A stretch of DNA of 64,000 nucleotides from Phycisphaerae bacterium (lineage in GTDB: Bacteria > Planctomycetota > Phycisphaerae > Sedimentisphaerales > Anaerobacaceae). The position numbers and the translations under genes are program-made. This document shows positions 1-64,000 of this stretch, in pieces; positions within the stretch are counted from its first letter, which is position 1; every line of letters begins with the position of its first letter. The notes beneath the pieces are model-generated. The model was not told the origin of the DNA. It worked only from the letters and a program-made list of their open reading frames with translations, and did not search any database. The stretch covers positions 1-64,000 of the forward strand of contig JAGOLX010000003.1 of the NCBI GenBank assembly GCA_017993835.1. The letters run 5' to 3'.

Positions 1-258
1 ACTTACGCTTTGGTTGCGGCCGAAGGCCGCTCCAAGGAAGCACGAATCCAGGAACCGTGGCGTGCGACGAATCGCAGGAAGTGGATTCCCGCTTGCGCGG
101 GAATGACAATCCAGGGCCTCCGTGGACCCCTATTGCATGCGTGCACGTGTGGTCATGCACGCGGGCATTCCTGCCGGATTGATGTCCCCTCGGGAATATG
201 ATAGAATGAAGACTTGTTCGAGATGGTCTTCGACAGGTTCATGTGAGGTGGGTTTGGG
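1..258. other. Left-edge intergenic region with a dispersed repeat
   Basis: No gene is supported here. Positions 8-36 carry a GC-rich dyad around TTGCGGCCGAAGGCCGC and 83-108 carry the common dispersed motif GGATTCC..GC....GGAATGACA. Both recur with the same spacing at 61579-61680. A 63-residue open frame at 10-201 lies over these repeats and looks non-coding. The ribosome-binding site of the next gene (GAGGTGG, about 246-252) closes the region. Confidence 0.6.
8..108 (+). repeat. Composite dispersed repeat, copy 1
   Basis: Module A (8-36) is a near-perfect dyad, TTGCGGCCGAAGGCCGC, and module B (83-108) is GGATTCCCGCTTGCGCGGGA followed by ATGACA. Starts of A and B are 75 bp apart, exactly as in the second copy at 61579-61680. 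Module B alone also occurs at 40626-40652, and inverted at 40566-40594. Module B resembles short palindromic repeats spread through many environmental genomes. Confidence 0.75.
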
Positions 259-2913
259 ATGCCAATCAGCGCGGTCGCTCACAGGCTGAGTTGCACAGCT
301 TCGTCTCTCTCGATTCTTCTGCATCTGCTGCCCGCGTTCGCCACAACAACGATGGCGGCCATCACCGTCGACGGCGTCGAGGACAAGGAGGTCTACGCAA
401 ATCAAGTCACATTCACGATCCAGACGGAGATCGGCTCCGAGTATACGGCGGAACTCAACGGCACGTCCGTCGCAGTCGGAACGCCCGTGGCAGTGAGCGA
501 GCCGGACTACTACGAACTGAATGTGCATCGGCGGGACCTGTCCTCGGGAGCCGAAGAGAGTGCTCTCATCCAATTCATCGTCCGAGCGACCGACCGGGGC
601 AACTCCGAGTGGGGCCTGCCGCCCTGGACCCCCTATCCGACCATCGACTCCGCAGCCTCCGAGTTCGCGGTCGCTGCGATTCGGATCGTCGCGCCCGCCG
701 AGTATCCGATGGGACTTGAGATCCCGGTGATCGCGAGAATTGAGGACTTCTCCGGCGGTCGACTCGGGGTCAACGGCAATCTCTCGGTCTCCGGGTTCGA
801 GGCTTACCCGCTGCGGGTCCTTCGCGGCGTCGGGTCGGTCTTTCTCCCGGCGGCCACGGCGTCTGGCGTCGTTTCGTACGCCGCTCGGGTCCATTCCCTC
901 GCGGTCGAGAAGACCATCGCCATCGAATCGTCCACGTCATGGCAGACAATCGCCGGCGATATAGCGGCTTCCACAGACTGGGGAGACAATGCAAGAGTTC
1001 GCATCACGGGGGCATTGACCATCGCCTCCGGCGCGACGTTGACACTTGGCAGCGGGTCCGTCGTCCTGCTCGATCCAGGCATTCGGATCGCAGTCGAAGG
1101 CAGCATCGTGGTGCACGGGACGGTGGATCGACCGGTCGTCTTCACCTGCCAGGACAGGAGCGTTCCCTGGGGCGGATTCACCTTCGAGAAGAGCACTTCG
1201 CGAGGCGAATTCGCCGGCACAATCTTCACGGGCAGCGGTGCGGACGCGGACTGGTTCGACAACAATCCCGGCCACGGCAGTAGTCACCGCCACGAGGAGC
1301 CTCTGCTGTACCTCTCGAATGGGGCCCGCGTGACGTTGACGGACTGCTGGATCGTGGACAACCACGGCCAGGCCGGCCATGGCGAAAACGGCTATCTGAC
1401 GATGACGCGATGCCTCGTCCAGAAATGCATCACCGCGGGCCAGTACAACCGCGGGTCCGTGATCCTGCACGACTGTGCCCTGATCGAGTTCCCCTCCGAG
1501 ACCGCGCCGTTCGCGGACGACGACAACGACGGCCTCTACCTGACGGGCGGGGCCCACTCGCTCACGGACTGCCTGATCGGCTGGGCTCTGGATGACGGCG
1601 TCGATGCCGGCTCCGGGTCCGGCGGTTCGGTAAACGTGCGCCGCTGCTGGTTCGAATCGATGTGCCACGAAGCGATGGCTTGGTCGGAGCCGCGAATCGC
1701 GACGGTCGCCGACACGGTCGCCCTGAATTGCGGCCAGGGAATCGAGTGCGGTTTCGGCTCGCCCGACGTCAACGCGGTCCACTGTCTGAGCACCGCCAAC
1801 CTCGTCGGCGCCCGTTTCGGCGACAACTACGACTGGACCTACAACGGCTTCCTGACAGTCCGCGACTCGCTGCTGCTATTCAACTATCACGACATCTGGG
1901 GCCGGGCCTGGGACGACTGGACGGTCCACCTCGACCAGATGGACATCCGCGACAACTGCGTCAGCGTCGCCGATGCGGATTTCCCCGACAATCAAATCTG
2001 GGACCCGCAGGCCGACCCGAACCAGGCGAACGAATTGACGCCCTTCCTGCCCACCCCCGCCGGCACGGTGGGCATCGGTCTGGCAACACTCGCGGATACG
2101 CTCGATATCGCGACCGTCGCGAAAGGCATCCCCGTCCGTCTGAGCACCTTCACGACCCGCGAAGTCTCCGTGGACTACACGATGGACTCAGGCGGCCATG
2201 AGCTTGCGAGCGGTACGCTGCGCTTCACTCCCGGCGAGATGGTACAACTCCTCGACTGCCCCGCCGACGAGAACCTCTGCGAGATCCGCGTAACGTTGAG
2301 CAACCCGCTGAACGCCGACTTCACAGGCCAACAGACGGTCACCCTGCGAGGAGAGTGTCGGCCCGCCGACGCGATCATCCGCGAAGGCGACGAGTGGCGG
2401 TACTTCAAGGGCACGCAGGAGCCCCCCGCCGGCTGGAATTTGCTGCTCTTCGACGACAGCACGTGGCTTTCCGGCCCCACGCCCATCGGCTTCGAGCACA
2501 GTTCCGGCTACGAATCGCGAATCGCGACGGATCTGGCCGACATGCACGACGGATACCTCAGCGTCTATGCCCGCCGGGAGTTCATCGTCGACGACCCCAC
2601 CCGAGTGGTCGCGATGGCGTTCACGATGGACTACGACGACGGCTACGTCGCCTACCTCAATGGGGTCGAGATCGCGGCCAAGTCGGCCCCTGCGTCGCGA
2701 GCCTACAACCAACCGGCCACCGCCAGTCACGAAGCCTGCTGCGGCACCGGCACTCCGACGGGTCCCTGTCCACCCGAGCCGATCGACCTGAACGCTCATA
2801 TCGCCGACCTCGTCGCCGGCGTGAACGTCCTGGCAGTCCAGGTCCACAACCAATCCCTCTCTAGCTCCGATTTCATCCTGATTCCCGAGCTATTCCTGAC
2901 CGTCGCTCCCTGA
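259..2913 (+). CDS. Secreted right-handed parallel beta-helix protein
   Basis: An 884-residue exported protein of unknown substrate. An N-terminal hydrophobic stretch (about residues 10-32) is a probable signal peptide. The middle (about 235-620) has the spaced short repeats and N/D/G-rich turns of a right-handed parallel beta-helix, as in pectate-lyase-like proteins, with phrases such as TLTDCWIVDNHGQAGHGE. The last 180 residues look like a beta-sandwich seen at the end of planctomycete surface proteins (GDEWRYFKGTQEPPAGWNLL, then a YLNGVEI motif). The ATG is preceded by GAGGTGG. It stands alone, upstream of a sigma factor locus. No dockerin or sortase signal is visible. It could be a polysaccharide-active or adhesive surface protein; the specific role is not known. 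Confidence 0.75.
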   Translation: MPISAVAHRLSCTASSLSILLHLLPAFATTTMAAITVDGVEDKEVYANQVTFTIQTEIGSEYTAELNGTSVAVGTPVAVSEPDYYELNVHRRDLSSGAEESALIQFIVRATDRGNSEWGLPPWTPYPTIDSAASEFAVAAIRIVAPAEYPMGLEIPVIARIEDFSGGRLGVNGNLSVSGFEAYPLRVLRGVGSVFLPAATASGVVSYAARVHSLAVEKTIAIESSTSWQTIAGDIAASTDWGDNARVRITGALTIASGATLTLGSGSVVLLDPGIRIAVEGSIVVHGTVDRPVVFTCQDRSVPWGGFTFEKSTSRGEFAGTIFTGSGADADWFDNNPGHGSSHRHEEPLLYLSNGARVTLTDCWIVDNHGQAGHGENGYLTMTRCLVQKCITAGQYNRGSVILHDCALIEFPSETAPFADDDNDGLYLTGGAHSLTDCLIGWALDDGVDAGSGSGGSVNVRRCWFESMCHEAMAWSEPRIATVADTVALNCGQGIECGFGSPDVNAVHCLSTANLVGARFGDNYDWTYNGFLTVRDSLLLFNYHDIWGRAWDDWTVHLDQMDIRDNCVSVADADFPDNQIWDPQADPNQANELTPFLPTPAGTVGIGLATLADTLDIATVAKGIPVRLSTFTTREVSVDYTMDSGGHELASGTLRFTPGEMVQLLDCPADENLCEIRVTLSNPLNADFTGQQTVTLRGECRPADAIIREGDEWRYFKGTQEPPAGWNLLLFDDSTWLSGPTPIGFEHSSGYESRIATDLADMHDGYLSVYARREFIVDDPTRVVAMAFTMDYDDGYVAYLNGVEIAAKSAPASRAYNQPATASHEACCGTGTPTGPCPPEPIDLNAHIADLVAGVNVLAVQVHNQSLSSSDFILIPELFLTVAP

Positions 2914-3035
2914 CGAACACATCCGGACTTTGCCGTTGTCTCGCGAAGAAACTCGTCGCAGATGAGTAAAATCGGTCGTAGGCGTGTTATATATACGACT
3001 GTGGATCGATCCATCTGTTGGAAAGGTGCGGGCCG

Positions 3036-3590
3036 GTGTTGGAAGACCGACTACTGGTGTGGAAGTTGCGGCGGGGAGACGCCGACGCGCTGCGGCGGAT
3101 CTATGAGAAACATAGAAACGACCTCCTGCGGCTCGCGGTATCCCTGTCGAACGACGCCGGAACGGCCGAGGATGTCGTACACGACGTGTTCGCGACCTTT
3201 ATCCGGCAGGCACGGCAATTCCGGCTCACCGGCTCGTTGCGAGCCTATCTGGCCACCTGCGTGGCCAACCGCGCCCGCAACGTGAATCGGGCAATGCGAG
3301 CGCGATGGGCCGCATCCCTGGACGAGGCCGCAGGCGAGGTTTTAAGCGTCACCAGGCCGGACCAGTGGATCGTGTGCAGTGAAGAGTTGCAGCGAATCGC
3401 CGAGGTATTGGCCATGCTGCCGCGCGAGCAGCGGGAGGTGATCACCCTCCATCTCCAAGGCGGCATGAAATTCCGAGAGATCGCCGAGTTCCAGCGCGTG
3501 CCTCTCAAGACCGCGATGAGCCGGTATCGCTGTGGACTCCAGAGGCTGCGGTCGCTGCTAAATGGTGAGGTAACACAATGCGATCGCTAA
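3036..3590 (+). CDS. ECF-type RNA polymerase sigma factor (locus 1)
   Basis: About 184 residues with sigma-70 region 2 near the N-terminus (RIYEKHRNDLLRLA, then AEDVVHDVFATF) and region 4 at the end (LPREQREVITLHLQGGMKFR plus a helix-turn-helix, KTAMSRYRCGLQRL). It should redirect RNA polymerase to envelope or stress promoters. I chose GTG 3036 because GGAAAGG (3020-3026) lies nine bases upstream and because the paralogue at 5053 starts with the matching MKLEDRYLVW; a TTG at 3018 is also in frame. The next gene overlaps its end by 13 bases, so the two are translationally coupled. A very AT-rich TTATATATA lies upstream near 2986-2994 and may be part of its promoter. Confidence 0.9.
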   Translation: MLEDRLLVWKLRRGDADALRRIYEKHRNDLLRLAVSLSNDAGTAEDVVHDVFATFIRQARQFRLTGSLRAYLATCVANRARNVNRAMRARWAASLDEAAGEVLSVTRPDQWIVCSEELQRIAEVLAMLPREQREVITLHLQGGMKFREIAEFQRVPLKTAMSRYRCGLQRLRSLLNGEVTQCDR

Positions 3591-4891
3591 GAGATATCGA
3601 GAATCTAGTCACCTGGGCGAAGGTTCATGTAAACAATCGGGTGGACCGAACCGTTCTCAATGATCTTCTCGAACGGCTGCCCAGCAAGAGCAAGAGACCC
3701 CCGGCTGATCTTCAGCCGCAACGATGGAGAACCATGATGCGAAGCCCAACCGCAAGACTCGCCGCAGCAGCAGCAATTGCCGCCATATGCTTGACCGGCC
3801 TGCTGCTCTGGAAAGGTACGGGGTCCGGCGTGACCCTGGCAGACGTGCTGGACAAACTCGAACAAGTGACGACCTACAGCTATCAGACGCGATCCACACT
3901 GAACCGACCACAGGACCGTGAGGAACGATTGGCACACGTATTGATCTCGCGAGACACCGGGAGCAGGATAACAACTTACGGAATCGACCCTAATACTGGT
4001 GAGACACAGCTCAGTGAGACGGACTATGTCTTGCCTGACTTAGGCTGCATACTGTTCATCAACCATAGTAACAAGACGTCTGTTCGCCTGAAATACGAGA
4101 ATCCCGCTGCGTTGGAACGATACAGAGGAGAAAACTGCGATCCCCAGGCAGTCGTCAAGGAACTGCTCAAGCATAACCCCGTTCGTCTTGGACAGTCGGT
4201 GATCGACGGGACGACCGTTGAAGGATTCAGGACTACGGATCCCAACTACGAGGATAGCTTTCTCAAGATATCCGACTGGATGGGAAGGAATACACGGGCC
4301 GATGTCACGCTATGGGTGGACGCCAGGACACTTCTTCCCGTAAGAATGGTCGAGGATATCGTCAAAGAGAGCGGAACACGGTTTCACGAAGTCAGCGACC
4401 ATTTCCGCTGGAATGTGGTCTTGAATGAAAGTGATTTTGAGCCCAACATACCAGATGGCTACACTGCCCCTATAGGAGATGTGGTCATGCCCGTTTTCAG
4501 CGAAGAGAAAGCTATCAAGGGTCTCAGGCTATTTGCCGATCTTACCGGGAAGTATCCCGTTGGTCTAACCAAGCAGGTGGAGAAAGAAACTTTCACAGAA
4601 GAGGTTATGAGACTTGTGGGCTATGACGATTCCTATGACACCCTTCCGCAGGACGAGAAGACCAGGATAACGAGCAACAGCATCCTGCTTGGGACGCCCT
4701 GGTACTTCTACGAAGGGCTGGCCCGTGGGAACAAAGACCCGGCCTATTATGGCGAGACCGTTAAGCCGGGCGATGCCGATAAGGTGCTGCTGCGATGGCG
4801 CCTGGACGATGGTCAATATCGCGCCGTCTTCGGCGACCTGAGTTCTAGGACTGTCACAGTGGAAGCACTGGGTGAGCTTGAGAAACAGTAA
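3578..4891 (+). CDS. Membrane-anchored LolA-like partner of sigma factor (locus 1)
   Basis: A 437-residue protein with a roughly 50-residue N-terminal cytoplasmic part, a juxtamembrane box (QRWRTMMRSPTARLAAAAAI), one membrane helix (about residues 59-77) and a large outside domain whose style (KLEQVTTYSYQTRSTL..., LWVDARTLLPVRM) resembles LolA/outer-membrane lipoprotein-sorting folds. The gene overlaps the sigma gene, which suggests it controls that sigma factor, perhaps as an atypical anti-sigma; that is inference. No zinc-type anti-sigma motif (HxxxCxxC) is visible. The C-terminal 130 residues (KGLRLFADLTGKYPVG..., FYEGLARGNKDPAYYGETV) look like an additional domain absent from the 5598 paralogue. 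A strong hairpin terminator follows. Confidence 0.75.
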   Translation: MRSLRDIENLVTWAKVHVNNRVDRTVLNDLLERLPSKSKRPPADLQPQRWRTMMRSPTARLAAAAAIAAICLTGLLLWKGTGSGVTLADVLDKLEQVTTYSYQTRSTLNRPQDREERLAHVLISRDTGSRITTYGIDPNTGETQLSETDYVLPDLGCILFINHSNKTSVRLKYENPAALERYRGENCDPQAVVKELLKHNPVRLGQSVIDGTTVEGFRTTDPNYEDSFLKISDWMGRNTRADVTLWVDARTLLPVRMVEDIVKESGTRFHEVSDHFRWNVVLNESDFEPNIPDGYTAPIGDVVMPVFSEEKAIKGLRLFADLTGKYPVGLTKQVEKETFTEEVMRLVGYDDSYDTLPQDEKTRITSNSILLGTPWYFYEGLARGNKDPAYYGETVKPGDADKVLLRWRLDDGQYRAVFGDLSSRTVTVEALGELEKQ

Positions 4892-4922
4892 CCAGAGCAA
4901 CAAGGCAACGATATCGCCCTTC

Positions 4923-4951
4923 AGGTCGGGTCCACATGACCCGACCTCTTT
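4923..4951 (+). terminator. Rho-independent terminator after sigma locus 1
   Basis: A perfect 10-bp stem, AGGTCGGGTC with GACCCGACCT, with a 5-base loop, followed by CTTT. It lies 31 bases after the stop of the LolA-like partner and separates the two sigma loci. Confidence 0.85.
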
Positions 4952-5052
4952 GATGCGCTGAGCCAAAAGATCTCGACGTCCATTAGAGGAAACAACACCG
5001 GTCCTGCGTTATACTGGTGAACGTGGATGGTTCTGACGTCGGTTCACCAACG

Positions 5053-5601
5053 ATGAAGCTCGAAGATCGATATCTCGTGTGGCAGCTCAAGCGGTCCAGC
5101 GAGTGGGCCCTGCGACGGATCTACAACCGCTATGAAACCGATCTGCTCGCGCTGGCTCGGAGTCTGCTGGGCCGAGCGGGGGCGGCCGAGGACGTTCTGC
5201 AGGACGTATTCGTGAGGTTCATCGAGTCGATCGACCACTTCGAGCTGACAGGCAGTCTCAAGGGCTATCTGGCTCAATGCGTCGTCAATCGGGCGAGGGA
5301 CTACCTCCGACGGGATCGATGCCGGGCGGGCGAACCGCTGGAGACGGCGCAGGAGACGCCATCACGACAGCATGGTCCGCTCGACACAGCCATCGCGGGC
5401 GAGCAGCGAGAGCGGCTCAGCGCGGCGCTGGCAGAACTGCCCAACGAGCAGCGGGAGGTCGTCCTGCTACACTTGCAGACGGGTTTGAAGTTCCGCGAGA
5501 TTGCCGACGTTCAAAGAGTCTCCGCCAAGACGGCGGAGAGCCGGTACCGGTATGGAATCGAACGACTACGGTCGATGCTTGATGGTCAGGAACAGATATG
5601 A
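5053..5601 (+). CDS. ECF-type RNA polymerase sigma factor (locus 2)
   Basis: About 182 residues, clearly paralogous to the product of 3036-3590. Region 2 is visible as LRRIYNRYETDLLALA and AEDVLQDVFVRFIE, region 4 as LPNEQREVVLLHLQTGLKFR and AKTAESRYRYGIERL. I prefer ATG 5053, which aligns with the paralogue; GTG 5017 is in frame but adds a non-conserved leader. TTATACT at about 5009-5015 upstream may be a -10-like element. The stop overlaps the next start in an ATGA arrangement, so the downstream partner is co-translated. Confidence 0.9.
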   Translation: MKLEDRYLVWQLKRSSEWALRRIYNRYETDLLALARSLLGRAGAAEDVLQDVFVRFIESIDHFELTGSLKGYLAQCVVNRARDYLRRDRCRAGEPLETAQETPSRQHGPLDTAIAGEQRERLSAALAELPNEQREVVLLHLQTGLKFREIADVQRVSAKTAESRYRYGIERLRSMLDGQEQI

Positions 5602-6419
5602 GACCAGAACAGAACATAGAGAAGCAGGTTCGGGGACTGCGTCATCCGGTTGATCCCGAGGTTCACGACAAGATCCTTGTTCACCTGCTTGCGAAGCTTC
5701 AACAACGAAAGAACCAACAGGCGGCTGGTTTCCAGCCGAGCCTTAGGAGAATCATCATGACAAGACCCATTGGAAAACTCGCCGTGGCCGCGGTGACAAT
5801 CGTGGCCGTGTCCATCCTGCTCAGTCAACTGGGCGATGTGCTTGGGAGTAGCCCTGTGGCCTGGGCGGATATCACGGAACACTTTGAATCGGTGCCCTTC
5901 TTCCATCTGACGCTGTACATCGGCCACGAGACCTCGCCCGAGACCCAGAAGATCGAGATCTGGAAGTCCGAAGGCTCCCGACTCAGGGCACACGAAGGGA
6001 ACAAGGTCTTCTTTGCGGACTTCACCAGGAAGGACCAGCAGATCGTCGTGTTCGACGGAACGACAAGGAAGTCCGTCGAGGGTGGCGGAAACGCCCCCGG
6101 GTTCCTGGCGATGCTGTGCAAAGACGGACAATTCTCGCTGAACACCCTCACCGCGAGCTTCCCCTCGGGCGTCAAGGGCATCACTCCTGTGACAACCGCC
6201 GACACCGCCGCATCGCAGGAGACCGTCCTGTTCGAGGCGAAGCATGAGACCACGCCCGAACGACTGACGATATGGGCGCTTCGGGAGAGCAAGCTGCCTA
6301 TCCGGATGCGTTTCGAGGACCCGCGGCAACAGGAATTCGGCGATTTCTTCTTCGACTACTCGGAGAAGAAGGCCCTCGCGTTCTTCGATCCCAACGCCTT
6401 CACACAGGGGCAAGGATGA
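5598..6419 (+). CDS. Membrane-anchored LolA-like partner of sigma factor (locus 2)
   Basis: A 273-residue protein with the same plan as 3578-4891. The N-terminal 50 residues are charged (RPEQNIEKQVRGLRHPV...), the juxtamembrane box reads SLRRIIMTRPIGKLAVAAV, one membrane helix spans about 60-78, and the outside domain begins WADITEHFESVPFFHLTLYI, typical of LolA-like beta sheets. It starts inside the stop codon of the sigma gene. I infer that it senses an envelope signal and controls the sigma factor; no known anti-sigma domain is recognisable. It ends before a strong terminator. Confidence 0.75.
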   Translation: MRPEQNIEKQVRGLRHPVDPEVHDKILVHLLAKLQQRKNQQAAGFQPSLRRIIMTRPIGKLAVAAVTIVAVSILLSQLGDVLGSSPVAWADITEHFESVPFFHLTLYIGHETSPETQKIEIWKSEGSRLRAHEGNKVFFADFTRKDQQIVVFDGTTRKSVEGGGNAPGFLAMLCKDGQFSLNTLTASFPSGVKGITPVTTADTAASQETVLFEAKHETTPERLTIWALRESKLPIRMRFEDPRQQEFGDFFFDYSEKKALAFFDPNAFTQGQG

Positions 6420-6468
6420 ACACGCGGAGGGCACGAGCACCCGCTTTCAAAACCAATTCGGTGACCCC

Positions 6469-6496
6469 AAGGCCAGGCCGTATAAGCCTGGCCTTT
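6469..6496 (+). terminator. Rho-independent terminator after sigma locus 2
   Basis: A 9-bp perfect stem (AAGGCCAGG with CCTGGCCTT) with a 9-base loop and a short T run, 50 bases after the stop of the partner gene and ahead of secA. Confidence 0.8.
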
Positions 6497-6602
6497 CCTA
6501 TTGGCCGCAGGTCCGTATAATGGGACGGGCGATATCGAGTCGTCTTGTGCATCCATTGCGGGAATCGGTTGGACAGCACCAGTTCAAAGAGGTTAACCGG
6601 CC

Positions 6603-8966
6603 ATGATGCTTGGCAAATTGCGGCAGATGTTCCATCGCTCCTGCGGCAGATTCGTCGAATTCGATCTGACGCCGTACCGGAGAATCCTCGCGCGGATCGA
6701 GAAGCGGGAAGGCGAACTCGGGAGGCTGCCGGACGGCCGCCTGAAAGAGCTGTCCCGCGATCTGATCTCCCGGGCGCGAGCAGGCGCAGGACCGGACGAA
6801 TTGCTCGTCGAGGCGTATGCCCTGGTTCGCGAGGTCTCGGGTCGCGTGCTGGGCATGCGTCACTTCGACGTCCAGATGCTCGGCGGGATCGCCTTGCACC
6901 AGGGCAGGCTCATCGAGATGCAGACCGGCGAGGGCAAGACCCTCGTCGCGGTGCTCCCCGCCTGTCTCAACGCCCTGGCGGGACGCGGGGTCCACGTCCT
7001 GACCTTCAACGACTACCTCGCCCGCCGGGACGCCCAGTGGATGGGACCGATCTACGAGTTCCTGGGCTTGACGGTCGGCTTCATCCAAGAGGGCATGACC
7101 CCGACCGAGCGGCAGCACGCCTACCGCTGCGACATCACGTACGCGACGGCCAAAGAGGCCGGGTTCGACTACCTCCGCGACCACATCTGCACCAGCCGGG
7201 ACGCTCTCGTGCACCGGCCTTTCCAATTCGCCATCGTGGACGAGGCCGACTCGATCCTGATCGACGAAGCGAGAATCCCCCTGGTCATCGCGGGCAGCAC
7301 AGGCGAAGTCGTCACCAATCCGTACGAGATCGCGGAATTCGTGCGGCACCTCCGGCCCGGCGTGGACTACCAGACCGATGCCAACGAACGGAACGTCTTC
7401 CTGACAGACGCCGGGCTGGACCGGGCGGAGAAGACCCTGCGATGCCAGAACATCTCCGAGAACATGCTGCTGCTCGGCCAGCTCTACCAGGCCCTCCACG
7501 CGGAGGTCCTGCTCGGCCGCGACGTCGATTACATCGTGCGGGAGGGCAAGGTCGTCATCGTCGATGAGTTCACCGGGCGGGTCGTCCAGGACCGGCACTG
7601 GCCGCACGGCCTGCAAGCGGCCGTCGAGGCCAAGGAAGGACTGTCAATCCAGGCCGAAGGGCTGATTCGCGGCTCCATCACGCTGATCCACTTCGCGGGA
7701 CTCTACCCGAAGCTTTGCGGCATGACGGCCACCGCCCAGGCGGCCGCCGAGGAATTCGCGGCGTTCTACAACCTGACGGTCGTGGTCATCCCGCCGCACC
7801 GCCCTTCCGTGCGCACCGATGCCGCGGACCTGGTCTTCCTGAGTCGGGACGCCAAGCACAGGGCTCTTATCGAAGAGATCGCAGCGGTCCGCGCCACAGG
7901 CAGACCGATTCTCGTGGGCACGTGCAGCGTCGCGGAATCGGACGAGCTGGCCGAGGCCCTGCAGCGTAAAGGCGTGACGTGCCAGGTCCTCAACGCCCGC
8001 AACGACGAGCTGGAGGCCGAGATCGTCGCCCAGGCAGGCGCGCCGCGCGCGGTGACGATCTCGACCAACATGGCCGGACGCGGCACGGACATTCGGCTGG
8101 GCGGCAAGATGGGCCAATACCACGACGAGGTCGCCGCTCTGGGCGGCCTGTACGTGATCGGAACGAACCGACACGAGAGCCGGCGCATCGACGACCAACT
8201 GCGGGGACGGGCGGGCCGCCAAGGAGATCCCGGCTCGTCTCGCTTCTTCATCAGTCTCGAAGACGAACTGTTCCTGCGGTTTGCCATCGACGAGTCCATC
8301 GCCGCCCGGCGGGATCACCGCTCGCAGGACACGCCCGTGGACGATCCCGAGGTCACCCGGGAAATCGCCCACGTGCAGCGAGTGATCGAAGGCCAGAACC
8401 TGGAGATTCGCAGGACGCTCTATCGGTACTCATACGCCATCGAGCACCAGCGAAGGGTCCTGCACACGCGCCGCCAGGACCTCCTGACAGGCCGCACTTC
8501 GCCGCAACTGCTCGCGGAACAATCTCCCGAACGCTACGAACGACTGCTCGCGAGAGTCGGCAGAGACACCTTGGATCGGGTCGAAACACAGATCACCCTG
8601 TTCCACATGGATCGCTGCTGGGCCGACTACCTCGACTACGTCGCCCACGTCCGCGAGGGCATTCACCTCACCGCCGGCGGCAGCCCGCTGGATGCATTCC
8701 ATGTGACTGTGGGAAGGGCCTTCTGCGCCCTGCTCGACACGATCAACAAGGCAGTTGTCGACACATTCGAGTCCGCCGCGATCACACGGGACGGCATCGA
8801 CATGGAAAAAGAGGGACTCAAAGGGCCATCGTCCACGTGGACCTACCTCATCAACGACCACCCCTTCGGCGACTGGTTCGAGCGATTCTACAGAACCGCC
8901 GCCCAGGGGGGCGACCTCGTCCGCGTTCTGGCGCGGGCCCTGAAGGACCAGTCCCCCGCTGTGTAG
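6603..8966 (+). CDS. secA: Accessory-type preprotein translocase ATPase SecA
   Basis: SecA uses ATP to push unfolded preproteins through SecYEG. The 787-residue product has Walker A MQTGEGKT (106-113), Walker B-like VDEADSILIDEAR (about 213-225), the SecA phrase YATAKEAGFDYLRD, a preprotein cross-linking segment, the motif STNMAGRGTDIRLGG, and the arginine-finger region QLRGRAGRQGDPGSSRFF. It is about 110 residues shorter than Escherichia coli SecA and ends without the C-terminal Cys-rich zinc/SecB-binding tail. Wording such as YATAKEAG in place of the usual YGTNNEFG suggests a second, divergent SecA rather than the housekeeping copy, but only a search for another secA in the genome would decide. 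It stands alone between two terminators. No signal peptide is present, as expected for a cytoplasmic motor. Confidence 0.9.
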   Translation: MMLGKLRQMFHRSCGRFVEFDLTPYRRILARIEKREGELGRLPDGRLKELSRDLISRARAGAGPDELLVEAYALVREVSGRVLGMRHFDVQMLGGIALHQGRLIEMQTGEGKTLVAVLPACLNALAGRGVHVLTFNDYLARRDAQWMGPIYEFLGLTVGFIQEGMTPTERQHAYRCDITYATAKEAGFDYLRDHICTSRDALVHRPFQFAIVDEADSILIDEARIPLVIAGSTGEVVTNPYEIAEFVRHLRPGVDYQTDANERNVFLTDAGLDRAEKTLRCQNISENMLLLGQLYQALHAEVLLGRDVDYIVREGKVVIVDEFTGRVVQDRHWPHGLQAAVEAKEGLSIQAEGLIRGSITLIHFAGLYPKLCGMTATAQAAAEEFAAFYNLTVVVIPPHRPSVRTDAADLVFLSRDAKHRALIEEIAAVRATGRPILVGTCSVAESDELAEALQRKGVTCQVLNARNDELEAEIVAQAGAPRAVTISTNMAGRGTDIRLGGKMGQYHDEVAALGGLYVIGTNRHESRRIDDQLRGRAGRQGDPGSSRFFISLEDELFLRFAIDESIAARRDHRSQDTPVDDPEVTREIAHVQRVIEGQNLEIRRTLYRYSYAIEHQRRVLHTRRQDLLTGRTSPQLLAEQSPERYERLLARVGRDTLDRVETQITLFHMDRCWADYLDYVAHVREGIHLTAGGSPLDAFHVTVGRAFCALLDTINKAVVDTFESAAITRDGIDMEKEGLKGPSSTWTYLINDHPFGDWFERFYRTAAQGGDLVRVLARALKDQSPAV

Positions 8967-9053
8967 GACCATCGATTTCGGCCCGCGTCGTCGTCCCGCA
9001 GTCGCCACGACGAGCGAGAGCCGCGAACGGAAGGATGGATCCAAGCCGGGGAA

Positions 9054-9094
9054 ATCTTCCTGGGCGCCCGAAGGCGGACGGCGCCCAGGAAGAT
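9054..9094. terminator. Bidirectional terminator between convergent genes
   Basis: A perfect 15-bp stem, ATCTTCCTGGGCGCC with GGCGCCCAGGAAGAT, with an 11-base loop, lying between the stops of the SecA gene (plus) and the chemoreceptor gene (minus). Confidence 0.75.
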
Positions 9095-9108
9095 GGTGAA
9101 AGGGCTGG

Positions 9109-12100
9109 TTACGCGTTGAATGAACCGAGACCGTCGTCCTCCTGGTCGTTCAGGGGGATCGCTTTGGCCAGCGGTTTGGCGGCGCCGGTGGCACGCTGCT
9201 TCTTGTCCGAATGACCGGCGATCTTGTGGAGCACCTCGTCGGACTTGGCGAAACCGCGTCTCTTCGACGAGGGCTTGTCGACGGGGCGAAGCCTCTCCTC
9301 GACGTGCGGGGCAACGGGACGAGATTCCGTGCGTGCCGCCTCCGGGCCGGTCTTCCGGCCTGCGGCGCCCCCGACAATCGCCACCAACTGGCCGACGATC
9401 TCCTGCATGGATTCGGCCTGGGTACTGAGCTCCCCCGAAGCACTGGCGGATTCCTCCGCGTTGGCCGCGTTCTGCTGGGTGACTTTGTCCATTTGTGCGA
9501 TGGCAGTATTCACCTGATCGATCCCCTGCGCCTGCTCCTGGCTGGCGGCGGCGATCTCGCTGACCAGGTCCGTCGTCTTGCCCACGCTCTGGACGATCTC
9601 GTCGAGGACCTTGCCGACCTCGCCCGCGATGTCCACCCCGTTCTTGGCGTTCTTGACCGACTCCTCGATCATGCTCGCGGTGTTCTTGGCGGCCTCCGCG
9701 GAACGCATCGCCAGGTTGCGAACCTCCTCTGCCACGACGGCGAATCCCTTGCCCGCCTCGCCCGCGCGAGCGGCTTCGACCGCGGCATTCAAGGCGAGCA
9801 GGTTCGTCTGGAAGGCGATCTCGTCGATGACCTTGATGATCTTGGAGGTTTCGTCGGAACTCTTCTGAATCTCCTGGATGGCCTGGCTCATCCGCGTCAT
9901 GGCCTCGGCGCCCGTGCCGGCGGCCAGTTTCGCCTGGGAAGCCAGCGTGTTGGCCTGTTGTGCGTTGTCGGCGTTCTGCTTGGTCATCGAAGACATCTCT
10001 TCGAGACTGGAGCTGGTCTCCTGGAGGCCGGCGGCCTGCTCGGTGGCCCCTTCCGCAAGAGACTGCGAGGCTGCGGAGACCTGCCCGGACGCGCCAGATA
10101 CGTGCGAGGCACCCTCCGTCAGACCGGTAATGATGCGGCCGATCGGCTTGGTGATTCTCCGACTGGTCCAGACTCCGATGGCGACCCCGATGAGGGCCAT
10201 GACAGTCACCCCAAGACCCAGCAGGGTCAGGGTCCGCCCGAGCTGGGTGCGAGTCTGGGCGGTGATGGTCTGGGCCGTGACCATCACTTCCGCAACCGGG
10301 CACGCGGTCGCAACCGTGTAGTGGTAATCGCCCAGAGCCAGGGGGGTATAGGAGACGAACTTGTCCACGCCCTCGAACGTGTAGCGACTGGTCCCCTCCT
10401 CGCCCGCGATCATCTTGTCCTTGACGATCTGCGCCAGGACCCCGTATTGGGCGTCGGCGAGACTGACGTGGTCTTTGAGGGAGTACTGCGGATGGGTGAT
10501 CATGACGCCCTTGTCATCGATGATGTAGGGATACCCGGTCTGCCCATAGACGTGGCCGGCATACAGGTCCTTCGTCAGGTTCCAGTCCGCGTTGATGACG
10601 ACCACCCCTCGGAGGGTGTCGCCGCAGTACACCGGCGTCGCGACGCGGATCTCGGGTTGGCCGGTGCTCTGGGCGATCTCCACCCGCGTGACATGAGACG
10701 ATCCGGCCTTCAACGCGGCGGCCTTCTGGAACCACGCCGCGTCGGCGCGCGAGCCGACCTGGTCCTGCAGTTGTCCGTCCTTGAGAACGAAGACCTCGTT
10801 GCCCTCGGCGTCCAGGAACCGAATCTGGGGATAGAGAGGCTTGTCACCCTGCGCGGTGGCCACGCGACCCAACTGGTGCAGAGCGGCCATTTCCTGGACC
10901 ACATACCTCCTGGCGTGCTCCAGGGCCATCCGGGACAGATCGTCCACATAGGCGCTGCAGCAGATGATCCAGTCCCATTTCGCGAAGTGGACGTACGAAA
11001 CCAGCTTCTGTCGCCCTTCGAACACATACTGGAGATTCTGGACCTTCCCGGCCTCCCGGTTCGCCAGGATCTCCTTGAACTCGTTGAGCTTCAGGTCCCC
11101 CATGACGTTCTTGCCCACCAGATCGGCGCGAGGATGGACGATCAGCACGCCCTGACTGTCCATCACGAAAGGATATCCCTGTTCCCCAATCTTGATCGAC
11201 GTGATGGACCGGGCCAGATCGTCGTTCTCCCGTTCCTTGATGCCGACGAAGAGCATTCCCGCCACCTGGCCGGCGGCGTCCCTCAGCGGCTGATAGGCCG
11301 TGACGCACCACGAATCGACCACAAAAGCCCGCCCGACGAACGACTCCCCCTTCAACACCGGGGACACGACCGGATTCGCCTTCCCGTCCGGACCGACGGC
11401 GGGAATGAAGGTCCCGACCGCGCGGATCCCGTCGGCCGTCCGGACGTTCGTCGCGACGCGAAGCATGTCGCCCTGCTCGTTCATTCTCTGGAAGATCGTG
11501 CAGACTCCGCCGACGAGACCGGCAACGTCGTCGACGATCGGAGTTGGGACGTCGAATGCGCCGTTGGGAGTCAGCAGGGTATCGCCGACCTTCAGAATCG
11601 GCAGTCTGGTTTCCTGGACCTCGTGGCTGAACTGGTTGACGGCATGCCAACAGTGTTCCTCCGCGGAAGTCGCTACCGCACCGGCGGCACTGAGCACGTG
11701 CCCGGCGACCTTCAGGTTGTGGGACAGGACCTTGTCGAGAAAGGCCTGCTGCGTCTGGCACATCCGATCGATGCCCTCGATGATGGCCTGGATCTGCTGG
11801 CAGACCACGTCGCGCCACATGGCGCTTTCGCCGGTCTGTGCAGCCAGGTAATCGGCCAGAGCGCTGGACTGGGCTAGCTTATGTGCGTCCACCTCCACGC
11901 GGGTGACGAACTCCGTCACGAGACTGCGGTCATTCTTGGCGCCGACTGCCAGCATCTGCCTGGCGTTCTCCTCCAGGGCTTCGGCGGTCTGCGACGCGGC
12001 GGACGAGCCGAACGCCTTCAGGGAACCAAACGCAATCAAACCCACGACCAACATGGGCAGCAGAACCAGCAGCAGGCTTGTCACGATCAGTTTCTTGCCC

Positions 12101-12120
12101 AGCGACAGTGTACGACGCAT
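9109..12120 (-). CDS. Methyl-accepting chemotaxis protein with Cache sensor domains
   Basis: A 1003-residue transmembrane receptor that should signal to a CheA-CheW complex. It has an N-terminal membrane helix (about residues 11-34), a very large outside region with Cache-type folds (SIKIGEQGYPFVMDSQGVLI and later GQTGYPYIIDDKGVMITHPQ, two related copies), a second membrane helix (TLLGLGVTVMALIGVAIGVW), and the coiled-coil signalling domain with the conserved hairpin tip DEIAFQTNLLALNAAVEAAR. The start is ATG 12120, with AGGAG seven bases upstream; an upstream in-frame start would overlap cheW. The gene follows cheW by 10 bases, so they form one operon. No cheA, cheY or methylation enzymes are in the window. 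Confidence 0.93.
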   Translation of the reverse strand: MRRTLSLGKKLIVTSLLLVLLPMLVVGLIAFGSLKAFGSSAASQTAEALEENARQMLAVGAKNDRSLVTEFVTRVEVDAHKLAQSSALADYLAAQTGESAMWRDVVCQQIQAIIEGIDRMCQTQQAFLDKVLSHNLKVAGHVLSAAGAVATSAEEHCWHAVNQFSHEVQETRLPILKVGDTLLTPNGAFDVPTPIVDDVAGLVGGVCTIFQRMNEQGDMLRVATNVRTADGIRAVGTFIPAVGPDGKANPVVSPVLKGESFVGRAFVVDSWCVTAYQPLRDAAGQVAGMLFVGIKERENDDLARSITSIKIGEQGYPFVMDSQGVLIVHPRADLVGKNVMGDLKLNEFKEILANREAGKVQNLQYVFEGRQKLVSYVHFAKWDWIICCSAYVDDLSRMALEHARRYVVQEMAALHQLGRVATAQGDKPLYPQIRFLDAEGNEVFVLKDGQLQDQVGSRADAAWFQKAAALKAGSSHVTRVEIAQSTGQPEIRVATPVYCGDTLRGVVVINADWNLTKDLYAGHVYGQTGYPYIIDDKGVMITHPQYSLKDHVSLADAQYGVLAQIVKDKMIAGEEGTSRYTFEGVDKFVSYTPLALGDYHYTVATACPVAEVMVTAQTITAQTRTQLGRTLTLLGLGVTVMALIGVAIGVWTSRRITKPIGRIITGLTEGASHVSGASGQVSAASQSLAEGATEQAAGLQETSSSLEEMSSMTKQNADNAQQANTLASQAKLAAGTGAEAMTRMSQAIQEIQKSSDETSKIIKVIDEIAFQTNLLALNAAVEAARAGEAGKGFAVVAEEVRNLAMRSAEAAKNTASMIEESVKNAKNGVDIAGEVGKVLDEIVQSVGKTTDLVSEIAAASQEQAQGIDQVNTAIAQMDKVTQQNAANAEESASASGELSTQAESMQEIVGQLVAIVGGAAGRKTGPEAARTESRPVAPHVEERLRPVDKPSSKRRGFAKSDEVLHKIAGHSDKKQRATGAAKPLAKAIPLNDQEDDGLGSFNA

Positions 12121-12130
12121 GTTCAGTCTC

Positions 12131-12685
12131 CTATAAGGACTCATTGGTGCGGGGTTCTTCGAACATTGTGCCCTCTGGCTCCGCGCCGGTCCCGCCCTCG
12201 ATCGCACCGGTCAGGACCCGGTCGATATCGAGCAGAATCTTGACGCGGTCGCCGACTTTGCCCATACCCCGAATGAACTGTGTGTCCACATCGGCGCCGA
12301 ACTCGGGCGCCGGCTCAATATCCTCCGCGCGAACATCCAGGACCTCCTGGACGCGATCTACGACGATGCCCGTGCAGAACTCCCGGCCTCGGTCGGTCGT
12401 CTCCACGACGATGATGCAGGTCTGGTCCGTCACCTCGGAGGTCGCCATGCCGAACTTGGTTCTCAGATCGACGACGGGAATCACCCGCCCGCGCAAATTG
12501 ATCACGCCCCTGATGTGGGACGGGGTCTGGGGCACCCCGGTGATGTCCATGTAGCCGATGATCTCGCGGACTTTGAGAATCTCCAGCCCGTATTCCTCAT
12601 CGCCGAGGGCAAAAGTCAGGTATTTGTGGTCGTTCTTGAGACTGTCCGCGACCCGTGTATGCTTGGCCTCCATCGTTTCAGACAT
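12131..12685 (-). CDS. cheW: Chemotaxis coupling protein CheW
   Basis: CheW links chemoreceptors to the CheA kinase. The 184-residue product has the full CheW fold: KYLTFALGDEEYGLEILKVR, the conserved VPQTPSHIRGVINLRGRVIP, DLRTKFGM, and VDRVQEVLDV. The N-terminal 20 residues and the Glu/Gly-rich C-terminal tail (about 160-184) are extensions beyond the core. It is the first gene of a two-gene operon with the receptor, which suggests a dedicated receptor-adaptor pair. Confidence 0.95.
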   Translation of the reverse strand: MSETMEAKHTRVADSLKNDHKYLTFALGDEEYGLEILKVREIIGYMDITGVPQTPSHIRGVINLRGRVIPVVDLRTKFGMATSEVTDQTCIIVVETTDRGREFCTGIVVDRVQEVLDVRAEDIEPAPEFGADVDTQFIRGMGKVGDRVKILLDIDRVLTGAIEGGTGAEPEGTMFEEPRTNESL

Positions 12686-12978
12686 ACTCCCACCTCTTTT
12701 ATCAGTGAATCTCTGTCTGTCGTTCGCACGTCGTCTGTGTCGTCACTTTATCAACGCCACTTAACGCCAATTCCCCAAAATGAGCTGGACTATGCATACG
12801 AACACGCAAAATAGCGTATTCAGCATTCTTCCGATAAAATATAGACAACAATGGCAACCTTGACACGCAATGGCCGGCCCGATACGCTGTCCAGTAGCGA
12901 ACCCGGCGGGCCGGCGACTGAATCTCAGGCACGAATCGGATAAGCAAGCTCAAGAGCGACTTGGAAGGGCAACTGATC

Positions 12979-13752
12979 TTGGCAGACGTGACCACGATCC
13001 AGGCATTGGGCGACAACCTGATCTACCTCCACTCGTGTGGCGACCATCGCGCGTGCGTTGTCGATCCAGGCGATGCCGGCGTCGTGTTACACGCCCTGGC
13101 GGGACAGGGTCTGTCTCTGGCGGCCGTTCTATTGACGCACCATCACTGGGACCACGCGGGCGGCACGGCGGAACTGCGATCCAGGACGCGATGCGAGGTC
13201 ATCGGGGTCGATCGCAGCCTGATCCCGATCTCCGACTGCACGGTGACCGAGGGCGACGTACTGACGTTCGGCAAAATCCGGGTCGAGGTGCTCGCGACGC
13301 CGGGACACACGCGAACCTCGGTCTGTTACTATATCCCGCCGCACAATGAGGACGAGCCGGGGGTCGTGTACACGGGCGACACGCTCTTCGTCGGCGGCTG
13401 CGGCAGACTCATCGAGTGCGACGCACGCACGATGTGGCAGTCGCTGCAGAGGCTCGCGGCCTTGCCCCCAGAGACGCTCGTCTATTGCGGCCACGACTAC
13501 GCGCTGGAGAACCACGAGTTCGCCGTCGCCACCCTGCCGGACAGCCGGCGTCTGCGGGACCGTCTGGCGGAGGTGCAGAAGGCCGTCGAGTACGGATGCC
13601 TGACCGTCCCGTCCACCATCGCCCAGGAGCGAGCGACGAACCTCTTCCTGCTGGCGGATCATCCTGAGGTCAAGGCCGCCGTGGGCATGGCCGGCGCCGG
13701 AGCCGTCGAGGTCTTCGCGGAGCTGCGACGCCACAAGGACCAGTTCGGCTGA
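12979..13752 (+). CDS. MBL-fold metallohydrolase, hydroxyacylglutathione hydrolase-like
   Basis: A 257-residue protein of the glyoxalase II/MBL family. The metal motif LLTHHHWDHAGG is intact, followed by TPGHTRTS, the YTGDTLFVGGCGR motif typical of glyoxalase II, and VYCGHDYALENHEFA near the substrate-binding C-terminal domain. It should hydrolyse a thioester such as S-lactoylglutathione, or a related thiol in a glutathione-poor anaerobe; the true substrate is unknown. I chose TTG 12979 because GGAAGGG lies nine bases upstream and the product then begins MADVTTIQALGDNLIYL like family members; TTG 12961 is an alternative. It is transcribed divergently from cheW. Confidence 0.85.
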   Translation: MADVTTIQALGDNLIYLHSCGDHRACVVDPGDAGVVLHALAGQGLSLAAVLLTHHHWDHAGGTAELRSRTRCEVIGVDRSLIPISDCTVTEGDVLTFGKIRVEVLATPGHTRTSVCYYIPPHNEDEPGVVYTGDTLFVGGCGRLIECDARTMWQSLQRLAALPPETLVYCGHDYALENHEFAVATLPDSRRLRDRLAEVQKAVEYGCLTVPSTIAQERATNLFLLADHPEVKAAVGMAGAGAVEVFAELRRHKDQFG

Positions 13753-13796
13753 GCTGCCGTCATGCCGATTCACGAGGCTTCCCTCGCGCTTCCGAC

Positions 13797-13904
13797 TTCG
13801 TCATCCTGAGCGACAGCGGAGGATCCGGGCACAGGCCAGGAGGTTTCCTTCGGTCCCAGGCCAGATCCTTCACTCCGCTATGCTCCGTTCAGGATAACGA
13901 ACAT
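13797..13904. repeat. Inverted pair of a short dispersed repeat
   Basis: CGTCATCCTGAGCGACAGCG with GGATC (to about 13825) and the reverse-oriented GATCCTTCACTCCGC ... CAGGATAACGA (13864-13900) form an imperfect inverted pair. The motif (ATCCTGAGCG ... AGGATC) is a short dispersed repeat; a related single copy lies near 20343-20369. It sits between two convergent genes and may also act in termination. Confidence 0.5.
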
Positions 13905-13923
13905 CAAGCCCTTCCGAATCAAA

Positions 13924-16008
13924 TCACCGAAGTTGCATCCAGAGATAGCTGTAGGTCAGTGCCGTCCGCAGGGCTAAGTGCTTGTTGATCGCGGCGCCGG
14001 CGTGCCCCCCTTCCAGATTCTCGTAGTAGTAGACCTTCTGGCCCATCCCCTCCATCTTCGCGGCCATCTTCCTCGCGTGGCCCGGATGTACGCGGTCGTC
14101 CGCGGTGGACGTGTAGAAGAACACGTGCGGGTACTTGCCGTCGGCTCGCAGGTTGTGATAGGGCGAGTACTTGCTGATATAGGCCCACTCCTCGGGGACA
14201 TCGGGATCGCCGTACTCGGCCATCCAACTGGCGCCGGCCAGCAGCTTGTTGTACCGTCTCATGTCGAGCAGCGGGACCATGCAGACCACCGCGTTGTACA
14301 GGTCGGGTCGCTGGGTGAACTCGACGCCCATGAGCAGTCCGCCGTTGGAGCCGCCCATGATGCCGAGGTGGGCGGGCGAGGTGATCTTGCGTCGGATCAG
14401 GTCCTGGGCCACCGCGGCGAAATCGTCGTAGGCCCGCTGGCGATTGGCCTTGAGCGCCGCTTGGTGCCAGGCGGGACCAAACTCGCCGCCGCCGCGGATA
14501 TTGGCCAGGACGTAGACACCACCCCGGGCCAGCCAGCAGGCGCCCGTGGTGGCCGAGTAGCTGGGCAGCATCTCGATCTCGAAGCCGCCGTAGCCGTACA
14601 GGAGCGTCGGATTCGTGCCGTCGGCCTTCACATCGCGGGGTCGGACCACGAAGTAGGGAATCTGCGTGCCGTCGCGGGAGGTCGCCTGACACTGCTCCGT
14701 CGTCAGGCCGTTGGCGTCGAAGAAGTGCGGCAGCGCCTTGACCTCGCGCATCGGGCCGCCGTCCGGGACGTAGTACAAACTCGTCGGCTTGAGGAAGCCC
14801 TGGTACGTGAAGAAGTACTGATCGGACCGGTCGTCCGTGGAGACGACGCCCAGCGTGCCCAGCGACGGGGCGTCGATCCGCTCCTTCGACCATCGACCGC
14901 CCTCCAGGCGAAACGCGTACAGCTCGCTGCGCACGTTGTCCAGCAGATGAACCAGGAGCATGTTGCGGGTGTCCGCGAACGAGACGACGTTGGACCGGTC
15001 GTTCGGCTCGACGATCACATGGAACGCCCGGTCCCCCTTCAGGTACTTGTCGTAGTCGATGGCGATCAGGGCTCCCTGCCGATAGGTGTTCGCACCCAGC
15101 TTCCAGTCGGATTTGAGCTTGACGAGCAGTTGGTTCTTGAAGAATCCGCCGAAGTCGGCGTCGTCCGGGATCTCGAGTTTCAGCGGCCGGTCCTTCTCGA
15201 TTACGTAGGTGTGCGAGGTGTAGAAGGTGATGCCGCGATGGACAACGTCGTACCGCCTCTCGGGCGTGTTGATCGTCACACAGCCCACCTCAACGTCCTT
15301 CCCTTCGCCCTCGAACACCGTTTCGGCGCTATCCAGAGGGGTCCCCCGCTTCCAGAGCCTGGCGATGCGCGGGTAACCGGAATCCGTCAGGCTCTCCGGC
15401 CCGAAGTCCGTCCCGACGTAGAGCGAGTCGCGGTCCCGCCAGCAGACGTCACTCTTGGCCTCGGGCAGGACGAACCCGTCTGCGACGAACCGCTTGGCCG
15501 CCGCATCGAACTCGCGAACCACGACCGCGTCCCCGCCGCCCTTCGAGAGATGGACGAGGAAGCGGTCATAGCGGGGGTACAGGCCGCCGGCCCCTTTGAA
15601 GACCCACTGCTCGCCCTCATCCCGGCAGAGTTGGTCGATGTCCAGCAGGACCTCCCATTGCGGCGACGCAGTGCAGTACTGCTCCAAGGTCGTGCGGCGC
15701 CAGAGGCCGCGTTCGTTCTTCTCGTCCTGCCAGAAGTTGTAGAGGTATCTGCCCAGGATCTGCGGGTAGGGAATTCGCACGTTGGAGTTGAGGATCTCCA
15801 GGGCCTTGTCATAGGTCTCCTGGAATCCCGGCTGGGCCTGGAGGACCGCCAGCGTCGCGCCGTTGCGGGCTCTGACCCACTCCAGGGCCTTCTCGCCCCG
15901 AACCTCTTCGAGCCACAAATAGGGGTCGTCCTGCTGGGCGGCCACGACCACCTGCGAGCAGGCGACGAGCAGGGTCGCTGAAAACAAACCGGCAGTGCAA
16001 TGATTCAT
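13924..16008 (-). CDS. Exported prolyl oligopeptidase family serine peptidase (S9A)
   Basis: A 694-residue peptidase that should cut short peptides after proline. A signal peptide is likely (MNHCTAGLFSATLLVACSQV, cut near VVAAQ). The N-terminal beta-propeller (about 60-400) precedes an alpha/beta hydrolase domain with the catalytic Ser in GIMGGSNGGLLMG, Asp in TADDRVHPGHARKM and His in NLEGGHAG, so the triad is complete. Length matches the family. The upstream gene on the same strand (a SNF2 helicase) ends 22 bases away, so the two may share a transcript although their functions seem unrelated. Confidence 0.92.
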   Translation of the reverse strand: MNHCTAGLFSATLLVACSQVVVAAQQDDPYLWLEEVRGEKALEWVRARNGATLAVLQAQPGFQETYDKALEILNSNVRIPYPQILGRYLYNFWQDEKNERGLWRRTTLEQYCTASPQWEVLLDIDQLCRDEGEQWVFKGAGGLYPRYDRFLVHLSKGGGDAVVVREFDAAAKRFVADGFVLPEAKSDVCWRDRDSLYVGTDFGPESLTDSGYPRIARLWKRGTPLDSAETVFEGEGKDVEVGCVTINTPERRYDVVHRGITFYTSHTYVIEKDRPLKLEIPDDADFGGFFKNQLLVKLKSDWKLGANTYRQGALIAIDYDKYLKGDRAFHVIVEPNDRSNVVSFADTRNMLLVHLLDNVRSELYAFRLEGGRWSKERIDAPSLGTLGVVSTDDRSDQYFFTYQGFLKPTSLYYVPDGGPMREVKALPHFFDANGLTTEQCQATSRDGTQIPYFVVRPRDVKADGTNPTLLYGYGGFEIEMLPSYSATTGACWLARGGVYVLANIRGGGEFGPAWHQAALKANRQRAYDDFAAVAQDLIRRKITSPAHLGIMGGSNGGLLMGVEFTQRPDLYNAVVCMVPLLDMRRYNKLLAGASWMAEYGDPDVPEEWAYISKYSPYHNLRADGKYPHVFFYTSTADDRVHPGHARKMAAKMEGMGQKVYYYENLEGGHAGAAINKHLALRTALTYSYLWMQLR

Positions 16009-16030
16009 CGATGGTTCCTTGTGTTGGTTG

Positions 16031-18472
16031 TCACAATCTTTCCGCCAACTGGCTGAGCAGGCCCGCGAGGTCGCTGAGCGCCTTCTTCGACGGCACCGGC
16101 AGCTTCAGGTGCCGCTGGCCGCTCGCCGCATCTGTCTCGATCCGCAGTCCCGCGCCCACCTCGACTGGCCCTCTGCCCTCGACGGCGAGGGCAGAGCCCA
16201 GCTTGTTCAGGAAGGTCAATCCCGCGGACAGCAGGCCCTCCCACTCCGTTCGCCCGGTCGCCCGTGCGTGTGCGGGCTCCCGCGACGCAGCCGTCTCGGA
16301 GGCTCGTTCCTGTGCGTCCTCCGGCGCGGGCATGGCGGGCGGAATCGACCCGGTCACGCGGTCCACCGACTCCATGAAGTGCTTCAGTCGGGAGCCGCCG
16401 AGGAAGACTTCGCTCTGCCCTCCGTCGAGCACGCCCGCGAGCATGGACTGCTTGAACGCCAGGACCGACAGCATGCTGTGCTCGATGGTCCCCTGGGCAA
16501 CGAAGTTGACCACGCGGACGGGCTGGTGCTGGCCCAGACGGTGTACCCGGCCGATCCGCTGGTCCAGCACCGCGGGGTTCCAGGGCAGGTCCATGTTCAC
16601 GACTGTCGAGGCGTTCTGCAGGTTCAGGCCGACGCCGCCGGCGTCCGTGGAGAGAAAGACGCGGCACTTCGGGTCTTCCTTGAACTGGGCAATCCGGTCC
16701 CTGCGGTCCCTCGAATCGATCCGCCCGTGAAACAGCGCGTATCCCAAGCCCGCGGACTCCAGCCGGCTCACGAGCAGTTCGTGCGTGCCCAGCCACTGGC
16801 TGAAGACCACCGCCTTGTCCTCGGGCCGCTCGAACGATTCCTGCAGGACCGAGAGCAGCTCGTCGGCTTTGCAGCCGAAGTCAGTCTTTCGGTCGAGCAG
16901 GTAGGTGCTGTTGCAGCTCATCCGCATGTTCTGCAGGGCGATCATCAGCCGACGCTGGTCCGCTTCGGACAGGAACCCGAACCGGCGCCACTTGGACGCG
17001 ATCCTCGCGACGATCTCGCGGTTCTCCTCGTGGTGCGTCATCTGCTCTTTGGTCATGGGCACGAAGTAGTTCTTGTCGAGCCGCTCAGGCAGTTGCTGGA
17101 GGACTTGCTTCTTCGTCCGTCGGATCAGGATCGGGGCCAGCGTCCGCCCGATCGTGTCGAGGTTCTTGTAGCCGACGGTCCGGCCGGTCTCGTCCACGTG
17201 CTGGTGCTCCGCGAGGAAGCGGAACACCGGTCCCAGGCGGAAGCGGTCCACGAACTCTACGATGGAATGGAGCTCCTCCAGGCGGTTCTCCAGAGGCGTC
17301 CCGGTCAGCACGATCGCGTGCTTCGACTCGAGTTTCTTGATGCTCTGGGCCCGACGGGTCTTCCAGTTCTTGATCCGCTGCGCCTCGTCCAGGATGACGA
17401 CCTCGGGACCCCATCCGCGGATCGCGTCCAGGTCCCGATGCACCACGTCATAGTTGATGATCTTGTAGAACCCGGCGCCCGCGTACAGCTCGGCCCGACG
17501 GGCCAAGCCCCCTTCGACCACAAGAGCCGGATGGCCGCAGAACTTCTCGATCTCCTGTTTCCATTGATATTTCAGGGAGGTCGGACAGACGATCAGGACC
17601 CGCTCGATCCCCGCCATCTTCGCGAGAATCTCGCAGGCGGCAATCGCCTGGATCGTCTTGCCAAGTCCCATATCGTCGGCGATCAGACTGCGTCCGGCCC
17701 GCGAGGCGAACAGGGCCCCCTCCCGCTGGTACGGATACAGAGGGACCTTCAGCAGATCCCGGAACGCCGGGCTCTCGATGCCGATCGGGAATGCCTCATC
17801 GAGCCGCTCGGCCAGCGTCGTCCGATCCCGCACCTCCGCGACGAAGTCCAGCATGTCGTCGTAGCACCGCAGATCATGCGAGAAGGCGGCTGCCTGTCGG
17901 AGAAACGACTCGAACCGCCGGTATCCGGGGTCGCGAAGGACGCCGCTCGCATCGAAGTAACCCGCAGCAAGCCGCCGCAGACCCTTGGGGCACTCGGTCC
18001 CCGGTCGAAAGATCACCTCGCGCCGGGCGCCGTAGCGAAGATACACCTCCGAATAGGCGGGCCGGAACCCCTCGGAAAAAGCCGACGACGCCCCCCGCCG
18101 CAGACGGAGCTTGCCCAGAAGCCACTCGATGTGCTTGCAGGTTCCCAGCGTGTTCACCGCGAAGTCCGGGCAGGAACAATAATTGTCGCCCAGCCCCTGG
18201 CCGCGAATCGCCACGCGGTATTCGCCGCCGGTCATGGGGTTCGTCACAAGGAATTCCGAGAAGACCGGCTCGGCGCCCAGATTCGTCGCACGGTAGTCCT
18301 GTCGCTGGGCGAACTGACGTCGCAGCGCGACCTGCCATTGTTCCAGAGACATCTCCTCCGGTTTGCGCAGGCGGGAGATCTTGGCTGCCGGAGCAGGTCT
18401 CGCGGCCGTCTTTCCGCGACCGCTGCGCCGGATCGACTTGCCAACCGTGGCCAACGCGCTCGTCTGAACCAT
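16031..18472 (-). CDS. SNF2-family DNA helicase/translocase with SWIM zinc finger
   Basis: An 813-residue nucleic-acid-dependent ATPase. A SWIM zinc finger (CSCPDF...CKH, about residues 96-112) is followed by the SNF2 core: IADDMGLGKTIQAIA (about 265), VICPTSLKYQW, ILDEAQRIKN (DEAQ box, about 356), VLTGTPLENRLEEL, and the C-terminal helicase lobe with FLSTDAGGVGLNLQ and DQRIGRVHRLGQ. This matches the HepA/RapA-like bacterial Snf2 group with SWIM, which is linked to nucleic-acid remodelling or repair. The ATG is preceded by GGAGGA at seven bases. A long open frame on the opposite strand across this gene is a composition artefact. Confidence 0.93.
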   Translation of the reverse strand: MVQTSALATVGKSIRRSGRGKTAARPAPAAKISRLRKPEEMSLEQWQVALRRQFAQRQDYRATNLGAEPVFSEFLVTNPMTGGEYRVAIRGQGLGDNYCSCPDFAVNTLGTCKHIEWLLGKLRLRRGASSAFSEGFRPAYSEVYLRYGARREVIFRPGTECPKGLRRLAAGYFDASGVLRDPGYRRFESFLRQAAAFSHDLRCYDDMLDFVAEVRDRTTLAERLDEAFPIGIESPAFRDLLKVPLYPYQREGALFASRAGRSLIADDMGLGKTIQAIAACEILAKMAGIERVLIVCPTSLKYQWKQEIEKFCGHPALVVEGGLARRAELYAGAGFYKIINYDVVHRDLDAIRGWGPEVVILDEAQRIKNWKTRRAQSIKKLESKHAIVLTGTPLENRLEELHSIVEFVDRFRLGPVFRFLAEHQHVDETGRTVGYKNLDTIGRTLAPILIRRTKKQVLQQLPERLDKNYFVPMTKEQMTHHEENREIVARIASKWRRFGFLSEADQRRLMIALQNMRMSCNSTYLLDRKTDFGCKADELLSVLQESFERPEDKAVVFSQWLGTHELLVSRLESAGLGYALFHGRIDSRDRRDRIAQFKEDPKCRVFLSTDAGGVGLNLQNASTVVNMDLPWNPAVLDQRIGRVHRLGQHQPVRVVNFVAQGTIEHSMLSVLAFKQSMLAGVLDGGQSEVFLGGSRLKHFMESVDRVTGSIPPAMPAPEDAQERASETAASREPAHARATGRTEWEGLLSAGLTFLNKLGSALAVEGRGPVEVGAGLRIETDAASGQRHLKLPVPSKKALSDLAGLLSQLAERL

Positions 18473-18628
18473 GTGTCATCCTCCAATACGCGCCGCTGTC
18501 GGGTCCTCACCAGCAGCAACAAGAGCGAGTATAGTGGTCGTTCCGGAGAATGCAATGGTCAATGCGTCCCGTTGCCCGCCCGCTGGGCAAGCGATAGAAT
18601 GGCAACCGTTGAATATGGAAGGATGAAG

Positions 18629-19540
18629 ATGAAACGAAGATCAGGCGTCCGCTCGCTGTGTTCGTCGCTGTGCGCAGGTCTGCTGCTGACTTGCTCCTGC
18701 ACGCTGGCGGCCAAGTCGGGCGAGTTCGACCCTGGACGCAGGGTGGGCGTCGTGCAAAGCGATCTCGTTCGGGAGGCGTCGGGCATCGTCGCCAGTCGGC
18801 AGAATCCCGGCGTGCTCTGGGTCCACAACGACTCCGGCGACTCCGCCCGCATCTTCGCGATCAACGACAAGGCCGAGTTTCTCGGCGTGTGCAACTTCGC
18901 AGGCGTCACGGCCCGTGACTGGGAAGACATCGCGGTGGGTCCCGGTCCCGAGCCCAATCAGCCGTACCTCTACATCGGCGATATCGGGGATAACGATGCG
19001 ATCTACCCTGGTGTCACGGTCTACCGGGTTCCCGAGCCGAGAATCGATCCAGCCGTGCCCTTCAAGCCGATGGAGATCGGTCCGGCGGACGCCATCCGAC
19101 TCACCTACCCCGACGGCCCGCGAGACGCGGAGACCCTGCTCGTCGATCCGCAGACCCGAGACCTCTACATCATCTCGAAGCGGGAGATGCCGTCCAAGGT
19201 GTACCTGGCGGTTTATCCCCAATCGACGACAGAACCAACGAAGATGAAACGCGTAACGAAGCTGCCCTGGGGTTTTGCAGTAGCGGGCGACGTCTCGCCC
19301 GACGGCCGGCGTGTGATCGTGCGAGGCATGTTGGGCGCCTCGCTGTGGGTCCGACCCGCGGGCGAGCCGCTGTGGCGCGCGTTCGAAGGCAAGCGGGTGC
19401 GGCTGGCACTGCCTCGCGAGCGGCAAGGCGAGGGCATCTGCTTCGACGCCCAGGGCGCCGGCTACTTCACCATCGGCGAGAGCCATCTGCCTCCCCTCTA
19501 CTACTTTGGGCCCACGGAGCCCAATGTCCCCCGCCGATAA
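18629..19540 (+). CDS. Exported protein of unknown function, beta-propeller-like
   Basis: A 303-residue product with a hydrophobic N-terminal segment and Cys residues (SSLCAGLLLTCSCTLA), so either a signal peptide or a lipoprotein anchor. The body has propeller-like strands ([54 protein letters not shown]), recalling SdiA-regulated or esterase-like phytase domains. I do not recognise a catalytic motif. ATG 18629 is favoured because GGAAGG lies six bases upstream; ATG 18623 has no spacing from it. A TAGAAT element at 18594-18599 may be the -10 box. Confidence 0.7.
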   Translation: MKRRSGVRSLCSSLCAGLLLTCSCTLAAKSGEFDPGRRVGVVQSDLVREASGIVASRQNPGVLWVHNDSGDSARIFAINDKAEFLGVCNFAGVTARDWEDIAVGPGPEPNQPYLYIGDIGDNDAIYPGVTVYRVPEPRIDPAVPFKPMEIGPADAIRLTYPDGPRDAETLLVDPQTRDLYIISKREMPSKVYLAVYPQSTTEPTKMKRVTKLPWGFAVAGDVSPDGRRVIVRGMLGASLWVRPAGEPLWRAFEGKRVRLALPRERQGEGICFDAQGAGYFTIGESHLPPLYYFGPTEPNVPRR

Positions 19541-19749
19541 GAAGGACAACGGGTGGCACACATCCGATGGCGTCGTCCACGTCGATCTGGCGGCCGGGCA
19601 CGGCGCGGTTGGCGGGTCCAAAAACTCGCCCTATACTTTAACTGAGGCCCGGAAACGGCCGATGGTCTTCGCGGAGGATACGGGTCTGCTGTTTTCGGAC
19701 CCGGCAATCCTGCCCGATGGAGCGGCCCGTGCAGCGGGCCGAGGGAACA

Positions 19750-20253
19750 ATGCCGAATATGCCTGCAAAGCTCACTCGACTGGAACTGGTCATCATCGTG
19801 TCGGCGCTGGTCGTCCTGCTGTTCAGCAACCAGCCGCCGGAGCCGGGCAACGCAGACACCCGCAGCGATGTCGGACAGGCGACCGAGTCCCTGGACAGCA
19901 TCCCTCTGGTACAGCCCGAGAGAATCCAGCCCGAAACGCCTCGTGCCGAGGTCGCCGCTACACGGCCTCCGGCCAGTCCTATGCCCGATAACCAGGTCCT
20001 GCCGTCGATCCCCTCCCGACCGACGAAGAAATTCGGCAAGGTCGATGCGAGAAGGTGCGATCCGGTCAAGTACCCGAACATCATGTACGGCCCGATCACC
20101 GTCCGCTGGGTCTGGAACGGGACGAAGTTCGAGCCGTGCAAGGTCTGCGAGGTCAAGGAGAGCAACGGCATCGTCACCGTCTGGAGCTTCGACGAGCACG
20201 AGGAGAACATGACGATCACCGAGGTGTCGGAGGACGAGGTCCCGCGATACTGA
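19750..20253 (+). CDS. Single-pass membrane protein, unknown
   Basis: A 167-residue protein not matched to a family. Residues about 10-28 (LELVIIVSALVVLLFSN) form a membrane helix; a Pro-rich linker follows to about residue 95; the C-terminal 70 residues are a small globular part with a paired Cys (FEPCKVCEVKE) and strand-like repeats. GAGGGA lies just ahead of ATG 19750; an ATG at 19717 is in frame and another at 19759 is possible. No operon partner is evident. Confidence 0.6.
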   Translation: MPNMPAKLTRLELVIIVSALVVLLFSNQPPEPGNADTRSDVGQATESLDSIPLVQPERIQPETPRAEVAATRPPASPMPDNQVLPSIPSRPTKKFGKVDARRCDPVKYPNIMYGPITVRWVWNGTKFEPCKVCEVKESNGIVTVWSFDEHEENMTITEVSEDEVPRY

Positions 20254-20390
20254 GGATTCGCCTCCAAATCGCGCACCTCGTCCTGGCAAGCGAAACCAAT
20301 CACCTGGCAACCGAACGCGAGACATCCCAGGTCCGCAGCCCGGATTCTTCGCTTCGCTCAGAATGACACCGCGCGACGATCTGTGAAGGC

Positions 20391-21077
20391 CTATTCCAAC
20401 CCCAATCGTCGTCTGCACTCGTCGAGGATTTCCGCCGTCCGCGTGGCGCCGACGCGGGTGACTCCCAGGGCCCGGACTTCCAGCAGCTTGTCAAGATCGC
20501 GAATGCCGCCCGCCGCTTTGATTTGCACGTGCGCAGGCGAATGGCTTCGCATCACCTTGAGGTCCTCCATCGTCGCGCCGCCTGAGCCGTAGCCCGTGGA
20601 GGTCTTCACCCAGTCGGCCCCGAGCTGGCCGCAGATCTCGCATAGCTTGATCTTCTGACCGTCGTTCAGATAGCAGTTCTCAAAGATCACCTTGACCTTC
20701 TGCTCATGCTGGTGCGTGAGGTCGATCACCGCGGCCAACTCCGAGCGGACATACTCCCAATCGCCGCTGAGGACCTTGCTGATATTGACGACCATGTCCA
20801 GCTCCTGCCCGCCGTCGGCGAGAGCCTGCTTGGCCTCCGAGATCTTGACCGCGGTCGTATGTCCCCCATGCGGAAAGCCAATCGTCGTGCTCGCCTTCAC
20901 AGTACTGCCTCTGAGAATCTCGGAACACCGCCTGAGGTAATACGGCAGGATGCAGACGCTCGCGACATCGTACTCGACCGCCAGCCGGCACCCCTGCTCC
21001 AGTTCCCGCTCGGTCAGCACAGGATTCAACAGCGAATGGTCGATCATCTTGGCGATATCGCAATATGTGTAGTCCAT
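20391..21077 (-). CDS. deoC: Deoxyribose-phosphate aldolase
   Basis: DeoC cleaves 2-deoxyribose-5-phosphate to glyceraldehyde-3-phosphate and acetaldehyde in deoxynucleoside breakdown. The 228-residue product has the family signatures IDHSLLNPVLTE, TTIGFPHGGH, the Schiff-base lysine in ADWVKTSTGYGSGGAT, and IKAAGGIRDLDKLL with the second catalytic lysine. Length is typical. GAGAGG lies seven bases upstream of the ATG. It follows the beta-helix gene by 27 bases on the same strand, so co-transcription is possible without a clear link in function. Confidence 0.96.
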   Translation of the reverse strand: MDYTYCDIAKMIDHSLLNPVLTERELEQGCRLAVEYDVASVCILPYYLRRCSEILRGSTVKASTTIGFPHGGHTTAVKISEAKQALADGGQELDMVVNISKVLSGDWEYVRSELAAVIDLTHQHEQKVKVIFENCYLNDGQKIKLCEICGQLGADWVKTSTGYGSGGATMEDLKVMRSHSPAHVQIKAAGGIRDLDKLLEVRALGVTRVGATRTAEILDECRRRLGLE

Positions 21078-21104
21078 CGCAAGCCTCTCAATCGAACTGG
21101 TGCG

Positions 21105-23717
21105 TTACCTCTGAAACTCATGGGCTCCCAGATCAACAACCGCGTCACCATCCGCGTCCCCGTCAACGACGCGGGGCTCGCCATCGACGTCCGTCTCAGG
21201 GATGCCGTGAACCGGGGCATTCGTGCCCACATCGATACACGGGGAATCGGACATCAGGCGGTAGTCGCCCGCCTGCCAGTCCACGAACTGCGGATCAGCG
21301 GAAAAGCAACTCGCTTCGAAGTCAATCTCCCACCCGTAGGATGCTCCCGAAAGAAAAGCACCCACGTCGTCCGGCAGGCAGCAGAAGACAACCTCGACAA
21401 AGGGACAACCGGCAACAGTGCTGCAACCTGTGCGAGCTATGGCATCGCCTTCAGCAGCCTCATTGCCCCAGAGGATACAGTTCTCGAACAACACAGCCCG
21501 CCGTCCTGTTCCATCTCCGGCAAAGGCCCCTCCAAACCGGACAGCTTGATTGCATGAGATAGTACAGTTGGTAAAAGAGGGGCCGCCCTGCCAACAAGTG
21601 ACCGCTCCGCCCGAATCCGTGGCCGTGTTCTTGCTCACGACACAGTTCATGATCGTTGCTTCCGACCGATCACATAGAATCCCGCCCCCGTCGGAAGCCA
21701 GATTGCCGGTGATCCTGCGACCCGTAATCAGAGGACCTGCTTGCTGGCTCATTCCTCCCGTGTAGATGCCTCCTCCACTCTCCTTGGCCAAATTGGCCTC
21801 AATCAGGCACTGCGCAATGCGAGGACTGCTGTGCTCGCCGGAATAGACGCCCCCTCCGTGCTCGGCCGCACTGTTCTTGATCGAGCAGCCAAGGAACACG
21901 GGATTACAGTAGAATCCACAGTAGACGGCCCCTCCACATTGGACAGCACTACCTTGTGAGAACACGCAGTTCGAAAAGGCGGGACTGCTGCCGATACTGC
22001 ACTTGATAATTCCTCCGTCTTCATTCGTCCAACCTCTGACCACACTCAGGCCCTCGACCTTGGAGCAATTTGTCTCTCCCGACATGAAGATGAAGCCCCG
22101 ATGTGCCTCTTCCATCCGCCCGTCGCAATCAATGGTGGTACAGGCAATAACAGCAGGATCGTTGGGGTCTGTGCCGCGTACGGTAACTGCCTTGCCGCGA
22201 AGATCGATGTCCCGATTTCCTTGTCCGCTGTAGATACTCGGCAGCAATACGACCTCGTCGCCGTCACGAGAACCAACATAGTCGACAGCCGCCTGGATCG
22301 TGGCCTTAGGCCCGTGAATACCGTCCCAAATTGCAGCCAAGCCATCCGAGGAGTCGTCACCATGATCAGGATCGACATAGCAGATGCCCGATGGAAAGTG
22401 CGGGTTCCCCCCTTGGTCATATTCCTGAGCATTCTCCCGAGCATCCCCATCAGGGTTATCTCCGCCTGAGAACACCTCGACAGAGTCGAACCAGACGACT
22501 TCCCAACCGTCCGGGAGTCCGTCCTTGTCCGCATCAACGAACTCGTCGCACCCGATGTCAGCACGGCTGCCAAAGACACGTGGTTCACCATCGATATCCC
22601 AGCTTGGAGAGATGTCAGGAGCCTCGGGATCGCCTGCATCGATGCAGGGCGATTCTGCCTGAAGGTGATAGTCAGGAGTCAGAAGTGGGTCTGCCCCGGT
22701 GTTGCTGTCATCTCCCGAGTCCGTCGCCCATCCCAAGACGCAAGAGTGGAGAACGGTAATGGGATACGGTGAGATCTGCGTCGACCTGTTGCACTTGCCT
22801 CCGGCATGGTTGTTCCAAACGATGCAATTCGTCAACGTAACGGCGTTCTGGAGATAGGGATAGTCGGGATCGATACCACCGACGCTCTGGTATCCAGTAT
22901 CACCTGCCGCGATATTGTCCGCGACCGTACAGCCTGTCATCAACAACACTACGTCAGAACCGCAGCAGACTGCTCCACCATCCCCCTCGGCCATGTTCGT
23001 AGCCAGGAGACAATTGCTGATGGTTGCCTGCACTGCGCCGAGGCTTATCGCACCGCCGAAGGAATGCGCGGTGTTGCCTCGGATCACACATCTGTCGATG
23101 ATCGCTTTGGAGCCGGAAAAGTACAGGCCACCTCCTCCACCTTGAGCCGTGTTGCGGACTATGTCGCACGCTGCTATGGTTGTCTCCGCGTCCATGCAAT
23201 AGATGCCGCCACCATTGTGCCTTGCAGCATTTCCAATGATCTGGCAGTTACGAATGGTTGGCCCGGATCGGAGGCACAAGACCGCCCCACCGACGGATAT
23301 GTTCCAATTCCCCGACCGGATTCGGGGTCCGTACCCATTTGTGATCTTGAGTCCGGCCAGAATGGATTTCGGGCCTTCCCCCGAAGTAAACTGAAAGCCA
23401 CGGTGTGGATTCGTCTCCGTGCCCTGGCAGTTGATCACCGTGGAGGCAACAATGGACGCATCGTTGGGATCGGTGCTTCGCACGGTGATCGCTTTGCCTT
23501 TGAAGCTGACATCGCGATTGCCGGCGCCGGTGTAGGTGCCGGGCTGGACGATCACCGTGTCTCCGTCAACTGCGGCGTCGATGGCGGCCTGGATCGTGGC
23601 GTAGTCCGCCGGGCCGTCGTCGTCCACGGAGATCGTCCTAGCCGAACCGCGTGGACTGAGGGCCAGGACCAGGATGTACAGAAGGGCTGGCACTCGGGTT
23701 CTTCTATGGCTCCGCAT
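21105..23717 (-). CDS. Secreted protein with duplicated parallel beta-helix (choice-of-anchor type)
   Basis: An 870-residue exported protein. The N-terminus (MRSHRRTRVPALLYILVLAL) is a signal peptide. Two related modules follow, each starting with a pectin-lyase-fold cap: YATIQAAIDAAVDGDTVIVQ (about 40) and KATIQAAVDYVGSRDGDEVV (about 470), each followed by a near-identical AVTVR.TDPNDPA box and many G-G-I/A-Y beta-helix turns. Each module ends with a box such as SPCIDAGDPE..D.DGEPR, typical of choice-of-anchor Q proteins. The start is ATG 23717 with AAGGAGG seven bases upstream. The internal duplication is clear at protein level. It is probably a surface or polysaccharide-binding protein; no catalytic site is recognised. 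Confidence 0.8.
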   Translation of the reverse strand: MRSHRRTRVPALLYILVLALSPRGSARTISVDDDGPADYATIQAAIDAAVDGDTVIVQPGTYTGAGNRDVSFKGKAITVRSTDPNDASIVASTVINCQGTETNPHRGFQFTSGEGPKSILAGLKITNGYGPRIRSGNWNISVGGAVLCLRSGPTIRNCQIIGNAARHNGGGIYCMDAETTIAACDIVRNTAQGGGGGLYFSGSKAIIDRCVIRGNTAHSFGGAISLGAVQATISNCLLATNMAEGDGGAVCCGSDVVLLMTGCTVADNIAAGDTGYQSVGGIDPDYPYLQNAVTLTNCIVWNNHAGGKCNRSTQISPYPITVLHSCVLGWATDSGDDSNTGADPLLTPDYHLQAESPCIDAGDPEAPDISPSWDIDGEPRVFGSRADIGCDEFVDADKDGLPDGWEVVWFDSVEVFSGGDNPDGDARENAQEYDQGGNPHFPSGICYVDPDHGDDSSDGLAAIWDGIHGPKATIQAAVDYVGSRDGDEVVLLPSIYSGQGNRDIDLRGKAVTVRGTDPNDPAVIACTTIDCDGRMEEAHRGFIFMSGETNCSKVEGLSVVRGWTNEDGGIIKCSIGSSPAFSNCVFSQGSAVQCGGAVYCGFYCNPVFLGCSIKNSAAEHGGGVYSGEHSSPRIAQCLIEANLAKESGGGIYTGGMSQQAGPLITGRRITGNLASDGGGILCDRSEATIMNCVVSKNTATDSGGAVTCWQGGPSFTNCTISCNQAVRFGGAFAGDGTGRRAVLFENCILWGNEAAEGDAIARTGCSTVAGCPFVEVVFCCLPDDVGAFLSGASYGWEIDFEASCFSADPQFVDWQAGDYRLMSDSPCIDVGTNAPVHGIPETDVDGEPRVVDGDADGDAVVDLGAHEFQR

Positions 23718-24332
23718 GTTTCGCCTCCTTCGGCAAATGGGATGATGAGAATATGGATGACGAGCGCGCTGCCCGAGCGTACGCCGCTCCGCTGGCGCAC
23801 AGAAAACCCTCCACTTGCAAAGGCCGGCGGGATATGAAAGAGAAACGAAATTATGATAGCAACGAACGTTATGACAAAACCACGGCCCGCCTTCGTTTCT
23901 CAAGCTGTCTTCATTCTACCATCTCGACCTGGGGATTCGCAAGAACAAATCCGTCTCGGCTCAGATACACCGAACTCATCGCGACCTGTCGCAGCGTAGT
24001 CGTGAGAGCCTGCCCTGAACGCGTCGAAGGGGGCATACTCCCAAGTGCCGAGAAGACAACGCCTTACGGCGTCACTACGAACAGGTTCGGACGACCTGGG
24101 GCTTCCACCCCTCCCGGATGGCCACAGACCCACGTGGACACGCCGTGACTGCATGCGAAAAATGAATCTTTTGCTGGCAAGACGCCGGTGGGTGTGGTAT
24201 AGTACCCCCCTGTCGGTTGGATCCCTGGGCGACAATAGGCATCCGGGATCTGCCGCAGGCTCTTTGATTCGGGAATAGTGGGGATATGATGGGCTCTCCG
24301 TTGCGCCGTGTCGCGTGGGGGACCCTTTCGCC
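23718..24332. other. Long intergenic region upstream of SRP RNA
   Basis: I find no gene. It holds an AT-rich stretch (about 23836-23935), a dispersed repeat at 24058-24084 that recurs at 42028-42054, a TATAGT -10-like box at 24198-24203 with a weak TGGCAA 17 bases upstream, and a GATCCC...GGGATC dyad (about 24219-24250). The TATAGT box could drive the SRP RNA, leaving a 5' part to be trimmed, or the SRP promoter lies closer. Confidence 0.45.
24058..24084 (+). repeat. 27-bp dispersed repeat, copy 1
   Basis: AACGCCTTACGGCGTCACTA followed by CGAACAG matches 42028-42054 with one difference. The core CGCCTTACGGCG can form a short hairpin. Both copies are intergenic. Confidence 0.7.
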
Positions 24333-24436
24333 GGCCGGGTCCCATGCAGGCCGAGCCCGTGAACCTGGTCAGGCGGGGAACCGAGCAGCCATAAGCGGAC
24401 GCTCAGCCGTGTGTGGGGGCACCCGGCCGATCTTTT
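24333..24436 (+). ncRNA. ffs: Signal recognition particle RNA (small, 4.5S type)
   Basis: The universally conserved helix 8 is present: CCTGGTCAGGCGGGGAACCG then AGCAGCC (about 24364-24390), with the GGGGAA apical loop and the asymmetric internal loop sequences GGTCAGG and AGCAGCC. The ends pair as GGCCGGGT (24333-24340) with ACCCGGCC (24421-24428), and a T run follows (24432-24436) as terminator. The RNA binds Ffh to target membrane proteins. It lies ahead of dnaX and recR, the same neighbourhood as in Bacillus. No Alu domain is recognised, so I call the small form, about 100 nt. Confidence 0.9.
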
Positions 24437-24442
24437 TGAATC

Positions 24443-24465
24443 GACGATTTGCGATTTACCATTTG
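24443..24465 (+). repeat. Left inverted repeat flanking the IVP gene
   Basis: GACGATTTGCGATTTACCAT plus TTG. Read on the other strand, 24836-24858 gives GACGATTTACTATTTACTAT plus TGC, about 20 of 24 positions alike. Both arms are AT-rich in a GC-rich region. The arm begins seven bases after the T run of the SRP RNA. Confidence 0.6.
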
Positions 24466-24492
24466 CGATTTGAGAGTCGGAGGGAGATCCCC

Positions 24493-24849
24493 ATGAATCG
24501 ACAGGAGTTGCTTGCGAGGATTACGCAGTTCGCACATCGTTGCGTGAAATTGGCCTTGGCCTTGCCGGAGACACCGCTCGGGCGGCACATCCGGTCCCAG
24601 TTGATTCGCTGTTCAACCGGTGCGGCGGCGAACTACCGGGCCGCCTGCCTGGCACAGTCGAGAGCCGCGTTTGTCGCCAAGCTGAGTATCGTTGTCGAAG
24701 AGGCGGACGAATCCTGCTTCTGGATGGAGTTCCTGTTGGAGGAAAGTCTGCTCGCGACGAAGAAGGTCGGTTTGCTGCTCGCCGAGGGCAAGGAACTGAC
24801 CTCGATCTTCGTCTCATCAAGGCGCACGACGCGAAGCAATAGTAAATAG
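24493..24849 (+). CDS. Four-helix-bundle protein (23S rRNA intervening-sequence protein family)
   Basis: A 118-residue all-helical protein with family marks RCVKLALALPETPLGRHIRS, QLIRCSTGAAANYRAAC and EEADESCFWMEFLLE. Such proteins are named for their presence in 23S rRNA intervening sequences, but they also occur as stand-alone genes; their job is not known, and the fold is like Avd of diversity-generating retroelements. The start is ATG 24493 with GGAGGGAGA upstream; the frame stays open through the SRP RNA but that part is RNA. The last codons and stop lie inside the right inverted repeat. The gene is wedged between SRP RNA and dnaX, which suggests a small inserted cassette. Confidence 0.85.
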   Translation: MNRQELLARITQFAHRCVKLALALPETPLGRHIRSQLIRCSTGAAANYRAACLAQSRAAFVAKLSIVVEEADESCFWMEFLLEESLLATKKVGLLLAEGKELTSIFVSSRRTTRSNSK

Positions 24850-24858
24850 TAAATCGTC
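24836..24858 (-). repeat. Right inverted repeat flanking the IVP gene
   Basis: The reverse complement reads GACGATTTACTATTTACTAT plus TGC, mirroring 24443-24465. It overlaps the last four codons and stop of the IVP gene. A further partial copy (ATAGTAAATCG) runs to 24869, right before the dnaX ATG. Confidence 0.6.
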
Positions 24859-24872
24859 AATAGTAAATCGCC

Positions 24873-26537
<1,665 letters not shown>

Positions 26538-26566
26538 CACAGTTCCAGGAGTGAGCTTCTTTCGCT

Positions 26567-27172
26567 ATGAGTAGCGCCTACACCGCCACGCTGAATCGAC
26601 TGATCGAAGAATTTGGGAAACTGCCCGGGATCGGGCCGAAGACCGCCGAGCGGCTTGCGTTTCACGTCCTCAAGAGCGACGCGCCGACCGCCATGGCCCT
26701 GGCCGACGCCATTCGCGACGTCAAGACGAAGATCAAGCGGTGCCGGGTCTGCTGCAACCTGTCCGAATCGGATCTGTGCCAGATCTGTTCCGACACGCGG
26801 CGAGATCGGAGTCTGATCTGCGTGGTCGAGCAGCCCAAGGACGTCATCAGCCTCGAGAAGACCGGGGCCTGCAAGTGGCTCTATCATGTCCTGGGCGGAC
26901 ACATCGCGCCCCTGGAGGGCGTCAATGCCAGTGATCTGACGATCGACAAGCTCGTGGAACGGGTCCGCGCGGGCGAGGTGAAGGAGATCGTCATGGCGAC
27001 CAATCCCAACATCGAGGGAGATGGCACCTCGCTCTACATCAGCTCGGTTCTCCGGCCGTTCGGCGTTCGCATCACGCGTCTGGCGCGCGGGCTGCCGACC
27101 GGCGGCACGATCGAATACGCCAGCGGTCGCATCCTCACCGACGCCATCCTCGGCCGGCAGGCCATCGAGTAG
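26567..27172 (+). CDS. recR: Recombination mediator protein RecR
   Basis: RecR works with RecO/RecF to load RecA at gaps. The 201-residue product has the N-terminal helix-hairpin-helix (LPGIGPKTAERLAFHVL, about 20-36), the four-Cys zinc finger (CRVCCNLSESDLCQIC), and the Toprim domain (LICVVEQPKDVISLE, then MATNPNIEGDGT and LARGLPTGG). Length and order are standard. It lies just downstream of dnaX, as in many bacteria, consistent with a dnaX-recR operon. Confidence 0.97.
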   Translation: MSSAYTATLNRLIEEFGKLPGIGPKTAERLAFHVLKSDAPTAMALADAIRDVKTKIKRCRVCCNLSESDLCQICSDTRRDRSLICVVEQPKDVISLEKTGACKWLYHVLGGHIAPLEGVNASDLTIDKLVERVRAGEVKEIVMATNPNIEGDGTSLYISSVLRPFGVRITRLARGLPTGGTIEYASGRILTDAILGRQAIE

Positions 27173-27189
27173 TGAACGCTGGGGACCAG

Positions 27190-27274
27190 GCATCTCTCCG
27201 CAGGTCGCACACTCTCGCACACCTGTTCCGTCGAGCGGGGACACTCCCTGTGCAGAGATGCACTCCGAACGGAG
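27190..27274 (+). other. Structured spacer between recR and rpoN
   Basis: GCATCTCTCCGCAGG (27190-27204) can pair with CCTGTGCAGAGATGC (27247-27261), with a three-base internal mismatch, and CTCCGAACGGAG follows as a second hairpin (27263-27274). No T run follows. It may be a processing or attenuation structure at the end of the dnaX-recR transcript. Confidence 0.4.
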
Positions 27275-27310
27275 AATGCAGGGGAAAGCGGCCGGACCAC
27301 CAGGGGGTTG

Positions 27311-27338
27311 TTGACGAAACTCACGACGAAGCTATCAT
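27311..27338 (+). promoter_or_regulatory. Sigma-70-type promoter for rpoN
   Basis: TTGACG (27311-27316), a 16-base spacer and TATCAT (27333-27338), about 50 bases before the rpoN start. It would separate rpoN transcription from the dnaX-recR operon. Confidence 0.55.
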
Positions 27339-27388
27339 AGGTTGAGATTCGTCGAATTGAGCGCCAATTGGGGTGTACAGGTGATTCC

Positions 27389-28861
27389 ATGAAGCTGGAA
27401 ATGACAGGACAGATGCGGATGGAGCAGCGGATGAAGCTCGCTCCGCATATGATCCAATCCATGGAAATCCTCCAGCTCCCCATTCTAGCCCTGCAGGAGC
27501 GCATCGAGCAGGAACTCAACAGCAATCCCATTCTCGAACTCGACGACAATTCGAGCCCGGACGAGACGGAGGCGCCGCCCGAGGTCCCGCCGGAGGACGA
27601 CGCGGACGAGAAGGCCCTGGTCGTGGACGTCAAGAACCAGGCCCAGGATTTCGAGCGGCTCGGCAACCTGGGGGATGAGTTCAAGGACCTCATCGATCAA
27701 TCGGGCCCCTACCGGAGTCACTCCGATGACGACGAGAAGGACCTCAAGCTGGAGGCCATCAAGAACACCGCCGCCCCGCCGCAGTCCTTGCACGAGTATC
27801 TCACCGAGCAGTGGCGTCTCGTCGATGCCGAGGAGCCCGTCAAGAAGGCCGGCCAGGCAATCATCGATTACATCGACGCGCGAGGGTATGTCGGCGTCCC
27901 GCTGGAGCAACTGCACAACAAGGACCAGACCGCGTTCACGCCGGAGCATCTGCAGGAGGCCCTCCGGCTCGTCCAGGAGCTGGACCCGCCCGGCGTCGGG
28001 GCCCGCGACATCCGCGAATGTCTGCTCATCCAACTGGCCCAGCGAAGCGAGGACATGAACTTCGAATATCGTCTCGTCAGCGATCACATGGACGCCCTGC
28101 TCGAGAACCGTCTGCCGGAGATCGCCAAGAAGATGGATTGCACCATCGAGCGGCTCAATCTCGCCATCGAGCGGCTCCGCAAGCTGGATATTTCGCCGGG
28201 CTTGCAGGTCGGGCGCAACGAGAGCATCCCGATCACGCCGGATGTGATCGTGGAGGCGAAAGACAGCTCGGACGACTTCTCGGTCCGGCTCGCCGACGAC
28301 AGCCTGCCGAGCCTGAGACTGAGCCCCTATTACACGAGGATGGCCGAGGATAATCACGTCAGTGACAACACCAGGAAGTTCCTCCTGAGCAACATCCGGT
28401 CCGCCCACTGGATCATCGAGGCGATCGAGCAGCGAAAGAACACCCTGCTCAAGGTCGCCAGGGCGATCGTCCGACACCAGAAGGACTTCTTCGAGCAGGG
28501 TCCCCTGTCCCTGCGTCCGTTGCCCATGGCGAAGATCGCGGACGAGGTGGGCGTCCACCTGGCCACGGTCTCGCGGGCGGTGTCCGGCAAGTACCTCCAG
28601 TGCGCCTGGGGGATCCTGCCGCTGCGCAAGTTCTTCAGCGGGGGCACGGAAGACACGAGCGGACAGGCGCACAGTTGGGAAGCTATCCGCGTCAAGCTCC
28701 AGCAGATCATCGACGAGGAGGACAAGAGCCGCCCGCTCAACGATGACCAGATCAGAGAAAAGCTGGCGGAGGCGGGAATCCCCAACCTGGCGCGACGCAC
28801 CGTCGCCAAGTACCGCAAGCTGATGAGCATCCCCACCGCAAAGTTCCGCAAGAAGTACTAA
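27389..28861 (+). CDS. rpoN: RNA polymerase sigma-54 factor
   Basis: Sigma-54 directs RNA polymerase to -24/-12 promoters that need AAA+ activators. The 490-residue product has the activator-interacting region I (QRMKLAPHMIQSMEILQLPI, then LELDQ-like NPILELDD), an acidic region II, the core-binding domain, the helix-turn-helix region (LRPLPMAKIADEVGVHLATV) and the invariant RpoN box ARRTVAKYR near the end. The start is ATG 27389, since family members begin right at MKLEMTGQMRM; an in-frame start at 27368 has no support. It follows recR after 216 bases. No enhancer-binding activator is in the window. Confidence 0.97.
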   Translation: MKLEMTGQMRMEQRMKLAPHMIQSMEILQLPILALQERIEQELNSNPILELDDNSSPDETEAPPEVPPEDDADEKALVVDVKNQAQDFERLGNLGDEFKDLIDQSGPYRSHSDDDEKDLKLEAIKNTAAPPQSLHEYLTEQWRLVDAEEPVKKAGQAIIDYIDARGYVGVPLEQLHNKDQTAFTPEHLQEALRLVQELDPPGVGARDIRECLLIQLAQRSEDMNFEYRLVSDHMDALLENRLPEIAKKMDCTIERLNLAIERLRKLDISPGLQVGRNESIPITPDVIVEAKDSSDDFSVRLADDSLPSLRLSPYYTRMAEDNHVSDNTRKFLLSNIRSAHWIIEAIEQRKNTLLKVARAIVRHQKDFFEQGPLSLRPLPMAKIADEVGVHLATVSRAVSGKYLQCAWGILPLRKFFSGGTEDTSGQAHSWEAIRVKLQQIIDEEDKSRPLNDDQIREKLAEAGIPNLARRTVAKYRKLMSIPTAKFRKKY

Positions 28862-29097
28862 ACCGCCACGCCGCCCTCCAACACCGTGTGCAGACTCCGC
28901 CGGAGCCTCCCGGCACTGTATTTCGACAGGGTTTGAGGCTTGACCGCGCGGGGTGAGTCTGCTAGTCTGCACTGGCTGTCTGGGCCCTTGAGGTCATTGC
29001 GCTGCCCATTGAGACGGAGGCCATGATTGCCGGCGGCCCCCGGAAGCCGCCAACCTGACAGCAGAACCGGTCGACCATCGGAGAGATTCTGTCGCAC

Positions 29098-31296
29098 ATG
29101 AAAGAGTTCACTCGCTTGTTCGCATACATCTGGCCGCAGTGGCCTCGCGTGATCGTCGTGGTCGTCAGCGCGATGGCCATCGCCATGCTCCTGTCGGTCA
29201 GTTTCATCATGATCATTCCCATCCTGAAGGTCATGCTGACCGACGAAGGGCTGCACGGCTGGGTCGACCGCACAACGTGCGAGACGGCCTACGGCGTGAA
29301 GTTCCACGTGCCGTCGAGCGCGGAACTGTCGGAGGGCGAGGGACCCTCGCTTCAGACCCATCTTCTGGTGGCACACGTCCTGGAGAACAGCCTGGCCGCG
29401 AAGGCGGGCCTCAAGAGAGACGACTGCATCAGCGACATCATCGGGACCGACATCGCCTTGCCAGGCGAGAACCGTTCCTATCCTCTACTGCTGCAAGCCC
29501 TCGCCAGTACGTCGCAGGAGACCATCCGGCTGGACGTCAAACGGCGGGCCGAACAGGGTTTCGTTCCCCTGTCGCTCGAACTGAACACGCCCTCCAACCA
29601 TGCCTACGTCCGGACCCTGGACTGGAACGTGTTCACACGCGTCAAGTGGCAGGCCACGCTGGGCGGGCTGAGCATCGCCCACTGGGCGGTGAGCTTCCTG
29701 CCACGCGAGCAGTCTACCCACGGTCGGGTGTCGGCCATCACCCTGATCATGACAGCGATGCTGATCATCACCGTCGTTCGCTGCATCGCCAAGTTCTATC
29801 AGGACTATCTGGCGGAGAAGGTAGTGCAAATCGGCATCAACGAGCTGCGCGAAGATGTCTTCGTGCACATGACGCGCATGCCGATTGGCGAGTTTGCCAG
29901 CGAACGTCCCAGCGATCTGATCAGCCGCATCGTGCGCGACACCAACGCCATGGGGTCCGCCATCAAGATGTTGTTGGGCAAGGCCCTGCGAGAGCCGCTC
30001 AATGCGATGTTCATGCTTGCCATGGCGATGCTGCTCAACTGGCAGTTGGCGCTGATCTTCCTTTGTGGCGCCCCGGCGGTCGTCTTCATGCTCGGCCGGT
30101 TTGGACGCCGCATGAGAAAGGCCACCAAACGCTCGCTGCAGTCGAGCGCCGAAATGCTGGGCAAACTCCAGGAAACGGTCGCCGGCCTGCGCGTCGTGAA
30201 GATCTACGGCCAACAGGAACACGAACGCCAGCGGTTTCATCTGATCAACGAACGGCTCCTGAAACAGTTGTTGCGCATTTCACGGGTCGACGCCGCGACG
30301 CATCCCGTGCTGGAGGTGCTCGGCATGATCGCGGGGTCCGCAGCCATCATCGCCGGCATGGCGTGGGTCACGCAGGGCAACGTCGAGGGCGCGACGTTCT
30401 TTGCCATACTCGGCCTGCTCGGCGGCGCCGCCGAGGCGGCGCGCAAGACCAGCGACATCTGGAACAAACTGCAGCAGGCGAACGCCGCTGCGGAACGCGT
30501 GTTCGGCATCATGGACGAACCGGTGGAAACAGAGAAGCCGGGGGCCGTCGCTCTGCCGCCGGTCTCGCGCAGCGTCGAGTTCCGCGAGGTCGTCTTCACC
30601 TATCCCGGGGCCGAGCGCCCGGCCCTCAACGGGATCAACCTGACCGTCGCCGCCGGACGCAACGTGGCGATTGTCGGGGCGAACGGCTCCGGCAAGACCA
30701 CTCTGGTCAATCTGCTGCCGCGTTTCTACGACCCCGACTCCGGACAGATTCTCGTCGACGGCCAGGACATCGCCGATGTCACACTGGAGAGCCTGCGCGC
30801 CCAGATCGGCATGGTGACGCAGCAGATCATCAGCTTCAACGATACGATCCGGGCCAATATCCGTTACGGCCGGAAGGGCGCCAGCGAAGAGGAGATCGTC
30901 GCGGCCGCAAAGGCGGCCTTCGCCCATGAGTTCATCATGCAACTGCCGCAGGGCTACGACGCCGTGATCGGGGAACAGGGCACCGGCCTCAGCGGTGGGC
31001 AGCTCCAGAGGATTGTCATTGCCCGCGCTATCATCAAGAACCCGGCGATCCTGATCTTCGACGAGGCCACCAGCCAGATCGACGCCGAGAGCGAGGCCAA
31101 GATCCACGCAGCGACCCAGGAGATCATGCGAGGGCGCACCACGTTCATCATCGCCCACCGGTTCAGCACGGTCGTCGCGGCCGATGTGATCGTCGTCATG
31201 AATGATGGCAGGATCATCGCCCAGGGCCGGCACGAGGAGCTGATCCGAACCTGTCCGGTGTACCAGGCGCTCTACGAGACGCAGTTGGCCCGATAG
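29098..31296 (+). CDS. MsbA-like ABC exporter with a PDZ-like insert
   Basis: A fused membrane and ATPase half-transporter, 732 residues against about 580 for MsbA. The first membrane helix is at about 16-40. An insert of roughly 150 residues follows before the next helix; it includes HVLENSLAAKAGLKRDDCIS, the hallmark strand-helix of a PDZ domain, and should lie outside the cytoplasm. The remaining helices are followed by the ATPase: Walker A IVGANGSGKTT, Q-loop VTQQIISF, signature LSGGQLQR, Walker B AILIFDEATSQ and switch His AHRFST. It probably exports a lipid or lipid-linked molecule as a homodimer. GGAGAG lies 13 bases upstream of the ATG. Confidence 0.9.
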   Translation: MKEFTRLFAYIWPQWPRVIVVVVSAMAIAMLLSVSFIMIIPILKVMLTDEGLHGWVDRTTCETAYGVKFHVPSSAELSEGEGPSLQTHLLVAHVLENSLAAKAGLKRDDCISDIIGTDIALPGENRSYPLLLQALASTSQETIRLDVKRRAEQGFVPLSLELNTPSNHAYVRTLDWNVFTRVKWQATLGGLSIAHWAVSFLPREQSTHGRVSAITLIMTAMLIITVVRCIAKFYQDYLAEKVVQIGINELREDVFVHMTRMPIGEFASERPSDLISRIVRDTNAMGSAIKMLLGKALREPLNAMFMLAMAMLLNWQLALIFLCGAPAVVFMLGRFGRRMRKATKRSLQSSAEMLGKLQETVAGLRVVKIYGQQEHERQRFHLINERLLKQLLRISRVDAATHPVLEVLGMIAGSAAIIAGMAWVTQGNVEGATFFAILGLLGGAAEAARKTSDIWNKLQQANAAAERVFGIMDEPVETEKPGAVALPPVSRSVEFREVVFTYPGAERPALNGINLTVAAGRNVAIVGANGSGKTTLVNLLPRFYDPDSGQILVDGQDIADVTLESLRAQIGMVTQQIISFNDTIRANIRYGRKGASEEEIVAAAKAAFAHEFIMQLPQGYDAVIGEQGTGLSGGQLQRIVIARAIIKNPAILIFDEATSQIDAESEAKIHAATQEIMRGRTTFIIAHRFSTVVAADVIVVMNDGRIIAQGRHEELIRTCPVYQALYETQLAR

Positions 31297-31458
31297 GACT
31301 GAGTCGTGCGTCAGTCGTGGTCTGCCTGGGGAAACTCCGCACCGGAGGCCAAATCCCGTTACTTCGAGGTCGGGACGAGCCTTTTCCTACGGTATAAAAT
31401 GTGTGTCGGGCAGAGGACGGGCCCGCTGGCCGGGAGAACCACGTTGGGAGAACAAATC

Positions 31459-31800
31459 ATGACAAACAAAATCCCGATGATTGCCTGTATGGTCGTCATG
31501 TTCGCGATGGCCCTGCTATTGACCGGAGCTGCGGCTCCGGAACCAGCACAATGGGAATATGGGATGTATGTCGAGTCGCCCGGCAACTTCGATTGGCACA
31601 CGGCTTCGAATCATACTCGGGCCACCAATCCAGTCTTCTTCTTCGAGAGAATGGGCATTCCCACCAACATCGAAACCAGCACCCGCACGGGCAGAATCCA
31701 GCCCCTGCTGCTCAACCACCTGGGTCGGCAAGGTTGGGAACTCGTGGAGACCGCTACCGATTCCGGCCGAACCACGTGCTGGTTCAAACGACCCCGCTAG
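31459..31800 (+). CDS. Small exported DUF4177-like protein
   Basis: A 113-residue protein with a signal peptide (MIACMVVMFAMALLLTGAAA, cut near AAAPEP) and a C-terminal motif LLNHLGRQGWELVETATDSG then CWFKRP, which is typical of the DUF4177 family (short proteins with a W-E-L-V core). Function is unknown. ATG 31459 has GGGAG eight bases upstream; a TATAAA box at 31393-31398 could be its -10. It follows the ABC exporter but probably has its own promoter. Confidence 0.75.
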   Translation: MTNKIPMIACMVVMFAMALLLTGAAAPEPAQWEYGMYVESPGNFDWHTASNHTRATNPVFFFERMGIPTNIETSTRTGRIQPLLLNHLGRQGWELVETATDSGRTTCWFKRPR

Positions 31801-31814
31801 CGCGCACATGGCGG

Positions 31815-32723
31815 CTACGGAACGTCCCGCCCTGTCGAGGCCCGGCGGATCTCGAACCACTGTTCCGTCGACAGTTCGATGTCGAGCGCCGCAACCGAAC
31901 TGCGGATGCGGTCCATGACGCCCGAGCCCAGCACCGGCACGAACTGCACCGGGTGCTTCAGGACCCAGGCGATGGCGACCTGGTCGACGGACGCCCCGCC
32001 GACCTCCCGCGCGATTCTCCCGAGCGCCTCGCGGAGCCGAACCGCCTGTTCGGAATCCTCCGCGAACAGGCGACCGCCGCCGAGCGGCGACCAGGCCATC
32101 GGTCGAATGTCCAGCCGCTGGCATTGATCGATGCTCCCGTCCGCGTGGGGCGCGAGGTTCATCACCGAGTACTCGATCTGGTTCGTCACGAGCGGGACAT
32201 CCAGCTTCGATGCGAGCATTTCGAACTGAGAAGGCAGGAAGTTCGAGACCCCGAAGTGGCGAACCTTGCCCGACTCTCGCAGGCTCGCGAACGCATCGGC
32301 GACCTGTCGGGGGTCCATGAGCGGGTCGGGCCGATGAATCAGCAGCAGATCGATGTACTCGGTCCGAAGGCATCGCAGCGAGCTCTCGACGGACGCGACG
32401 ATGTGCGAGCGGCTCGTGTCGTACGACTTGACCCGCCGGCCCGGACGCTGCGAGGACACCGGCTTGATGCCGCACTTCGTGACGAGCTGGATCGATCCGC
32501 GACCCACCCCCGCCTGCGCCAGGGCCTCGCCGAAGAGACTCTCGCAGGCATAGTCCCCATAGACGTCGGCGTGGTCGAACGTCGTGATCCCCTGCTCCAG
32601 ACAGCCGTGGATCAGATCGACGATTCCCTTCGTGTCCCGACTCCATTGGGCCAGGCGCCACAGACCGTGAACCAGTCGGGACACCTGAGGACCCTGCTCA
32701 GCCAACATCACTTGAGGAACCAC
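31815..32723 (-). CDS. Aldo/keto reductase (YdhF-like)
   Basis: A 302-residue NADPH-dependent oxidoreductase with a TIM barrel. Catalytic residues are visible: Asp and Tyr in FDHADVYGDYACE, Lys in QLVTKCGIKP and His in IDLLLIHRPDPLMDP. NADPH-binding is seen in MAWSPLGGG and PVLGSGVMDRI. I chose GTG 32723 (GGAG about seven bases upstream) because the product then begins MVPQVMLAEQGPQVSRLVHG as in YdhF proteins; a longer frame from 32807 is unlikely. Its end is 14 bases from the convergent upstream gene. Substrate unknown. Confidence 0.88.
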   Translation of the reverse strand: MVPQVMLAEQGPQVSRLVHGLWRLAQWSRDTKGIVDLIHGCLEQGITTFDHADVYGDYACESLFGEALAQAGVGRGSIQLVTKCGIKPVSSQRPGRRVKSYDTSRSHIVASVESSLRCLRTEYIDLLLIHRPDPLMDPRQVADAFASLRESGKVRHFGVSNFLPSQFEMLASKLDVPLVTNQIEYSVMNLAPHADGSIDQCQRLDIRPMAWSPLGGGRLFAEDSEQAVRLREALGRIAREVGGASVDQVAIAWVLKHPVQFVPVLGSGVMDRIRSSVAALDIELSTEQWFEIRRASTGRDVP

Positions 32724-32859
32724 ATGCGTTCTCCACAACAACTCCGATCGATCGCGGCCGCGCCACGACGCGCACAGGCACGCATCGTACCGCAACTGGC
32801 CCAACAAGACAATCAGTCCGTCTCAGATCCGACCGGGAAGTCAGGGGAGAACCCTCAGC

Positions 32860-32887
32860 TTGACATGACGAACAAGATAGATACAAT
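32860..32887 (+). promoter_or_regulatory. Consensus sigma-70 promoter of an intergenic RNA
   Basis: TTGACA (32860-32865), 16-base spacer, TACAAT (32882-32887), close to ideal and the best match in the window. It lies divergent to the aldo/keto reductase and 365 bases ahead of panB, reading into a structured AT-rich stretch that ends in a terminator at 33134-33159. Confidence 0.75.
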
Positions 32888-32893
32888 CACACT

Positions 32894-33159
32894 TGTGTAT
32901 CTTGCCCATTCTAACGAGAACGGCCACAAAAAGCCAGATTCCAAACAGAATCTGGCTTCGGAGGAGGGTGATGAAAAGCTACTTGTTGGCCTTCGGAAAG
33001 CCTTGTGCTCTCCAGCATTTAACATCGTGCAGAGCAAGGCGGAATCTTTAACGAAAACCGAAGACAGAGAAGAAAATACGCTTTCCCTGAGGGAATTCAA
33101 GAAGTAAATTGTGGAATTGTCAAATATTTCGCGGCTCATTGAAAAAATGAGCGTATTTT
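32894..33159 (+). ncRNA. Candidate structured small RNA, undescribed
   Basis: A predicted transcript of about 265 nt from the promoter at 32860-32887 to a terminator at 33134-33159. It contains a perfect 11-bp hairpin (AAGCCAGATTC/GAATCTGGCTT, 32931-32941 with 32948-32958, loop CAAACA), an enclosing helix GGCCA.CAA/TTG.TGGCC (32922-32929 with 32983-32991), and a bulged hairpin (33000-33011 with 33031-33040). A very strong Shine-Dalgarno-like GGAGGAGGG (32960-32968) lies inside and precedes ATG 32971, which opens a 26-codon frame to 33051. It may be a non-coding RNA, a small-peptide mRNA, or a long leader of panB, but the terminator argues for a separate unit. Composition is much more AT-rich than around. 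I do not recognise it as 6S, tmRNA, RNase P or a known riboswitch. Confidence 0.5.
33134..33159 (+). terminator. Rho-independent terminator of the small RNA
   Basis: GCTCATT (33134-33140) pairs perfectly with AATGAGC (33146-33152), loop GAAAA, followed by GTATTTT. Confidence 0.75.
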
Positions 33160-33251
33160 AGACCCTCAACTATTCGTTTCTACGGGCGAGGGCGGGTTTT
33201 GTTCCCTGGTCATAACCGAGAGCTTGTTAATTCCTTGTGGAATCGTCGAAG

Positions 33252-34106
33252 ATGGAAAACCGAATCACGATTGCGGACCTGCTGAAAGCCAAGCAAGACC
33301 GCCGGCGAATCGTCGCGGTCAGTTGTTACGACTACACCACAGCGCGCCTGGCCGCACAGGCACAGATCGACATGATTCTGGTCGGGGATTCGGCCGCCCA
33401 GTTGGTCCTCGGACACGACTGCACGCTCCCGGTGTCCCTCGACTTCATGGTCACGATCACCGCCGCAGTTCGCCGAGCCGCCCCAGATGTCTACTTGGTC
33501 GCCGACATGCCTTTCCTATCCTACCAGACCTGCCCAGCCGACGCGATCCGCAACGCAGGACGCTTCCTCGTCGAAGCGGGTGCCCAGATGGTGAAAATCG
33601 AAGCCACCGGCGCGTACCTTGACACAATCCGTGCGGTCAGCGACGCCGGCATTCCCGTGATGGCCCACATCGGGATTCTCCCCCAGTGGATCACCACGGT
33701 CGGCCGGTTCCGCGCGGAGGCCACGACCGCAGACGCTGCGATGAATCTTGTCCGCCTAGCCGAGCAGATGATCCAGGCCGGCGCAACCGCCCTTCTCATC
33801 GAGGGGACAGCCGCCGAGGTGGCCCAAACGATCACCGAGCGGTCGCGGGTGCCGGTCATCAGTTGCGGCTCGGGTCCCGGCTGCGACGGCCAGATCCTCG
33901 TGACCCCGGACATCCTCGGGCTCTCGCTGGAGAGTTCCCCGAAGTTTGCCAAGGCTTTCGGGGATCTGGGTCCCCGGTCCATCGAGGCCTTCCGCAAGTA
34001 CAGCGAAGAGGTCCGGGCCGGCCGGTTCCCCGACGCCGAGCACAGCTACCACATGAAGCCGGGCCAAGCCCAGCAGCTCGATGCCCTGCTCCATAAGGGC
34101 GTTTGA
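33252..34106 (+). CDS. panB: 3-methyl-2-oxobutanoate hydroxymethyltransferase
   Basis: PanB adds a hydroxymethyl group from methylene-tetrahydrofolate to ketoisovalerate, the first committed step to pantothenate and CoA. The 284-residue product has the family signatures IVAVSCYDYTTARLAAQA, ILVGDSAAQLVLGH (metal-binding Asp), DMPFLSYQ, VKIEATGAY, VMAHIGILPQ and ISCGSGPGCDGQILV. GTG 33237 is in frame upstream but lacks support; ATG 33252 fits family starts. Other pantothenate genes are not nearby. Confidence 0.95.
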   Translation: MENRITIADLLKAKQDRRRIVAVSCYDYTTARLAAQAQIDMILVGDSAAQLVLGHDCTLPVSLDFMVTITAAVRRAAPDVYLVADMPFLSYQTCPADAIRNAGRFLVEAGAQMVKIEATGAYLDTIRAVSDAGIPVMAHIGILPQWITTVGRFRAEATTADAAMNLVRLAEQMIQAGATALLIEGTAAEVAQTITERSRVPVISCGSGPGCDGQILVTPDILGLSLESSPKFAKAFGDLGPRSIEAFRKYSEEVRAGRFPDAEHSYHMKPGQAQQLDALLHKGV

Positions 34107-34140
34107 CTCGAACGAGTGGGAAAGACGGCGGGCTCCGCAC

Positions 34141-35112
34141 CTACGCCGGACGCTCGAAGACGGGATTCAGCGATTGGGCCATTTGCCGGAGGGAGTCCTT
34201 TTCCTTTTGGGAAACCGGGCGGAAATCCATCGCCAATTCCAGAGCCAGCCGGAACAGGGACTCATCCCCCGGCGGGATCGCCGCCGTGACTGATTGGCTC
34301 AGCGTGAAGTACAAGCCCAGCTTGGCCTCGTTGCGGTCCGCCAGGGGTTGATACCAGCACTTAGGGTACTGCGGTCGAAGTGGATCACCCTCGGGCCACT
34401 TCTGCTTTGCCATCGCCTTGAGAGCCAGTCTCGCAACACCCTTGGCCTTGGCCGTCTCGATCACGCGAAGGCCGAAATCCACCTTGTAGTACATGGCAAA
34501 GTTGATCGGGAACAGGATCGAGTCGAAGTCATACCGCTCCATCGCGGCCAGCGCCGCAGCCTCCGAGTGCGCCGAGAAACCCAGATAGCGGACCTGCCCC
34601 TGCTTCTTCGCATCGAAAAAGACTTCCATCGCCCCGCCGGGGGCGAACGCTGCATCGACGTCCTTGGGCACGTCGGAAATCGCGTGGAGCTGGTACAGAT
34701 CGAGGTGGTCCGTCCGCAGCCGTCGGAGCGATTCCGCGAGTTCGGACGCCGCACCTTCCTTCGTCCGCTGCGTCGTCTTGCAGGCGAGGAATACATCCTT
34801 GCGATAGGGTTCCAGCGCCGGTCCGAGCTTGACCTCGGCATCGCCGTAGGTGGGCGCGACATCGAAGTAGTTCACCCCCTTCTCGACCGCCTCGGCGACG
34901 AGGCGATTGGCCTGTTCCTGCTCGACGCCGCTGACGACGAGCCCGCCAAACCCGATGATGGACAGCCGCTCGCCCGTATCCCCGTACGCCCGTCGCGGCA
35001 GCTTCGGAGCGTTCACACAATCACACTCCGGCTCAGCGCCCTGCGCGAGCCCCCCCGCTGCCACGGAGCCAGCGACAACCGCTCCACTCTTCAGGAACTC
35101 TCTGCGTCTCAT
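34141..35112 (-). CDS. Tat-exported aldo/keto reductase
   Basis: A 323-residue oxidoreductase with a twin-arginine signal, MRRREFLKSGAVVAGSVAAG, so it is probably folded in the cytoplasm and exported. The barrel has FDVAPTYGDAEVKLG (Asp and Tyr), FLACKTTQRTKEGA (Lys) and LDLYQLHAISD (His). The C-terminal part departs from standard members, as often seen in planctomycete Tat reductases. The start ATG 35112 has AGGAG about nine bases upstream. It is divergent from blaI. Role unknown; the family often occurs in sugar-modifying pathways of this phylum. Confidence 0.87.
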   Translation of the reverse strand: MRRREFLKSGAVVAGSVAAGGLAQGAEPECDCVNAPKLPRRAYGDTGERLSIIGFGGLVVSGVEQEQANRLVAEAVEKGVNYFDVAPTYGDAEVKLGPALEPYRKDVFLACKTTQRTKEGAASELAESLRRLRTDHLDLYQLHAISDVPKDVDAAFAPGGAMEVFFDAKKQGQVRYLGFSAHSEAAALAAMERYDFDSILFPINFAMYYKVDFGLRVIETAKAKGVARLALKAMAKQKWPEGDPLRPQYPKCWYQPLADRNEAKLGLYFTLSQSVTAAIPPGDESLFRLALELAMDFRPVSQKEKDSLRQMAQSLNPVFERPA

Positions 35113-35260
35113 TCCATGTTCTCCTGCGCTGGTGTCACGTGGGTGCCGTTCATATTGCACCATCATGGTATCGCCCGGTTCGGGATCATGCAATGCTGCT
35201 GTGGAAGAGCAGCCTCGGCGTGCCAGGAAGACTTTTTTTCCAAAATCACACAAATCCCGG

Positions 35261-35306
35261 TTGACATCTATGACAGATGTCATATATTAGATATTACATT
35301 CGTCAT
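35261..35306 (+). promoter_or_regulatory. BlaI-type operator inside the blaI promoter
   Basis: TTGACA (35261-35266) and TATATT (35283-35288) are spaced by 16 bases. Between them lies the dyad TGACAGATGTCA (35271-35282), resembling the TACAnnTGTA core bound by BlaI/MecI repressors. A second imperfect site, ATTACATTCGTCAT (35293-35306), follows. This arrangement would let BlaI repress its own operon by covering the promoter. Confidence 0.7.
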
Positions 35307-35318
35307 AGGAGACATGCG

Positions 35319-35699
35319 ATGGCAAAGAAAAAACGCCCCGCCATGAGTCCGGCCGAAACGGAGATCCTGCGACTGGTCTGGCAGGCCCAGGGAGCCACGG
35401 TGCAACAGGTATTCGACGCGCTGCCGGACAGCCGCAAGGTGACCTATGTGACCGTCGCTACGCTCCTGCGCCGGCTGGAGGAAAAAGGGTATCTCAAACA
35501 CACCGTCCGCGGCAAGGCGTTCGTCTACGCCCCCGCGGCGAAGAAGGACGACGTCATCAGAAAGACCATTGCCGATCTCGTGGAACGTCTCTTCGGCGGG
35601 AATCCCGTGCCCCTCATGCAGCACCTGGCTCAACACAGCGGGATCACGGACGAGGACATCGACCGACTGAGGGAGTTGGCAAAGAAGAGGCAGCAGTAG
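35319..35699 (+). CDS. blaI: BlaI/MecI-family transcriptional repressor
   Basis: A 126-residue winged-helix repressor. Family marks are MSPAETEILRLVWQAQGATV, YVTVATLLRRLEEKGYLKH (recognition helix region) and the C-terminal dimerisation part with the usual protease-sensitive linker. In the classic system the membrane protease BlaR1 relieves repression after sensing a beta-lactam. Here the next gene, 28 bases downstream, is a BlaR1-type M56 protease. AGGAG is about nine bases before the ATG, and a BlaI-like operator lies in the promoter. Confidence 0.93.
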   Translation: MAKKKRPAMSPAETEILRLVWQAQGATVQQVFDALPDSRKVTYVTVATLLRRLEEKGYLKHTVRGKAFVYAPAAKKDDVIRKTIADLVERLFGGNPVPLMQHLAQHSGITDEDIDRLRELAKKRQQ

Positions 35700-35727
35700 T
35701 CTGCGGACCTTTTACGGAGTGGCTACC

Positions 35728-38349
35728 ATGAACACGTACGCACAACACGTGGTTGGCTATCTGCTCGCTCAAGGTTGGCAAATCGCGATTCTGGCGGGGA
35801 TCGTGGGCTTGATCTCCTTCGCTCTTCGCAAGCGCAGTGCCCACGTACGATACCTGTTGTGGCTGATCGTCCTGGCGAAATGCCTCGTCCCGCCCTTGCT
35901 GCCCGTGCCGCTGGCGGTCCTGCCGGAGAGGTCTGCCAGCCCACCCACGACGGCGTTCGCCCCGCCGCAGGAGTATTCTGCGCCCGAGATCCGCGTCTCC
36001 GTCGGGGTCCGCGAGCAACCCCGGACATCGACAGGCGTAGTGCCGGGCGTCCGGGTCTGGATTGCCCTCGCATGGACGTTGGGGGCATTCTCCTTCTTGC
36101 TGTGGGTCGGTGGCAGAGCGGTCCGGTATACGCTGTGGCTGCGAAATCGACGCAGGCCACTCCCATCCGCCCTGCAGGAATCCATCCAGAACCTGTGGAT
36201 GAGCTTCAAGTTCAAGAGGTGGCCGAGAATCTGGTTGCTGGAGGATGTCAGTCAACCTTTCGTATGGGGTCTGACCCGCGGAAGCGTCTATCTGCCGGCC
36301 GACTTCGTGGCCGTGGTCGGGTCGGATCAACAGCAGAACGTCCTGGCACACGAACTCAGCCACATCGTCCGTTATGACGCCGGCGTGAATCTCCTCCAGG
36401 TGTTGGCCCAGGCGGTCTATTGGTTTCACCCGTTTGTGTGGTGGGCGAACAGGAAGATCCGCCAGGAGCGGGAGAAATGCTGTGATGAAATGGCGGTCGC
36501 GCAGCTCAACACGCGACCCGAGCATTACACTGGCGCTATCGTGGACGCATTGGCCGCCGAGCGCCGGTCGGACCATCCCATTCCGTCGCTGGCTGTCGTG
36601 GGCTCCATCAGAGACATTGAGGAAAGGATAAGGACTATGTTGACTCCAGGCAAGACATTCCGAAGGCGTCCGAGTCTTGCAGCTGCCACACTCGCTTTGC
36701 TTGTCGCCCTCGTGGCCGTACCCACGAGACTGGTGCTGACCGCCCGAGGCCAGGCGCAGGCATCTGCGCTGAGCGCAGTTGTCGAGAAACCGGAACAGCC
36801 TCGCTTTGCCGCGCGGACTTTCAACTCCAAGCTGCCATTCATGGTCTCAGTCAAGGAGAGCTATACGGGCGGTTGGAGCCCCGTCGGGAGTACACCCGGC
36901 GCAACACCTTTGCAGATTCCTGCCTGTTGGTGCTGGCAGGTGATACTTCTCGGACCGGTGGAAGACTGGGGCGCGCTGGCACGCGAGATGAGTCTGAACA
37001 AGGTCCCGGGCTTGGGCGTGACTGCGGGCACAGATTCCGATCTCAAGCATCTGGCGGATTTGAGAGACCTTCGTTGCCTGGCCTTGCTTGGGCCCGGGAT
37101 CACCGACGCTGGTCTGGAGCATTTGAAGGGCCTGACCGAATTGGAGGTCTTGGAGCTCGGGGGCGCCCAAATCACCGATGCTGGCTTGATCCACCTCAAG
37201 GGCTTGACCGGATTACGTGAACTGCACCTGCGCGGTGCCCACATCACGGGCGCGGGCCTCCAACAGCTCCAGGGCCTTGCCAAATTAGAGTGGCTGGACC
37301 TCATCGGGTCTCAGATCGCAGATGCCGGCCTGGAGGACCTCAAGGGCCTGACCGGGCTGCGCATTTTGAACCTGGGCGGGCCGGGGATCACGGACGCCAG
37401 CATGGAGCACCTCAAAGGGTTGACGGGATTGCGGACGTTGCTCCTGGCGGGGACGCAGGTCACCGGGCAGGGGCTCGTCCATCTTGACGGGTTGACCGCC
37501 CTGGAGTCTCTGGGTTTGGCCGGTTGCCCGATCAAGGATGCGGGTTTGGCCCATGTCGAGAGCTTGACGAAATTAGATCACCTGAATCTGACCAAAACGC
37601 AAATCACAGATGCGGGACTCGCGTATATCAGCAAGATAACCACACTGGAGTACCTGATCCTGGACAAGACGGGGATCACCAGCGCAGGTCTCGAACACCT
37701 CAGAGGTTTGACCGCGTTGTCTACGTTGGGCTTGCAGGAGACTCAGATCACCGACGCGGGTTTGCAGTATCTCGCGGGCCTCAAAGGATTGCGGCAACTT
37801 TGGCTCGACAACACGCGGATCGGGGACGCAGGTCTCGAACGCTTCAAGGGTCTGACCGGACTGCGGGAGTTGAGTCTGCAGAACACTCAGATCACCGACG
37901 CCGGTCTGCAATACCTCGAAGGCCTCAAGGGACTGCGACAACTGTGGCTCGACAACACGCAAATCGGGGACGCAGGTCTCGAACACCTCGGAAGTCTGAC
38001 CGAATTGAGAACGTTGGAACTGGTCGGCACGCAGATTACCGACGCGGGCCTGGAGCATCTGAAGGGCTTGACGAAACTGGAAGGGCTATATCTGGCGCAC
38101 ACGCGAATTACGGATGCCGGCCTGAAATACCTGCAGGGTCTGACCGGACTGCGAGTCCTGGGATTAATCGAGACGCAAGTCACAGATGCGGGTATTCAGC
38201 AACTTAAGCAGAGCTTGCCGAACGTAAGCGTCATTCGAAAAAACCTGCTGCAACGCCTGCTGCAACTGCCCGGCGTGCCAGCCGCGAATGCCCAGACGCC
38301 CGCGCCGCCGCAGCCAGCGGTCCAGCCCGCCGCGGACAGCGGGAAATAG
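35728..38349 (+). CDS. M56 (BlaR1-type) membrane protease fused to 16 leucine-rich repeats
   Basis: An 873-residue sensor. The N-terminal part has BlaR1-like membrane helices (about 15-33, 40-62, 108-126) and the zinc protease motif VLAHELSHIVRYD (His-Glu-x-x-His at 208-212) with EREKCCDEMAVA downstream giving the third ligand. A further membrane helix (about 315-330) precedes an outside region. In place of the penicillin-binding domain are 16 repeats of 24 residues (QITDAGLxxLKGLTxLRxLxL, about 440-830), a bacterial LRR solenoid. A Cys- and Trp-rich linker (about 360-430) lies between. It should cleave BlaI on sensing an unknown ligand or cell-wall state. The frame ends with TAG at 38347-38349, beyond which homologous coding continues. 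GGAG lies eight bases before ATG 35728. Confidence 0.9.
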   Translation: MNTYAQHVVGYLLAQGWQIAILAGIVGLISFALRKRSAHVRYLLWLIVLAKCLVPPLLPVPLAVLPERSASPPTTAFAPPQEYSAPEIRVSVGVREQPRTSTGVVPGVRVWIALAWTLGAFSFLLWVGGRAVRYTLWLRNRRRPLPSALQESIQNLWMSFKFKRWPRIWLLEDVSQPFVWGLTRGSVYLPADFVAVVGSDQQQNVLAHELSHIVRYDAGVNLLQVLAQAVYWFHPFVWWANRKIRQEREKCCDEMAVAQLNTRPEHYTGAIVDALAAERRSDHPIPSLAVVGSIRDIEERIRTMLTPGKTFRRRPSLAAATLALLVALVAVPTRLVLTARGQAQASALSAVVEKPEQPRFAARTFNSKLPFMVSVKESYTGGWSPVGSTPGATPLQIPACWCWQVILLGPVEDWGALAREMSLNKVPGLGVTAGTDSDLKHLADLRDLRCLALLGPGITDAGLEHLKGLTELEVLELGGAQITDAGLIHLKGLTGLRELHLRGAHITGAGLQQLQGLAKLEWLDLIGSQIADAGLEDLKGLTGLRILNLGGPGITDASMEHLKGLTGLRTLLLAGTQVTGQGLVHLDGLTALESLGLAGCPIKDAGLAHVESLTKLDHLNLTKTQITDAGLAYISKITTLEYLILDKTGITSAGLEHLRGLTALSTLGLQETQITDAGLQYLAGLKGLRQLWLDNTRIGDAGLERFKGLTGLRELSLQNTQITDAGLQYLEGLKGLRQLWLDNTQIGDAGLEHLGSLTELRTLELVGTQITDAGLEHLKGLTKLEGLYLAHTRITDAGLKYLQGLTGLRVLGLIETQVTDAGIQQLKQSLPNVSVIRKNLLQRLLQLPGVPAANAQTPAPPQPAVQPAADSGK

Positions 38350-38943
38350 GAACCGCCTCGCCATGCTGCCCGGACGTTCAATTGCAGGGCCGAGTTCGAG
38401 GTCTTTGTCCAAGAGACATCCGGCGTCGAGTGGTCTGCAGGACGTACGCCGAGCGTCACTCCACTGGAGATCCCTGCGTGTCGGCTCTGGGGTGTGCAAC
38501 CATTGAGTCCTGTGAGGGAGTGGGATCTGCTGGTCCGGGAGATGGGCGAGAACAAGGTTCCCGGCCTGAAACTGTACACGGCCGCGGATGCCGATCTGGG
38601 GCGCCTGGCGGGTCTGACAGAGCTTCGGTACCTGTACCTGTGGGGTACGCAGATCACCGACGCCGGTCTGGGGTGCCTCAAAGACCTGCACGGATTACAG
38701 GAGTTACACCTGTCTCACACCAGGATCAGCGACGCGGGCTTGGCCCGCCTCGGAGGTCTGACCGAACTATCCCGATTGGATCTGATTGGCACCCAGGTCA
38801 CAGACGCAGGTGTTCAACAGCTCCAGCGGAGCCTCCCGAGACCGAATGTGAGAAGAAACCAGCCCACGCAGGAGCCCGTTCCCCCACTCTCGCCACGCAG
38901 GGCAGAATCCACTGGCCAAGCCGTGGTCTACTGGCTATGTTGA
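38350..38943 (+). pseudogene. In-frame partial duplicate of the M56-LRR C-terminal part
   Basis: Directly after the TAG the same frame stays open to 38943 and encodes a second copy of the linker (PPRHAARTFN matching PRFAARTFN, then TPLEIPACRLW matching TPLQIPACWCW, then EWDLLVREMGENKVPGL) and three more LRRs. There is no good start codon before GTG 38494. It is either a decayed tandem duplicate or reached by readthrough of the TAG. The conserved wording argues for recent duplication. Confidence 0.65.
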
Positions 38944-38995
38944 AGGTCCGTGCACGGGCCAGGGTAACTGCCCCATTCAACGGAAAGGGACCAGG

Positions 38996-40462
38996 ATGAA
39001 CTCGATGCGGATGTTCGGAAGCGATGGATTCCCCAGGCGGACGTTTCTTCAGGCGGCGGGCGGGACCGCGGCCTTTCTCTCGACAAGTTCCCAGCGATGG
39101 CTGGGCGGATTGGCGATGGCGCAGCCCGCGGGACAGGCGAAAAGGCCTGCGGTCGTTCGGGCGGCATTCACCTATCCGCCGACCGAGAGCCTCCGCCAGG
39201 CGGGCTATTATAGCTGGCCCGGCTCCACCTTCGACGCCGAGGGCCGCCAGGCGCGGTATGTCGCCCAATTGCAGGCGATTGCCGATCGTCTGGATATTCA
39301 GGTCGCGGTCGAGTCACAATCACTCGACGAGACCGACAGGGTGACGCGGTTCATCAGCAGCGTGAAGGCCGAACCGCCCGATGCGCTGTTCCTGACGCCG
39401 TTCAAGAAGGGACATTGGCCGAACATCACGCGGATCGTCGAGGAGACGAAGCTGCCGACCATCGTGCTCGCCCCGCTGGGCGTGCTCCTGGTCGGGCAGG
39501 TCCGCGAACTGAACACCAAGCCCGGCGTCTGCCTGATCAACTCGCTGGACAACTTCGAGGCCGTCGAGCGCGCCCTGCGGATGGTCCGAGCGGCATCCTG
39601 GATGAGGCAGAGCCGCATCCTGAACATCGCAAAGAAACCCGCCGACGACCGAGTCGTGCCGCATCTCGGGACCCACGTACAAACGGCAGTCAACACGGGA
39701 TTCATCGAGGCTTTCAAGATGACCGGCATCACGGACGAGGTCGCGAAACTTGCCGCCAGGTACAAGGATCGTGCCCAGCGGGTCTTCCAGCCCAGCGATG
39801 ACGACATCCTCCAAGCCACCCGAGCGGGCGTTGCGCTGCGACGGGTCGTTGGGGAGGCGAAGGTGGACGCGGTGATGATGGACTGCCTTCCCGGCCTGCA
39901 GCATCCGCACCAGCACGTCCCGCCGTGCATGGGCTTCATGGACCTGCGGGACAGCGGCATCCCCGCCGGCTGCGAGTCGGACCTCGACGCGACGCTGACC
40001 ATGATGCTCCTGCAGTACCTGTTCGACAAGCCGGGCTTCCAGCACAACCCCAGCGTCGAGACTGAGAGCAACCACTACTTCTGTGCCCACTGCACGAGTG
40101 CGTCGAAGATGAAGGGCGCCGGCGCCCCGCCCGAACCCTACATGCTGATGAGTCACGCGGAGGCCGGCTGGGGCTGCGTGCCGCGAGTGCTCTTCTCGCC
40201 GGGACAGGAGGTGACCATCACGAAGTATCTCTCGGTGAAGACTGACGCTGAGACGCCGCAGATGCTCGTCTACTCCGGCCGGATCGTCGGCTGCCCGCCC
40301 ATCCCACAGGCGGGCGGTTGCCGGACCAACGCAGAGACGACCATCAACGAGCTGGACGATGTCGCACAGCTCAAGGGCCATCACCTCATCATGATCTACG
40401 GCGACCACGCCAGGGAACTGCGCCGGTTCTGCCAGATGTATGGCATAGAAGCGACGACCTGA
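38996..40462 (+). CDS. Tat-exported fucose/arabinose isomerase-like protein
   Basis: A 488-residue protein with a twin-arginine signal (GFPRRTFLQAAGGTAAF, Arg-Arg at 14-15). The body recalls the L-fucose/L-arabinose isomerase fold: a sugar-binding half with repeated alpha/beta units (DALFLTPFKKGHWPNITRIV), and a C-terminal part with DCLPGLQHPHQHVPPCMGFM, CESDLDATLTMMLLQYLF and SHYFCAHC-like metal-site regions, in the order seen in that superfamily. Such Tat-tagged isomerase-like proteins are common in planctomycetes, but catalytic identity is not certain. GGAAAGG precedes the ATG. Confidence 0.7.
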   Translation: MNSMRMFGSDGFPRRTFLQAAGGTAAFLSTSSQRWLGGLAMAQPAGQAKRPAVVRAAFTYPPTESLRQAGYYSWPGSTFDAEGRQARYVAQLQAIADRLDIQVAVESQSLDETDRVTRFISSVKAEPPDALFLTPFKKGHWPNITRIVEETKLPTIVLAPLGVLLVGQVRELNTKPGVCLINSLDNFEAVERALRMVRAASWMRQSRILNIAKKPADDRVVPHLGTHVQTAVNTGFIEAFKMTGITDEVAKLAARYKDRAQRVFQPSDDDILQATRAGVALRRVVGEAKVDAVMMDCLPGLQHPHQHVPPCMGFMDLRDSGIPAGCESDLDATLTMMLLQYLFDKPGFQHNPSVETESNHYFCAHCTSASKMKGAGAPPEPYMLMSHAEAGWGCVPRVLFSPGQEVTITKYLSVKTDAETPQMLVYSGRIVGCPPIPQAGGCRTNAETTINELDDVAQLKGHHLIMIYGDHARELRRFCQMYGIEATT

Positions 40463-40838
40463 ACGCCCCAATGCAAGCTCACAGGGCGCCAGGACAGGGT
40501 GCGGGGTGCAGCGTGCATGTCCGTATCCACACTGATGCGATAGGGGGTCCAGTAGGACCGTGGGCTGTCATTCCCACGGAAGCGGAAATCCACATCAGGG
40601 GACGTCCCCAATCCCCAGGGTTCCTGGATTCCTGCTTGAGGCAGGAATGACAGAGTCGGGGCAATGTCTTGTCACCGTGTGCGAGGTTACAGGAACGGTC
40701 ATGCTCCCAGGGTGCTTCGTGCCGATGATTTTCTTGCAAAGCCGCCCTTCCGACGGTAAGGTAAGAATGCGACTTCGTCGCGGCGACGATGCGGCCGCCA
40801 CGGCAGAATCGTTGTAAGTACTGTTACGAAAGGACTTT
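40463..40838. other. Intergenic region with inverted dispersed repeats upstream of tRNA-Lys
   Basis: No gene is supported. It contains the inverted copy of repeat module B (40566-40594) and a direct copy (40626-40652), plus a segment (about 40690-40710, AACGGTCATGCTCCCAG) that also follows module B near 61720. The two copies of module B can pair. Confidence 0.55.
40566..40652. repeat. Inverted pair of dispersed repeat module B
   Basis: TGTCATTCCCACGGAAGCGG (from 40566) is the reverse form and GGATTCCTGCTTGAGGCAGG followed by AATGACA (40626-40652) is the forward form of the motif seen at 83-108 and 61654-61680. Confidence 0.7.
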
Positions 40839-40911
40839 GGGAGTGTAGCTCAGTAGGTAGAGCAACGCACTTTTAATGCGTAGGTCCTGGGTTCGAATCC
40901 CAGCACTCTCA
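40839..40911 (+). tRNA. tRNA-Lys (anticodon TTT)
   Basis: A complete 73-nt cloverleaf: acceptor GGGAGTG/CACTCTC, D-arm AGCTCAGTAGGTAGAGC, anticodon stem ACGCA/TGCGT with loop CTTTTAA (anticodon TTT), T-arm CTGGGTTCGAATCCCAG, discriminator A. CCA is not encoded. Confidence 0.96.
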
Positions 40912-40955
40912 TTGGCCCGACCGCACCCGGCGGAAGGCCAAAGGAGACGCGCCCC

Positions 40956-41978
40956 ATGAAGGCGATGGTGCTTGAGCGAACCGGCCCGATCGAAGGTCGG
41001 CCGCTCCAACTGAGAGGAATCCCCACCCCCAAACCCCAAACGGGCGAAATCCGCATTCGCATGACCGCGTGCGGCGTCTGCCATACCGAGCTGGACGAGA
41101 TCGAGGGCCGGCTCGCAGCCAGACTGCCCGTCATTCCGGGACACGAGATCGTCGGATGCGTGGATGCCCTCGGGCCGGAGGCGTCGCGGTTCCAGCCGGG
41201 CCGGCGAGTCGGGGTCGCCTGGATCTACTCTGCGTGCGGAGTTTGCCCTCTTTGCCTGGCGGGCAACGAGAACCTCTGCTCGCAGTTCCGCGGGACCGGC
41301 TGCGACGCCAATGGCGGGTATGCCCAGTATTGTGTCGTCCCCGAGGATTCCGCCTACCCGATCCCGGAGGCGTTCAGCGACGCGGAGGCGGCCCCCCTGC
41401 TCTGCGCAGGCGTCGTCGGCTATCGCGCGCTGCGACTGACCAACCTCCAGGACGGTCAGACGCTCGGCTTTTTCGGCTTCGGCGCCTCCGCCCACATCCT
41501 CATCCAGGTCGCCCGACACAGGTTCCCTGCCTCGAAACTGTTCGTCTTCACGAGGTCCGGCCAGATCGAGCATCAGCAACTGGCGAAGAGCCTCGGCGCC
41601 GACTGGGCCGGCGAGACAGGCGAGACCCCGCCCGCGCCGCTCGACGCAGCCATCGACACGACGCCCGCCTGGACCCCGATCGTCGAGGCGATGCGCGTCC
41701 TGGCGCCGGGCGGGCGACTGGTCATCAACGCGATCCGCAAGGAATCCCGCGACCAGGACGCCCTGCTGCGTCTGGACTACCCGACGCACCTGTGGCGGGA
41801 GAAGGAGATCAAGACGGTCGCGAATGTCACCCGCCAAGATGCCCGGGAGTTCCTGCCCCTGGCGGCCGAGATCCCGATCCGACCCAAGGTGCAGGAATTC
41901 GGTCTGGAGCAGGCGAACGAGGCTCTGCTGCTGGTCAAGCAAGGCAAGACGCAGGGCGCCGCGGTCCTGCGTTTGTAG
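40956..41978 (+). CDS. Zinc-dependent alcohol dehydrogenase family protein
   Basis: A 340-residue medium-chain dehydrogenase. The catalytic zinc site is seen in ACGVCHTELDEIEG and PGHEIVG; the structural zinc cysteines are CGVCPLCLAGNENLC; the nucleotide-binding Rossmann region is GFFGFGASAHILIQVA. Conservation resembles AdhP-like or the YjgB/Yahk types, with a preference for NAD(P) not decidable here. It starts 45 bases after tRNA-Lys. No pathway partner is adjacent. Confidence 0.9.
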   Translation: MKAMVLERTGPIEGRPLQLRGIPTPKPQTGEIRIRMTACGVCHTELDEIEGRLAARLPVIPGHEIVGCVDALGPEASRFQPGRRVGVAWIYSACGVCPLCLAGNENLCSQFRGTGCDANGGYAQYCVVPEDSAYPIPEAFSDAEAAPLLCAGVVGYRALRLTNLQDGQTLGFFGFGASAHILIQVARHRFPASKLFVFTRSGQIEHQQLAKSLGADWAGETGETPPAPLDAAIDTTPAWTPIVEAMRVLAPGGRLVINAIRKESRDQDALLRLDYPTHLWREKEIKTVANVTRQDAREFLPLAAEIPIRPKVQEFGLEQANEALLLVKQGKTQGAAVLRL

Positions 41979-42027
41979 TGTGCTCGTAAGAGCATATCCG
42001 CGCTCGGGTCACGAGTCACAGCAGGAT

Positions 42028-42054
42028 AACGCCTTGCGGCGTCACTACGAACAG
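42028..42054 (+). repeat. 27-bp dispersed repeat, copy 2
   Basis: AACGCCTTGCGGCGTCACTA followed by CGAACAG, one base different from 24058-24084. It overlaps the last codons of the HAD gene on the other strand. Confidence 0.7.
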
Positions 42055-42611
42055 TGCGAGAGAATCCAGTCTGCTGCTTCCGCGATACCCGAGGTGATGA
42101 TCTCGTTGGGACCCATTTCCGCGAGGTGCTTCTCGCCGTGCCCGGTTCGGACGTAGACGCCCTGTGCGCCGACGGACCGGGCGAATTCCACGTCGTGCGG
42201 ATGGTCGCCGACTGTGAAGGAACGCTCCAGGTCCACGCCGTAGTCCTTCTCGGCCTTGTGCAGGAAATACGGCTGCGGCTTGATGCACGGACACCCTTGC
42301 TCGCGTTCGTGGGGACAGACATAGACCGCCGTGATGGCGATGCCGTGCTGGGCCAGATGGGAGACCACCGAGGCGTTCACCCGATTGACCTGATCCAGCG
42401 TAATGATCCCCCGCGCGACCCACGGCTGGTTCGTCACAATGAACAGCAGGAAGCGATCATGGAGTCGCTTCAACGCATCGACCGTATCCGGATAGAACAC
42501 AACATCCGAGGGCTCGGCCAGGACGCCGCGGTCCTCGACAATCGTCCCATCGCGGTCGAGGAAGACGGCGGGATGCAGAACCGGCGTTGGATCACTGCTT
42601 CGCATGGTCAT
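42045..42611 (-). CDS. HAD-family phosphatase, GmhB/HisB-N-like
   Basis: A 188-residue phosphatase. The nucleophile motif is FLDRDGTIVED, motif II is FIVTNQPWVARG, the zinc-loop is CPHEREQGCPCIKPQPYF, and the last motif is VGDHPHDVEFARSVG, all as in D,D-heptose 1,7-bisphosphate phosphatases. It could act on sugar bisphosphates for surface glycans. I chose ATG 42611, which overlaps the symporter gene by 20 bases; ATG 42605 is also possible. It is the last gene of the symporter cluster. Confidence 0.88.
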   Translation of the reverse strand: MTMRSSDPTPVLHPAVFLDRDGTIVEDRGVLAEPSDVVFYPDTVDALKRLHDRFLLFIVTNQPWVARGIITLDQVNRVNASVVSHLAQHGIAITAVYVCPHEREQGCPCIKPQPYFLHKAEKDYGVDLERSFTVGDHPHDVEFARSVGAQGVYVRTGHGEKHLAEMGPNEIITSGIAEAADWILSHCS

Positions 42612-44094
42612 TCTCGGCAGAGACCGGCTGGCCTCGCCTGCCCCAGCCAAGCAGCAGCGCGACAATCAGGAGGGCCGCAGTACCGATCGCGCCGGTGATG
42701 ACCGGTTCGAACGAGGCCTGGGCCCATTTCCACCCGGCGGGCAGGTTCCGCGCGAAGGTGCCCCAACTGATAACCGCGACACTCACGGCAATCGCGATCA
42801 GACCTCGCCGCCACGAGAGACGGACGCGAAGCAGGCTCAGGAGGAACAGGCCCAGAATCCCGCCGCCGAAGATGCCCGAGATCTGCCACCAGATGTCCAG
42901 GGCGCTCTTGGCACGGATCATCAAGATAGCGAAGCTGGTCCCGAGCAGACCCCAGACCACGGTCGTGACTCGCAGACATCGAAGACTCGCCCGGTCGCTC
43001 ACCTGCGGATTGATGTAGCGTTTATAGAAGTCCACGAGCAGGACGGTCGCGGAACAGTTGAGAGCCGAATCGACGGTGCTCATCGCAGCCGCCAGCACCG
43101 CCGCGAGGATGAGACCCTTGAGTCCCACAGGAAGCTGCGTCGCAATGAAGAAGGGAAAGGCCTCGTCGCCCTTCGTGACTGCCGCACCGGCCGAGCCGGT
43201 CGAGTAGAATGCGAACAGCGCCGTGCCGATGTACAGGAAGACCACGGTCATCGGGATGTAGATCAGCATGGCGATCCAGATGGAGCGCCGAGCCTCGCGT
43301 TCCGTCGGCACGGACGAGTACTTCTGGACAAAATTCTGGTCCGCCAGGAGATTGCGGAGGTTCTCGGTCACCCCGTAGATAATCATCACCCAGATGGTCC
43401 GCGACGACAGGGACAGCTCCCACGTGCCCAGGCTGAACTTGTGGGCGTCCACCGCAGCCTGGATGAGAGGTTCGGGACCCGTGAGGATCCGCCAGGACAG
43501 ACTCACGACGCAGAACAGCAGCCCGCCGATCATGATGATCGATTGCATGACATCTGTCCAGATCACCGCTTCCATCCCCCCCAGGAGCGTGTAGACAATC
43601 GTGACCACACCGATGACGACGATGATCGCTGCAATCGGCCAGTCGAGGAATTGGCTCAGCAGCAGACTCACAAGATACAGAATCACCGCGGTTCGACCCA
43701 CGATGTAGAGCAGGAAGGACAACGCGGCGTAGACTCGTCCCCAGGCGCCGACCCGCTCTTCGAGGAACTCGTAGACGGACAGCAGCTTCATTCGCCTGTA
43801 GTACGGCACCGCGTATCGGCAGGCGAGCCAGGCTACAGGGAAGATAGCCAGCGAGAAGATGATGGGATGCCAGTTCGTGTCGTAGGCCTTGCCCGGCGTC
43901 GCGATGTACGAGATGCTGCTGGTGTACGTGCTCATAATGGCCAGCCCGGCCGCCCAGGCAGGGATGGACCGTCCGGCCACCATGAACTCCTCCGCCGTGC
44001 GGCATTTGCGGGTGTAGTAAATGCCCATCCCGACGACCACCACACAGTAGGCAGCGAGGATCGCGATGTCGATTACGCTCAGTCCGGCCTCCAT
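42592..44094 (-). CDS. Sodium:solute symporter (SSS family)
   Basis: A 500-residue transporter with about 13 membrane helices. Family signatures include YYTRKCRTAEEFMVAGRSIP near the N-terminus, GGMEAVIWTDVMQSIIMIGG, NLRNLLADQNFVQKYSSVPT and AAVLAAAMSTVDSALNCSAT. It should import a small organic solute with sodium. The downstream-encoded neighbour on the same strand is a DapA-like lyase (11 bases upstream), so sialic acid or a related sugar acid is a reasonable substrate guess, but it is inference. Confidence 0.92.
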   Translation of the reverse strand: MEAGLSVIDIAILAAYCVVVVGMGIYYTRKCRTAEEFMVAGRSIPAWAAGLAIMSTYTSSISYIATPGKAYDTNWHPIIFSLAIFPVAWLACRYAVPYYRRMKLLSVYEFLEERVGAWGRVYAALSFLLYIVGRTAVILYLVSLLLSQFLDWPIAAIIVVIGVVTIVYTLLGGMEAVIWTDVMQSIIMIGGLLFCVVSLSWRILTGPEPLIQAAVDAHKFSLGTWELSLSSRTIWVMIIYGVTENLRNLLADQNFVQKYSSVPTEREARRSIWIAMLIYIPMTVVFLYIGTALFAFYSTGSAGAAVTKGDEAFPFFIATQLPVGLKGLILAAVLAAAMSTVDSALNCSATVLLVDFYKRYINPQVSDRASLRCLRVTTVVWGLLGTSFAILMIRAKSALDIWWQISGIFGGGILGLFLLSLLRVRLSWRRGLIAIAVSVAVISWGTFARNLPAGWKWAQASFEPVITGAIGTAALLIVALLLGWGRRGQPVSAENDHAKQ

Positions 44095-44105
44095 GCTCTA
44101 CCCCC

Positions 44106-45056
44106 TCATCGCATCAGGTTCGATGTGCCGTCGAACAGCCCCAGCTCTTCCATGTACTTGCGGACCATGTCCCGTTGCGGCTCGCGGAACCGATGGAACG
44201 GCTCCGCGAGGAAATCGTTGCAGACCCCCAGCAGCGACAAGGCGCACTTGAGTCCCTTGATGAAGCTCGATTCGAACTGTCCCACGCTGAAGACCGTCGC
44301 GTTGACCCGCATGACCATCTTGTGCAGCGTCTCGATGCGAGGCATGTCTTTTGCGCAGGCAGCGTTGTACAGATCCACGTACAGGCGGGGCAGCAAATTG
44401 GCCCCGCCGCAGACCCCGCCGTGGCCTCCGACCAACACGGTTTCCGCGAGAAGCTGCTCGGGTCCCGTCAGCAGCGTGAAGTCGGGCCGGTCGGTCATCA
44501 CAGACAGGAGTTGATGGAAGTACAGCATGCTGGCGGAGCTGTCCTTGAGTCCGACGAGGCCCGGGATCTCTGCCGCGGCGCGGACGGTGCCCACGTCAAA
44601 TCCCGGCTTGGGCCGGTTCGGCAGGTTGTACAGGAACAAAGGCAGCGACAGCTCCCGAACGAGGTGCTGGAGATACTCCAGCAGTTCGGGCTGGCCTGCG
44701 GGGAAGTAGTACGGCGGAGCGAGCACCAGTCCCTGGGCGCCCGCCTGCGCCGCCTTCTGGGCGACGTTGACCGACTCGACGAAGGACGTATCGGTAATCC
44801 CCACCAGGACCGGCGCCCGCCGATTCACCCGGGCGCAGACCCGCTCGATGAACTCGTGTCGGAGGCGGTGGCTCAGACTGGGCGCTTCGCCGGTGGTGCC
44901 CAGGATGAACAGGCCATGGACGCCGCCCGCCAGGATGTGTTCGATCAGCCGCTCGGTGCCGGGGACGTCGAGCGTGTCGCGATCCAACAACGGCGTAATC
45001 ATAGGCGGGATGATCCCGCGTAACGGTTTCGGCAGAATATGACAGCCGCAACTCAT
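44106..45056 (-). CDS. Dihydrodipicolinate synthase/N-acetylneuraminate lyase family protein
   Basis: A 316-residue class I aldolase of the DapA/NanA family. Seen are GTTGEAPSLSH (substrate phosphate/carboxylate loop), the catalytic Tyr in LYNLPNRPKPG and the Schiff-base Lys in GLVGLKDSSASM. It is the first gene of a cluster with the symporter and HAD phosphatase, which suggests catabolism of an imported sugar acid rather than lysine synthesis. ATG 45056 has GGGAGG nine bases upstream; ATG 45080 would place that site inside the gene. Confidence 0.9.
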   Translation of the reverse strand: MSCGCHILPKPLRGIIPPMITPLLDRDTLDVPGTERLIEHILAGGVHGLFILGTTGEAPSLSHRLRHEFIERVCARVNRRAPVLVGITDTSFVESVNVAQKAAQAGAQGLVLAPPYYFPAGQPELLEYLQHLVRELSLPLFLYNLPNRPKPGFDVGTVRAAAEIPGLVGLKDSSASMLYFHQLLSVMTDRPDFTLLTGPEQLLAETVLVGGHGGVCGGANLLPRLYVDLYNAACAKDMPRIETLHKMVMRVNATVFSVGQFESSFIKGLKCALSLLGVCNDFLAEPFHRFREPQRDMVRKYMEELGLFDGTSNLMR

Positions 45057-45324
45057 CGCAAGGTGCCTCCCAGAAACCACATCGTGACCACCAAACCAAT
45101 CGACCGCCCCATCATAGCAGAACTTCCCGGCGCGTCCACAGGGAAAGACAACACAAAGCTCAGGAGCGGATACGACGAGATCGCGGCACGCGAGGTCACT
45201 AGTCCCAAAACAGGCGAATACCCCAAGCCTTCACGGGTGGGGAGGCCGATGTGAGGTATGCGCATGGTCTCCCTGCCTCCGCCAAGTCGTTGCTGATGTA
45301 GAAGAAGCAGCGAATCTCGTCGAA

Positions 45325-45704
45325 CAGTCGCTACTGAATCGGGTCCAGAAGCACCAGGGATTTGTGTACGCGGATATGGAATTGACGCAGGAGCAGGAAC
45401 GACTGGTCTTGCACATCACGCTGGAGCCCCGTAAGAACAGCCGGGCAATCTGCTCGGGGTGCGGTCTCGGATCGAGCCGATGAAGAAGGTGGCTCGGATG
45501 CTGCGGGGCCATCGCGAGTTGATCCTGAGTTGGTTTCGGGCGAAGAAGGCGTTTTCCAGTGGCGTGGTGGAGGGTCTGAATGCCGAGGCGAAAGTGGCCA
45601 CCAGAAAAGCCTACGGCTTCAAGGTCTTCACAACACTGGAATTGGTCCTGTATCACAACCTCGGAGCACTGCCGGAGCCGGAAACCGCCCACAGATACTT
45701 TTGA
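45325..45704 (+). pseudogene. ISL3-type transposase remnant with internal deletion
   Basis: The N-terminal wording of an ISL3-family transposase is seen at about 45325-45456 (LLNRVQKHQGFVYADMELTQ, then ITLEPRKNSRAICSGCG), then after a jump the C-terminal end from about 45474 (MKKVARMLRGHRELILSWFR, AFSSGVVEGLNAEAKV, ending PETAHRYF). The middle with the DDE residues is missing and the two parts are in different frames. Family transposases are about 400 residues, so only the ends remain. Confidence 0.85.
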
Positions 45705-45838
45705 CGAGGCCCTTTTCCTACTATGGCCTGTCTCTATGATAATACCGGAATTCTCACAGGGATCACACCCTGGCTGTGGCCCGGCGTGTTTCTACTGTGA
45801 CGGGCAAGAACGCTCATGCATGCAAGGGCTGGTCGAGA

Positions 45839-46372
45839 ATGCTCGAAGAAAGACGCTTAATCCGAAGGTTCAACGCGGGCGACACGCAGGCGCTGCGCCG
45901 GATCTATGAGAAGTACAGGTTGGACCTCTTCCGCGTGGCCGGGGCCCTGCTGCACGACCGGGCAACCGTCGAGGACGTGGTTCACGACGTGTTCGTCGCC
46001 TTCGCCTGTCAGGCGGGCCGGTTCGAGCTCAGGGGCTCGCTCAAGGGATACCTGGCGATCTGCGTGGCCAACCGGGCACGCAATGTGGGCCGCCGGGACC
46101 GGACGATCTGTCCGGAACAACTTCGGCCGGTCGAGTCCTTGTTGGACTCGTCGGAGATCGCGGCGGATTCGGAACTGCACGAGAAGATCCGTGCGGCCCT
46201 GGCCGGCCTGGATCCGGAGCAGCGGTATGCGATCGTCCTGCACGTGCTCGGCTCACTGCAATTTCGCGAGATCGCCCGTCAGACCGGCGAGTCGGTCAAC
46301 ACAGTCAAGAGCCGGTATCGTTACGGGATTGCGAGACTGCGGTCCCAATTGAACGGTCAGGTGGAACCATGA
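45839..46372 (+). CDS. ECF-type RNA polymerase sigma factor (locus 3)
   Basis: A 177-residue sigma factor like those at 3036 and 5053. Region 2: RRIYEKYRLDLFRVAGAL and VEDVVHDVFVAFA; region 4: LDPEQRYAIVLHVLGSLQFR and VNTVKSRYRYGIARL. ATG 45839 is preferred; GTG/ATG starts further up (45776) would run into transposase debris. Its stop overlaps the next start in an ATGA junction. Confidence 0.92.
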   Translation: MLEERRLIRRFNAGDTQALRRIYEKYRLDLFRVAGALLHDRATVEDVVHDVFVAFACQAGRFELRGSLKGYLAICVANRARNVGRRDRTICPEQLRPVESLLDSSEIAADSELHEKIRAALAGLDPEQRYAIVLHVLGSLQFREIARQTGESVNTVKSRYRYGIARLRSQLNGQVEP

Positions 46373-47436
46373 ATCGACGTTGGAAGATCAAAAACCTGAT
46401 ACAAGCGGCCTGCCGGACAGACGCCGGCGGGTCCGGCTGGACCTCAGCGGATGAGCGCATTCTCAGCGACGCCTCGGCCGCGATGAGGCAAACACGCACC
46501 AACAACCAGCGGGTCGCCCGCATTGGCATGTGGAGAAAGATTATGGAAAATAGAATGACGAAGTATTCGGCCGCCGCGGTGGTCGCATTGGCTGCGGCAT
46601 TGGTCCTGGTGAGTCCGTTTGGAACGTCGAAACACGGAGGAGTCGCCCTGGCCGCCGCGCAGGAGAAAGTGGCGAACTTGGGCACCATGGTCTTCCGCGG
46701 CCAGAAGACCTTCTCTCTCGCGGACGATCCGAATGAGTGCATGACGTTCGACGTGGTCAAGTACTTCTCCCAAGAGTACGGGATCGTTGAAGAGGGGTAT
46801 CGCAACGGCGTCCCGATGTATCGCATGGTCATGAATCGGGTCCAGAAGCAGGGCCTGGCCGTGTTCCACATGTGGAAGAAGTACGCGAAGTACGCCGCCA
46901 CGGACGAGCAGATCGAACTGATGGAGCAACTGGCCCCGGCCGGCGTGATCAATCTGCTCCTACAGAACGAGCACAGGAAACTCGGCCCCCGAGTGATCGA
47001 CGGCGTGGACGCGGAGGGCTTCGAGGTGGACAGCCTGGAGTCCATCAAGGGCATTCTGCCCAAGTGGCTGTTCGACATCCAGCAAGGCAAGGCCACCGCC
47101 TGGATCTCCAAGGGGGAGCTTCTGCCGATCCGGATCGAAGAGGACATGCGAATCGGCAAGAGCCTTGCGACGCTCTCCAGGGACATCCGTCTGCAGGAGA
47201 CCACCGCCCTGGAGAGCTACAACGTGGAGCTCGATCCCCATCTCTTCGACACGAGCGTGCCCGAGGGCTACGATACACTCGGCATCACGGACTTCATCCC
47301 GGGCAAGCTCAGTCTGGCGGGCATAGGGATCCTCCCGGCAGGCGTGATCGTCTGGACGCGATTCAGAAGGAGAAAGATCGCCCGGACGCTCGGGGTCTCG
47401 GAGGAGGCCGTCAACGGAAAGCTTCGGCGGGCCTGA
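46369..47436 (+). CDS. Membrane-anchored LolA-like partner of sigma factor (locus 3, first)
   Basis: A 355-residue protein of the partner family. The N-terminal cytoplasmic part (about 1-60) ends in the box GMWRKIMENRMTKYSAAAVV, a membrane helix follows (about 66-82), then an outside LolA-like domain (TMVFRGQKTFSL..., QQGKATAWISKGELLPIRIE). Unusually it has a second hydrophobic segment near the end (LAGIGILPAGVIVWTRFRRR), so the C-terminus with RTLGVSEEAVNGKLRRA may return to the cytoplasm. Coupled to the sigma gene by a 4-base overlap. The likely role is signal-dependent control of that sigma factor, by inference. Confidence 0.75.
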   Translation: MNRRWKIKNLIQAACRTDAGGSGWTSADERILSDASAAMRQTRTNNQRVARIGMWRKIMENRMTKYSAAAVVALAAALVLVSPFGTSKHGGVALAAAQEKVANLGTMVFRGQKTFSLADDPNECMTFDVVKYFSQEYGIVEEGYRNGVPMYRMVMNRVQKQGLAVFHMWKKYAKYAATDEQIELMEQLAPAGVINLLLQNEHRKLGPRVIDGVDAEGFEVDSLESIKGILPKWLFDIQQGKATAWISKGELLPIRIEEDMRIGKSLATLSRDIRLQETTALESYNVELDPHLFDTSVPEGYDTLGITDFIPGKLSLAGIGILPAGVIVWTRFRRRKIARTLGVSEEAVNGKLRRA

Positions 47437-47486
47437 GCCCCAACCCGGCACGAGTTGCAGCGACGCGAATCGATGGAGACCGAGCC

Positions 47487-47670
47487 GTAAGCCACGAACA
47501 TGACGAGAATTGGCTGGATCGAGTGATCTCCGGAGCGGTTGATCTGGGCAGCGTTGAGTTCGACCGCAAGAAGTGACTGGACAAGCTCCCCCACGCAGGA
47601 ACCGCGTGCGGACGGCTCGCGGGCCCATCCCACAGAAACTCAACCCCACAAGCGGATATGGAGAACAATC
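47487..47670 (+). other. Broken N-terminal part of the second partner gene
   Basis: One frame encodes HDENWLDRVISGAVDLGSVE then FDRKK and a TGA (47574-47576), resembling the cytoplasmic N-terminus of sigma partners. The frame of the following gene, open from 47539, carries the juxtamembrane box RIWRTIMESR, homologous to MWRKIMENR. A frameshift near 47573 therefore seems to separate the two halves. No ATG, GTG or TTG precedes the first half in its frame. Confidence 0.45.
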
Positions 47671-49728
47671 ATGGAAAGCAGAATCGCACGATATTCCGTC
47701 GCGGCCACCGTGCTCGTAGCGGCGTCCGTTGTGTTGTTCAGTCCATTCGGCGGCCGGCACGCCGTCGTGCTGGCGGACGTGGCCCAGAAGCTCAGCGAGA
47801 CGCGCACCGTGATGCACAAGGAGAAACGTCTCTTCTGGCATCCCGGCGAGGACAAGCCCTTCTTGGAAAGCCAGGTCCGCAAGTACATCTCGACGGACAT
47901 CGGATTCGTGGAAGAGCAATACGATATGGACGGCAAGCTCGATCACCAGTTCTTCCTGCTCAAAGACGGGCAGATCGTCTTCGTGTTCCCCAAGAGCAAG
48001 AGGTACATCAGGCTCCCCACACAGGGAGGCCTCTACGACGAACTGCTCAAGATGTCCACCCCGGCGGGTCTGGTCGACTACTTCCTGTCGATGCCGAACT
48101 TGCGGCTGGGTCGATCTCAATTCCACGGCTTCGAAGCCGATGGGTTCGCCGTCAGCAACGTGGATTTCCCCTATGTGCAGGATCTCGTGAAGTACCTCTT
48201 CCCGATCCGGAACTTGTCCGCGGCCCTCTGGATGGAGGCGGAAAGCTCTCTGCCGGTTGGGATTGAGATGAGGATCGACGCGGATCCCGGCTTCCTCAAC
48301 GGTTTCCAGAGACTCCACGCGGAGTTCACGGCCACCGATTTCGAGTGGGACGCCGAGCTGCCGGAAGGGATTCTGGACCCGAACATCCCCGCGGATTACA
48401 CCGAGATCAATCTCGGAGCTCCTGCGATCTCGGCCGCCTCGGCGGGCGAGGGTTGGACACCGACGACGGCCGTGCCTCGCCTGTGGCCCGTGGAGGAAGC
48501 CGGAAACGACCACACGTACCAGGGAGTCCCCGTGGGAGAACGGATCACCTGGACCTCCGCCGAACAGGCGGCCACACTGGCCGGCGGCTATCTGGCCACC
48601 ATCACGTTGCCGCAGGAGAACGATGTCGTCTTCGGCGTGAGCATCTCGCTGTTCGTCCAAGCCATGGGCAATGAGTACGGTCCGTGGCTCGGCGGCTATC
48701 AACTGCCCGGGGCCCAGGAGCCGGCGGGAGGTTGGGTGTGGGTGACGGGAGAGCCCTTCGAATACACGGCATGGGCCCGCGGAGAACCTTCCCAAACCGC
48801 CGGCGCCCTGAACGAGGATCGAATCCACTACCTCGGACATGAGGGCCCGGAACCCCTGTGGAACGATCAGGCCAACTCGGAGGGCTTCGGCCCCATGTCC
48901 TACCTCGTGGAATATGATCCGGTGACTCTCGAGGCGGAAAACGCCGCGGTGGTTCCCGTCGGTCAAACGGAGACCACTTATGCCGGATACTCCGGCGATG
49001 GGTACGTTCGACTCACAAGCCGGCCCGACGCGATTTGCTGGATCCTCCACCCCGGCATGGCCCAGGACAAGGGCATTCTGTTGCACTACAGCAACGGCAC
49101 GTCGCAAGATATGCACGTCGAGATTGCAGTCAATGGAACGGTCGTGGAGCCCAACCTGGTCTGCACTCCCACGGGAGCCTGGGACGTTTGGGGCAGCACG
49201 ACTGCTTATGCCCATTTCACCTCGGGCGAGAACGTCGTGGAGATTCGCAGCCTGGCGGATGACGCGGGGCTCGTGATAGACAGAATCACGGTATTCGGCG
49301 ACAACACGAACCTGGCCATGGATCGACAGATCGCCTTCTCGGTGGAATTGCCCGGCTATCCCGCCTCTCGGGCCATCGACGCCGATCTGCGAACCTCCTG
49401 GCGACTCAGAGAGCTGCCGCAATGGCTGGAGGTGGATTTGGGCGACGTGTACCCAGTCTACCGCACGCAAGTAATCGGCACGCAGGGGCGAGCCTGTCGG
49501 TTCACGGTGGAAGTGAAGACCGGGGTGCAAGACGAATACGTCTTGGTCGTGGACCGCACGGGCAACACGACGCCCGGAACCACCACGAACCCCATCGTCG
49601 ACACATTCGACCCCACGGCCGCACGGTACGTGCGATTAACCGTGACGGGAGCCGACGGGACGAGAAGCCCGGAAGTCACCGAGTTCCGCATTTCGGCCGC
49701 CACAGATTCGACAGCGATATCGCGATAG
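47671..49728 (+). CDS. Membrane-anchored LolA-like protein with lectin, CBM6-like and F5/8C-like domains
   Basis: A 685-residue protein. After a short start and membrane helix (YSVAATVLVAASVVLFSPFG) comes a LolA-like domain (about 30-240), then a C-type-lectin-like domain (about 280-410: HTYQGVPVGERITWTSAEQA, ending YLVEYDP), a CBM6-like region (about 415-545, LEAENAAVVPVGQTETTYAG) and a discoidin (F5/8 type C)-like end (NLAMDRQIAFSVELPGYPAS, AIDADLRTSWRLRELPQWLE). Such a build suggests binding of surface or environmental glycans and signalling at the sigma locus. GGAG lies eight bases before ATG 47671, but homologues have a longer cytoplasmic N-terminus that is broken here. Confidence 0.75.
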   Translation: MESRIARYSVAATVLVAASVVLFSPFGGRHAVVLADVAQKLSETRTVMHKEKRLFWHPGEDKPFLESQVRKYISTDIGFVEEQYDMDGKLDHQFFLLKDGQIVFVFPKSKRYIRLPTQGGLYDELLKMSTPAGLVDYFLSMPNLRLGRSQFHGFEADGFAVSNVDFPYVQDLVKYLFPIRNLSAALWMEAESSLPVGIEMRIDADPGFLNGFQRLHAEFTATDFEWDAELPEGILDPNIPADYTEINLGAPAISAASAGEGWTPTTAVPRLWPVEEAGNDHTYQGVPVGERITWTSAEQAATLAGGYLATITLPQENDVVFGVSISLFVQAMGNEYGPWLGGYQLPGAQEPAGGWVWVTGEPFEYTAWARGEPSQTAGALNEDRIHYLGHEGPEPLWNDQANSEGFGPMSYLVEYDPVTLEAENAAVVPVGQTETTYAGYSGDGYVRLTSRPDAICWILHPGMAQDKGILLHYSNGTSQDMHVEIAVNGTVVEPNLVCTPTGAWDVWGSTTAYAHFTSGENVVEIRSLADDAGLVIDRITVFGDNTNLAMDRQIAFSVELPGYPASRAIDADLRTSWRLRELPQWLEVDLGDVYPVYRTQVIGTQGRACRFTVEVKTGVQDEYVLVVDRTGNTTPGTTTNPIVDTFDPTAARYVRLTVTGADGTRSPEVTEFRISAATDSTAISR

Positions 49729-50137
49729 AGGCAGTCTGTTATTCCATGAACCGGGAGGTATCCATTCCACCCACGACATCGAGTGGCCCGCCTCAGCCAG
49801 CCTTCACTCCAACGTGTTCGCCGATCTCTGATCGCTGAGGGTCACTGGGATCACAAGGCGAAGGATGGATCGTGACATCGTGTTTCCATATGCATCAGTC
49901 GTAGACCAGCCGACGTTCAGATGAAGTCGAGACGCATATGCTTGGCACGCAGTCTGGCACGCGGCTGATCCTGTGACACTGATAAGATCGGTCCAACATC
50001 AACAATGCCAGGTGAGCGTGATGGCTCTTCGATAGGGGCACACCGTATCCCGGGCCAGCCGTAGGAAGGGGCCGGGGGGCTCCGTTTCCCCCGGCCCGTG
50101 TCGAGAGTGTACGTGTCACGTGGAAATGCTGTGTGCG
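49729..50137. other. Intergenic region between convergent genes
   Basis: No gene or RNA is supported in these 409 bases. The only clear element is the hairpin at 50069-50097, next to the end of the minus-strand PD40 gene. Confidence 0.5.
50069..50097 (-). terminator. Hairpin terminator of the PD40-dockerin gene
   Basis: GGGCCGGGGG (50069-50078) pairs perfectly with CCCCCGGCCC (50088-50097). It lies about 40 bases after the stop on the minus strand; the T run is weak (TTCC). Confidence 0.6.
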
Positions 50138-51253
50138 CTACGGCTGCGCCGGCGGATTCTCCTTCTCCCACGCGGCGATGAAGGCCTTCACGTCCCCGAT
50201 GTCCACCACGCCGTCGCCCCAGGCATACGGGCCGACGTCGTAGAGGGTGTTGTCCGTGCCCCAGTTGGCGATCAGCAGCGCCAAGTCGTTGACATCAACA
50301 ACGCTGTCGGCGTTGAAGTCCACGATGGGGAGGATCGGCGCTTTGTGAGTCCAACTCGACCCATCGTCGTTGGGGTCACTGACGATGTACAGGGCGGAGC
50401 CATCGGGACACGCGACAGGCCAATTGAAAGGGGTTGCGTTGACAATGGGTCCCAGGTTCACCGCCGGCTGCCAGGGCGCAGACAGGCTGGCCCGTCTCGC
50501 CACGTAGCCGTCCCCCCACGGGCCGAACCCCCCGGGGCGAGCGCTAGAGAAGAACAGCAACAGACCATCGGGTGAGAGACAGGTGAACACTTCGCCGCCG
50601 GGACCATTCACTGCGGGGCCGAGATTCACCGCGTCACCCCAGGGGTCCTGGGTCGCCGCACGCTTGCTGACGTAGATATCATCGGGGCCACCCAGACCTC
50701 CCGGGCGGTTTGAGGTGAAGTAGAGTTCCAAGCCATCCGGCGACACCATAGGCCATTGATCCCTGCCCGATCCGTTCACCTTTGGGCCCAGATTGGTCGC
50801 GGGACCCCAAGGGCTGGTTCGGGTCGCACGCCGGCTCACATAGACATCGTTGTCGCCATAGCCCCCGGGCCGGTTAGAGCAAAAATAGAGCTCCAGACCA
50901 TCGACAGTGATAGATGCGCCCACATCATTAGTTGCAGTATTGACAATCGGCCCGAGATTCTCTGCAGGACCCCAGGCATCCTCGACCGAGGCCCGTTTGA
51001 GCACCCAGAGGTCGGCCCCGCCCTGTCCGCCCGAGCGAAGCGGTAGAGCAACCGGTGCAAAGTACACTTCCAGCCCATCCGCGGAGAAACAGGTGATGAA
51101 TTCGGTCGCTGGGTTGAGGGAAGCGAAATCAGCTTGGATGTTCACCGGCGTGCCGAAGAGAAAATCCGCCCGCGCGGACGGCGTCTCCAGACCTGCGAAA
51201 AAGCACAGGCCCACCAGGGACGTTACCACCATCGGAATCTCAAACAACTTCAT
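50138..51253 (-). CDS. Secreted PD40 beta-propeller protein with dockerin
   Basis: A 371-residue exported protein. A signal peptide (MVVTSLVGLCFFAGLETPSA, cut after ARA) precedes five PD40/TolB-like propeller repeats (for example [20 protein letters not shown]), then a type I dockerin (VDFNADSVVDVNDLALLIAN and WGDGVVDIGDVKAFIAAW, the two Ca-binding loops). Dockerins bind cohesins of cellulosome-like or surface complexes; the use in planctomycetes is not settled. The ATG has GGAAGG seven bases upstream. It is paralogous to the C-terminal part of the giant kinase next door. Confidence 0.85.
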   Translation of the reverse strand: MKLFEIPMVVTSLVGLCFFAGLETPSARADFLFGTPVNIQADFASLNPATEFITCFSADGLEVYFAPVALPLRSGGQGGADLWVLKRASVEDAWGPAENLGPIVNTATNDVGASITVDGLELYFCSNRPGGYGDNDVYVSRRATRTSPWGPATNLGPKVNGSGRDQWPMVSPDGLELYFTSNRPGGLGGPDDIYVSKRAATQDPWGDAVNLGPAVNGPGGEVFTCLSPDGLLLFFSSARPGGFGPWGDGYVARRASLSAPWQPAVNLGPIVNATPFNWPVACPDGSALYIVSDPNDDGSSWTHKAPILPIVDFNADSVVDVNDLALLIANWGTDNTLYDVGPYAWGDGVVDIGDVKAFIAAWEKENPPAQP

Positions 51254-51398
51254 TTCACACCTTCCTTTCTGCCCGAAGGCAGCATTGAGTATTGGAGTTC
51301 CATTCATGAGTCTTTCTGCAGAAAAGACGAGTCCACAATCAAAGGCAGGTCGAGGACATGCCAGAATCAGCCTACGCTAATTCCTCCGGCGGCAGATC

Positions 51399-54300
51399 CT
51401 ATCTGGATACCGGCGAGAGGCAAATGTCATCAATGTATACCTTTCTCCTGTCCCCTTCTCTGTTGGCACCGTCACAGAGCGCATCATGCGTGCCCTGGGA
51501 TGCAACCATAAGCGGCAGATCGCCTAAACCGACCTTTCCATCTCTATCAAAGTCAACCATAGGAAGGATGGGAGCCTTCAAAAGCACGGGGGGGCGGTCA
51601 CCATAGTCCCGCAGGAAGTACAGGGCCGAGCCATCCGGAGCCAGGCACGGCATGTACTCGTTGCTCGGTCCGCTGATCACGGGTCCGAGATTCACCACCG
51701 GTTCCCAAGGAGCAGAGCGGCTGACCCGTCTCGTCATCCAGAGGTCAACGCCGCCAAATCCTCCCGGCCGAGTGCCTAGGAACACCAGCAAAAGCCCATC
51801 CGGCGAGAGGCAGGGAGCCTGCTCGTTGAAGGGACTATTCACTGCCGCGCCGAGATTCACCGGGTCACCCCAGGGATCCTGGGGCGTCGCACGTTTGCTG
51901 ACGTAGACATCGAAGGAGCCCAGGCCTCCCGGGCGGTTTGAGGTGAAGTAGAGTTCCGAGCCGTCCGATGACACCCAAACCCCAAAGTCACGATATTTGC
52001 TGTTCACGCCGAGGCCCGGATTGGTCGGTGGACCCCAAGGGCTGGTTCGGGTCGCACGTCTGGTCACATAGGTATCAACATTGCCGTGCCCTCCGGGCCG
52101 GTCGGAGCCGAAATAGAGCTCCAGACCGTCGCCTGAGATAGACGCGGTGTACTCAGAGCTCGGACTATTGACAGTCGGCCCGAGATTCTCGGGAGGCCCC
52201 CAAGCCTCCTGAGGCGCGGCCCGCTTGAGCACCCAGATGTCGGCGCGGCCCTGTCCCCCGCCGAGGTCTGAGTGCACGAACATCTCCCGGCTGTCCGAGG
52301 ACAAGGAGTTCACGGCCACAAAGACAGGGGAGGCGGGGGAGGTGCGAAAAAACTGCGTGATCGCATCCAGATTCGTCGGCTCGCCGAAGGTCAACTCGGC
52401 GCGCGCAGGCGGCGCGTCCAGATCCGACGGCGACCGGCCGCTCATGACGGCGGACCACCGCTTCATATCGGCATCCGTCTTGGCCCGCTCGTGCAGCCGG
52501 TCGTACCATAGGGCACGGTCGGAATAGGCGACGGCATCCAGCGGGTCGGTCTCGATTCTGCGCGTACACAGACGCACCATCTGGCGCCAATATTCCTCCG
52601 GCGTCTGCGTCGGCGCCAGGGCGTCGATGGTGGAGACATTGCGGTCGAGGTCGGCGCTCCAGAACTGGCAGTAGGGCGGGCCCAGATGGAAGACGAGCTT
52701 TGATCTGTCTGGCGACCAAGTGCTTCCCCTGATCCGCATCGGACCACCAAGCACGTTCACGGGCTCGCGCCTGTCGAAGCGGTAGATCCACAATCCGCTC
52801 GTGTACCACGCACCGCACACGCCTACGCACAACTCATCGCCTGTCGGAGACCATCCAGGCATAGCCGTTGCGCTCGGCTGCGGCCACTGGGCAACTAATT
52901 CCTGAGAATCCAGGTCTTTGACTTTCAGAGAGTTACGTTCCAAGTACGCCACACGCCGGCCGTCCGGTGATACAGACGGGAAACCGTATGAACATGCCGT
53001 GATCTGTCTGGGCTCGGCGTCCCGATCTACGATGGAGATGGAATTGAATGTCTGATCAACCCGCGACTGATAGTAGACACACGTGGAATCCTGTCCCCAA
53101 GAGGGATAACCGCCAGCCGCCAATCGTCTGGGTTCGCTCCCATCCGAGTTCATGATCCAGACCTCTTCGTCGGGCATCGGGTCGTCCTCACCAGAGCGCT
53201 CGGCGGTGACAAACTCCTCCACGGGCAGGACCTGGCAATCGCGCGCGAAGGCGATGAATTGGCCATCGGGCGACCACTGTGGGTCCTTGCCAGGGATGAT
53301 CAGCAGTTCGGTCTCTTTCGTAGCGGTGTCGTAGAGGGCCACGCCGCTATAACCTCGCGCTCCCATGCTGAAGGCCAGCTTCCTCCCGTCCGGCGACCAT
53401 CGGCCACTATGACAATCCTTGATCACACAACAAGCCTTGGTTGAGAGTTGGCGATAGTTCTCCTCCGCCTCCACCATTGGCAAGAAAGCCGCTCCCGCAG
53501 GCTCACGGTCCGCTGGATGCCAAAACCGTCCCGCCTCCAAGGTATCGAATACGTATTTGTCGCACCAGTCCCGGAATTCGCTCCGAGACGTGGGCGTACG
53601 TTCAACAATTCTGCGAAACAGCGTATCGGCCTTGGCATATTCACCCAGCGCCGTCAGGGCAGAGAAGATGTAGTATTGAAAGACAGGCGTATCGGGGAAA
53701 GACCGCAGCCCCTCCTGAGCCACGGCAATGACACGCTCATAATCACCCATCCGCAGGAAGGTTTCACAGCGCTGGATGGACAGATCGACGTACCGGGGAT
53801 CAGTCTTGTCCACCAGTTTCAATGCCCGGTCATACGCCGCCATCGCCTCGCGATACCGGCCCAACTCCCGCAGTGCGGTAGCTCGCAGAGAATGACTGAC
53901 CGGGTCACGATCGCGCAGGACTTGCATGGCAAACGCCTCTTCGCTCATCGGCCCGTATTTCCGGGACGCATAGTACGTGAAGGCACGCAAGCGGCGGGAT
54001 TCATAGTGCCTGGAATCAAGTTCCAACGCTCGGTCGAGCGCGGCAAGTTGCTCCTTGATGGTGGGAGCCGTCATGGCACGCAGGAAATAGGCCTCCGCGC
54101 TCGGAGTCCCGCGTTCACGCGGATCGGAGGGGTCTTTCCCGCCTGAAGGCGGAACTCCGAACAACAACGTTTCGGCCTGTTTGTGATGCTCCTCGATCTC
54201 CTTGAGCGTGTCGGCGTCGGGGGATTCGCTCTCCCAGAGGATTCGAGCCAGGAGCGAATGAGCTGCACCCGCGACCTCAGGACGCTCTTTGAGTAGGTTG

Positions 54301-56132
54301 TTCAGGATCGCTGCCGCCTCGTCAGGATGACGGCTGTCCACGAGAATCGTAGCCTGAAGGAGCCGGGCCTCCGGTCCCACATGCCTGCTGTCGAGGATGG
54401 GCTTGATTGTCTCCAAGGCGGCGTCACGCTCGGCCTTGGCATGTTGCTCGCGGGCCTGGGACAGGATGCCCCGATGCTTGAAGTCCTCCGCCTCCGCCAG
54501 TTGGGCGCGGTCTCGATTCCATAGGGACAGAACGACGCCGGCTGCAACTGCGATAACCACTACTGCCACGGCCAGGATAACCTGCGAACGGTGCCTGCGA
54601 AGGAATCTTTCCACGCGGTAGGTCACGCTCGGGCCTCGGGCCATGACCGGCTCATGCTCGATATGCCGCCGGACATCCTCGGCCAGACCACTGGCGGTCT
54701 CGTACCGGCGGGCGCGGTCCTTCTCCAGGGCCTTCATCACGATCCAGTCGAGATCGCCGCGGACCTGCTGGTAGGGTATGCCATGCACACCTGTGGCACC
54801 CCCGCCCTCGGGGCTGATCCCGGTTCCCCCAGCCGAGGGCGGCTGTTTGGTTCCCCCAGCCGGGGGCGGCTGTTTGGTTCCCCCAGCCGGGGGCGGCTGG
54901 GCTACGTGAGTGACCCCATCTAGCGGTTTTCCGCAACAGAGGCCCCGTCGTGTGGCACCCCCGCCCTCGGGGGTGATCCCAGTTCCCCCAGCCGGGGGCG
55001 GCTGGGCTACGTGAGTGACCCCATCTAGCGGTTTTCCGCAACAGAGGCCCCGTCGTGTGGCACCCCCGCCCTCGGGGGTGATCCCAGTTCCCCCAGCCGA
55101 GGGCGGCTGTTTGGTTCCCCCAGCCGGGGGCGGCTGGGCTACATGAGCGGTCCGAATCCGCGTGGACGGTTTCGCCGGCTGCTGTTCCCGGATTACTCTC
55201 TGCATCTCGACGTAGCCTGCCTTGCGGAGTTCCTCCTCGCTGAAGGGCGTCGTGCCGGTCAGTAGCTCATAGAGCAGCACCCCCAGCGAGTAGATGTCGG
55301 TGCGGGTGTCGATGTCCAGGTCGCTGAGTTCCGCCTGCTCCGGACTCATGTAGGCGGGAGTGCCGATCAGGTGCGCGTAGCGAGTGAAAAGCGTCTTTTC
55401 CGTCAGGCGCTGGTTGGTGGCCTTGGCGATCCCGAAATCGATCACCTTGGGGATAGGCTGCCCATCATGGTGGGTGACCATCACGTTGGAAGGCTTGATG
55501 TCGCGATGGATAATGCCCTTGGTGTGGGCGTGCTGGACCGCGCTGCAGACCTGGATGAACAGGCCCAGGCGGTCCTTGGTGCTCAGATTATTCCTATCGC
55601 AGTACTCGGTAATCGAGACCCCTTGGACCAATTCCATGACAAAGTACGGCCGACCGGTCTCGGTCGCTCCGGCGTCGAGGACCTTGGCGATGCTCGGGTG
55701 GTCCATGAGGGCCAGAGCCTGCCGCTCCGCCTCAAAACGGGCGATCACTTGGTGGGTGTCCATGCCCAGTTTAATGATTTTCAGGGCCACCTTCCGGCGG
55801 ATGGGCTGCTCCTGCTCTGCCATGTACACCACGGCCATCCCGCCCTCGCCGATCCTCTCCAGGAGCTTGTACCGTCCGATGATCGTGCCGGGGCCTTCCG
55901 TCAACGGGGACTGGTCCGGCTCGGTCGAAGGATCGAAGGCAACCGGCTTGAGGAATCCGCCTGCTCGTTCGTGGGCCTTGAGCAGGGCCTCGATCCTTGC
56001 TCGCAACCGGGCATTCTCCGCGCACGCCTGATCCAAGTAGGCCGCCCTTTCCGGTCCGGCTGGCCTGTCCATCGCCTCCAGAAAGAGGGATCTCACGTTC
56101 GGAGCGTCTTGGCCTTCGGTTGAAGATTCCAT
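51399..56132 (-). CDS. Giant receptor Ser/Thr kinase with TPR-like and PD40 domains
   Basis: A 1577-residue receptor kinase. The N-terminal kinase domain starts near residue 86: [20 protein letters not shown] (glycine loop), VALKIIKLG (Lys), [11 protein letters not shown] (catalytic loop, about 210), DFGIA and [13 protein letters not shown] repeat-derived Gly/Pro-rich insert (about 330-450) lies before the last kinase part ([20 protein letters not shown]). A membrane helix (about 516-539) is followed by helical TPR-like repeats (about 570-850), a TolB/PD40 propeller, then a second PD40 set (about 1260-1530) and a degenerate dockerin ([20 protein letters not shown]). The end is a paralogue of 50138-51253. 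A sigma factor gene lies 84 bases upstream on the same strand, a common planctomycete pairing. Confidence 0.88.
54791..55141. repeat. In-frame tandem repeat inside the kinase domain
   Basis: Six copies of a GTTCCCCCAGCCGRGGGCGG CTG unit are embedded, and a 105-bp unit occurs twice (starts 54901 and 55006). The 105-bp unit equals 35 codons ([20 protein letters not shown]...), so the reading frame is kept. The unit is palindromic (CCCCCAGCC..GGGGGCGGCTG) and looks like an invasive short repeat. Confidence 0.8.
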
Positions 56133-56216
56133 GGCATTGTGTCTCCACCTTCCAATGCGCCGTTTGAACCACCGGTGTGACAGAGAAAAAGCGATGATTC
56201 TCGGGAATCCACGTTC

Positions 56217-56789
56217 TCAGGGAGAGGATGGCTCTTCTCCCCGGGTCATCTCCTCGTACAGCCAGGCGCGTGCGAATGCCCAATAGCGCTGCGCCGTACG
56301 CCGGGAAATCCCGAGGACTTCGGCAGCCTCCTCCAGGGTGAGTCCGCCGAAGTAACTGAGCTTGACCACTTGCGCGGCCTCCGGGTCCTCCCCCGTCAGG
56401 CGCGTGAAGGCTTCGTCCAGAGCGATCAGATCATCGGGCGGCGTTTCGATGGCCAGTGAGACCTCGCCCAAGTCAACCTGTCTGCACCCCCCTCCTCGCT
56501 TCAGACGCCCCTTGCGACGGGCGTTCTCGACGAGAATGCGACGCATCGCCTCTGCTGCCGCAGCGAAGAAGTGAGCCCGACCCTGCCAACCGCCTGATTC
56601 GTCGCCAACAAGCCGCAGATAAGCTTCGTGGACTAGCGCGGTCGCCTGGAGGGTCTGGCCCGGCGGCTCGTGGGACAGCTTCTGGGCCGCGAGGAGGCGG
56701 AGTTCCTCGTAGACCAGCGGCAAGAGCTCGTCGGTAGCCTTGGCGTCCCCCCGTTCGATGGCGTTCAAGATGCGTGTGACGTCCGTCAT
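56217..56789 (-). CDS. Planctomycete ECF-like sigma factor beside the kinase
   Basis: A 190-residue sigma factor of the group usually next to Ser/Thr kinases in planctomycetes. Seen are LLPLVYEELRLLAAQKLSHE, the QTLQATALVHEAYLRL motif of region 2, RAHFFAAAAEAMRRILVENA, and region 4 with LEEAAEVLGISRRTAQRYWA. It differs from the three loci described above, having no LolA-like partner. It is transcribed before the giant kinase. Confidence 0.93.
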   Translation of the reverse strand: MTDVTRILNAIERGDAKATDELLPLVYEELRLLAAQKLSHEPPGQTLQATALVHEAYLRLVGDESGGWQGRAHFFAAAAEAMRRILVENARRKGRLKRGGGCRQVDLGEVSLAIETPPDDLIALDEAFTRLTGEDPEAAQVVKLSYFGGLTLEEAAEVLGISRRTAQRYWAFARAWLYEEMTRGEEPSSP

Positions 56790-57306
56790 GCCGACTCCCC
56801 ACCGTGTCAGGTCCCAGACACCACCATTTTGGACGCAAGGTGGGAAAAACGCAAGTGATTTGACCCGACCAGGCAGGGCAGCTATCCCGGTGGAGTTGGT
56901 CCGCTCTCTATGGCGTCCGCATGTTCAGGTGGATGTGATGCTTTCTGGGCTGCCCGGAACAGTCCGTCGGGTAGCTTAGGAGCCCTCGCGATACATCGCT
57001 GTGGAAGTCCCCCGAGCCCAGAAATTCGCTCAGATGCATGCGGACGACGAATGAGCTTTGAAGCGATCCGGCGTGTACGAGGGCGTGGAAAGGGATAGGT
57101 TCTCCCTCTGGGAAGACTTCGTGGGGCATGAAGGAGAACCGGAACTATGCATGAAGGGATGAGTCTGTCCCATGTCCTGGGGAATGCAGGTGCCATTTTG
57201 CAGTTATGCCGCGACAACAGCGAAACGTACTGTAACACAGGTTGGATCATAGAACTTGGCCCGACTCTCGACACCGCCGGCAACGGGGGCTTCACGACGC
57301 GCTCGG

Positions 57307-57351
57307 CCCGCTCGGGCGGGCTTTCCTAATCCCACGCCCTCTGGGCGTGGT
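57307..57351. terminator. Two adjacent hairpins
   Basis: GCCCGC-TCGG-GCGGGC (57307-57322) followed by TTTCC, and CCACGCCC-TCT-GGGCGTGG (57333-57351). Either could end a transcript; neither is next to a supported gene. Confidence 0.4.
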
Positions 57352-57634
57352 CGATTACCGGCACCCCCAGTTGTGCGAACTCCCCGCCCCGGCCAGCAGA
57401 GGTGCCGACTGCCATCCTTCGATAGAAAGGGCTCGACTACGGTGGTCCGGCCTGTCGAAGATCTCATCATGACAGGATCTACAGGATTACATGGACCAGC
57501 GAGCTTCACAAGAATCTGCACCGACCGCGCACGTAAGGCGCTCGTTTGGGTCTCGGCTGCACCTCGGTCAGCATCATAGGTTCTTATATAGCCTTCGTTA
57601 ATGCTTTATTGACAAGTACTTACGGAACCTCTTG

Positions 57635-57681
57635 TCGGACTGTCGATCCGAAGGTTGAGGGTTCGAGACCCTTCGGCCTCG
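57635..57681 (+). pseudogene. 3' half of a tRNA (anticodon GTC, Asp-like)
   Basis: An anticodon stem-loop TCGGA-CTGTCGA-TCCGA (57635-57651), a variable loop AGGTT, a T-arm GAGGG-TTCGAGA-CCCTT and a 3' acceptor strand CGGCCTC plus G are all in register. The matching 5' half (acceptor GAGGCCG and D-arm) is not upstream; instead a GACAAG...CTTGTC dyad (57611-57636) abuts the break. This is what an attachment site left by a tRNA-targeting integrase looks like. Confidence 0.65.
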
Positions 57682-57907
57682 TTCAGGACCGCGTTTTCGC
57701 CATCGGCAACGCGGTTTTTTTCTGCGCCTCGTTCCTGTTGGGCTGTGGCGGCTTGTGCTGCACGTCGCCCGGAAAGGCGTCCCTCTTGCCGATGTCTGGA
57801 TTCGACGCGTGGGAAACAGCCGCGAGTCGCTGTCTCCGCCGGAACGAACCTATCCTGCAGAAGGCATCGCGGGCCTTCGCAGGCTGACAGCTCGGCATCA
57901 ATGAAGA

Positions 57908-57943
57908 AAGGGCTGCGACCGTAACAACACGATCGCAGCCCTT
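57908..57943 (-). terminator. Terminator of the PA14 multidomain gene
   Basis: On the minus strand, AAGGGCTGCGA and TCGCAGCCCTT form an 11-bp stem with a 14-base loop, then TTTCTT. It lies about 60 bases beyond the stop at 58006. A near copy stands at 60808-60843 at the end of the decayed duplicate. Confidence 0.8.
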
Positions 57944-58005
57944 GGTTATACACGCTACAGGTCCATCCGCGGCAACGCGGACTGCCTGCGCCCCTTCGGG
58001 GTCGG

Positions 58006-60567
58006 TTACTTCACCACCCGGATGTCGTCGACGTAGATCGAGCCCGTGCCGCCGGTGACAGGAGTGGTCCGGTTCCCAACGCCGATGTAGACCGTCTTGA
58101 TCTTGGCCGGATTGACACCCGAGAAACTGCTCAACGGGATCGTCCATTCGATCCAAGCCCCGGAGACCGCCGCCGTATCGTCGGGATATGAAACCACGGC
58201 GGACTTGCCGGCGCTGTCCTCCAGAGCGACGTAGACCACGCCAAGATCGCCTGCGGTCTTGCCCCGGACGAAGAGCGACAGCGCGGTGACCCCGCCGGCG
58301 GTCCAATTCTGGACCGGCGCCAAGGTCCGCGAGACCTCAGAGTAGTACGGCGACTTCGTGTTGTCGAAAGCAATCGGCATGGACTGGCCGCCGCTGTGGA
58401 CCCGAACGGTCTCGCCGAATGTTCCGTTGGTGGCGGTCTCATAACCCACGTACGAGCCCGTGTTGTTCGTCAAGCCATCGATCCACGTGTCATAGAGGTG
58501 ATTCTCGTCGTCGTCGTAGCTCTCGAAGTCATCGACCGGGATGAAGTCGGCGGTGGTGAAGCTCCAGACCCCCCCCTTCCACGGGCTGTCCACATCGCCC
58601 TCGGCGACTTCGTCGACTCGCCAGTAGTACGTCTTGCCCCATTCCAGGTCGCCGGTGTCGAAGGTCGTGCCGCTCTGGGAGCCCTGATACAGGGCACTGG
58701 CGGTATCGGCCGCGGCCACCGCGGCGGCGTCGTCGCCGAAGTAGACATCGTGCTTAACGGCCTTCTCGCCGGCCAACCAGGCCAATTCCAGCGACTGGAG
58801 CGTATTGACTGCCCCATTCTCCGGCGAGGGAACCGCCGCGGTGAGAGGCAGAAGCCCATAGGTGTCGACGAACTGTGCACTGAGCAGCTCGCGGGCCCCA
58901 TTCGGGGGTTGCCAGGCAACTGCGATGTTGTCGCCGCCGCCGCCTTCCTTTTGCAGGGCCTGAATGAAGTACTTCTGGCCGGCAGTCAGATTGATGGCCG
59001 CGGATTTCTGCAGGGTGCCGCCCTGTCCGCTGCCGTTGTCCCAATCCTGCGAGTTGGTCCACCCAGTGACACTGGCGATCTTCGCGGCCTTGGCCGGATC
59101 GTCGTTCGTGCTCAACCACAGCTCGCTCATATCGTCACTGGAGATCCAGAACGTGTAGGCGCCGGTCTTGTCGGGCTTCAGCCAGCCATAGAGCCGGGTG
59201 CCATAGTTTTCCGCCCAGCCGACCGGGCCCTCCATGTAGTCAACCAACTTCCGGCCCGTGGGGGAGTTCGGATACAGCGGATTATCGGTCAAGCCAGCCA
59301 CGGCGGTGCTGCTGCCGATGTCCATCCACCACTCCCGGACAGCCTGGTTGTCCACCGGCAGGAATGTCGTGAAGCTCCACACATCGCCCGCTTGCACGCT
59401 GCCGTCTTTACCGACCTCATCCACACGCCAGTAGTAGGTGGCTCCCGAGCGCAGGTATCCGGTGTCGAAGGACGTCTCCGTCGTCGTTCCCTTGTCCACG
59501 GCGGCATCGCCCGCCTGAACGGCATCCATGTCATCTCCGAGATACAGGCGATGCGTCGCATCCTCGGAGGGGGCTTGCCAGCTCAGCGTCGTGAACGGAA
59601 CGATTCCCTCGCTGCCGTCGGCCGGCGAGGGATAATAGGCAGTCAGCGGCATGGCCGTGAAGTTCCAGACATCGCCAGTGTGGACCGTCGTGCCGTCGAT
59701 CTCGACCTCATCCACGCGCCAATAGTACGTTACGCCGGCATCGATTCCCATGAAGTAGTAGAACAGAGTGCTGGGCGTCTTGCTCGAGACCAGATTCGCC
59801 TCCGTCAACTCCGGACTGGTGCCGAAGTAGACATTGTGGAAGTAGCCCAAGTAACCTTTGCTCCATTGCAGCAGAGGCATCGTCACGCCCACGAAGCCGT
59901 CCGCGGGGTCCGGCGAGCCGGCTTTGTAGTTCTGCTCGTGGGTAACCGTGATGTCGTCGTAGTAGACTGGGTCGGCATTGTTGGCGTACAAATCGACGGC
60001 CTGAAGCGTCATGGAGCCGTCGGAGTCCCACGGGTGGGTCGCAATCAGTTCGCCAGCGTAATACCAATCACAGGTGTTCTTCTCGAGATCGATGTGGAAT
60101 TTCAACTCGACCCAGCGGCCAAAGATGACTTCGGTCGTAGCGCTGCTCTCGGACTCGGCCGTGATGATCCCGGTGTCCAAATTGTAGTTCAACTGGATGG
60201 ACCAGTTGTTGGTGGCCCCGGCGTCGTCGTACCGGTTCAGCAGGATGAAGAACGTGCTGCCTGTGGAACCCACCGGGATGTACTGCATCGTCGCAAATTC
60301 GCACACGCCGCCCGCTATGGTGAATTCATGGACCAGGTCGGTGGCGCCGGTGATCTTCACGGAGTTCTTGCCGCTGTAGGCGTAGTCGCTGGAGGTCGGC
60401 GCGCCGGCAGCCGCGTCGTTGTTCCAGCCTTTCCACCCCCCCTTGCCGTGCAGGGCAGTGCCCGCGGCGTACGAATCGAAGTTCTCGCTGAACACCACCT
60501 GGGCTGAGACGGGCATGCACAGGCCCATTAGGACAAAGGCCGCTGCCAGAATCGTCAGCTTTCTCAT
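58006..60567 (-). CDS. Secreted multidomain protein with LamG-like, Fn3-like and PA14 domains
   Basis: An 853-residue exported protein. Signal peptide MRKLTILAAAFVLMGLCMPV (cut near SAQ); a jelly-roll LamG-like domain (about 25-215, FSENFDSYAAGTALHGKGGW); three Fn3/Ig-like repeats with the phrase YYWRVDEV (about 220-400 and 585-670); a PA14-like domain (about 405-565, YMEGPVGWAENYGTRLYGWL and FWISSDDMSELWLSTND); and a C-terminal CBM-like beta sandwich ending GSIYVDDIRVVK. It likely binds carbohydrates outside the cell. GAGGAGG is seven bases before the ATG. Its 3' part has a decayed copy at 60803-61485. Confidence 0.87.
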   Translation of the reverse strand: MRKLTILAAAFVLMGLCMPVSAQVVFSENFDSYAAGTALHGKGGWKGWNNDAAAGAPTSSDYAYSGKNSVKITGATDLVHEFTIAGGVCEFATMQYIPVGSTGSTFFILLNRYDDAGATNNWSIQLNYNLDTGIITAESESSATTEVIFGRWVELKFHIDLEKNTCDWYYAGELIATHPWDSDGSMTLQAVDLYANNADPVYYDDITVTHEQNYKAGSPDPADGFVGVTMPLLQWSKGYLGYFHNVYFGTSPELTEANLVSSKTPSTLFYYFMGIDAGVTYYWRVDEVEIDGTTVHTGDVWNFTAMPLTAYYPSPADGSEGIVPFTTLSWQAPSEDATHRLYLGDDMDAVQAGDAAVDKGTTTETSFDTGYLRSGATYYWRVDEVGKDGSVQAGDVWSFTTFLPVDNQAVREWWMDIGSSTAVAGLTDNPLYPNSPTGRKLVDYMEGPVGWAENYGTRLYGWLKPDKTGAYTFWISSDDMSELWLSTNDDPAKAAKIASVTGWTNSQDWDNGSGQGGTLQKSAAINLTAGQKYFIQALQKEGGGGDNIAVAWQPPNGARELLSAQFVDTYGLLPLTAAVPSPENGAVNTLQSLELAWLAGEKAVKHDVYFGDDAAAVAAADTASALYQGSQSGTTFDTGDLEWGKTYYWRVDEVAEGDVDSPWKGGVWSFTTADFIPVDDFESYDDDENHLYDTWIDGLTNNTGSYVGYETATNGTFGETVRVHSGGQSMPIAFDNTKSPYYSEVSRTLAPVQNWTAGGVTALSLFVRGKTAGDLGVVYVALEDSAGKSAVVSYPDDTAAVSGAWIEWTIPLSSFSGVNPAKIKTVYIGVGNRTTPVTGGTGSIYVDDIRVVK

Positions 60568-60802
60568 AGTAGAACCTCCTCAAATGTGAATATAGACAGA
60601 CCAATGCAGTGGCCGCATGTGATCATGCCGCCTCCTGCAACTACCCATTCTTCCTTTGCCACCAGACCACGTGTGTATATGCATGTGTGAATATACTTAT
60701 AATAACATTCAAGGCAGCGACGTCAAGACAAAAACGCTCCGACGCCTCCGTCCCGTCTCCTTTTCCCAGGCGCACTGAGGGCATTTAGTACGATCAAGAC
60801 AC

Positions 60803-61485
60803 GAAGAAAGGGCTGCAACCGTGATAACACAGCCGCAGCCCTTGATCATGCACTGCAGGTCAACCCGCGACGATGCGGGCTGCCCGCGTCCCTTCAGTTC
60901 CGGTTATTTCGCCACCCGGATGTCGTCCAGGTCCGCGAGATCTCCGAGTAGTACGGCGACTTCGTGTTGTCATAGGACATCGGCATGGACTGGCCGCCCC
61001 TGTGGACGATGGCGGTCTCGCCGAATGTGCCGTTGGCAGAATTCTGATAGCCGACATAAGACCCGGTGTTGTTCGTCAGACCATCGATCCGCGTGTCGTA
61101 GAGGCGAATGTCGTCATCGTTGCAGCTCTCGATATCATCCACGGAAAGGAAGTCGGCCGTGGTGAAACCCCAGATCGCACCCTTCCACGGGCTGTCCGCA
61201 TCGCTCGTATCGATTTCATCGACACGCCAGTAGTAGGTCTTGCCCCAGTCGAGGTCGGCGGCCTCCAAGGTCGTGCCGCTCTGGCGACCCTGGTACAGGG
61301 CACTGGTGGTATCGGCTGCCGCCACTGCTGCAGCATCGTCGCCGAAGTAGACGTCGTGCTGGACGGCCTTCTCGCCCGCGAACCAGCTCAGCTCCAGGGA
61401 CTGCGCCGCATCGACCGCCCCGTCTTCCGGGGAGGGCGTCGCCGCCGCCACCGGCAGAAGAGCGTAGGTGTCCACGAACGTCGCG
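60803..61485 (-). pseudogene. Truncated duplicate of the 3' end of the PA14 multidomain gene
   Basis: A 193-residue frame (60894-61475) matches the C-terminal part of 58006-60567 (YALLPVAAATPSPEDGAV..., YWRVDEIDTSDADSPWKG...). It is cut at the 5' side near 61485, and an internal deletion after YYSEISRT joins the last codons of the family (DDIRVAK in another frame, near 60905) out of frame. The copied terminator (60808-60843) follows. So it is a non-functional duplicate including its terminator. Confidence 0.85.
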
Positions 61486-61578
61486 TCAAACTCCCGCTGC
61501 CCTCGGTGCGAAGCGCCGCCGCGCGTCGGGCCGGCGGATTCCGAATCGGTCCGTCCGCTCCTCTATGCATATCCAGCA

Positions 61579-61680
61579 CTTGGGTTGCGGCCGAACGCCG
61601 CTCCAAGTAGGCTGGAATCCACTGTCTGTGATGGACCGGGTCCTATGGTTCCTGGATTCCTGCTTGACGCAGGAATGACA
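61579..61680 (+). repeat. Composite dispersed repeat, copy 2
   Basis: Module A (61579-61607, TTGGGTTGCGGCCGAACGCC) and module B (61654-61680, GGATTCCTGCTTGACGCAGG then AATGACA) repeat the arrangement at 8-108 with the same 75-bp offset. A further match (AACGGTCATGCACCCAG near 61724) also occurs near 40695. Confidence 0.75.
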
Positions 61681-61790
61681 GCCTCCGGCCCATGCATCGT
61701 CGCCACGTGAGTGGCCGCAACAACGGTCATGCACCCAGCCTGAGGTGTCCGGATAAGTCTCCGGGCGTCGAGGCTGTACTCACAGTTGCC

Positions 61791-61991
61791 GCTCGCGGAC
61801 AGGCTGGCCTGGCGGGTCCCGCCGCAGACGCCCATGTTGATCCGCCCGCCGTTCGGGAGCGGCTCGTCTCCCGCCGGCGATTCCGGGGCCCCCGCGTCGA
61901 TGCAGGGACTGGTCACCGGGTCCACAGTCCAGGTTTCGGAGATCGGGTCCCAGCGGCCCGTCTCCAACATCAAGTAGTAATCACCCGCGAA
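61791..61991 (-). pseudogene. C-terminal remnant of a beta-helix/choice-of-anchor protein
   Basis: The minus strand encodes FAGDYYLMLETGRWDPISET, then VTSPCIDAGAPESPAGDEPL and NGGRINMGVCGGTRQASLS, the standard closing box of planctomycete beta-helix proteins (compare SPCIDAGDPE in 21105-23717). No upstream part of the gene remains. Confidence 0.75.
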
Positions 61992-62181
61992 CACTACCTC
62001 GATGTGACCGATGAGCACTTCCAGCAGGCGGCGCAAAATCCGGCGCACTTGGCGCAAGAAGCGACTCAGTATGCCGCCGCATGTCACTGCATAGGCCCGA
62101 GCGAGAACCAGCAGGAAGACCACGAAAACGCCGATTTCGCGATTAGCGGGCTGGAAAACGAACGCAGAAAAAAAGCGGGAA

Positions 62182-62255
62182 TGGGCGGCAGAGGACTTGA
62201 ACCTCTGACCCCCAGCGTGTCGAGCTGGTGCTCTAGCCATCTGAGCTAGCCGCCC
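62182..62255 (-). tRNA. tRNA-Val (anticodon GAC)
   Basis: On the minus strand: acceptor GGGCGGC/GCCGCCC, D-arm AGCTCAGATGGCTAGAGC, anticodon stem CCAGC/GCTGG with loop TCGACAC (anticodon GAC), T-arm CAGAGGTTCAAGTCCTCTG, discriminator A. CCA is not encoded. Confidence 0.95.
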
Positions 62256-62330
62256 AAGACCGAAGTCTGGGCACAGTATCGCCGACCGCGATGGAAAAAG
62301 CAAGCAATTATTTTGGGGATCGAGGAGGAT

Positions 62331-62804
62331 TTAGGTTCCCAGGTTCCGGCGGACCACCGCGGCCCCGGAAATCGTGCGACGGACGTTGCCGCTCTGGACC
62401 GTCAACGAAATCTGCACGCTCTTGTAGTCCGTGCCGTCATCCGTGGCCGTCTTGGTGAACGTGGCAGCGGTCACGTTGTCGCAGAGTACATAGTCGGTGC
62501 CATCCTGCGTCAGATACAGCTTCTGGTTCAGGAACTTGTAGGTGGTGTCCACCCCCGCCGACGTAAAGAAGCTGCACTCGGTTTGGTTGGCCAACTCAGC
62601 GATGTCGAAGTTGATGCCCGTGCGAATTTGAGCGGTCATTCGAGTCAGCGCCTGCCTGGCGCCGTTGATCGCGCGGAACATGTCCTCGTTCTCGCCATAA
62701 TTGATTGCGGAGGCGTTGATCGCGGCGGCGATGGCCGCCAGCAGGATCGCCGAGATGGCCAGACCGATCAGGCACTCGACCAGCGTGAAACCTCTGTTCT
62801 TCAT
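62331..62804 (-). CDS. Prepilin-like protein (GspJ/PilW type)
   Basis: A 157-residue pseudopilin. The short leader MKNR precedes the prepilin peptidase site G/FTLVE with Glu at +5, followed by the hydrophobic helix CLIGLAISAILLAAIAAAI. The rest (INGARQALTRMTAQIRTG...) is like the minor pseudopilins J/W. It should insert in a type II secretion or type IV pilus-like tip. It follows 62821-63336 by 16 bases. Confidence 0.85.
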   Translation of the reverse strand: MKNRGFTLVECLIGLAISAILLAAIAAAINASAINYGENEDMFRAINGARQALTRMTAQIRTGINFDIAELANQTECSFFTSAGVDTTYKFLNQKLYLTQDGTDYVLCDNVTAATFTKTATDDGTDYKSVQISLTVQSGNVRRTISGAAVVRRNLGT

Positions 62805-62820
62805 GGCTCCCACTCCCCTG

Positions 62821-63336
62821 TCAGTAGTTCGCCCGGATCCAGCTCGCGGACACGAGTTGCCGCCCGTTCTGGCGGACCACGACGCTGACCCGCAGGAAGG
62901 CACTGCCGTTGTCGGCGACCACGGTATCGAAGTTCGATGCACTGACGTTCTGGACCGTCACCTCCTGAGCGAATGTGGAGAACTCGGTCAGAACGGTCCT
63001 CGTGGCGCTGATCGGGCCGCCGAGGGAGCTGCTGTTGAAGCCGTCGAAGTCGTCGAGGTCGTCGTAGGTGGCCCAGGTGGCCTCCTTCGTGTCGAAGCCG
63101 GTTTCCGTCTCCGGATCGATTACCGGCAGCATCGCAGTCAGCTCGCGGATCTGCTCGGCCAGGAACTCCGCGGTGGACATGTCGGTCCCGGCGGCGTTGG
63201 CCATGGTGAACGAGCTGTTGGCGCCGACGAGACCCGCAATGGCCAGCCCGACCAGAAGGGTTGCGATCAGTACTTCAATCAGGGTGAATCCCTGGATCGA
63301 TCTTCGATGTTTGATTTTTGACGTGTGATCTTTCAT
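62821..63336 (-). CDS. Prepilin-like protein (GspI/PilV type)
   Basis: A 171-residue pseudopilin. After a 15-residue leader (MKDHTSKIKHRRSIQ) comes G/FTLIEV with Glu at +5 and the helix LIATLLVGLAIAGLVGANSS. A longer start at 63372 would give a 27-residue leader. The upstream spacer (63337-63412) has AT-rich near-repeats of the ATTTTTGATT kind. Same transcription unit as its neighbours. Confidence 0.85.
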   Translation of the reverse strand: MKDHTSKIKHRRSIQGFTLIEVLIATLLVGLAIAGLVGANSSFTMANAAGTDMSTAEFLAEQIRELTAMLPVIDPETETGFDTKEATWATYDDLDDFDGFNSSSLGGPISATRTVLTEFSTFAQEVTVQNVSASNFDTVVADNGSAFLRVSVVVRQNGRQLVSASWIRANY

Positions 63337-63412
63337 TTTTGATTCGCGATTGGAAGAGCTGAATTCGAACATCTCACTTCAAACATCACACTTCCCACTT
63401 CGCACTTGCCTT

Positions 63413-64000
63413 TCACTTTCCCGAAACCAGGCTCGACATCTTGAAGATCGGCAGAATGATGCTCATCGCGATGAAGCCGACGAGGCATCCCATGCAGACG
63501 ATCATGATGGGTTCGATCATCGAGGTCACCGCTTTGATCACGGCCTTGAGTTCGCGTCCATAGAAGTTGGAGATGTCGCGGAGCACGTCCGCCATGTTGC
63601 CGGAGTCCTCGCCGGAACGAATCATCTGCACGACGCTGCTGGGCATCAGCTTGGATTGCGCGAGGGCCGCGGCGACCTTCTTGCCTTGTCGCACCTCCTC
63701 GTAGACGAACAGCCACATTTCCTTGTAGAGGATGTTGCCCGAGATATGGGCGGTGATCGACAGGGTGTTGAGAATCGGCACGCCGGCGCGGGTCAGCACG
63801 CCCATGGTGTGCAGGCCGCGAGTGATGTACAGGCTCCGGCACAACGTGCGAATCAGCGGAAGGACCAGCTTGGTCCTGTCCCACCACAGACGACCTATCG
63901 TCGTGCCGATGAAGAAGTAGAAACCCCAAATGGCCGCGCCGATGCACGGGATGATCGCGTACCACCAATGGCGAAGGAACGCGCTGGTCGCCATCAGGAT
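63413..64000 (-). CDS. Type II secretion/type IV pilus inner-membrane platform protein (PulF/PilC family), partial
   Basis: The C-terminal 195 or so residues of an inner-membrane platform protein; the reading frame continues past the right edge (full length is about 400). Seen are membrane segments (AIIPCIGAAIWGFYFFIG and IEPIMIVCMGCLVGFIAMSI) and the conserved cytoplasmic core GVLTRAGVPILNTLSITAHI, QMIRSGEDSGNMADVLRDIS. An ATG at 63994 is internal. It leads a transcription unit with the two pseudopilins. Confidence 0.92.
   Translation of the reverse strand: MLMATSAFLRHWWYAIIPCIGAAIWGFYFFIGTTIGRLWWDRTKLVLPLIRTLCRSLYITRGLHTMGVLTRAGVPILNTLSITAHISGNILYKEMWLFVYEEVRQGKKVAAALAQSKLMPSSVVQMIRSGEDSGNMADVLRDISNFYGRELKAVIKAVTSMIEPIMIVCMGCLVGFIAMSIILPIFKMSSLVSGK

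Follow-up and report, generated by a model that had tools for sequence, protein, structure and literature searches.

The window, a stretch of 64,000 nucleotides from a Phycisphaerae contig (JAGOLX010000003.1), contains panB, encoding ketopantoate hydroxymethyltransferase, on the plus strand at 33249–34106 (PF02548, E 3.2e-91; relatives by tblastn). An aldo/keto reductase gene lies on the minus strand at 31815–32807 (PF00248, E 4.6e-56); its coordinates are those of the listed open reading frame and the real start may be internal. A further minus-strand frame at 34141–35283 was called aldo/keto-reductase-like from its translation alone, and such frames lie on both sides of panB and the small RNA considered here. 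The spacer between the reductase and panB is AT-rich (GC 0.44–0.49 relative to approximately 0.65 in the surroundings), and its sequence occurs once in the genome. A plus-strand frame of 80 residues (ATG 32865) and a minus-strand frame of 94 residues were rejected as genes, neither having a Pfam match.

The initial annotation read the spacer as an undescribed, structured and independently transcribed small RNA or tiny-peptide RNA on the plus strand, and the elements it listed were all present. They comprised a promoter-like TTGACA-16-TACAAT at 32860–32887, matching 11 of 12 consensus positions, a perfect 11-bp hairpin (32931–32941 pairing with 32948–32958), GGAGGAGGG at 32960–32968 followed by an ATG at 32971 that starts 26 codons, and a hairpin with a T-run resembling a terminator at 33134–33152. 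Positions 32860–32915 also hold an inverted repeat, CAAGATA...TATCTTG, around CACACTTGTG, which is perhaps an operator. The proposed Infernal comparison was run on both strands with cmscan against all 4227 Rfam families (E up to 5). Only two chance-level matches were returned, scoring 17.0 and 15.6 bits against gathering thresholds of 53.4 and 37.8. 6S RNA, tmRNA, RNase P RNA and riboswitches were without a match, in agreement with the earlier view that no known class fits.

Spacers upstream of panB relatives were compared. A near-invariant AAAAAGCCAGATTC-loop-GAATCTGGCTTCGGAGGAGGGTGATGAAAAG (plus reading) was found approximately 300 nt upstream of panB in 54 loci, and the conserved part of the window spacer corresponded to 32927–32978. 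The ATG shared by these loci opens frames of 3 to 124 codons, very often MKS-stop, with no common sequence, so no conserved peptide is encoded and the 26-codon product was abandoned. The plus-strand terminator was not kept in the spacers of congeners. The plus-strand promoter was kept in the nearest congeners only, being exact in two loci (L083, L084), nearly exact in a third (L085) and reduced to the −35 element in a fourth (L086).

Stem pairing was evaluated on an alignment of 42 distinct modules. Covariation of the stem was 0.300, compared with 0.170 in shuffled alignments, and double changes were seen in 5 of 11 pairs. Read as minus-strand RNA, 454 of 460 stem cells pair (98.7%), against 411 of 460 (89.3%) for the plus strand. 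The plus RNA pairs fewer cells because 46 of them are G·U on the minus strand and A·C on the plus strand; only 3 strand-diagnostic cells favour the opposite orientation. The covarying stem that would support a structured RNA was found, with pairing that fits the minus RNA better than the plus RNA. Relative to shuffled sequences, the minus RNA folded with z −3.36 (0/200) and its C-rich linker unpaired, and the plus RNA more weakly (z −2.54, 2/200). A hairpin with a U-tract (at least 4 T within the last 6 nt) ends all 42 modules and, together with the covariation, has the form of an intrinsically terminated sRNA.

A promoter of the form TTGA[T/A]T-16-TA[G/T]TTT stands at a constant distance upstream of the module in panB-linked copies. 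It was scored by fixed-distance alignment and dinucleotide shuffles, instead of a generic sigma-70 scan of single sequences. The strict form, TTGA[TA]T-16/17-TA[GTC]TTT, occurred at 10 of 46 panB loci (0.015 expected), and a loose form at 31 of 46 (7.9 expected, maximum 15 in shuffles). No conserved frame was seen among the longest open reading frames of the minus RNAs, which, together with a promoter of its own above shuffles, is the pattern of a trans-encoded sRNA. Judged by the G·U/A·C asymmetry, the U-tracts in 42 of 42 modules and a promoter well above shuffles, the predicted RNA is on the minus strand.

In the window, this promoter comprises a −35 element TTGAAT at 33095–33100 (family consensus TTGATT) and, after a 16-nt spacer, a −10 element TATTTT at 33073–33078, both on the minus strand and both identified by fixed-distance conservation. 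From its position, an sRNA of approximately 140 nt is predicted at 32927–33066 (minus), consistent with folding and the full-length alignment. The 5' end was placed approximately 7 nt past the −10 element and the 3' end within the U-tract. An alignment of 46 full-length RNAs gave a conserved 5' block around UUAAAGA in panB-linked copies (approximately 33043–33053, minus). This second conserved element, in the 5' half of these RNAs, reads UUUUCnnUAAAGAAUU...UUCGAU and spans approximately 33043–33053 and 33020–33026 on the same strand.

The 3' portion of the minus RNA reads CUUUUCAUCACCCUCCUCCGA, the stem AGCCAGAUUC-loop-GAAUCUGGCU and then UUUUU. It holds a C-rich seed, 5'-UUUUCAUCACCCUCCUCCGA-3', at 32958–32977, an 11-bp hairpin at 32931–32958 assigned as an intrinsic terminator from covariation and strand asymmetry, and a U-tract at 32928–32932 that appears as an A-run on the plus strand. 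The perfect 11-bp hairpin noted earlier is the stem of this terminator, and the A-run ahead of it is the U-tract. The seed was near-invariant in the 42 distinct modules, in which the stems vary. It is the exact complement of GGAGGAGGGUGAUGAAAA, which comprises a Shine-Dalgarno (SD) sequence, a six-base spacer, AUG and AAA. Within its own RNA the seed is predicted to be mostly accessible (mean unpaired 0.84); over the family the mean is only 0.63, with low values in some members.

These results bear on the plus-strand reading, in which the hairpin of a structured RNA or tiny-peptide mRNA would control the SD sequence and the 26-codon frame, possibly as an RNA thermometer. The promoter with 11 of 12 consensus positions, its retention in the nearest congeners and the perfect SD-ATG on that strand speak in its favour. 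The frame varies, however, the stem acquires A·C mismatches, the promoter is absent beyond the closest congeners and the terminator is not kept. Other module loci show nothing like the plus-strand unit, and the SD-ATG itself is the antisense image of the seed of the minus RNA. This reading was considered highly improbable, more so than any other set out below. The proposal of an undescribed, structured and separately transcribed small RNA between the reductase and panB stands as a prediction; the strand, ends, promoter, terminator and mechanism assigned to it do not, the conserved part being the 3' end of a minus-strand RNA.

Further copies were sought with a covariance model built on the 3' module. 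Within one Phycisphaerae order, 79 of the 95 genomes carried it (E ≤ 1.5e-11), with a maximum of 7 copies in a genome. Beyond this order, matches within the same class reached E 8e-4 or worse, and those elsewhere in the phylum had E ≥ 6.9e-5, none convincing. Named records with panB-linked copies belong to the Phycisphaerae, including Sedimentisphaerales. At the level of sequence, the comparison establishes a module conserved across the order, consisting of the invariant, C-rich UUUUCAUCACCCUCCUCCGA, predicted to be single-stranded, and an intrinsic terminator. In panB-linked copies a promoter of sigma-70 type, likewise conserved, and a body of variable sequence stand ahead of it. Upstream of the module, family members carry repeated CCnnnTTAACA / TATTTTAACA boxes, in place of which the window has its inverted repeat.

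Sibling copies have different stems, the same seed and neighbours other than panB. In one genome (G093) two tandem copies at L191 (contig C118) are each preceded by a TTGACT-type promoter; there and at L192 (contig C27) tandem copies lie approximately 200–250 nt apart with separate terminators. At L159 (G039) 8 nt separate the −10 element of TTGACA-17-TACCAT from the seed; an RNA made there would therefore comprise little beyond seed and terminator.

The linkage to panB was weighed as evidence for a cis-acting device, in which the minus RNA would act on a panB leader begun at 32860, by antisense pairing or by interference. Synteny with panB holds across most of the family, the promoters are divergent, and the plus-strand promoter-like site of the nearest congeners may start a long leader of panB, which would be antisense to the sRNA. 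Against this, in other members the promoter region of panB falls outside the sRNA, and the conserved part is the seed and not the antisense overlap. Siblings have other neighbours, and two genomes (G058, G042) keep the panB-type orthologue although panB itself is 11 kb distant or lies on a different contig, which argues that the RNA is independent of panB. A role confined to panB was accordingly judged very unlikely.

A further explanation is that an overlooked minus-strand gene ends here in an ordinary intrinsic terminator, the seed being conserved trivially as part of a repeat or mobile element; a hairpin and U-tract would then be present as in any normal terminator. Stems that differ completely around an unchanged 19-mer are difficult to reconcile with it, as are the lack of a conserved minus-strand frame and of any longer shared repeat around the copies when sibling loci were compared. 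We regard this explanation as improbable, to a degree close to that of the panB device.

Viral sequences were searched with the 19-mer. The exact sequence TTTCATCACCCTCCTCCGA was found in 50 IMG/VR viral stretches (L242–L291). In the same database 0 matches were returned for the reversed 19-mer, for the CAT-to-CGT seed variant and for CCTCC with one of its C's replaced by any of the other three letters; changing both first T's gave one match, which had no hairpin. Several seed variants with CCGGA or CCTA ahead of a hairpin look like further copies of the module. The viral seed is followed by 42 distinct segments, nearly all of them hairpins starting directly there and most mutually dissimilar. 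Attachment-site duplication was rejected as the origin of the viral copies, the viral stems being unlike host stems. Isolated phages (INPHARED) and plasmids (PLSDB) gave no meaningful match to the module.

Viral copies often follow a stop codon immediately or lie close to an integrase or tRNA, and one stretch (L243) encodes Erf and primosomal genes. Module-bearing host loci near an integrase (L163) and a holin-like gene (L162) encode proteins 39–49% identical to those of module-bearing viral contigs, and a third host locus (L202) encodes one that is 75% identical. These identities link the viruses to the order, which they appear to infect, although host assignment in this way is inferred from sequence. 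Copies located 2–14 nt past a stop codon (18 of 50) have no room for a promoter of their own, so the module there would form part of an mRNA 3' end.

That placement favours the main rival, according to which the 19-nt sequence is a protein-binding or processing signal of transcript 3' ends that acts with the terminator in 3'-end formation, stability or decay. The module is always positioned at the end of the transcript, extreme constraint on sequence would suit a protein site equally well, and the accessibility of the seed is uneven. However, the 6.4-Mb genome containing the window has one copy only of the seed sequence, which rules out a general 3'-end signal. Most host copies stand alone, without an open reading frame that ends just upstream, and a protein site would have no reason to be the exact complement of an SD sequence and AUG. 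A 3'-end signal was considered unlikely, but less so than the other alternatives.

The preferred reading is a stand-alone gene for a trans-acting minus-strand sRNA whose seed would block translation initiation at the SD sequence and start codon of mRNAs without Hfq; we put its probability at roughly two in three. Since the 19-letter stretch at the 3' end mirrors a ribosome-binding site and start codon, the RNA probably silences mRNAs by covering the site at which ribosomes start. Transcription would run away from panB, towards the reductase gene on the same strand, and end at the terminator. The seed would then pair with GGAGG...AUG (SD/start-codon) regions of other mRNAs and keep 30S subunits off them, and an mRNA leader such as GGAGGAGGGUGAUG is of the type expected to be repressed. 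Sibling, viral and prophage copies, often in a 3' UTR past a stop codon, would bring the same anti-initiation seed under different expression control.

Pairing would proceed without Hfq, a protein absent from the lineage: PF17209 was found in 0 of 41 genomes, with positive controls, and membership of the Hfq-dependent sRNA class was rejected. No KhpA/B match exceeded the cut-off; sub-cutoff matches lay inside frames of approximately 700–750 residues and are probably PNPase-type KH domains.

Candidate targets were then sought. Perfect seed complements gave few start-codon sites, and only a few of the 29 seed-complement sites examined in the genome containing the window lay at plausible start codons; no clear target regulon was found among them. 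Two candidates at starts (L217, L225) have 1 and 2 mismatches, respectively. One such site alone was conserved within the genus: GGGAGGAGGGTGATGG in a leader, not on the start codon but approximately 40 nt upstream of a 53-residue protein (MFSR..KKDG..RWYPSSR...MVRKPEWR) encoded downstream of hisF. This leader, TCCGATA(G/A)GGAGGAGGGTGATGG, is located at L177:1205–1219 and in orthologues L176, L178–L181 and L189, and occurs in most congeners. The site may be a candidate target or a small upstream frame. It was rejected as a second sRNA copy, L177 and its orthologues having no following U-tract on the minus strand.

The closest counterpart is alpha-r14 of the Rhizobiales (NfeR1, Smr14C2), in which an ultraconserved CCUCCUCCC anti-SD motif is unpaired and the stems are free to vary (PMC10746234, PMC3927594). 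NfeR1 silences ntrB through its anti-SD seeds, which block the translation initiation region, and does so independently of Hfq (PMC10746234). The unpaired motif, variable stems, several similar RNAs and predicted Hfq-independence are common to both. Alpha-r14 has three hairpins with the motif in each loop, whereas here one copy occupies a single-stranded linker before the terminator; the present motif is longer, reaches over the start codon (CAUCACCCUCCUCC), occurs in another phylum and is also found in viruses. Membership of alpha-r14 was rejected on the three-hairpin layout and on the lack of covariance-model (Rfam) homology. RNAIII, CyaR and AbcR1 also have partial anti-SD loops (PMC3927594). 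In these, too, unpaired C-rich segments mask SD sequences, but the motifs are shorter and partial, in unrelated RNAs of other phyla.

The 3' end of 16S rRNA carries the anti-SD sequence GAUCACCUCCU. The module resembles it in the AUCACC-CUCC pattern, both being complementary to SD sequences, but has one extra C, an added CAU and UCC and a terminator after them, and is not rRNA. 3'-UTR-derived and phage-encoded sRNAs are known kinds, which the viral copies between stop codon and intrinsic terminator recall; the difference is an identical seed common to host chromosomal sRNAs and many viruses on unrelated stems.

On its sequence features, the locus holds a predicted, hitherto uncatalogued RNA. 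It lies on the strand opposite to that first proposed and is of a different kind, a variant of the anti-SD sRNA that is unexpectedly shared with viruses. The family most likely consists of antisense sRNAs that act without Hfq to prevent translation from starting and are common to host and viruses. More tentatively, and with some doubt on our part, the viruses may have the invariant 19-nt anti-initiation sequence of their host attached to terminators of their own; set free from late or lysogeny transcripts, it would let them either take over a host-wide, Hfq-free circuit of translational control or insulate themselves from it.

A search of one literature library returned no work on sRNA regulation in Planctomycetota. 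For annotation, the locus illustrates that a strong SD-ATG can arise as the antisense counterpart of an sRNA seed when the wrong strand is read. If the reading is true, a family of sRNAs spread over a whole order in multiple copies, whose near-invariant seed of 19–20 nt covers the SD sequence and start codon, would be a clear convergent example of anti-SD regulation. Viral reuse of the seed with unrelated stems would offer an entry to virus-host RNA mimicry, and the family would provide a direct way into Hfq-free sRNA control in an almost unstudied group.
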